Positions 1 through 37,497 of a DNA stretch of 37,497 nucleotides are shown piece by piece. This stretch comes from Alphaproteobacteria bacterium (lineage in GTDB: Bacteria; Pseudomonadota; Alphaproteobacteria; SMXS01), in contig JANQQJ010000007.1 of assembly GCA_028284945.1 (NCBI GenBank), positions 1 through 37,497 of the forward strand, in the 5' to 3' direction. The position numbers and the translations under genes are program-made. A model generated the notes under the pieces. That model saw only the letters and a program-made list of their open reading frames with translations, had not been told where the DNA came from and searched no databases. How positions within the stretch are numbered: the first letter of the stretch is position 1; each line of letters begins with the position of its first letter.

Positions 1-992
1 TTGGCGCGCTGGCGTTCGGCATCGGCACGTCGGAGGTCGAGCATGTGCTGGCCACCCAGACGCTGATCCAGAAGCGGTCGAAGAATATGCGGGTCACCGT
101 CGATGGCGACCTGCCCGTCGGCGTAACGGCCAAAGATGTTGTCTTGGCCATCATCGGCAAATTAGGCACCGCTGGCGGCACGGGTTTCGTCATCGAATAT
201 GCCGGATCGGCCATCGAAGGCCTGTCGATGGAAGGCCGGATGACAGTCTGCAACATGACCATCGAAGCCGGTGCGCGCGCCGGGTTGATCGCACCCGATG
301 AAAAAGCGTTCGACTACCTGAAGGGCCGCCCGATGTCGCCCAAGGGCGCCGCTTGGGAAGCCGCTGAAGCCTATTGGCGCACCCTGCGCACCGACGACGA
401 TGCTGTCTTCGATGAAGAGATCCATCTGAATGCGGCCGACATTGTCCCGCAAGTCACCTGGGGGACGAGCCCGCAGGATGTACTGCCGATTACCGGGGCG
501 GTGCCCAATCCTGCCGATTTCGACGACGAGAACCGCCGGCAGGCCGCAGCACGCTCGCTCAGCTATATGGGCCTGGAAGGCGGCACGCCGCTTCAGGACG
601 TGAAAATCGACCGGGTGTTTATCGGCTCTTGCACCAATGGCCGGATTGAAGACATCCGCGCCGTTGCCGCCGTCGCCAAGGGCCGCAAGGTCGCCGACAC
701 GGTCGGCGCGATGGTTGTCCCGGGTTCCGGTCTGGTCAAGGAACAGGCCGAAGCCGAAGGCCTGGACAAGATTCTGATCGAGGCCGGTTTTGACTGGCGC
801 GAACCGGGCTGTTCCATGTGTCTGGCCATGAATGCCGACAAGCTGACACCTGGAGAACGCTGCGCATCGACCTCCAACCGGAATTTTGAAGGCCGCCAGG
901 GCAAGGGTGGGCGGACCCATCTGATGAGCCCGGCCATGGCCGCCGCCGCCGCCATTGCAGGCCATCTGGCTGACGTGCGCGACTATCAGTAA
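1..992 (+). CDS. leuC: 3-isopropylmalate dehydratase large subunit (partial, 5' end outside window)
   Basis: Large subunit of isopropylmalate isomerase, which interconverts 2- and 3-isopropylmalate in leucine synthesis with LeuD and a [4Fe-4S] cluster. The open frame is already coding at base 3 ([20 protein letters not shown]), so the gene enters from outside; the GTG at 45 is internal. About 329 residues are present and roughly 140 N-terminal residues are missing, judging by the usual length of about 466. The three cluster cysteines are visible in FIGSCTNGR and EPGCSMC, followed by the family motif [12 protein letters not shown]. It ends with TAA and is followed by a 59-codon gene and leuD on the same strand. 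Identification is secure. Confidence 0.97.
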
Positions 993-1021
993 CCTCCATG
1001 CCGGATAAAGGGAGAGTGAGC

Positions 1022-1201
1022 ATGGCGTTGATATCCGATGAAATCTGGGCCGCAACCATTCGCAGAGCGCTTGAAATTGCCAAAGAGCATGCGACCGACG
1101 AAGAAAAGCCACGCATGGAACGGCTCTACCACGTTGGGCTGACCGACGGGGCCGAGGGACAGGAAGGCACCTTCGGAATCATCGGTATCCGCAAGGAATA
1201 G
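1022..1201 (+). CDS. small hypothetical protein between leuC and leuD (59 aa)
   Basis: I do not recognise this protein. The ATG at 1022 is preferred because GGGAGAG lies about 4-10 bases upstream; an earlier in-frame ATG at 998 has no clear ribosome site. The 59-residue product begins MALISDEIWAATIRRALEIAK, which looks like an amphipathic helix, has a charged middle (DEEKPRMERL), and ends in a glycine-rich segment (GLTDGAEGQEGTFGIIGIRKE). It has no signal peptide, no membrane segment and no cysteine. It lies 29 bases after leuC and 28 bases before leuD on the same strand, so it is probably co-transcribed with them. A role as an accessory factor for the isomerase is only a guess from position. 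Confidence 0.65.
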   Translation: MALISDEIWAATIRRALEIAKEHATDEEKPRMERLYHVGLTDGAEGQEGTFGIIGIRKE

Positions 1202-1229
1202 ATCTGCCGCATCAGCGGCGTAAGGAAGA

Positions 1230-1850
1230 ATGATGGACAAGTTTACCAAGCTGACCGGCGTCGCAGCACCCCTGCCCCTGATCAATGTCGATACCGACAT
1301 GATTATCCCGGCTGATCACATGAAGACGATCCAGCGGACGGGCCTGGGCAAATGGCTGTTCGCCGAGATGCGGTACAACGATGACGGCTCTGAAAAGCCT
1401 GACTTTGTCCTCAACAAACCCGCCTACCGTGAGGCGCAGGTGCTGGTCGCTGAAGACAATTTCGGCTGCGGCTCATCGCGCGAGCATGCGCCTTGGGCTC
1501 TGCTGGATTTCGGGATTCGCTGCGTTATCGCGCCCAGCTTTGCCGATATCTTCTACAATAACTGCTTCAAGAACGGCATTTTACCGATCGTCCTGCCACA
1601 GGACGATGTCGAGAAGCTGCTGGATGACGCCGAGCGTGGCGCCAATGCCGTTCTGACCATCGATCTGGAAGCTCAGGAGATCACCGGTCCGGATGGCGGC
1701 ACGATCAATTTTGATATCGACCCGTTTCGCAAGCACTGCCTCTTGAACGGCCTCGACGATATCGGCCTGACGATGGAAAAAGCCACGTCGATCGACACAT
1801 TCGAAGCCAAACGACAGGCGCAACAGCCCTGGCTCAGCGCCGCCAGCTAG
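1230..1850 (+). CDS. leuD: 3-isopropylmalate dehydratase small subunit
   Basis: Small (swivel-domain) subunit that pairs with LeuC to isomerise isopropylmalate in leucine synthesis in the cytoplasm. The product is 206 residues (205 if the second ATG, at 1233, is used), against a usual length of about 200. The family signature [20 protein letters not shown] is present in the middle, and [18 protein letters not shown] follows. The ribosome site TAAGGAAGA lies immediately upstream of the two adjacent ATG codons. It belongs to the leuC-orf-leuD-leuB group; a palindromic repeat separates it from leuB. Confidence 0.96.
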
Positions 1851-1888
1851 CATTGCAGTCCAGCACACTTCTTATGCGACCACACAAT

Positions 1889-1999
1889 ACCGTTCGTGCT
1901 GAGGAGCGTTTCGGGCTTGCCCGTAAACGCGTCTCGAAGTACGAGCGGTCCATTCACCCTTCGAGACACTCGTTCCGCTCGTTCCTCAGGGCGAACGGG
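1889..1999. repeat. long palindromic (BIME-like) repeat, copy 1
   Basis: The leuD-leuB gap holds two inverted units. Unit A (about 1890-1948) starts CCGTTCGTGCTGAGG and ends TCTCGAAGTACGAGCGG. Unit B (about 1957-1998) starts CCCTTCGAGACACTCG and ends TTCCTCAGGGCGAACGG. Unit B read in reverse complement resembles unit A, so the whole block can fold as a large dyad and each unit can also fold on its own. A second copy lies at 5110-5237. It is non-coding and carried within an apparent operon. Similar CTGAGG/TCTCGAAG repeats are common in alphaproteobacterial genomes. Confidence 0.85.
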
Positions 2000-2040
2000 C
2001 CAGGAAGCGATTAGAGCAACTTCTTTCTAGGGAATAGACA

Positions 2041-3153
2041 ATGGCAAGCAACAGGTCCCTTCTGGTCCTGCCCGGCGACGGTATCGGCGCTGAGGCAATG
2101 GCCGAAATCCGCCGCGTCATCGGCTGGCTTGAAACCAACCGTTCCTTAAGCTTCGACCTGGATGAAGATCTGGTCGGCGGCTGCAGTATCGACGCGCATG
2201 GGGTGCCGGTCACCGATGCGGTGATGGATAAGGCCATGGCGGTCGATGCGGTGCTGCTGGGCGCGGTTGGCGGCCCAAAATGGGACGATGTCGACTTCTC
2301 TATCCGCCCGGAACAGGGCCTGCTGCGGCTGCGCAAGGAAATGGAACTGTTCGCCAATCTGCGGCCCGCCGTTTGCTTTGAAGCGCTCGCCGATGCCTCG
2401 TCGCTGAAGCGCGATGTGGTTGCCGGTCTTGATATCATGATTGTGCGCGAGCTGACCGGCGGAGTCTATTTCGGCGAACCGCGCGGCATCACCGACCTTC
2501 CGGACGGCCAGCGTCAGGGCGTCAACACCCAGGTTTACACAACCGAAGAAATCCGCCGGGTCTGCCGCGTCGCATTCGACATCGCCAAGGCCCGCGACAG
2601 CCGGGTCACCAGCGCGGAGAAAGCCAATGTCATGGAATCAGGTATTCTGTGGCGCGAAGAGGCCCAATGGGTGCACGACAACGAATATCAGGATGTCGAG
2701 TTGAGCCATATGTATGCGGACAACTGTGCCATGCAGCTGGTTCGCTGGCCGAAACAATTCGATGTTATCGTCACGGACAATCTGTTCGGCGACATTCTGT
2801 CTGATGCGGCGGCCATGCTGACCGGCTCGCTGGGCATGCTGCCCTCTGCCTCTTTGGGCGGCACGGACGAAAACGGCAAGCGCAAAGCCATGTACGAGCC
2901 GGTGCATGGCAGCGCACCGGACATCGCAGGTCAGAACAAGGCCAACCCGATCGCCTCGATCATGAGCTTCGCGATGGCGTTGCGCTATTCCTTCGACCTG
3001 GGCGATGAGGCCGATCTAGTCGAAAAAGCCGTTGAAAATGTGCTGGCCTCAGGCTATCGCACGGGCGATATCATGCAGCCGGGGATGACCGACGTGTCAA
3101 CGACCGGCATGGGTGATGCGATTTTGGCGGCGCTCGACAACCTCGCCGCCTGA
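2041..3153 (+). CDS. leuB: 3-isopropylmalate dehydrogenase
   Basis: NAD-dependent oxidative decarboxylation of 3-isopropylmalate to 2-oxoisocaproate (4-methyl-2-oxopentanoate), the third step of leucine synthesis. The 370-residue product has normal family length. Visible motifs are [11 protein letters not shown] near the N-terminus, the substrate-binding arginine region around [14 protein letters not shown], the metal-binding segment [17 protein letters not shown], and the nucleotide-binding [18 protein letters not shown]. The ATG at 2041 follows AGGGAATAGACA. It is separated from leuD by 190 bases containing the palindromic repeat, and asd follows after 17 bases. Confidence 0.97.
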
Positions 3154-3170
3154 CGGTACGGAGAAGACCA

Positions 3171-4196
3171 ATGGGTTACAAGGTAGCCGTCGTCGGCGCC
3201 ACTGGCGTCGTCGGCCGTGAAATGCTGCAGATTTTGGCGGAACGTCAGTTTCCCGCCAATGAAGTCGTGGCGCTTGCCTCCCGCCGCAGTCAGGGCAAGG
3301 AAGCGTCATTCGGTGAGAGCAAGACACTGAAGGTTCAAGCGCTTGAAAACTATGACTTTTCGGACACAGACATCGCATTGATGGCCGCCGGGTCCGGCGT
3401 AGCTAAGGAATACGGTCCGAAGATTGCAGATGCGGGCTGCACGGTGATCGACAACAGCTCATTCTACCGGATGGACCCGGACGTGCCCTTGATCGTGCCG
3501 GAAGTCAACGCGGACGCCATTGACGGCTATACCAAGCGGAACATTATCGCCAACCCGAACTGTTCGACCGCCCAGCTGGTTGTGGCGCTGAAGCCGTTGC
3601 ACGATATGGCGACCATCAAGCGGGTTGTCGTGTCGACCTATCAGTCGGTTTCCGGCGCAGGCAACGACGCGATGGACGAACTGTTCCGCCAGACCCGGGC
3701 GATCTTCGTCAATGACGAGATCAAGAAGGACAACTTCACCAAGCAGATCGCGTTTAACGTGATTCCGCATATCGACGTCTTCATGGATGACGGCTCGACT
3801 AAGGAAGAATGGAAAATGGTGGTCGAGACGCAGAAGATCTTGGACCCGGATATCGAACTTACGGCAACCTGCGTTCGGGTGCCGGTCTTTGTCGGCCATT
3901 CTGAGGCAGTCAATATCGAGTTCGAAAACCCGATCGACGAAAAACGCGCCCGCGAGGTCCTGCGTGAAGCACCGGGCATCATGGTAGTCGATAAGCGGGA
4001 GGACGAAGGCTATGTCACCCCGGTTGAGGCTGCGGGCGACTTTGCCACCTTTATCAGCCGGATCCGCATGGACCCGACGGTGGAGAACGGCCTGAACCTC
4101 TGGTGTGTTTCGGACAATCTGCGCAAAGGCGCAGCGCTCAATGCCGTGCAAATCGCCGAGCTGCTGGGCACCCGCCACCTGAAGAAGGCGTCTTAG
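3171..4196 (+). CDS. asd: aspartate-semialdehyde dehydrogenase
   Basis: NADPH-dependent reduction of aspartyl phosphate to aspartate semialdehyde, the branch point to lysine/diaminopimelate, threonine and methionine. The 341-residue protein starts with a Rossmann motif (VAVVGATGVVGREML) and contains the catalytic cysteine C131 in NPNCSTAQ. The segment VSTYQSVSGAG and the later RVPVFVGHSEAVNIEFE, with its conserved histidine, are typical of the family. It follows leuB by 17 bases, in the leu-asd arrangement seen in several proteobacteria, and precedes the mcl2-like gene by 23 bases. Confidence 0.97.
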   Translation: MGYKVAVVGATGVVGREMLQILAERQFPANEVVALASRRSQGKEASFGESKTLKVQALENYDFSDTDIALMAAGSGVAKEYGPKIADAGCTVIDNSSFYRMDPDVPLIVPEVNADAIDGYTKRNIIANPNCSTAQLVVALKPLHDMATIKRVVVSTYQSVSGAGNDAMDELFRQTRAIFVNDEIKKDNFTKQIAFNVIPHIDVFMDDGSTKEEWKMVVETQKILDPDIELTATCVRVPVFVGHSEAVNIEFENPIDEKRAREVLREAPGIMVVDKREDEGYVTPVEAAGDFATFISRIRMDPTVENGLNLWCVSDNLRKGAALNAVQIAELLGTRHLKKAS

Positions 4197-4219
4197 GACC
4201 CAACCGAAAAGGAACTGAC

Positions 4220-5104
4220 ATGGCCGCGACCTTTCGCCCCCGCCGCAGCGTGCTTTATATGCCGGGTTCCAATGCCCGCGCGCAGGAAAAGGCCAAAAGC
4301 CTTCCTGCCGATGCGATCATTTTGGATCTGGAAGACGCGGTCGCGCCCGATGCGAAAGAAGAAGCCCGGGCACAGGTCTGCGCCTCGGTCACCGGCGGTG
4401 GCTATGGTGGCCGCGAGCTGATCATCCGCGCCAATGGGCTCGACACACCCTGGGGTGAAGATGACATCAAGGCGGCCAGCGCCGCTGCGCCCGACGCGAT
4501 CCTGATTCCGAAGGTCGAATCCGCCCAGATGGTCCACGACGCCCTGGCCCGTATGGACGCAGCCGGTGCACCGGAAACCACAGCGCTTTGGTGCATGATG
4601 GAAACGCCGCGGGCCATTCTGCGCGCGGAGGAAATCGCCAGCGCTTCGCCACGGATCAGCACCCTGGTCATGGGCACGTCTGATCTGGTCAAGGACGTCC
4701 ATGCGCGGCACACGCCTATGCGGCTACCGATGTTGACCAGCCTGGCACTATGCATTCTGGCGGCGCGCGCCGAAGGCCTGGCCGTGCTAGACGGGGTTTA
4801 TCTGGATCTGAAAAACGAGCAGGGCTTCCGGGACGCCTGCGTTCAGGGGCTCGAACTTGGATTTGACGGCAAGACGCTGATCCACCCGTCGCAAGTGGCC
4901 CCGACCAATGAGGTGTTCGCGCCCGACGCCGACGAAGTCACCCATGCCTATAAGGTGATCGAAGCCTTTGCCGAAGCGGAAAAAGAGGGCAAGGGTGTAG
5001 TGGTTGTCGACGGGCAGTTGGTCGAAAACCTGCACGTGGAAAACGCCAAGCGGCTGGTCGCTCTGGCCGAAGCGATCGAGTCGCTGGAAAAGGCGAACGG
5101 ATAG
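4220..5104 (+). CDS. mcl2: CitE-like CoA ester lyase, probably (3S)-malyl-CoA thioesterase (Mcl2 type)
   Basis: A HpcH/HpaI-CitE family TIM-barrel enzyme acting on malyl-CoA-type thioesters. The ATG at 4220 is chosen because AAAGGAACTGAC precedes it and family proteins begin near RRSVLYMPGSN; the frame stays open upstream but overlaps asd. The product is 294 residues. Motifs are RRSVLYMPGSNARAQEKAK, LDLEDAVAPDAK, a metal-binding glutamate in MMETPRAIL, VMGTSDLVKD and GFDGKTLIHPSQV. The N-terminal wording is closer to my recollection of Rhodobacter Mcl2 (thioesterase) than of Mcl1 (lyase). The neighbouring mesaconyl-CoA hydratase supports a role in ethylmalonyl-CoA pathway or related C3-C5 CoA chemistry. 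Family assignment is firm; the subtype is inference. Confidence 0.85.
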   Translation: MAATFRPRRSVLYMPGSNARAQEKAKSLPADAIILDLEDAVAPDAKEEARAQVCASVTGGGYGGRELIIRANGLDTPWGEDDIKAASAAAPDAILIPKVESAQMVHDALARMDAAGAPETTALWCMMETPRAILRAEEIASASPRISTLVMGTSDLVKDVHARHTPMRLPMLTSLALCILAARAEGLAVLDGVYLDLKNEQGFRDACVQGLELGFDGKTLIHPSQVAPTNEVFAPDADEVTHAYKVIEAFAEAEKEGKGVVVVDGQLVENLHVENAKRLVALAEAIESLEKANG

Positions 5105-5109
5105 AAACA

Positions 5110-5237
5110 GTCCGTTCGTGCTGAGGGCGTTGAGCAACACGAAACGCGTCTCGAAGTATGAACGGACAAGCATGGAAATCCGTTCGCATGGAGCCTTCGA
5201 GACGCTCGACAAGCTTGCTCCTCAGGCCGAACGGATT
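5110..5237. repeat. long palindromic (BIME-like) repeat, copy 2
   Basis: It fills most of the gap between the mcl2-like gene and mch. It shares CCGTTCGTGCTGAGG and AAACGCGTCTCGAAGTA with the copy at 1889-1999, and the second half again carries CCTTCGAGAC followed by CTCAGG and GAACGG. The internal parts differ (AGCAACACG, GACAAGCTTGC), while complementary arms are kept, as expected for structured repeats. No credible coding frame was seen. Confidence 0.85.
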
Positions 5238-5254
5238 TCAAGGGAACCAACAAA

Positions 5255-6307
5255 ATGACAAAAACCGCTACCGGCAATTTTTTTGAAGACTTTGCCATCG
5301 GCCAGGAGATCGTTCACGCGACGCCCCGGACCGTGACCGAAGGCGATGTCGCGCTCTACACGGCGCTTTACGGCATGCGGTTCGCCGCCAATTCGTCCGA
5401 CCCTTTCGCGATGGACTTAGGTCTGCAAGCCGCGCCGCTAGACGACTTTCTGACTTTTCATTTTATCTTCGGCAAGACCGTTCCGGACATTTCGCTGAAT
5501 GCGATCGCCAATCTGGGCTATGCCGATGGCCGGTTACTTGGGCCTGTCTATCCGGGTGACACGTTGTCAGCGAAATCGACCGTGATTGGTCTGCGTGAGT
5601 TGTCGAGTCATAAGGCCGGTATTGTCTATGTCCGCTCCACCGGCGAGAACCAGTCCGGTGAGCCGGTGCTGGACTATGTGCGCTGGGTGATGGTGCGCAA
5701 GCGCGACCCGGAGGCGCCCGCGCCGGAAACCTTGGTCCCCGACTTGCCCGAGGCTGTTACACCAGCCGATCTGGTCGTGCCCGATGGTCTTGACCTGAGC
5801 GGGTTTGACACCACTCAATCCGGCTCAACCGACCTTTGGGACGACTATAAGGTCGGTGAAAAGATCGACCATGTCGACGGCATCACCATCGAAGAAGCCG
5901 AGCATATGATGGCCACCCGGCTTTACCAGAATACGGCCCGTGTGCACTTCAATCAGTTTGTCCAGGCCCACAGCCAGTCCGGCCGCCGGCTAATCTATGG
6001 CGGCCACATTATCTCGCTGGCGCGCGCCATCAGCTTCAACGGTCTTGCCAATGCCAGCTTCGTTGCCGCGCTCAATGGCGGCGTGCATGTTGCACCGAGT
6101 TTCGGTGGCGACACGATCTTTGCCTGGTCGGAAATACTCGATAAAGCCGAGCTGCCGGGCCGCACGGACCTCGGCGCGCTGCGGATTCATACGGTCGGCC
6201 TCAAAAACCAGCCGGCGACAGAATTTCCGCACAAGGACGAGGGCGGGAAAGACCATCCCGGCCTGGTGCTCGAGCTTGACTACTGGGTCTTGATGCCGCG
6301 CAGATGA
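5255..6307 (+). CDS. mch: mesaconyl-CoA hydratase (beta-methylmalyl-CoA dehydratase), double-hotdog MaoC family
   Basis: Interconverts beta-methylmalyl-CoA and mesaconyl-CoA in the cytoplasm, a step of the ethylmalonyl-CoA pathway. The 350-residue product has two hotdog halves. The N-terminal half contains NFFEDFAIGQEIVHATPRTV, EGDVALYTALYG, DDFLTFHFIFGKTVPDIS and ANLGYADGRLLGPVYPGD. The C-terminal half contains ARVHFNQFVQAHSQSGRRLI, GGHIISLARAISFNGLANA and VAPSFGGDTIFAWSEIL. Length and opening sequence match my memory of the characterised Rhodobacter enzyme. AAGGGAACCAAC precedes the ATG. Pairing with an Mcl2-like gene one repeat upstream supports the call. Confidence 0.9.
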   Translation: MTKTATGNFFEDFAIGQEIVHATPRTVTEGDVALYTALYGMRFAANSSDPFAMDLGLQAAPLDDFLTFHFIFGKTVPDISLNAIANLGYADGRLLGPVYPGDTLSAKSTVIGLRELSSHKAGIVYVRSTGENQSGEPVLDYVRWVMVRKRDPEAPAPETLVPDLPEAVTPADLVVPDGLDLSGFDTTQSGSTDLWDDYKVGEKIDHVDGITIEEAEHMMATRLYQNTARVHFNQFVQAHSQSGRRLIYGGHIISLARAISFNGLANASFVAALNGGVHVAPSFGGDTIFAWSEILDKAELPGRTDLGALRIHTVGLKNQPATEFPHKDEGGKDHPGLVLELDYWVLMPRR

Positions 6308-6390
6308 CCTGACTGCGTGGGGGATGATCCTTGCGCAGGCGCCCAGCCCACCCATCTCTTGTATATGCAATGCTAAGACGAGAGATGCCA

Positions 6391-6777
6391 ATGATCCGAC
6401 AGACCTTAAGCGCGCTCGCCGTAACTGTTCTGATGGCCGGCTGCGCGCAGACCGACGCCGATACCACCACCCAAGCCTCAGCGGCGCCCCCTGAAGGCAA
6501 AGAATGCTTCTGGCTGCGTGAGGTGTCCGGCTTCAACCGGGCGGGACGCAACCAGATTCTGGTCCATACCGGCCCCAATGAACGATTTCTGTTCGAGACC
6601 CTGGGGCATTGCCCGAATCTGAACTTCTCCGAGACCCTCGCCTTCGATCAGCGCGGTCCCGGCCAGATTTGCAGGGGAATAGATGTCAACCTGGTCGTCG
6701 GGGGGAACATCGGACCACGCCGATGCCCGGTCAAAATGATTAAGAAGCTGACGAAGGAAGAAGCGAAGGCTTACTAG
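6391..6777 (+). CDS. small lipoprotein, DUF6491-like
   Basis: A 128-residue exported protein with a clear lipoprotein signal: MIRQTLSALAVTVLMAGC, so lipidation is predicted on the cysteine of MAGC. ATG 6391 (or ATG 6385, two residues longer) gives a normal signal peptide; the longer frame from 6331 adds an unlikely arginine-rich leader. The mature part has four cysteines (ECFWLREV, GHCPNL, GQICRGID, RRCPVKMI), which suggests two disulfides, and ends in a lysine-rich helix (KKLTKEEAKAY). The pattern of CFW near the start and C-P-V near the end resembles DUF6491 as I recall it. Function is unknown; it should sit at the inner face of the outer membrane or in the periplasm. Confidence 0.75.
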   Translation: MIRQTLSALAVTVLMAGCAQTDADTTTQASAAPPEGKECFWLREVSGFNRAGRNQILVHTGPNERFLFETLGHCPNLNFSETLAFDQRGPGQICRGIDVNLVVGGNIGPRRCPVKMIKKLTKEEAKAY

Positions 6778-6804
6778 CCTAAAATGACTTCCGACAGACC
6801 CAAA

Positions 6805-6831
6805 GGTCATCCCGGCGAAGGCCGGGATCCA
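6805..6831. repeat. palindromic repeat, left flank of GIY-YIG gene
   Basis: ATCCCGGC-GAAG-GCCGGGAT (6809-6828) is a perfect 8-bp stem with a 4-base loop, preceded by GGTC. It is an inverted copy of the element at 7131-7157. The palindrome overlaps the last codons and stop of the GIY-YIG gene on the minus strand. Confidence 0.85.
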
Positions 6832-7127
6832 GTTAGGCTTTCATAGAGGTCCTGCCAGTGGGGGTTCATCTCCTCAATCCTCTTGATTTTCCATGCCCTC
6901 TTCCACTCCTTAATCTGTTTCTCCCGCGTTATCGCGGCTTCAGCGCTGGTATGGGTTTCATACCAGACGAGGGTGTGGACTCGGTACTTTGAAGTGAATC
7001 CATGCACGACATCATTCTTGTGCTCCCAGACGCGTTTTGGCAGATCAGAAGTCACGCCGACATAGAGCGTTCCATTGCGTTGGTTCGCCATAATATAAAC
7101 GCAGAAAATCTTCTCGGTGGCGTTCAT
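6807..7127 (-). CDS. GIY-YIG nuclease domain protein (URI family)
   Basis: A 106-residue single-domain GIY-YIG protein. The N-terminal part reads CVYIM then TLYVGVTSDLPKRVWEHK, matching the GIY and YIG strands plus the conserved arginine helix. The later AITREKQIKEWKRAWKI supplies the catalytic glutamate helix, and NPHWQDL is a common family ending. The start at 7127 is chosen because the first beta strand begins right after it. The last residues (LTGSRPSPG) are translated from the flanking palindrome at 6805-6831, so the natural protein end was probably elsewhere. A matching inverted palindrome lies directly upstream of the start. Such genes are often found alone in proteobacterial genomes; the cellular target is unknown. 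Confidence 0.88.
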   Translation of the reverse strand: MNATEKIFCVYIMANQRNGTLYVGVTSDLPKRVWEHKNDVVHGFTSKYRVHTLVWYETHTSAEAAITREKQIKEWKRAWKIKRIEEMNPHWQDLYESLTGSRPSPG

Positions 7128-7130
7128 CGC

Positions 7131-7157
7131 TCGGATTCCGGCCTACGCCGGAATGAC
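7131..7157. repeat. palindromic repeat, right flank of GIY-YIG gene
   Basis: ATTCCGGC-CTAC-GCCGGAAT (7135-7154) is a perfect 8-bp stem with a 4-base loop, followed by GACTC. In reverse complement it reads GTCATTCCGGCGTAGGCC, close to the left copy GTCATCCCGGCGAAGGCC, so the two form imperfect inverted repeats around one gene. Confidence 0.85.
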
Positions 7158-7210
7158 TCTTGGGGACTGGTGACGAGGGATACGCTCAATTCTCAAGTCG
7201 TCGCCGTCTC

Positions 7211-7726
7211 CTAGCCGAGCCACCACCCGTAAGCCCGTTCGCGGACTTTGGCACCACCGACCTGGTCGTCACGTTCTGCAATGGTCAGGCCGCCCAAGCG
7301 CTCATAGAAGCCCGTTGCAAGGTTACCGACCAGCACCCAAAGCATCAGCTTGTCGTGCCCTTCGGCATCCAATTGATCGCGGCTGGCCTCGAACAGCGCG
7401 CGGCCAATCCCCCAGCCCTGCCATATCTCCAGGACATAGAGGGCATAGATTTCAGCCGTAAACCCGGCCTTCGGATCACGGCTGGGACCGCCGGATACAA
7501 AGCCGATGACCTCGTCATCCGCGTCCGCCACCAGCACGAATTTCCCTTCCGGGCCACGCAACATGCGCCGCCAAAACCCAACCGAACGCGGATGAAACTG
7601 CGCTTCTATCGCTTTCGCCGGCAACAGATCAGCATAGGTGCTCTGCCAGGTCTCAGCCTGAACTTGGGCGATTGCCTCTGCGTCTGCTTCTGTCGCCTGG
7701 CGGATTGAAAGCGTCGTGCTTGCCAT
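7211..7726 (-). CDS. GNAT family N-acetyltransferase
   Basis: A 171-residue acetyltransferase that should move an acetyl group from acetyl-CoA to an unknown amine. The ATG at 7726 is chosen (MASTTLSIRQATEADAEAIA) because the fold begins at IRQAT; the frame runs 40 codons further upstream but that part reads like a leader and would cover the sdh promoter side. Motif A is clear: IYALYVLEIWQGWGIGRALF, with the Q-G-x-G-x-G/R pyrophosphate loop. The C-terminal GNLATGFYERLGG is the usual motif B region. It is divergent from sdhC, with 197 bases between the two starts. Substrate cannot be told. Confidence 0.88.
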   Translation of the reverse strand: MASTTLSIRQATEADAEAIAQVQAETWQSTYADLLPAKAIEAQFHPRSVGFWRRMLRGPEGKFVLVADADDEVIGFVSGGPSRDPKAGFTAEIYALYVLEIWQGWGIGRALFEASRDQLDAEGHDKLMLWVLVGNLATGFYERLGGLTIAERDDQVGGAKVRERAYGWWLG

Positions 7727-7854
7727 TGTCCCGAACTCGTTATCCAAGCGATAAGTGTAGGACAGGGCGTAGCCTTTGCCTACCGGTTGAATTATGGCAA
7801 TGCGCGCGGCATTGAGGCCCGTGCAGATCAGCCATGCAGACCCCAACGCTGCCG

Positions 7855-7882
7855 TTGACCTGCCCTTCGCCCTAGCTATGAT
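7855..7882 (+). promoter_or_regulatory. predicted sigma-70-type promoter for sdhCDAB
   Basis: TTGACC (7855-7860) and TATGAT (7877-7882) are separated by 16 bases and lie 41 bases before the sdhC start. Both boxes are close to consensus. This is the only strong match I see in the 197-base gap between the GNAT gene and sdhC. Confidence 0.55.
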
Positions 7883-7923
7883 GCCCGATCATTCTTGTCC
7901 CAGACCCATACGGGATCATCTCT

Positions 7924-8316
7924 ATGGCCAATCTTTCGCGACCTACTTCGCCCCACCTTCAGGTCTATCGCTGGACGGTAACCATGGCGAGTTCGATCTT
8001 GCACCGGGCGACCGGCGTGGCGCTTGCCCTGGGTGGCCTGTGGCTCGCCTGGTGGCTGATTGCCGCGGCCTCCGGTCCCGACGCCTTTGCAACAGCACAG
8101 GCGTTCTCCGGCAGTATTATCGGCCGGCTGTTCCTGTTCGGCTTTACCTGGGCGCTGATGTTCCACTTGCTCAACGGCATCCGTCACTTGGTCTGGGATG
8201 CCGGCTATGGCTTCGATGTCGGCACGTCGACCAAAAGCGGCTGGGCCGCTGTTATCGGATCGGTCGCGCTGACGTTGCTGGCCTGGGTTATCGGCTATAG
8301 CGTGATGGGGGGCTGA
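7924..8316 (+). CDS. sdhC: succinate dehydrogenase cytochrome b556 subunit
   Basis: Membrane anchor subunit of complex II that helps bind heme b and ubiquinone. The 130-residue protein has three hydrophobic segments (about residues 29-49, 63-83 and 105-127). The SdhC signature SSILHRATG is at 23-31, and the heme-ligand region FHLLNGIRHLVWD at 80-92 contains H81. ATG 7924 follows ACGGGATCATCTCT. It is the first gene of sdhCDAB, with sdhD starting 3 bases after its stop. Confidence 0.96.
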   Translation: MANLSRPTSPHLQVYRWTVTMASSILHRATGVALALGGLWLAWWLIAAASGPDAFATAQAFSGSIIGRLFLFGFTWALMFHLLNGIRHLVWDAGYGFDVGTSTKSGWAAVIGSVALTLLAWVIGYSVMGG

Positions 8317-8319
8317 TCG

Positions 8320-8700
8320 ATGAGCCTTCGCACACCAATCAGCCGGGTCCGCGGCCTGGGCTCTGCTAAAGACGGTACGGAACATTTCTGGCTGCAGCGG
8401 GTCACTGCTGTTGCCCTGATCCCACTGGTCATCTGGTTCACCGCCTCGATTGTCTGCATGACGGGCGCAAGCTACGGCGACATGCGCGATTGGCTGGGCC
8501 AGCCGATTGTGGCGGTCCTGATGCTACTGATGATCACCGCGGGCTTCATCCACCTGAAGCTCGGCGTACAGGTTGTCATTGAGGACTATGTCCATGGCGA
8601 GGGCCTGAAACTGGTCTCGCTTCTGCTCAACACATTCTTCTGTCTGGCGGTCGGCGTGGCAGCCGCGTTTGCCGTGCTCAAGATCGCTTTTGGAGGCTAA
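8320..8700 (+). CDS. sdhD: succinate dehydrogenase hydrophobic membrane anchor subunit
   Basis: Second membrane anchor of complex II. The 126-residue product begins with a positively charged region containing the typical GLGSAKDGTEHFWLQRVTA segment, followed by three membrane segments (about 29-49, 60-82 and 97-122). H78 in the segment GFIHLKLGVQVVIEDYVHG is the expected heme ligand. The gene lies 3 bases after sdhC and 6 bases before sdhA. Confidence 0.95.
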   Translation: MSLRTPISRVRGLGSAKDGTEHFWLQRVTAVALIPLVIWFTASIVCMTGASYGDMRDWLGQPIVAVLMLLMITAGFIHLKLGVQVVIEDYVHGEGLKLVSLLLNTFFCLAVGVAAAFAVLKIAFGG

Positions 8701-8706
8701 GTTTCA

Positions 8707-10494
8707 ATGAGCCAAGCCTACACGTTTCACGACCATACCTATGACGTCGTTGTCGTTGGCGCCGGGGGCTCCGGCCTGCGCGCGACGATGGGCATGGCCG
8801 AGCAAGGCCTGCGAACAGCCTGTATCACCAAGGTCTTCCCGACCCGGTCACACACTGTCGCCGCACAGGGCGGGATCGCCGCGTCGCTCGGCAATATGGG
8901 CGAGGACAATTGGCGCTGGCACATGTTCGATACGGTCAAGGGCTCGGACTGGCTGGGCGATCAGGACGCTATTGAATATCTGGTCCGCGAAGCACCGGCA
9001 GCGGTCTATGAACTGGAACATTACGGCGTACCGTTCTCACGCACAGAAGAGGGTAAGATCTATCAGCGTGCTTTCGGCGGCATGACCACCGAATTCGGTG
9101 AAGGCCCGCCCGCGCTACGCACCTGCGCGGCCGCCGACCGGACCGGCCACGCCATGCTGCATACGCTCTATTCGCAGTCATTGAAGCACGACGCGGAATT
9201 CTACATCGAGTTCTTCGCCATCGACCTGATCATGGTCGACGGGCAGTGCAAGGGCATTGTCGCGCTCGACATGGCGACCGGTGAACTGCACCGGTTCCGC
9301 GCCCATATGGTCGTGCTGGCAACAGGCGGCTATGGCCGGGCTTACTTCTCCTGCACCTCGGCGCACACCTGCACCGGCGACGGCGGCGGCATGATGCTGC
9401 GCGCGGGCCTGCCGCTTCAGGACATGGAGTTCGTCCAGTTCCACCCCACCGGCATTTATGGTGCGGGCTGCCTGATCACGGAAGGCGCCCGCGGCGAAGG
9501 CGGCTATCTGGTGAATTCAGAGGGCGAGCGTTTCATGGAACGCTATGCACCGCATGCCAAGGACCTGGCATCGCGCGACGTGGTGTCCCGCTCCATGACC
9601 ATCGAAATCCGCGAAGGCCGCGGCGTTGGCCCCGACGGCGACCATATCTATCTGCATCTCGATCATCTCGATCCTGATGTGCTGGCAGAACGGCTGCCGG
9701 GCATTTCTGAATCGGCACGGATTTTCTCTGGCGTTGATGTCAACAAATCGCCGATCCCCGTATTGCCGACCGTCCACTACAACATGGGCGGCATTCAGAC
9801 CAACTATCGCGGTGAGGTGCTGACCCTGAAAGACGGCGAACCGGATTCGGTCGTCCCGGGGCTGATGGCCGTGGGCGAAGCAGCCTGTGTTTCAGTGCAT
9901 GGCGCCAACCGCCTCGGCTCCAACTCGCTCATTGATCTGGTCGTGTTTGGCCGCGCGGCAGCCCACCGGGCTGGTGAAATCATCGATCCGGGCGAAAAGC
10001 ATGCCGATCTACCCGCTGATGCAGGCGAGAATTCGATTTCGCTGCTTGATCACTACCGTAACGCGTCAGGCGGGACGCCAACGGCTGAAATCCGCCTCAA
10101 TATGCAGCGCACAATGCAGAACAACTGCGCCGTGTTCCGCACCGGTGAGGTGCTGGACGAAGGCGTCGAACTGATCGATCAAGTCTGGAAGCAGATGCCC
10201 GATATCCGGGTCACAGACCGCTCGCTGGTCTGGAACAGCGACCTGATCGAGAGCATTGAGCTGGATAATCTGATCCGTCAGGCGGTTGTCACCATGAACT
10301 CCGCCGCCAACCGGACGGAAAGCCGCGGCGCCCACGCCCGCGAAGACTATCCGGACCGGGACGACGAAAACTGGATGAAGCACACCCTGGCCTGGTTCGA
10401 TGACGGCAAGGTCGAAATCGATTACCGGCCGGTGCACAGCTACACGCTGACCAACGATGTCAGCTATATCGAACCCAAGGCCCGCGTCTACTAG
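8707..10494 (+). CDS. sdhA: succinate dehydrogenase flavoprotein subunit
   Basis: Oxidises succinate to fumarate and passes electrons to SdhB. The 595-residue protein has normal length. The N-terminal FAD fold ([13 protein letters not shown]) is followed by [11 protein letters not shown], in which H49 is the expected covalent FAD attachment site. Substrate-binding and active-site motifs include [22 protein letters not shown] and [18 protein letters not shown]. The C-terminal domain ends [34 protein letters not shown] provides the ribosome site and overlaps the sdhD end. Confidence 0.98.
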
Positions 10495-10528
10495 GACCGC
10501 CGCAAGTTAACGTTAAGGAAGCCGAAGC

Positions 10529-11311
10529 ATGGCCGAATTCACCCTGCCCAAAAACTCCAAGATCAAAAAGGGCAAGCACTACAAGGCGCCAGAAGGGGCG
10601 ACCAACACCAAGACGCTTGGTGTCTATCGCTGGAGCCCGGATGACGGCGAGAACCCACGGGTCGATACCTATGAGGTCGATCTGGATACCTGCGGCCCGA
10701 TGGTTCTGGACGCGCTCATCAAGATCAAGAATGAGATGGATTCGACCGTCACTTTCCGCCGGTCCTGCCGCGAGGGCGTGTGCGGTTCCTGCGCGATGAA
10801 TATCGACGGCAAGAACGGCCTGGCCTGCACCACCGGCATTGATGAAGTAAAAGAAGGCGCCCAGATCACGCCGCTGCCGCACATGGATGTCGTCAAGGAC
10901 CTGGTCCCCGACATGACCAACTTCTATGCGCAATACGCGTCGATTGAGCCGTGGATGAAGACCAAGAGCGCCACGCCTCCTGATTCCGAACGGCTGCAAA
11001 GCCATGAAGACCGGGAGAAGCTGGATGGTCTCTACGAGTGCATTCTGTGTGCCTGCTGCTCGACATCCTGCCCCAGCTATTGGTGGAACCAGGACCGCTA
11101 CCTGGGCCCCGCAGTGCTTCTCCAGGCCTATCGTTGGCTGGTCGACAGCCGGGATGAGTATACCGGTGAGCGGCTGGACGATCTGGAAGATCCGTTCCGG
11201 CTTTATCGCTGCCACACCATCATGAACTGCGCGCAGGCCTGCCCGAAGGGCCTGAATCCGGCCAAGGCCATCGCAGAAATCAAGAGAATGATGGTCGAGC
11301 GACGTACCTGA
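10529..11311 (+). CDS. sdhB: succinate dehydrogenase iron-sulfur subunit
   Basis: Electron-transfer subunit of complex II, 260 residues. The [2Fe-2S] site is CREGVCGSC plus a later cysteine in NGLAC. The [4Fe-4S] site is [12 protein letters not shown], and the [3Fe-4S] site is in [17 protein letters not shown]. All expected cysteines are present. The start at 10529 follows TTAAGGAAGCCGAAGC. It is the last gene of the operon and meets the convergent MFS gene across a 13-base gap with no obvious terminator hairpin. Confidence 0.98.
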
Positions 11312-11324
11312 GCGCTAATCCGAC

Positions 11325-12566
11325 CTAACGCTGGTCCAATGCGCGGAAGTCGTCTCCGCGCCAAAGGGTTGTGACCAGCAGCACCCCCAGAACCAGCACC
11401 GCAACAGAGACCATGAACGGCACATCCGTGCCGAACGCCATCAGCCGGCCACCGGCCAGCGATATGATCGCGGCGGCCAGGGTAAAGAGTGCGACCGTCA
11501 CCCCCATGACCCAGCCCTGCTCGTCTTCGCCCACGGCGGACGAAAACAGCGTCAACATGGTCGGGTAGTAGACTGCGAAGGGCACCACAAACGGCACAAT
11601 CAGCACATAGGCCAGCACAGGTGATGGATTGAACACGAACAACAGTTGACTGATCGCCATCAGACCCAGGCAGACCGCGATAATGGTTGGTTTTGCATAA
11701 CGTTCGTTGACCGGGCCCACGAGAAAAGCGCTGCTGAACCCCATCGCGCCGCCAAACACAACAAGGGCAATGGAATTCTGCAATGTGTCGAACTGGAACC
11801 GCGCGAACAGGACGCTATCGAGAAAGACAAAAAAAGCATTCAGCGCTAACTGGCCGCAAAAAAATACCAGGGATAGTTTCAGGATCACCGGGCGTTGCGC
11901 CGCATGCCAGAGCGTCAGTACAACTTCCTGCGGCCTGAACACGAACTTCTGGCGCTCCATCGGCTGGTCATGAAAAAAGACCACGACCATCAGGATGTTG
12001 AGCAGTACCAGTAATGAAACAAAGTAAAACGGCAGATCGAGCGAGGCATACTGCCCGACCAGGGCCGTATCCGACAGCACGCCGCTGATCAACGGCCCTC
12101 CCACCAAACCGAGGCTGAGCGCGACCAGAACCAGCCCCATGAAACGGGTCTTTTCCTTCTCGTTTTCGCTCATATCGACCAACGCGGCCTGGGCAATAGG
12201 CTGGTTGCCGGCCGTGAAGCCCGATATCACCCGCGCCAGAATCAACAGCGGCAGGCTTTGCATATCGAGCGCTACAATGGTGAGACCGTAGCCAATCAGC
12301 GCGCCAAACAGGCAGACCAGAATGCCCGCCTTGCGCCCAATGGAGTCGGACAGTTTGGAGATATAGGCCGCGCCCAGAAACCAGCTGAGGAAGAAGATAC
12401 CCATGACCAGGCCAAAGGTCGCCTGACGGCTGGGGGCATCGGTGCCGGCTGGCAGAAACCCGCTGGCCGGGTCCATCATCAGCGTGGTCAGGATCGGGAT
12501 GACCAGCCCCTGGCTCATAATGTCCAGGAAAACGACGCAGAGCAGCGTGAACCTGGCGATCTTCAT
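11325..12566 (-). CDS. MFS transporter, DHA1/TetA-like
   Basis: A 413-residue inner-membrane carrier with about 12 hydrophobic segments. The N-terminal half opens with MKIARFTLLCVVFLDIMSQGLVIPIL and carries the motif A-like SKLSDSIGRKAG loop between helices 2 and 3, and LARVISGFTAGNQPIAQA in helices 4-5, which suits drug/proton antiporters of the Tet branch. It is the third gene of a minus-strand operon, 10 bases after the SDR-like protein. It lacks clear similarity to the ArsB, Acr3 or ArsP families as I know them. The substrate is unknown; export of a small organic or organoarsenical compound is only a contextual guess. Confidence 0.88.
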   Translation of the reverse strand: MKIARFTLLCVVFLDIMSQGLVIPILTTLMMDPASGFLPAGTDAPSRQATFGLVMGIFFLSWFLGAAYISKLSDSIGRKAGILVCLFGALIGYGLTIVALDMQSLPLLILARVISGFTAGNQPIAQAALVDMSENEKEKTRFMGLVLVALSLGLVGGPLISGVLSDTALVGQYASLDLPFYFVSLLVLLNILMVVVFFHDQPMERQKFVFRPQEVVLTLWHAAQRPVILKLSLVFFCGQLALNAFFVFLDSVLFARFQFDTLQNSIALVVFGGAMGFSSAFLVGPVNERYAKPTIIAVCLGLMAISQLLFVFNPSPVLAYVLIVPFVVPFAVYYPTMLTLFSSAVGEDEQGWVMGVTVALFTLAAAIISLAGGRLMAFGTDVPFMVSVAVLVLGVLLVTTLWRGDDFRALDQR

Positions 12567-12576
12567 CAGCGAATCC

Positions 12577-13155
12577 CTAGGCCGACAGGGTCAGCGAAAT
12601 CCCCGTCACATAGCTCTGGGGCGCACCCAATAGATGATTGAGCATGTCAGCCAAAGCCGCTTCTTCCGCAACAAAAACCACATTGGCGGTCATCGGTGGA
12701 TCCATCGGCCCGCCCTCGGCCGACGCGACCTTGACCATCTGCCGCAGCGCGCCATCCCTGATGCTCTGTGCGATTTCCGCCTCTTCGCCGGCGCCTGTCG
12801 GCCCGGCAAGGCAGAGAAAATCGACCGGCCGGTTCGCCCGTGACCGCATCGCCAGTTTGAGCGCAAACAGGCATGCGCCGATACACTCTTCAACATAGGA
12901 ATCGACGGCATCAGTAAAGGCGCCGGGAATGAAAACGATGCCGTCCGCCTCCATGCTCACGCCGTCTAGCGCAGCATCGACCTTTTCTTCGACAAAAAGG
13001 TCCGCCATGGGCGGCTCAACCACGGTGACGTTGGCCCCCTGGTCCGTCAGAGACTGTCGGCACTGGTCAACGATATCGCCGGCAACGCCGACGAGCGTGA
13101 TGGCGCGGCCATTGAGGGACTTGTTAAGCGCTTTAGCTGCCAAGGAACCCTCCAT
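12577..13155 (-). CDS. SDR-like protein lacking catalytic residues (pseudoenzyme)
   Basis: A protein of up to 192 residues that resembles a short-chain dehydrogenase but has lost its signature residues. The dinucleotide loop is VGVAGDIV rather than TGxxxGIG, the NNAG motif is replaced near IVFIPGAF, and the YxxxK position reads QSIRD. The end (SYVTGISLTLSA) still looks like the SDR C-terminus (YVTGQ...VDGG). Its start overlaps the upstream SDR: ATG 13155 overlaps by 23 bases, while TTG 13143, with GGAGG about 5 bases before it, overlaps by 11. It is followed by the MFS gene. It could be a non-catalytic partner of the intact SDR. The fold assignment is my reading of motifs, not an alignment. 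Confidence 0.7.
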   Translation of the reverse strand: MEGSLAAKALNKSLNGRAITLVGVAGDIVDQCRQSLTDQGANVTVVEPPMADLFVEEKVDAALDGVSMEADGIVFIPGAFTDAVDSYVEECIGACLFALKLAMRSRANRPVDFLCLAGPTGAGEEAEIAQSIRDGALRQMVKVASAEGGPMDPPMTANVVFVAEEAALADMLNHLLGAPQSYVTGISLTLSA

Positions 13156-13912
13156 CGACCAGAACTTCCATATCCGTAAGCGGAACCGCCGGGTTCAGCA
13201 TCATAATCAGCGCATCGGCGATTTCTTCCGGCTCGCCCCAGCGGCGCAGTGGGATTGTTTCCGCTAGCTCGGTCACCAGTGGCGAGTCCCGACCAATGGC
13301 CTTGTCGACCTGCGGCGTCATAGTGTAGCCGGGCAGAATACTCTTAACCTGCACCTTATCTGATTGATCGGCCAGCAGTTTTTCATAGACCTGGTTCATC
13401 CCCGCCATGCCGCCTTTACTGGCGCAATAGGCCACGGCACCTGCCTGCCCAATCCGGCTCAAGACCGACGACACATTGACCACCATGCCGGGGAAGCCGC
13501 GTTTGTCGTGGCCAGCTATAATATGAGGCACCGCGTGTTTGACCCCGTAATAGGCACCCGTGAGATTGACACCGATCAGCGTTTTCAGGGACTCAGCCGT
13601 TGTTTCCTCAATCGGAAACAACTGCGAAATGCCTGCATTGTTGATAAGGAAGTCAAGGCGGCCAAATCGGTCCTCAACCTCGCCCAGAACCCGCAGCCAA
13701 TCTTCCTCCGACGCAACGTCTTGACGGACATAGACCACGGGCAGGCCTTCGGCCTTAAGGTCAGCTTCGGCCTTTTTCCCATCGGCTTCAGTCCGCGCCG
13801 TCAGCACCACCGTACATCCGGCCGCGGCCATCGCTTCGGCACAGCCATAGCCGATGCCCGTGCTGCCCCCGGTGACGATGGCGACGCAGCCATCCATGAA
13901 ATCTTGCGGCAT
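13133..13912 (-). CDS. short-chain dehydrogenase/reductase (classical SDR)
   Basis: A 259-residue NAD(P)-dependent oxidoreductase of the classical SDR type. The ATG at 13912 follows AAAGGGGGATCGGA; a TTG further upstream would only add seven residues. Motifs: TGGSTGIG at 14-21, NNAG at 91-94, catalytic serine in NVSS near 148-149, Y162 and K166 in YCASK, and a C-terminal VDGGFLGS. Substrate is not evident. It is the first gene of a three-gene minus-strand operon (SDR, SDR-like partner, MFS) and is divergent from arsR with 116 bases between starts, so the arsR operator region may influence it. Confidence 0.93.
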   Translation of the reverse strand: MPQDFMDGCVAIVTGGSTGIGYGCAEAMAAAGCTVVLTARTEADGKKAEADLKAEGLPVVYVRQDVASEEDWLRVLGEVEDRFGRLDFLINNAGISQLFPIEETTAESLKTLIGVNLTGAYYGVKHAVPHIIAGHDKRGFPGMVVNVSSVLSRIGQAGAVAYCASKGGMAGMNQVYEKLLADQSDKVQVKSILPGYTMTPQVDKAIGRDSPLVTELAETIPLRRWGEPEEIADALIMMLNPAVPLTDMEVLVDGGFLGS

Positions 13913-13994
13913 TCCGATCCCCCTTTTCTCCAACAGGTAGCAGACCGAAAACCCGGACGCCGTGCAAGAGAGAAAGCGAATGGCGAAAATCTAC

Positions 13995-14035
13995 TTGATT
14001 ATTTCCATATTTCCATTATCTTCGAATTATGGAAA
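13995..14035 (+). promoter_or_regulatory. predicted arsR promoter and operator
   Basis: TTGATT (13995-14000) and TATCTT (14017-14022) are 16 bases apart. The tandem TTTCCATA/TTTCCATT (14002-14017) lies in the spacer, and an inverted ATGGAAA begins at the arsR start codon (14029). This AT-rich dyad is the only candidate ArsR site in the divergent gap. Predicted transcription would begin about at the ATG, which has no ribosome site in front of it. Confidence 0.5.
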
Positions 14036-14364
14036 AACAAACTGTCATTGAGGGCTTAGCTGCACTGGCACATGAGACCCGTCTGGATGTGTTCCGCCTG
14101 TTGGTTCAGGCGGGTCCAGCGGGGCTTCCGGCTGGTGACCTGGCCGAAGCGTTGGATGTGCCGCCACAGACTCTGTCTTTTCACCTGAAAGAACTATCGC
14201 GGGCCGGCCTGGCCACGAGCGTTCGGCAAGGCCGGTCGATCATCTATCAGCCGGCGTTCGGGCAAATGACCGCCCTGCTGGATTACCTGATGGAAGACTG
14301 CTGTGGCGGTGCCTGTGGCACGCCCTCGATGACGCCACCCCCGATCAAGGAGACCGCATCATGA
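14029..14364 (+). CDS. arsR: ArsR family arsenical-responsive repressor
   Basis: A 111-residue winged-helix repressor. The helix-turn-helix covers LPAGDLAEALDVPPQTLSFHL and LKELSRAGL, and the wing is SVRQGRSIIYQP. The metal-binding cysteines C91, C92 and C96 (EDCCGGAC) are at the C-terminus, like the C-terminal site described for Acidithiobacillus ArsR, rather than in the DNA-binding helix as in E. coli ArsR. No ribosome site precedes the ATG, so translation may be leaderless. Its stop overlaps the arsI start (ATGA). It probably represses arsRI and possibly the divergent SDR operon. Confidence 0.92.
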   Translation: MEKQTVIEGLAALAHETRLDVFRLLVQAGPAGLPAGDLAEALDVPPQTLSFHLKELSRAGLATSVRQGRSIIYQPAFGQMTALLDYLMEDCCGGACGTPSMTPPPIKETAS

Positions 14365-14768
14365 AAACGGTTCACGTCAGCCTGTCCGTCAAAGACGTTG
14401 AAGAATCAATCACCTATTACGGCTCCCTGTTTGGCCGCGAGCCCGACGTCATCAAACCAGGCTTTGCCAAATGGTGGCTTGATGACCCCCGGCTCAATTT
14501 CGCGCTCAATGAAAGCGATTCGACGACGGGTCTGCACCATCTGGGCATTGAGACTGATGACGACGACGACCTTGAGACGCTCTATGCCAACGCCAAACAG
14601 GCGGGAATTTTCGCCGAAGAAGGCGCCACGACCTGCTGTTATGCCAAATCAGAAAAGGGCTGGACCCACGATCCACAGGACATTCCGTGGGAGCTGTTCC
14701 TGACCCGCGAGCGCATTCATGATCAGGTGGAGGAAACGTCACTGGAGACGCATACCCGCTGCTGTTAA
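14361..14768 (+). CDS. arsI: ArsI/CadI family dioxygenase (organoarsenical C-As lyase)
   Basis: A 135-residue vicinal-oxygen-chelate fold protein. Known ArsI enzymes use Fe(II) and O2 to split the carbon-arsenic bond of trivalent organoarsenicals such as methylarsenite. Visible here: metal ligand candidates H5 (KTVHVSL), H60 (LHHLGIE) and E111 (PWELF), the vicinal cysteines C92-C93 in GATTCCYAKSEKGWTHDP that bind the arsenical, and a further Cys pair at the very C-terminus (THTRCC). It overlaps arsR by 4 bases. The related CadI proteins share this pattern, so the exact substrate is less certain than the family. No arsenite efflux gene lies beside it. Confidence 0.9.
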   Translation: MKTVHVSLSVKDVEESITYYGSLFGREPDVIKPGFAKWWLDDPRLNFALNESDSTTGLHHLGIETDDDDDLETLYANAKQAGIFAEEGATTCCYAKSEKGWTHDPQDIPWELFLTRERIHDQVEETSLETHTRCC

Positions 14769-14810
14769 GCAGCAGAGCGTTGCGCGGGCTTCACCGCGCC
14801 TGTACATAGC

Positions 14811-14851
14811 AAACGGCGGTCTTCCCAGGGGTCCGGAGGCCGCCGTTTCTG
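14811..14851 (+). terminator. rho-independent terminator after arsRI
   Basis: AAACGGCGG (14811-14819) pairs perfectly with CCGCCGTTT (14840-14848), followed by CTGTT. It lies 42 bases after the arsI stop and just before zapE. The T tract is short, so termination may be partial. Confidence 0.65.
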
Positions 14852-14861
14852 TTGAGGGTGC

Positions 14862-16034
14862 ATGCAACTGCTCAAAGACATAGAAGCCGGCCGGTTTGAC
14901 GGCCCCCTGCCGGGCTATCGGGCGCTGGTTGCCGAAGGCGTTCTGCAACAGGATCCGGCGCAAATCCTGGCGGCCGAAAAACTGCAGATGCTGGAGAACC
15001 GGCTGCATTCCTATACGCCGGCCGAACAAGGTGGCTGGCGCACTTTGTTCCGCCGCGAAAAGCAGGACGCGCCGCAGGGCATCTATCTCTATGGCGGCGT
15101 CGGCCGCGGAAAGTCCATGCTGATGGACCTGTTCTTCGAGACCACCTGCTTTGCACCCAAACGCCGCGTCCACTTCAACGCCTTCATGCTGGAAATTCAC
15201 AGCACCGTGCATCGCTGGCGGAGCATGTCGGAGAGCGAACGCAAAGCCGAGAACATGGCTGGCGACGACCCCATCCCACCGCTGGCACAGAAGATCGCCA
15301 AAGAGGCGATGCTGCTGTGTTTTGACGAATTTCAGGTCACCGACGTGGCCGACGCCATGATCCTGGGGCGGCTTTTTGAACACATGATGGATGCCGGTGT
15401 CGTCATTGTCGCCACGTCCAACCGGGCGCCGGACACGCTCTATGAAGGCGGGCTGAACCGGGACTTGTTCCTGCCCACCATCGAAATGCTGAAATCACAT
15501 CTTGATGTGCTGCACCTTGCGTCGCCCACCGACTACCGGATGGAGCGCATCAAAGGCATGCCGGTCTATCATGTGCCTCTGGGCGTGCAGGCAGAGCGCG
15601 AACTTGACGAAACCTTTCACGCCCTGACCGACCAAAAGGCCGGCAACCCGATGAAACTCGACGTGATGCAGGGCCGCTCGCTAACGGTGCCGGAAGCCGC
15701 TAAAGGCGTCGCCCGGTTCGATTTTGCCGATCTTTGCGAAAAACCGCTGGGTACTGCGGACTATCTGGCCATCGCTGAGGCGTTCCATACAGTCATCCTG
15801 TCAAACATTCCGCAAATGAGCCGCGACCGCCGCAACGAGGCCAAGCGCTTTGTCACCCTGATCGACACGCTCTATGAAGCCAAGGTCAAATTGGTGGCAT
15901 CGGCGGCATGCAGCCCCGGAGAGCTCTATCCTGACGGCGATGGCAGCTTTGAATTCCAGCGCACCGTCTCACGCCTGATCGAGATGGAAAGCCACGATTA
16001 TTTTGAGGACGCCACAACGGCGTGGGGAGACTGA
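14862..16034 (+). CDS. zapE: cell division protein ZapE / AFG1-like ATPase
   Basis: A 390-residue P-loop ATPase of the AFG1/LACE1 family; in E. coli ZapE acts at the constricting Z-ring, and mitochondrial relatives aid respiratory complex quality control. Walker A is GGVGRGKS at residues 78-85 and Walker B is LLCFDEFQ near 151-158, with sensor segment VIVATSNRAPDTLYEGGLNR. The late SRDRRNEAKRFVTLIDTLYE segment is also typical. ATG 14862 follows GAGGG. An AtoE-like gene starts 3 bases after its stop, then mdh follows; zapE beside mdh recurs in alphaproteobacteria. Confidence 0.93.
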   Translation: MQLLKDIEAGRFDGPLPGYRALVAEGVLQQDPAQILAAEKLQMLENRLHSYTPAEQGGWRTLFRREKQDAPQGIYLYGGVGRGKSMLMDLFFETTCFAPKRRVHFNAFMLEIHSTVHRWRSMSESERKAENMAGDDPIPPLAQKIAKEAMLLCFDEFQVTDVADAMILGRLFEHMMDAGVVIVATSNRAPDTLYEGGLNRDLFLPTIEMLKSHLDVLHLASPTDYRMERIKGMPVYHVPLGVQAERELDETFHALTDQKAGNPMKLDVMQGRSLTVPEAAKGVARFDFADLCEKPLGTADYLAIAEAFHTVILSNIPQMSRDRRNEAKRFVTLIDTLYEAKVKLVASAACSPGELYPDGDGSFEFQRTVSRLIEMESHDYFEDATTAWGD

Positions 16035-16037
16035 GTA

Positions 16038-17402
16038 ATGCTGCGCCGACTGGCCAACTTCCTGGTGATGGTTTTGAACCGGTGGATGCCGGATTCGTTT
16101 GTGATCGCCATCGTGCTGTCTCTGCTGATCTTCGTGCTGGCGATCACGGCGGCAGGGCACCCCATCGACGCAACAACCCAGGCCTGGGGCGATTCAATCT
16201 GGAACCTGTTGCGCTTCACCAATCAGATCGTACTGACCCTGTTGCTCGGTCATGTGCTGGCGCACACCCCGCCGGTCCGGCGCCTGCTGCTCTATTTTGC
16301 GGGACTGGTGAAGTCGCCGCGTGCCGCCTATATGGCGACAACGATTGTTGCCTTCATCTGCACCTATATCTCCTGGGGTCTGGGGCTGGTGGCCGGGGGC
16401 ATTATGGCCCGCGCCGTCGGTGAAAGCTGCCGCCGCAACGGCATCGTGATCCACTATCCGTTGCTGGTGGCGTGTGCCTATGCGGGCTTTGTCGTGTTCC
16501 ACCAGGGCATTACGGCGTCCATCCCTCTCACCATCGCCACCGACGACCACTTTCTGGTCGATACAATTGGTGTCATTCCGTTCACCGATACGGCACTGAC
16601 GGGCTTCAGCCTGGGGATCGTGGTGGTTCTGTTCTTCAGCCTGCCCGTTGTGATGGCACGGCTGGCGCCGGATGAGAAAGACTGCGAGCAGTTGCCCGAG
16701 CGGCTATTGGGCGCAGACCCTGAAGAAAACAGCCATGATGCGCGCGAGCCTGAGCTTCACAGCCAGGATACGCCCGCCGCCTGGCTGGAGAACTGGCGGC
16801 CGCTGAACTTCATTCTGGTCGCAGGCGCTTTGTTCTGGCTTGGCAACCACTTCTGGGAAAATGGCCCTTTCGCGCTTGAGCTCAACGTCGTCAACTTCAT
16901 CTTCCTGGCGGCCGGGCTGGCGCTGTCGCATTCACCAATCCAGTTTGTCCAGCTGGTCGCCAATGGCGCGCGGATCGTCGGGCCGTTCCTGATCCAGTAC
17001 CCGCTCTATGCCGGGATCGCCGGGATGATGGCAGCCTCCGGGCTGGCGCAGATGCTGGTCAATCTATTTGTATCGGTCTCTAGTGCTGAAACCCTGCCCT
17101 TCGCCGCCTTCTTCTCCGCCGGTGTCCTGAACCTGTTTATCCCGTCCGGTGGCGGTCAATGGGCGGTGCAGGGCCCGATCATGATGGAAGCGGCTGTCCA
17201 GATCGGCGCCGATCTACCCTTTACCGCCATGGCCGTGGCGCTGGGCGACCAGTGGACCAATCTGATCCAGCCGCTGGTGATTATCCCCATCCTCGCCATC
17301 GCCGGCCTGCACGTCCGGCAGGTGATGGGCTATATGGTGATCGCGCTGGGTTGGACCGGGCTTGTCTTCGTGCTCGGCATTGCCGCTGGCATCTATTTGT
17401 AA
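16038..17402 (+). CDS. short-chain fatty acid transporter, AtoE family
   Basis: A 454-residue integral membrane protein with about ten or more hydrophobic segments. It opens with MLRRLANFLVMVLNRWMPDSFVIAIVLSL and carries SWGLGLVAGGIMAR and FIPSGGGQWAVQGPI, which resemble the SCFA transporter family (PF02667) that includes E. coli AtoE. A hydrophilic, acid-rich loop follows residue 210 (LAPDEKDCEQLPERLLG). It is translationally close to zapE (3 bases) and lies 122 bases before mdh. Uptake of butyrate- or acetoacetate-like acids is expected from the family, and would fit the nearby CoA and TCA genes. Confidence 0.85.
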   Translation: MLRRLANFLVMVLNRWMPDSFVIAIVLSLLIFVLAITAAGHPIDATTQAWGDSIWNLLRFTNQIVLTLLLGHVLAHTPPVRRLLLYFAGLVKSPRAAYMATTIVAFICTYISWGLGLVAGGIMARAVGESCRRNGIVIHYPLLVACAYAGFVVFHQGITASIPLTIATDDHFLVDTIGVIPFTDTALTGFSLGIVVVLFFSLPVVMARLAPDEKDCEQLPERLLGADPEENSHDAREPELHSQDTPAAWLENWRPLNFILVAGALFWLGNHFWENGPFALELNVVNFIFLAAGLALSHSPIQFVQLVANGARIVGPFLIQYPLYAGIAGMMAASGLAQMLVNLFVSVSSAETLPFAAFFSAGVLNLFIPSGGGQWAVQGPIMMEAAVQIGADLPFTAMAVALGDQWTNLIQPLVIIPILAIAGLHVRQVMGYMVIALGWTGLVFVLGIAAGIYL

Positions 17403-17479
17403 CCCAGTTGCATCAGCGGGCAGACACGTTTACCCGACTGCGCCCGCCAGCGCTTGCAGCGTGTCTGGAATCGCGTTAA

Positions 17480-18487
<1,008 letters not shown>

Positions 18488-18542
18488 CAGTCGCATACAG
18501 CCCTTCTGACCATCCCAACCAAGGGAAACAAAGAGCAACCAC

Positions 18543-19712
18543 ATGAATATCCACGAATACCAGGCGAAAGCCTTGTTGAAGGAATATGGCGTCCCTGTTC
18601 TGGGTGGCGGCATTGCCTATACCGTCCAGGAAGCCGAAGCCGCAGCCAATGAGCTGGGTGGCCCGGTCTGGGTCGTCAAAGCCCAGATTCATGCCGGCGG
18701 ACGCGGTAAAGGCGGCGGTGTCAAGGTCGTTAAATCGATCGAAGACGTCAAAAGCGCCACCGAGGCGATGATCGGTATGACCCTGGTCACCCACCAGACC
18801 GGCCCCGAGGGCAAAGAGGTCAAGCGGGTCTATATCGAGGACGGCTGCGATATTGCCCGCGAGCTCTACCTGGCGTTCCTGGTCGACCGTGCATCATCAC
18901 GGGTGGCCATCATGGCCTCGACCGAGGGCGGCATGGACATCGAAGAAGTGGCTGCGGAAACGCCGGAAAAAATCTTCACCATCGACATTGATCCGGCGAC
19001 AGGGCTGATGCCCTATCACTGCCGCCAGGTCGCCTTCTCGTTGGGGCTGAGCGGCAAACAGGTCGGCGCGACGGTCAAGCTGCTGCAGAATATGTACAAC
19101 GCCTTTGTCGGCCTTGACGCCAGCATGCTGGAGATCAATCCCCTGGTCGTTACCGTGGGTGACGAAGTAATCCCGCTCGACGCCAAAATGAACTTCGACG
19201 ACAACGCGCTGTTCCGGCACAAGAACGTCGAAGACCTGCGCGACCCCGATGAAGAAGATCCCATCGAACTGGAAGCGGCCAAGCACGAGCTCAACTACAT
19301 CACACTCGATGGCAATATCGGCTGCATGGTCAACGGTGCCGGGCTGGCCATGGCGACCATGGATATCATCAAGCTCTATGGCGAATCCCCGGCCAACTTC
19401 CTGGATGTCGGCGGTGGCGCGACCAAGGAGCGGGTCACCGAAGCGTTCAAGATCATCCTGTCAGACGCCAATGTTGAAGCCATTCTGGTCAACATTTTCG
19501 GTGGCATCATGCGCTGTGACGTGATTGCAGAAGGCATCGTCGCGGCGGCCAAGGAAGTCAGCCTGGACGTTCCCCTGGTGGTCCGCCTGGCGGGCACCAA
19601 TGTGGATTTGGGCAAACAGATACTGGCCGATTCCGGCCTTGCGATTACTTCGGCCGACGATCTGGCCGATGCGGCTGAAAAAGTCGCCAAAGCCGTCCGG
19701 GAGGAGAACTAG
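18543..19712 (+). CDS. sucC: succinyl-CoA synthetase beta subunit (ADP-forming)
   Basis: Nucleotide- and succinate-binding subunit that, with SucD, converts succinyl-CoA to succinate with ATP formation. The 389-residue protein starts [19 protein letters not shown] and has the ATP-grasp glycine loop [13 protein letters not shown], the metal-binding LEINPLVV, and the C-terminal CoA-ligase part with [28 protein letters not shown] and [30 protein letters not shown] precedes the ATG. sucD starts 2 bases after the stop. Confidence 0.98.
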
Positions 19713-19714
19713 TC

Positions 19715-20590
19715 ATGGCGATCATGGTTGATAGCAACACCAAGGTGATCTGCCAGGGCTTCACCGGCTCACAGGGCACCTTCCACTCAGAACAGGCCAT
19801 TGCCTATGGCACCAAGATGGTCGGCGGTGTAACGCCGGGCAAAGGCGGCACCAAGCACCTGGACCTGCCGGTCTTTGACACGGTGGCCGATGCGGTCGAA
19901 CAGACCGGGGCTGACGCGTCTGTCATTTATGTGCCGCCGCCCTTTGCCGCTGATGCCATCCTGGAAGCCATCGATGCGGGCATCCGTCTCGCTGTTTGCA
20001 TCACCGAGGGCATTCCCGTTATCGACATGGTCAAGGTCAAGCGTGCGCTGCAGAACAGCGGTACGCGGCTGATCGGCCCGAACTGCCCCGGTATCATCAC
20101 GCCCGACCAATGCAAAATCGGCATCATGCCAGGCCATATTCACAAGCCAGGCTCAGTCGGCGTCGTGTCGCGCTCCGGCACACTGACCTATGAAGCGGTC
20201 GCGCAGACGACGGCTGTGGAACTGGGTCAGAGCACCTGCGTTGGTATTGGTGGTGATCCGGTCAATGGCACCAACTTCATCGACGTGCTGGAACAGTTCC
20301 TGGCTGACGATCAAACTGAATCGATCGTCATGATCGGCGAAATCGGCGGGTCTGCCGAAGAAGAAGCCGCGGATTTTCTAAAGCAATCAAACATTAAGAA
20401 ACCCGTGGTAGGCTTTATCGCCGGTCGCACCGCCCCTCCCGGGCGGCGCATGGGTCATGCCGGCGCCATCATTTCTGGTGGTCAAGGCGGTGCGGAGGAC
20501 AAGATTGAGGCAATGCGCTCCGCAGGCATCGCCGTCGCCGACTCTCCGGCCGCGCTGGGGACAACGCTTGTGGACCTGCTTAAGGGCTAA
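19715..20590 (+). CDS. sucD: succinyl-CoA synthetase alpha subunit
   Basis: CoA-binding and phosphohistidine subunit of succinyl-CoA synthetase. The 291-residue product has the CoA-binding Rossmann region with [17 protein letters not shown], the [10 protein letters not shown] segment, and the phosphorylated histidine H248 in [16 protein letters not shown]. The gene sits 2 bases after sucC. A hairpin, CCGGCA-AAAC-TGCCGG (20592-20607), follows the stop and can compete with a second hairpin around the sucA start. Confidence 0.98.
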
Positions 20591-20619
20591 TCCGGCAAAA
20601 CTGCCGGCTGCCCAGCTAG

Positions 20620-23550
20620 ATGGAAGGGGCGCCGGCAGCACCGGCGTCGGACTGGATGGACCTGGAGCTCGACGACATCCTTAGCGGCCAGAACGCGCCG
20701 TTTCTCGAAACACTCTATGACCGATACGCGCAGGATCCTGACGCGGTCGGCGACGAGTGGCGCCAATATTTCGACCGTTTGACCGACGGTGCATCCAAGA
20801 CGGCAAATGGCGGGCCATCCTGGGCTCGCAGCGACTGGCCACCGGCGGTGAACGGCGATCTGACCGGCGCGCTCGCCCCTGGTATGCCGGCGCCGGCCGA
20901 ACCCGCGCCAAAAGGCGGGCTTTCTCAAGAACAACTCCGCGCCGCCACAGTCGACTCTTTGCGTGCGCTGATGCTGATTCGGTCCTACAGGGTCCGCGGT
21001 CATCTGCACGCCAATCTTGACCCGCTGGGACTGGCTGACCGCCCCGAACACCCGGAACTGGACCCGGAATCCTATGGGTTCAGCGACGCCGATATGGACC
21101 GGCCGATTTACCTGGACTATGTGCTGGGCCTGGAAACCGCGACGATGCGCGAAATCGTTGAGATTCTAGAGCGTACCTATTGCGGTACGATCGGCGTCGA
21201 GTTCATGCATATCGCCGAGCCGGACGAAAAAAGCTGGATTCAGGAGCGGATCGAAGGCGCGGACAAATATGTCAGTTTCACCGAGATGGGCAAAAGCGCG
21301 ATCCTGCAAAAGGTGATCGAGGCGGAAACCTTCGAACAGTTCCTCAACACCAAATATACCGGCACCAAGCGGTTCGGGCTGGATGGCGGCGAAGCACTGA
21401 TCCCGGCGATGGAAGCGATCATCAAACGCGGTGGCGCGCTGGGCATCGATGAGCTGGTGATCGGCATGCCGCACCGGGGCCGCCTTAATGTGCTGGCGAA
21501 CGTGATGCAGAAGCCGTTCCGCGCGATCTTCAACGAATTTCACGGTGGCTCTTCCACCCCTGACGAAGTCGAAGGCTCCGGTGACGTGAAATACCATCTG
21601 GGCACCTCTGACGACCGGGAGTTTGACGGTAATTCAGTGCACCTGTCGCTGTCCGCCAACCCGTCGCATCTGGAAGCCGTCGATCCGGTTGTACTGGGCA
21701 AGGTGCGCGCCAAGCAGGAACAGAAAGGCGACACGGAACGGTCGCGCGTGATGGGCCTGCTGTTGCACGGCGATGCAGCCTTCGCGGGACAGGGGCTGGT
21801 GGCGGAGTGCTTTGGCCTGAGCCAACTGAAGGGATACCGCACCGGCGGGACGATTCACTTCATCGTCAACAACCAGATCGGGTTTACCACCTCGCCGATG
21901 TATTCGCGCTCGTCGCCCTACCCTTCGGACGTGGCCAAAATGGTTCAGGCGCCGGTTTTCCACGTCAATGGCGATGATCCGGAAGCCGTCGTCCATGTCG
22001 CCAAGATCGCCGTCGAGTTCCGGCAGCGGTTCAAGAAAGACGTCGTCATCGACATGTTCTGCTACCGGCGGTTCGGCCACAACGAGTCCGACGAGCCCAT
22101 GTTCACCCAGCCGCTGATGTATAAGCGGATCAAGAACCATGAAGGCGTTGCCAGCCTGTATGCTGGCCGCCTTGCTGAGGAAGCGCTGGTGACGGAGCCG
22201 GAAGCCGCGGAGATGCGCGAGACGTTCCGCCAGAACCTGGAAGAAGAATTCGATCTCGCCGACTCCTACAAGCCGAACAAGGCAGACTGGCTGGAAGGCC
22301 GCTGGGCTGGATTCAAACGCGCCCGCGGCAGTGTCCGCCGGGGTCATACAGAGGAGGACGAAAAAACGCTGCGGCGTCTGATTGAAGCGCTGACCACAGT
22401 GCCCGAGGGCTTTACCATCCATCGCACGCTTGGCCGGCTGCTGGACCGCAAACGCAAGATGCTTGAAGACGGCGAAGGCATTGACTGGGCCACCGCCGAG
22501 GCACTGGCCTATGGTTCGCTGCTTGATGAGGGCTACGGCGTGCGGCTGTCAGGCCAGGATTCAGGCCGGGGCACGTTCTCCCACCGGCATGCGGTATTTA
22601 CCGATCAGGAAAATGGCGAGCGCTATACACCGCTCGATTCGGTTCGGGAAGACGCGAAATTCGAAGTCATCGATTCGATGCTGTCCGAAGCTGCCGTGCT
22701 TGGTTTTGAGTATGGCTACAGTCTGGCTGAACCCAACACGCTGGCCCTGTGGGAAGCGCAATTCGGCGACTTCGCCAATGGCGCCCAGGTCATCATCGAC
22801 CAGTTCGTGTCGTCAGGGGAACTGAAGTGGCTGCGGATGAGTGGGCTGGTCATGCTGCTGCCCCACGGCTATGAGGGCCAGGGGCCGGAGCACTCTTCAG
22901 CCAAGCTGGAGCGTTATCTGCAACTCTCAGCGGAAGATAACTGGCAGGTCGCCAATTGCACCACACCGGCCAACTATTTCCACATTCTGCGGCGGCAGCT
23001 CACCCGGAATTTCCGCAAACCGCTGATCATCATGACGCCCAAAAGCCTGCTTCGGCACAAGCTGGCCGTCTCGAAAATCAGCGATATGGCCCGCGGCACG
23101 TCGTTCCACCGGGTGATGTGGGACCACGCCCAGACCGAAGCCGGGTCTGGCAACTTCCTCGAGCTCAAGGCCGATGAACAGATTACCCGCCTCGTCATCT
23201 GCACCGGCAAGGTCTATTACGACCTGCTGGAAGAGCGCGAGAAACAGAAGCTGGATGATGTTTATTTGCTGCGCATGGAACAACTCTATCCGTTTCCCGT
23301 GCAAGCGCTTACAGCCGAGTTTGAGCGATTCCCACATGCCAAAGTGATCTGGTGCCAGGAGGAACCCAAGAACATGGGCGCCTGGACCTTTGTAGAACCG
23401 CAGATCGAAGAGATTCTGGAAGAGCTGGATCATTTCGTTACACGGCCCATCTATGCAGGGCGCGACGCCGCGGCCTCTCCTGCAACAGGGCTCGCCAGCC
23501 GTCATGCCCGCCAGCAGGCCCGGCTCGTAAAACAGGCCCTGACCGGATAA
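20620..23550 (+). CDS. sucA: 2-oxoglutarate dehydrogenase E1 component
   Basis: Thiamine-diphosphate-dependent decarboxylase of the 2-oxoglutarate dehydrogenase complex. The 976-residue product has normal length. N-terminal [13 protein letters not shown] is the conserved region; ThDP and active-site parts include [30 protein letters not shown] with [10 protein letters not shown], and [11 protein letters not shown]. The C-terminal transketolase-like half contains [21 protein letters not shown] stop at 20617-20619 closes the frame directly upstream, so ATG 20620 is the earliest start; no ribosome site is visible. ATG 20656 is an alternative. Confidence 0.96.
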
Positions 23551-23573
23551 CGCCAAGAAGGACGCAAGACCCT

Positions 23574-24797
23574 ATGTCGACAGAAATCATCGTTCCCGAA
23601 CTCGGCGAGTCGGTCACTGAAGCAACCGTCGGACAGTGGTTCAAGAAACCAGGCGAGGCCGTTGCGCAGGACGAACCGCTGGTCGAGCTGGAAACCGACA
23701 AGGTCGCGGTTGAAGTGAATGCACCGGCATCCGGCACTCTGTCGGAAATCGTCGTCGCCGAAGGCGAGACAGTCGAAGTTGGTGCGCTTCTGGCCCACTT
23801 CGGCGAGGGTGAAGCCGGGTCAGCCCCGGAGCCCGCGAAAGAACCCCCCAAGAAAGAGGCATCGGAGGAAAAGAAAGCCGAACCGGCCCCTGAACCGGAA
23901 AAACCCAAACCCGCATCGGTAGAAGAACCCGCAGGCCTGGCGCCCGCTGCCGCCCGGCTGGCCGAAGAGCGGGGCGTTGACGTCAATCAGGTGACGGGTA
24001 CAGGCCGGGATGGGCGCATCACGAAAGCCGATGTGCTGAAGTATCTGGAATCTCCAGCTGAGGCACCGCAAGAGGCCCGTGCGCCCCGCGAAGAGGGCCC
24101 ACGCGAAGAACGCGTTAAAATGTCGCGGCTGCGGCGGACCATCGCAACGCGCCTGAAAGAAGCGCAGGACACCGCAGCAATGCTGACCACCTTCAACGAG
24201 GTGGATATGACCGAATTGATGGCCGTGCGGAAGCAGTACCGTGACCTGTTCGAACAAAAGCACGGGGTGCGGCTGGGCTTTATGTCATTTTTCGCCAAGG
24301 CCTGCGTGACCGCCCTTAAAGAGATACCCAACGTCAATGCCGAGATCGACGGCGATGATATCATCTATAAGGACCACTATGACATCGGCGTTGCCGTTTC
24401 CGCGCCGCAGGGCCTGGTGGTTCCGGTTATCCGTGACTGCGATGCCTTGAGCCTGGCCGAGATCGAAAAGGCCATCGGCGATGCAGCCGAGAAGGCCCGC
24501 GACGGCAAGCTGACCTTGAAAGACCTGCAAGGCGGCACATTTACCATCTCAAACGGTGGCGTTTTCGGCTCCCTGATGTCGACGCCGATCCTGAACCCGC
24601 CGCAATCCGGCATTCTGGGGATGCACAAGATCGAGGAACGCCCGGTCGCGCGCGGTGGCGACGTGGTTATCCGTCCGATGATGTATCTTGCCCTGTCCTA
24701 CGATCACCGTATTGTCGATGGCCGTGAGGCGGTTACATTCCTGGTTCGCGTCAAGGAATGCCTGGAGGATCCGCACAGGATGCTCCTTGATCTTTAA
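23574..24797 (+). CDS. sucB: 2-oxoglutarate dehydrogenase E2, dihydrolipoyllysine succinyltransferase
   Basis: Core of the 2-oxoglutarate dehydrogenase complex, 407 residues. The start at 23574 ([20 protein letters not shown]) follows AAGAAGGAC and matches the family start; the longer frame runs into sucA. Layout: lipoyl domain with K43 in ETDKVAVEV, a Pro/Glu/Lys-rich linker (about 80-125), the E3-binding domain with [17 protein letters not shown] and [17 protein letters not shown], then the catalytic domain ending [17 protein letters not shown] with the active-site His and Asp. It sits 23 bases after sucA and 29 bases before lpd. Confidence 0.98.
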
Positions 24798-24826
24798 AAA
24801 CAGATAAGAAGTCAGCGAGGAAGAGA

Positions 24827-26233
24827 ATGAGCGACAGCTATGATGTTGTGGTAATTGGCGGCGGCCCTGGCGGCTATGTCGCAGCGATCCGCGCGGCCCA
24901 GCTGGGCCTTAATGTGGCCTGTATCGAAGGCCGGGGGACGCTGGGCGGCACCTGCCTCAATGTCGGCTGCATTCCATCGAAGGCGCTGTTACATGCCTCT
25001 GAAGTGTTTCATGACGCGGGCAGCAGCCACGCCAAGCTGGGCGTGAAGACAGCGGAGGTCGAACTCGATCTCGATACCATGATGTCCTACAAGGACGAGA
25101 CGGTGAAGGGCCTGACCTCTGGCGTCGAGTTCCTGTTCAAGAAGTACAAGGTCACCTATCTGAAAGGCTGGGGCGGCTTTAAAGACAAGAACACGGTCGA
25201 AGTCACCGGCGAAGACGGCAGCAAGCAAACTGTCACGGGCAAAAACATCATCATCGCGACCGGCTCCGAGCCCGCCTCTATTCCGGGCGTAGAGATCGAC
25301 GAAGACCGGGTTGTCTCGTCCACCGGCGCGCTGTCGCTGCCGGGTGTACCCAAGCATTTGGTTGTCATCGGCGGCGGCTATATCGGCCTTGAAATGGGCT
25401 CGGTCTGGGCGCGTCTGGGCTCTGACGTCACTGTCGTTGAGTATCTCGACCGCATCGTCCCGGGCATGGACGGCGAGATCGCCAAGGAATTCACCAAAAT
25501 CCTGACCAAGCAGGGCATGACGATCAAGACCGGCACCAAGGTGACCGGCGTCGAGGCCCTTAAGACAAAGGCCAAGGTCACCATCGAACCCGCCGATGGC
25601 GGCGACGCAGAAGTGCTGGACTGCGATTACGTACTCGTATCCGTCGGACGCAAACCATACACCGACGGCCTCAACCTCGATGCCGCCGGCGTCAAAGCCA
25701 ACGACAAGGGTCAGATCGAGATCGACGAGCACTGGAAAACCAATGTTGGCCATATCTATGCCATCGGCGACGTGGTTGCCGGGCCCATGCTGGCCCACAA
25801 AGCCATGGACGAAGGTCACGCCTGCGCTGATGTGATCGCGGGCCATGTGGGCCACGTGAACTACGATGCAATCCCTGGTGTGGTCTATACGACCCCTGAA
25901 GTGGCTTCTGTCGGTAAGACCGAAGAACAGCTCAAGGACGAAGGTGTCGACTACAATGTCGGCAAGTTCCCGTTCATGGGCAACGCCAAAGCCAAGGTCG
26001 GCCTGCATTCGGAGGGCTTCATCAAGATTCTGGCGGACAAGAAGACCGACCGTGTGCTGGGCGTGCACATCATTGGCGCCGATGCCGGCAATCTGATCGC
26101 AGAGGCTGTACTGGCGATGGAATTCGATGCCTCGTCGGAAGACATCGCGCTCACCATGCACGCACACCCAACCCTGACCGAAAGCATGAAGGAAGCGGCC
26201 CTTGCCGTCACCGGCAGCCCGGTTCATATGTAA
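24827..26233 (+). CDS. lpd: dihydrolipoyl dehydrogenase (E3)
   Basis: FAD enzyme that reoxidises dihydrolipoamide on SucB and makes NADH. The 468-residue protein has the FAD fold VVVIGGGPGGYVAAIRAAQLG, the redox disulfide C43-C48 in GGTCLNVGCIPSKALL, the NAD fold VVIGGGYIGLEMG, a second FAD contact in YAIGDVVAGPMLAHKAMDEG, and the catalytic histidine in HAHPTLTESMKEAAL. AGCGAGGAAGAGA precedes the ATG. Its stop abuts the xerC stop on the other strand with no base between. Confidence 0.98.
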   Translation: MSDSYDVVVIGGGPGGYVAAIRAAQLGLNVACIEGRGTLGGTCLNVGCIPSKALLHASEVFHDAGSSHAKLGVKTAEVELDLDTMMSYKDETVKGLTSGVEFLFKKYKVTYLKGWGGFKDKNTVEVTGEDGSKQTVTGKNIIIATGSEPASIPGVEIDEDRVVSSTGALSLPGVPKHLVVIGGGYIGLEMGSVWARLGSDVTVVEYLDRIVPGMDGEIAKEFTKILTKQGMTIKTGTKVTGVEALKTKAKVTIEPADGGDAEVLDCDYVLVSVGRKPYTDGLNLDAAGVKANDKGQIEIDEHWKTNVGHIYAIGDVVAGPMLAHKAMDEGHACADVIAGHVGHVNYDAIPGVVYTTPEVASVGKTEEQLKDEGVDYNVGKFPFMGNAKAKVGLHSEGFIKILADKKTDRVLGVHIIGADAGNLIAEAVLAMEFDASSEDIALTMHAHPTLTESMKEAALAVTGSPVHM

Positions 26234-27202
26234 TCAAGAGCCCCGCGCTTTGGGGTGGGCAGCGTCATAGACCGCCAACAGATGGTCTGCATCAACCTCG
26301 GTATAATGCTGGGTCGATTTGAGCGAGGCGTGCCCCAGCAGCTCCTGGATCGTCCGCAGATCGCCCCCGCTGGACAACAGGTGAGTCGCAAAAGAATGGC
26401 GTAGCGCATGGGGCGTTGCCGACGGCGGCAAGCCAAGCGCCCCACGCAATACGCGAATCTGCTTCTGGATGATTCCCGGGTTGAGCCGCTTGCCGCGCAC
26501 GCCGACAAAAAGCGGATCGTCGGGCTTTAGGTCAAACGGCACATCAGCCAGATAAGCTTCTATCGCCTCGCGCACCACGGGCAATACCGGAACCAGACGT
26601 TCCTTGCCGCCCTTGCCCTTAACAACCATCGAGTCGCCGTCGGGCGCATCCCGACGGTTAAGATCCAATGCTTCTGATATCCGCAGACCGCAGCCATAAA
26701 GCAGGGTGACAACCGCCGTATCGCGGTCCGCCACCCAGCCATCGTCGCTAAGGCTGCCAATATCATCCAGCACAGCGGCCGCCCCGGGTTCAGACAGCGG
26801 GCGTGGTACTGAATGCGCGATTTTAGGGGAAGAGACCGCCCCGATCGCCGCATTGGACAACACCTCGGTCCGGTCAAGAAATCGATAGAAGTTCCGGATG
26901 GCAGACAGCGCCCTGGCGCTGGACCGGGCTGAGCGGCCGCTGCGACGGCGAGCTGCCAGCCAGGCCCGGAAGTCCGGGACGGTCAAGTCAGCCAACGCAG
27001 CCTGGCTGACCGGCCGACCCAGATGGGACTGGCAGAATGTCATGAAGTCCTTCAAATCGCGCAGATACGATGTGATGGTATGCACCGCCAGGCGCCGTTC
27101 GGTCGCCAAATGCCGTAGCCAGTTGCGCGCCAACGGCGCAGCTGTTTCGTCTGCCGGCAGAGCGGCGAGAAGTTGGTCTATCCGATCTCCGGGTTCTGCC
27201 AC
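26234..27202 (-). CDS. xerC: tyrosine recombinase XerC
   Basis: Site-specific recombinase that resolves chromosome dimers with XerD at dif. The 322-residue protein has an N-terminal SAM-like core-binding domain (about 18-115) and a catalytic domain with R174 (GCGLRISEAL), K197 (KGKGGKERLVP), H265 and R268 (HALRHSFATHLL), H291 (LLGHASL) and nucleophile Y300 (TQHYTEV). All are present, so it should be active. The start is GTG 27202, with GAAGAGG a few bases before it, overlapping the DUF484 gene by 25 bases. This DUF484-xerC order is the usual house-keeping arrangement, not an integron or phage. Confidence 0.93.
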   Translation of the reverse strand: MAEPGDRIDQLLAALPADETAAPLARNWLRHLATERRLAVHTITSYLRDLKDFMTFCQSHLGRPVSQAALADLTVPDFRAWLAARRRSGRSARSSARALSAIRNFYRFLDRTEVLSNAAIGAVSSPKIAHSVPRPLSEPGAAAVLDDIGSLSDDGWVADRDTAVVTLLYGCGLRISEALDLNRRDAPDGDSMVVKGKGGKERLVPVLPVVREAIEAYLADVPFDLKPDDPLFVGVRGKRLNPGIIQKQIRVLRGALGLPPSATPHALRHSFATHLLSSGGDLRTIQELLGHASLKSTQHYTEVDADHLLAVYDAAHPKARGS

Positions 27203-27876
27203 CGGGCCTCTTCAACTGGAAACGCCTCGGGAATGAGTTGTTTCAGTCGAATGGCTAGCATGTCCCCCAGAAAGCGCAAGAGCTGGGTGCCGTGTTCAGG
27301 CTCGAACGTATCGGGTTTCATATCCCCCAAAGCGAGCACACCGACCAACTCGTTACCCCCCAGATCCAGGCGCACAAGCGCCTGTGACTTCACCTTGGCG
27401 GCCATCGGGCCGAAGATTTCTTCAGCGGCCGCACCGGTCTCACCAAGCGTTACGGTCGCATCCGGCGGGAACTGCGATGCAAGCAGCATGGGCGGCAGCA
27501 ACAGCGCCGACCTCATCTGCCGTTGCGGCCAGGCCGCGCGATGATCGATGCACAATACGCACACATCGACATCCAGCTGGTCAGGCAACTCATTTGCCAC
27601 CATCCACGCCAGATCAGCCAGCGTCGATGGCTGCGAAATCGCCAGTGCGGCTTCATGCACGCGCTGCTGACTCGTCAGGTTGCTCCGGGACGTATCGACC
27701 AACTCGCTGTTGTCCGAGCGCCGAACCGTGACTTCACGGCGCAGGCGATCAATCAGGTGCCGCTGAAAATCAACGACCTTCTGGCCACGGTTCTGTGGCG
27801 CCGGCAGAAGCTCTGTGAGGAGTTCCGGGTGTTCTTTCAGATATGTAACAATCGATTCTTTAGATAACTGCGTCAT
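27178..27876 (-). CDS. DUF484 family protein (GAF-like)
   Basis: A 232-residue DUF484 protein, a conserved neighbour of xerC in proteobacteria, with unknown molecular function. The N-terminal part (SIVTYLKEHPELLTELLP) and the following basic coiled-coil-like stretch (about 30-75, RHLIDRLRREVTVRRSDNSEL) lead into a GAF-like domain that ends LALGDMKPDTFEPEHGTQLLRFLGDMLAIRL. The ATG at 27876 directly follows the transaldolase stop at 27877-27879, and the gene overlaps xerC, so all three genes are probably translated from one message. Confidence 0.9.
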   Translation of the reverse strand: MTQLSKESIVTYLKEHPELLTELLPAPQNRGQKVVDFQRHLIDRLRREVTVRRSDNSELVDTSRSNLTSQQRVHEAALAISQPSTLADLAWMVANELPDQLDVDVCVLCIDHRAAWPQRQMRSALLLPPMLLASQFPPDATVTLGETGAAAEEIFGPMAAKVKSQALVRLDLGGNELVGVLALGDMKPDTFEPEHGTQLLRFLGDMLAIRLKQLIPEAFPVEEARWQNPEIG

Positions 27877-28533
27877 TTACGTGATGCTTTGTCCTGTCTT
27901 AGCCCAATCAGCCAAGAAAGCCTCAAGCCCACGGTCAGTCAGTGGATGCTGCACCAACTGCCGAAGGACGGCAGGCGGAATAGTACAGACATCAGCTCCC
28001 AGAAGCGCAGAGCGTAAAACATGCGTCGGATTGCGAATACTTGCAACAAGAATCTCAGTATTTATTTCTTCGTAATTATTATAAATTTGACGAATATCTT
28101 CGATTAACTTCATACCATCTTGCGAAATATCATCTAATCGCCCCACAAACGGCGAAATAAAGGTGGCACCAGCCTTGCCGGCCATCAGGGCCTGGACGGC
28201 TGAAAAGCACAAGGTAACGTTCACCATGGTGCCCTGATCGGACAGGTGACGGCAGGCTTTCAGCCCATCCAGCGTCAACGGCACTTTGACCGCGATATTG
28301 TCGGCCAGTTTTGCCAGCTTCTCGCCCTCGGCGATCATCGAGGCAGCGTCCACCGCGGTCACCTCAGCGCTGACCGGACCATCGACCGCATCACAGATAT
28401 CTTTCAGAATGTCGAAGAAGTCTCCGCCCGCCTTGGCGATCAGCGAGGGGTTGGTGGTAACCCCATCCAGCAAGCCGCTGGACGCAAGATCACGAATTTC
28501 AGCGGTATCGGCGGTATCGACGAAGAATTTCAT
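27877..28533 (-). CDS. transaldolase-like / fructose-6-phosphate aldolase family enzyme
   Basis: A 218-residue small transaldolase-type class I aldolase. The ATG at 28533 ([16 protein letters not shown]) follows AGGAAAT; the upstream extension is not family-like. The Schiff-base lysine is K83 in NIAVKVPLT, and [11 protein letters not shown] and [14 protein letters not shown] are also typical. In many genomes this family is annotated as transaldolase, in others as fructose-6-phosphate aldolase; sequence alone does not settle it. Codons for about residues 130-167 (28031-28140) are very AT-rich, unlike the rest of the gene. It is first in the fsa-DUF484-xerC operon and divergent from priA. Confidence 0.88.
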
Positions 28534-28614
28534 GGATCGATTTCCTATGTTCGCGGCACCATTGGGACGCCGCCAAAATTGTTGGGCGGCGCAGTTTAGG
28601 AAAGGCACCGGACC

Positions 28615-30819
28615 CTGCCAAGAACCGGTTCAGAAGAATCACCGACGCGGACCGCGCGAGTCCTGATCCCGCTCGCATTACCGGGGCCTTACGACTATTT
28701 GGTGCCTGATGGCATGACGGTCCAACCGGGCCAATTTGTCCAGGTGCCACTGGGGCCGCGCGTGCGAATCGGTGTGATTTGGGATAGCGGCAACGAGGGT
28801 CCGCCACCCAACCCAGAGAAACTGAAGCCGATTCAGCAGGTCATTGACCTGCCGGGCCTGCCGGAAAGCAGCCGCCGGTTCATCGACTGGGTCGCGCGCT
28901 ACAGCATGGCACCTCTGGGATCGGTACTGCGTATGGCGATCGGCACGCCCTCATTGTTTAAACAGTCCCGCATGTCGGTGCTTTATAGCTGGGCCGGGGC
29001 GCAGCCGGCGCGAGAGACAGCTGCCCGGAAACGGGTACTGGAGATTCTGGAAAGCGGACCGCCCCGCACCGCCGTCGATCTGGCCGAGGCCGCTGCTGTC
29101 AGCACCGGAGTCATAACGGGACTAGCCGATCAGAATGTGCTGGAACGGCACGAGCGAGACCCCAGCCACATTGATCTGCCTGCGCCTGAACCGGATACGC
29201 CGGGACCAACCCTGTCTGGAGACCAGAAATCGGCTGCTCTGGCACTTGTAAACACCGTTAGAGAACAGGCCTACTCAACAACACTGCTCGAAGGGGTAAC
29301 CGGCTCGGGCAAGACCGAGGTCTATTTTGAAGCCATCGCAGCGGCGCTGCGGGCGGATGACAAAGCACAAATTCTGGTGTTGGTCCCCGAGATCGCACTA
29401 ACCAATCAATTGCTGGACCGGTTCGAGGACCGGTTTGGCGCGCGGCCTCTGGCCTGGCATTCCACATTGAGTGGCACAGCGCGTAAAGCTGCCTGGCTTG
29501 CTGTCGCCCGCAGCCGCGCCCGCGTCGTTGTCGGCGCCCGGTCGGCGCTTTTTCTGCCCTTTGCCGATCTAAAGCTGGTGATCGTCGATGAAGAACACGA
29601 CCCCGCCTATAAGCAGGAGGATCAAGTGATCTACCAGGGGCGGGATATGGCCGTATTGCGCGCGTCACTGGCCGATTGCCCCGCGATTCTGGTATCGGCG
29701 ACCCCGTCGCTGGAAACCACGGTCAATTGCTGGAACGGCAAGTACCGCCACGTCACCCTGCGCGAACGGCATGGCGGCGCCACGCTCCCTGAGGTAGAGA
29801 CCGTCGACATGCGCGGCCAGGTGCTAGACCGAGGGCATTTTCTGTCCCCCGCCTTGGTCGAGGCGCTGCGGGAAACCGCAGATGCGGGCGAACAATCGTT
29901 GCTATTCCTGAACCGGCGCGGATACGCGCCAGCCGCCATCTGTAAAGCCTGCGGCCACCGGCTGCAGCGGGACAATTGTTCCGCCCCGCTGGTGGTTCAC
30001 CGATTCGGCAATCGGTTGAAGTGTCACTATTGCGACTATTCAACACCGATGCCGCGCGCCTGTCCGAGTTGCGGGGCCGAAGACAAAATCGTTCCCTATG
30101 GGCCCGGCGTCGAGCGGCTGGCAGAAGAAGTCAGCGGCCTTTTCCCCGATCAACGGGTCGCTGTCATCGCGAGCGACACCGTAAAGTCGCCACAGGAAGT
30201 GCAGAGCTTCATCAAACGAATCGAGAATCACGAGCTGGACATCATCGTCGGTACGCAACTGGTGACCAAGGGCCATCACTTCCCGATGCTGACTATGGTC
30301 GGCATCGTCGATGCGGACCTTGGTTTGTCTGGCGGCGATCTTCGCGCCGGCGAGCGCACCTATCAGCAGCTTTGGCAGGTCGCGGGGCGCGCGGGCCGTG
30401 AAAGCCGCCCGGGCCGGGTGCTGATCCAGACCTATATGCCCGAACACCCCGTGATGCAGGCCTTGGTGGGCGGCGACGGCCCGGCCTTTTATCGGTCCGA
30501 GGCCGATGCCCGGCGCGAGGGTCTGTGGCCACCCTTTGGCAAATTGGCGGCGCTGATCCTGTCGGGCCGCGACGAAGCACAGGTTTCCGCCCACGCAAGG
30601 CGATTGGCGCAGGCGGCCCCTGCCCTTCGCGGGCTAAGCGTGCTGGGCCCGACGCCGGCGCCATTTGCCCGGCTGCGGGGGCGCTACCGCTATCGGCTGT
30701 TGGTGCGCGCGGAACGCGGCGTCAGCCTGCAGCCGGTGCTGAAGGACTGGCTCGCGCAGGTGCCGGAAAAATCCAGCGTCCGCGTCACGGTCGACATCGA
30801 TCCATACAGTTTTCTTTAG
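28615..30819 (+). CDS. priA: primosomal protein N' (PriA helicase), apparent CTG start
   Basis: Replication-restart helicase. The conserved N-terminal sequence ([21 protein letters not shown]) is encoded well upstream of the first TTG at 28699. The frame is closed by TAG at 28597-28599, and between them there is no ATG, GTG or TTG. A CTG at 28615 is preceded, with nine bases between, by AGGAAAGG, and gives 734 residues, normal for PriA. Walker A is [12 protein letters not shown], the DEAH-type box is [11 protein letters not shown], and the late helicase motifs are [10 protein letters not shown] and [14 protein letters not shown]. The zinc region has CKAC, then RDNC instead of CxxC, then CHYC and CPSC, so one of eight ligands is replaced by arginine. 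Confidence 0.93.
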
Positions 30820-30870
30820 GCCCATCAGACCGTGCAGGGCAGCCCCGCAGCCACGCCAACCCGGAGTCTG

Positions 30871-30899
30871 TTGCACCGCGCAAACCGCTGTGGTAACAC
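30871..30899 (+). promoter_or_regulatory. candidate promoter for atpHAGDC
   Basis: TTGCAC (30871-30876) and TAACAC (30894-30899) are 17 bases apart in the 189-base gap between priA and atpH. The -35 box is good and the -10 box is weak. No other clear match or terminator was seen in this gap. Confidence 0.3.
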
Positions 30900-31008
30900 T
30901 CGCGCCGTCGCGTACCCGGCAGCCTGTCGCACGGGTACTAAACCCTAGGAATTCCGCCGGTTTCACGGGCATTTGCCTAACGGAAACGTCGCTCAAAGAG
31001 GCACCGAC

Positions 31009-31569
31009 TTGGCCACCCAAAATTCCATGACGTCGGGCGTTGCAGGACGTTACGCCTCAGCGCTGTTTGAGCTGGCAAAGGATGCCGGCACGCTGGACGC
31101 CGTCTATGCGGACCTGGCCGCCCTGAAAACACTCATCGCTGAGAGCGCTGACCTGGCAAAATTGGTCAACAGCCCGCTGTTTTCGGGCGAGGAACAAGGT
31201 GCCGGCATGGCCGCCATTCTGGACAAGGCCGGCGCCAACACCCTGACCAAGAACTTCATCGGGGTCGTCGCCCGGAACCGCCGCCTCTTTGCCATCAACG
31301 ACATGATCGATGCGTTTCGGTTGATGCTGGCCGACCACCGGGGCGAGACCACCGCCGAAGTCATCTCCGCGCAGCCTTTGTCGCCTGAACAGGCCGACGC
31401 GTTGCGCGAAACGCTGACACGCGAACTTCGCAGCGATGTACAGATCGAATCGACCGTCGATGAAAGCCTGCTGGGCGGCCTGGTCGTTCGGGTCGGGTCT
31501 CGCATGATTGATAATTCACTACGCACCAAGCTATCGAATCTCCAGCTTGCCATGAAAGGGGTTGGGTGA
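31009..31569 (+). CDS. atpH: ATP synthase F1 delta subunit
   Basis: Stator subunit linking F1 to the peripheral stalk. The TTG at 31009 is chosen because AGAGG precedes it by 7 bases and it gives 186 residues, the normal length; a TTG at 30973 is further out and the ATG at 31027 lacks a ribosome site. The helical N-terminal domain starts [19 protein letters not shown], and the conserved C-terminal segment [23 protein letters not shown] is present. It opens atpHAGDC, and its stop overlaps the atpA start (TGATG). Confidence 0.95.
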
Positions 31570-33098
31570 TGGACATCCGCGCCGCAGAAATCTCGGAAAT
31601 TCTCAAGGAACAGATCACTAGCTTCGGCGCCGAGGCCGAAGTCTCAGAAATTGGCCGGGTGCTGTCGGTCGGTGACGGTATCGCCCGCATTTATGGTCTG
31701 GACAATGTTCAGGCCGGTGAAATGGTCGAATTCGACGGCGGCATCAAGGGCATGGCGCTGAACCTGGAAATCGACAATGTCGGTGTTGTTATCTTCGGCG
31801 ATGACAGCACTATCAAGGAAGGCGATACGGTCAAACGGACCGGCGACATCGTGGACGTGCCGGTGGGCAAGGGCCTGCTGGGCCGCGTTGTTGACGCGCT
31901 GGGCAACCCGATTGACGGCAAAGGCCCCATCGAGGCCACCGAACGCCGCCTGGTGGACGTTAAGGCGCCGGGCATCATCCCGCGCAAATCCGTGCATGAG
32001 CCCGTACAGACTGGCCTGAAAGCCATTGACAGCCTTGTCCCGGTTGGCCGTGGCCAGCGCGAACTGATCATTGGCGACCGCCAGACCGGTAAAACCGCTG
32101 TCGCCATCGACGCGATCATCAACCAAAAGACGGTCAATGCCGGTGATGACGAGTCGAAGAAGCTCTACTGCATTTATGTAGCGGTCGGGCAGAAACGGTC
32201 GACGGTGGCCCAGATCGTTAAGACGCTGGAGGACTCGGGCGCGATGGAATACTCCATCGTCGTGGCCGCGACGGCTTCGGAACCCGCGCCGCTGCAGTTC
32301 CTGGCCCCCTATTCCGGCTGCGCCATGGGTGAATATTTCCGCGACAATGGCATGCATGCGGTCATGGTCTATGACGATCTGTCGAAACAGGCCGTGTCCT
32401 ATCGTCAGATGTCGCTGCTGCTTCGCCGCCCGCCGGGCCGCGAAGCCTATCCCGGTGACGTTTTCTACCTTCACTCACGGCTGCTGGAACGCGCCGCCAA
32501 GATGAACGAAGACAACGGCGCTGGGTCGCTGACGGCGCTACCGATCATTGAAACCCAGGCCGGTGACGTCTCGGCCTATATCCCGACCAACGTGATTTCG
32601 ATCACCGACGGTCAGATCTTCCTGGAAACCGAGCTGTTCTATCAGGGCATCCGCCCGGCCATTAACGTTGGCCTGTCGGTGTCTCGTGTGGGCTCGGCCG
32701 CGCAGATCAAGGCGATGAAGCAGGTTGCCGGCTCGATCAAGCTGGAACTCGCCCAGTACCGCGAAATGGCGGCGTTTGCGCAGTTTGGTTCTGACCTCGA
32801 TGCATCAACCCAGCAGTTGCTCAATCGTGGCGCGCGCCTGACCGAGTTGCTGAAGCAGGACCAGTATTCGCCGATGGCAGTTGAGGATCAGGTTGTATCG
32901 ATCTTCTCCGGGGTGAACGGCTATCTGGATGGCATCGAGGTCTCAGCGATTGGCCGCTATGAAGAAGGCCTGTTAAGCGAAGTGCGGGCCAATCATGCCG
33001 ACGTTCTGGCCGCGATCCGCGACGAACAGCAGATTTCAGATGCCACGGAAGCTAAGCTGAAAGAAATCCTGGAAGAATATACCAGGACTTTTGCCTGA
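31569..33098 (+). CDS. atpA: ATP synthase F1 alpha subunit
   Basis: Non-catalytic nucleotide-binding subunit of F1. The 509-residue product starts [16 protein letters not shown] at ATG 31569 (a GTG one codon earlier is less likely). The Walker A loop GDRQTGKT is at 169-176, and the arginine-finger region and [22 protein letters not shown] signature are present. It overlaps atpH by one base, which suggests translational coupling. atpG follows after 44 bases. Confidence 0.98.
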
Positions 33099-33142
33099 TC
33101 CCTTATCGCCTGATCCTTTAAGCAAGCAGCGGACAAGACTTC

Positions 33143-35487
<2,345 letters not shown>

Positions 35488-35513
35488 AGCGACAGGACCT
35501 TCAAGGAGGCCCC

Positions 35514-35918
35514 ATGGCCGACACGATCGCATTCGAACTGGTCTCGCCCGAGCGGCTGCTGATGACTGCCGAGGTTCACTCGGTGATGGTGCCGGGCAGC
35601 GAAGGTGACTTCACGGTCCTTCCCGGCCATGCGCCGGTCATTTCGACCATGAAGCCCGCTGTAGTCGACGTCTATGAGACAGAAGGCGCCGCGCCGACCA
35701 AAATGTTTGTCCGTGGCGGCTTTGTCGATTGTGCGCTGGACCGCCTGACCATTCTAGCCGAAGAAGCGATCATGCTGTCTGAACTCGACCGGGAAACGCT
35801 CGCTCAACGGGTTCAGGATGCCGCTGAAGACGTCGAAGACGCAAAGTCCGACGACGAAAAACAGCACGCGCAAGACGTATACAACCAATTGAATGAGCTT
35901 CTTAGCGCCCTAGATTAG
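35514..35918 (+). CDS. atpC: ATP synthase F1 epsilon subunit
   Basis: Regulatory rotor subunit, 134 residues. The N-terminal beta-sandwich includes FELVSPERLLMTAEVHSVMV, GSEGDFTVLPGHAPVIS and FVRGGFVDCALDRLTILAE. The C-terminal part is a shorter, acidic helical segment (EDVEDAKSDDEKQHAQDVYN). AAGGAGGCCCC precedes the ATG, the strongest ribosome site of the operon. A short hairpin, CAGTTT-GCT-AAACTG (35925-35939), follows the stop, without a T tract. Confidence 0.96.
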   Translation: MADTIAFELVSPERLLMTAEVHSVMVPGSEGDFTVLPGHAPVISTMKPAVVDVYETEGAAPTKMFVRGGFVDCALDRLTILAEEAIMLSELDRETLAQRVQDAAEDVEDAKSDDEKQHAQDVYNQLNELLSALD

Positions 35919-35955
35919 TTGTCGCAGTTTGCTAAACTGCGCCGCGGTGGGAGCC

Positions 35956-36795
35956 ATGAGTCAAAACTGGACACTTGATGATATCGAGTGGGGCGACTTT
36001 CGTCCTGACCTTGTCGACGACGAGATGCTCGCCGTCGTAAAAGCCGCTGCATTGGTCGAAGCCAATGCGCCGGACTATGTTACCTATCTTTGCAACGTCT
36101 TTAAGGACGATCCCGCCCTGTGCGATGCGATCAGGGTCTGGGGACGTGAAGAGGAACAACATGGCGCGGCACTGGCACAATGGGCCGCAACCGCTGATCC
36201 GGACTTTGATTTCGACGAAGCCCTGCGGATATTCCGGTCCGATTACGAACAGTTACCGCTGGATTCGGACGAGTCCATCAGGGGCTCTCTGATGGGTGAA
36301 TTGTTCGCCCGGTGTGTCGTGGAAAGCGGCACAACATCGTTCTATGCCGCGATGAAAGACAAGACCAACGAACCGGTGCTGAAACAGATTGCGCACAATA
36401 TTTCGGCCGATGAAGTGAAGCACTACAAGCTGTTTCGCCGCCATCTTTCAGCCTATGAAGCCAGTCAGCCGAAGCTCTCGAAGCTGGCGCGCTGCCGGAT
36501 TCTGTCAGACCGCGTTTCAGAGCGTAATGACGATGAATTCGGTTTCGCCTATTACGCCGCAAACATCGCGCCTCACGGCGATACTCCCTATGACCGGGAT
36601 TACTGCATGCTGGCCTATGAGCTGGGATCGGTGGGCATCTATAAGCAACCCCACCTGGAAAAAGCGGCCAGAATGATGATGATGGCTGTCGGCTTCAAAA
36701 CCAACAGTCTGGTGTCGCGCACGGCGACAAAGCTTGCCTGGTGGATGGTTCAACGCCGCCAGCGGCACATAAATCAGTTGGCCGCTACCGCCTGA
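35956..36795 (+). CDS. ferritin-like diiron domain protein, function unknown
   Basis: A 279-residue protein with a full set of diiron four-helix ligands: E35, E66 and H69 (EEEQHG), E123 (VVESG), E153 and H156 (ADEVKHY). ATG 35956 is chosen for the GGTGGGAG before it; a TTG at 35929 is also open. The pattern fits the ferritin/rubrerythrin/diiron-oxygenase superfamily. The C-terminal third has a second helical part ([27 protein letters not shown]) beyond the usual ferritin core. It lacks a CxxC rubredoxin tail and signal peptide. It starts 37 bases after atpC on the same strand, and its 3' end overlaps rppH by 11 bases. Function could be iron/oxygen chemistry; substrate is unknown. Confidence 0.75.
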
Positions 36796-37267
36796 TCGCC
36801 GCGATTTGCGGCTCGAATTCACTGACCAACGCTGCATAAAGGTCGCGTTTGAACGGCACGATTAAGTCCGGAAGAGCACGGACTTGCGCCCACTTCCAGG
36901 CCCGGAATTCCGGGTGCTTGGTCTCAATATTGATGTCCGCATCACTGCCGGTAAACCGCATCAGAAACCATTTCTGTTTCTGACCCCGGTACTTGCCCTT
37001 CCACATCTTGCCCATCAGCTCTGGCGGCAGATCATAGGTCAGCCAGGTGGATGACTCGGCGACCAGCTCGGCTTTTGCCGTCCCAATCTCTTCTTCCATT
37101 TCGCGGAAAGCGGCTGCCAGCGGGTCCTCGCCCTTGTCAATACCGCCTTGCGGCATCTGCCAGGCGTCGCCTGGGTTATCAATGCGCGCGCCCACGAAGA
37201 TCAGCCCGTCATGATTGACAAGCATCACCCCGGCACAGGGCCGGTAAGCCGTCGGTTCACTGGCCAT
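36785..37267 (-). CDS. rppH: RNA pyrophosphohydrolase (Nudix)
   Basis: Removes pyrophosphate from the 5' end of mRNA and so starts decay. The 160-residue protein carries the Nudix box [22 protein letters not shown] at 41-62, with the REMEEE metal-binding glutamates intact, and the RppH-type QMPQGG before it and MRF and EFRAWKWA later. ATG 37267 lies 5 bases after the ctpA stop, so the two are probably co-transcribed. The 3' end overlaps the ferritin-like gene by 11 bases, tail to tail. Confidence 0.95.
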
Positions 37268-37272
37268 GGGTC

Positions 37273-37497
37273 CTACTGCAGCGAGGCGGCTGACGTCGTC
37301 CGGTTATAGACCAATGCCAGGCCCTTCATCAGGTCGAGGGCGTAGGCAAGCTGATAGTCTTCGGCTGCTCGGTCGGTGCTGGTCTTGTCCTCTTCATCTT
37401 CCGGCAGATCGGCTTCGGTCAGCGGTAGTTCGTCCTCCGCTGCGGCATCCTCGGCATCTTGCTCACCCTGTTCCAGATGTCCCCGTAGGGTTGCTTC
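37273..37497 (-). CDS. ctpA: C-terminal part of carboxyl-terminal processing protease (S41), partial
   Basis: The reverse strand is open to the window edge and encodes 74 residues beginning [20 protein letters not shown], then an acidic stretch, and ending [21 protein letters not shown] plus a short tail. The LRGHL motif and the [13 protein letters not shown] helix match the end of alphaproteobacterial CtpA proteases as I recall them, and ctpA beside rppH is a common order. The catalytic serine and PDZ domain lie outside the window, so the call rests on the tail and context. Confidence 0.7.

Follow-up and report, generated by a model that had tools for sequence, protein, structure and literature searches.

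An overlapping gene pair in Alpha- and Gammaproteobacteria joins a classical SDR to a probable SDR-fold pseudoenzyme partner

Results

Organisation of the locus

The window, by which we mean the whole stretch of 37,497 nucleotides that was analysed, carries a catalytic SDR gene that overlaps a smaller partner gene, with an MFS transporter gene downstream and divergent arsenic genes on the other side. The features are as follows:

11325-12566, minus strand: MFS transporter (Tet/multidrug-like), 10 nt downstream of the partner gene
12577-13155, minus strand: non-catalytic SDR-fold partner gene, 192 aa, assigned from motif loss, model fold and purifying selection
13133-13155, minus strand: overlap of the SDR and partner genes, 23 nt, different frame; same arrangement at the gammaproteobacterial loci L038-L042
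13133-13912, minus strand: catalytic SDR gene, 259 aa, ATG at 13912; motifs intact, Pfam adh_short match
14007-14044, no strand: candidate ArsR operator, overlapping the arsR start; putative function
14029-14364, plus strand: ArsR/SmtB-family regulator gene (arsR), divergent neighbour of the SDR gene
14361-14768, plus strand: arsI, ArsI/CadI-type VOC metalloenzyme (114.8 bits, just under the NCBIfam cut-off of 116)

The overlap of the two genes had already been described in the initial annotation, with the right coordinates. In the window, the start codon (ATG) of the partner is contained in the GATGG formed by the codons for the C-terminal Asp-Gly-Gly of the SDR. Such an overlap is likely to cause translational coupling, and the MFS gene is probably co-transcribed with the pair. 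No Rfam matches were found in 11200-14900, and no sigma-70 promoter matches in 11280-14100.

The first gene encodes a classical SDR

The first gene is a textbook classical SDR. It carries the full set of residues that the initial annotation had ascribed to it, namely the TGxxxGxG motif (TGGSTGIG, residues 14-21), NNAG (91-94), the Ser (S149) and YxxxK (Y162 and K166). Moreover, Pfam adh_short matches it at 4e-46, and comparison of its fold with known SDRs gave Z scores of 21-23. Arg40, which stands after β2 (strand 2), suggests a preference for NADP(H). The substrate loop (residues 194-212, PGYTMTPQVDKAIGRDSPL) is invariant at 19 of 19 positions among the six SDRs of intact pairs, and the substrate is therefore probably the same in all alpha- and gammaproteobacterial members.

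The partner has lost the SDR motifs and models as an SDR fold

The partner had been described as having lost the dinucleotide loop and the YxxxK pair, and we found this to be correct. None of the classical motifs (TGxxxGxG, NNAG, YxxxK) is present in the 192-aa protein, which at the respective sites reads VGVAGDI (Gly-rich loop), FIPG (NNAG) and QSIRD (Tyr/Lys); the gammaproteobacterial partners read GEPG, FVGR and ADIRN. Pfam gave zero matches, even at E = 1, and the sole hint of an SDR among the NCBIfam models came from a 3-oxoacyl-ACP reductase model at E = 0.021. When a profile of the partner family was run against 385 alphaproteobacterial genomes, the top three non-self matches were SDR domains (E 3e-5 to 9e-5). 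Profile-profile comparison between the SDR and the partner family aligned about 45 C-terminal columns and no more, which counts against the heteromer reading proposed below. Weak ubiquitin matches of the partner profile (HMMER against the PDB, 2e-4) were rejected as the sum of several very low-scoring polyubiquitin stretches.

Prediction of the single chain, suggested earlier as a check, indeed gave an SDR/FabG fold. The AlphaFold2 model, built from a six-row alignment, shows a Rossmann sheet with the SDR helix order (β1-αA-β2-αC-β4-αE-β5-αF-β6-αG), at moderate confidence (pLDDT 68.5, pTM 0.69, with the C-terminal 12 residues below 50). Structure comparison returned SDRs almost throughout, with Z about 13-15 across 160-180 residues for FabG/SDR structures and, for FabG, Z 14.7 over 169 aligned residues at an rmsd of 3.4. 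The top Foldseek match was a halohydrin dehalogenase (E 1.3e-4), which is an SDR relative.

Judged by its sequence and by the secondary structures in the two models, the partner has lost the Gly-rich loop, αB/β3, NNAG, the Tyr/Lys pair and the β6-αG substrate loop, while it has retained the sheet, αE, αF and the C-terminal PQxYVTG strand. Without the lost elements, it could not bind cofactor or substrate in the usual manner. In the partner from L039 a 29-residue insertion lies beside the former cofactor loop, so this site seems to be unconstrained. Sixty residues of the partner are invariant, and they lie mainly in αE, αF and the C-terminus, with 43 of 109 positions in the C-terminal half versus 17 of 73 in the N-terminal half (Fisher p 0.025); the same comparison revealed no C-terminal bias in the SDR. 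In classical SDRs, both dimer interfaces are built from αE/αF and the last strand, and the conservation pattern of the partner therefore fits a structural subunit.

The pair is conserved and under selection

A scan with the SDR as query located the pairs. It revealed six gammaproteobacterial loci (L038-L043) with 66-70% identity to the window SDR, after which the next-best SDRs drop to 37% identity. At five of the six loci (L038-L042) the partner follows the SDR directly, as a separate intact gene that is 41-44% identical to that of the window. The question raised by the initial annotation, whether relatives keep the pair together with the same start and frame, can thus be answered positively: in all five the partner ATG lies at the same place within the SDR gene as in the window. 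The overlap measures 23 nt in the window and at four of these loci; at the fifth, L040, the SDR is three residues longer and the overlap is 32 nt. Nei-Gojobori estimates of dN/dS among the gammaproteobacterial copies are 0.18-0.25 in the partner, compared with 0.10-0.16 in the SDR; the partner is thus under purifying selection, with a rate of evolution about twice that of the SDR.

The loss of motifs, the shortened protein and the faster evolution might suggest that the second ORF is a decaying, functionless SDR duplicate, and in one genome (L043) most of the partner has indeed been lost. However, the frame is intact in six genomes across the divergence of Alpha- and Gammaproteobacteria, the 60 residues mentioned above are invariant, and the selection test contradicts decay, which makes this explanation highly improbable. 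Because five gammaproteobacterial partners share the same start and show dN/dS values of 0.18-0.25, the second ORF represents a genuine, selected gene and neither a chance frame nor a gene in decay.

The SDR clade occurs in seven of 150 genomes of one gammaproteobacterial family, and partner sequence was found in the same seven (five intact copies, one cut by contig ends in genome G765, and one fused to the SDR). Since every gammaproteobacterial genome with the pair comes from this one family sample, they represent few independent lineages. Among the 385 alphaproteobacterial genomes, the partner is present in the window's genome only. A search of these genomes with the single partner protein gave chance-level matches, of which the best (L002) is a pyruvate kinase. 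Scanning the genome contigs with the partner protein alone returned no matches, presumably because the partner diverges too fast. The nearest SDRs outside the clade (at most 37% identity, L044-L117) have no partner gene within the flanks examined, and plasmids contained neither a full-length partner relative nor an SDR relative at the limits used.

These data also bear on the possibility that the partner, although derived from an SDR and made along with the SDR, has a separate job outside the mature enzyme, for example as a regulator that binds a ligand or as a chaperone of the SDR. With the cofactor loop and the substrate loop gone, so much has been lost that assembly in the manner of an SDR would be unnecessary, and the roughly twofold faster evolution points in the same direction. 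Nevertheless, the genomes searched yielded no partner without the SDR, and its most conserved parts are those that form the interfaces of classical SDRs. We therefore regard a separate job as unlikely.

Gene neighbourhood

The initial annotation had tied the pair to the MFS carrier and to arsR-arsI. These genes are present in the window as stated, but the linkage is not conserved. Within the flanks examined, no relatives of the window's MFS, ArsR or ArsI were found at the gammaproteobacterial pairs or at the fusion locus L043, so that the trio of SDR, partner and MFS, whose conservation had been proposed as a check, did not hold up. Likewise, the alphaproteobacterial MFS relatives have neither the SDR pair nor ars genes in the short flanks examined. 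As far as the contigs reach, L038, L039, L041 and L042 share upstream genes for luciferase-like, aminotransferase, MBL-fold and EthD proteins (families assigned in L042). L040 has an enoyl-CoA hydratase gene upstream and a luciferase-like gene downstream, and L043 has a kinase-like gene and a TPP enzyme nearby.

The interval between sdhB and zapE (11312-14861 in the window) is one at which genes have been gained or lost. In three genomes of genus g2, sdhB adjoins zapE, with neither ars genes nor the pair between them, and in the two genomes of the sister genus g3 (G008, G009) the order is sdhB-arsR-arsI-zapE, without the SDR pair or MFS. Within the examined genomes of its family, only the window's genome has MFS, partner and SDR between sdhB and arsR. 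The simplest reading of this comparison is that the SDR cassette was added beside a pre-existing arsR-arsI. The operator-like stretch at the arsR start has a similar counterpart upstream of arsR in the sister genome G009 (38 nt, 82%), and control of the cassette by ArsR is therefore possible. In the same sister genome, arsI reads in two frames (L147:3514-3917), either because it is broken or through a sequencing error.

The cassette might be an arsenic-responsive module, with both sides under the control of ArsR, an organoarsenical or its breakdown product as the substrate of the SDR, and the MFS protein as its exporter. The divergent genes share a common intergenic region of 116 nt, the operator-like sequence lies at the arsR start and the MFS gene follows the partner after only 10 nt. 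On the other hand, MFS, arsR and arsI are missing near the gammaproteobacterial pairs in the flanks examined, and at the same sdhB-zapE site g3 has arsR-arsI without the pair and g2 has neither. A conserved arsenic-resistance linkage of SDR pair, MFS and arsR-arsI was accordingly not found, and we consider such a module quite improbable.

Discussion

Overall, our data suggest, with a probability of roughly 60%, that the two genes encode one heteromeric oxidoreductase, composed of a catalytic SDR and a non-catalytic scaffold subunit. This reading builds on the motifs, the model fold, the co-conservation, the overlap and the purifying selection. Distant bacteria have kept both genes side by side in evolution, and the two products therefore probably function as a single enzyme with two parts. 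The SDR subunit would perform carbonyl/alcohol chemistry that is probably NADP(H)-dependent. The partner would be a minimal SDR-fold pseudoenzyme, reduced to the central sheet, αE, αF and the final strand, which may occupy two of the four positions in the SDR tetramer and lend stability or shape to the active subunits. In such a mixed tetramer, cofactor and substrate would be bound by the SDR subunits alone, and overlapping translation would provide matched amounts of both subunits. There is about an even chance that the partner represents a family of minimal SDR pseudoenzymes that has so far escaped recognition, acting as the obligate structural subunit of a new heteromeric SDR clade in Alpha- and Gammaproteobacteria.

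According to the title of von Horsten et al. 2021, as given in a citing paper, BbsCD is a heterotetramer with inactive pseudoenzyme subunits. As in BbsCD, adjacent genes encode an SDR and an inactive SDR-type subunit, the inactivity here being judged from the motifs. In the parts of the literature accessible to our search, the citation of BbsCD was the only one found for an SDR pseudoenzyme pair. In contrast to BbsCD, there is no bbs operon or benzylsuccinate pathway (beta-oxidation) at the window or at the gammaproteobacterial loci, where the neighbours are sdh, MFS, ars and zapE in the former and luciferase-like, EthD, aminotransferase and enoyl-CoA hydratase genes in the latter. Moreover, the partner is only 192 aa long and lacks the substrate loop. 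Neither BbsC nor BbsD is among the PDB structure matches listed for comparison, which excludes nothing. Most likely, the pair would form an obligate heteromer that operates as BbsCD does, though as a distinct and minimal version.

The human mitochondrial ketoacyl reductase (PDB 4cql/4cqm) is a heterotetrameric SDR with FabG-like chains, resembling the heteromer that we infer here, and the partner model matches 4cql with Z 14.0. Its subunits still bind cofactor, whereas our partner is devoid of cofactor motifs. The R-specific alcohol dehydrogenase, FabG and hydroxysteroid dehydrogenase SDRs share all motifs and the fold with the product of the first gene. They are mostly homotetramers of one gene product; unlike these, every clade member found here comes either with a partner gene or with what is left of one in a fusion.

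Within the very large superfamily of SDRs, heteromers that include an inactive subunit are a rarity. If our reading is true, the pair would be a second, very small case and would indicate that SDRs can evolve dedicated scaffold subunits. It would also mean that annotation overlooks such subunits, as no Pfam model recognises the partner. The pair is small and probably soluble; hence, the effect of the pseudoenzyme subunit on its partner is directly testable.

Genome G395 has a fusion in place of the pair, which counts against the heteromer, whereas the in-frame joining of the two proteins itself counts in its favour. On a contig of 3.9 Mb labelled as chromosome (L043:6001-6768), SDR residues 1-212 are joined in frame to the last approximately 40 residues of the partner. 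About 12 nt at the junction are common to both homologous blocks, suggesting a deletion between short matching stretches, by which the fusion was apparently made, although it could be an assembly error. As a separate observation, the partner gene of L039 (5136-5220) contains two in-frame insertions of a palindromic repeat (GAGCCCTCAGCCGGGGAGCGCGAGGGGGCACCCCTCGC), and L038 has a similar copy (5907) within a small ORF located upstream of its SDR. The repeat resembles those that insert inside genes.
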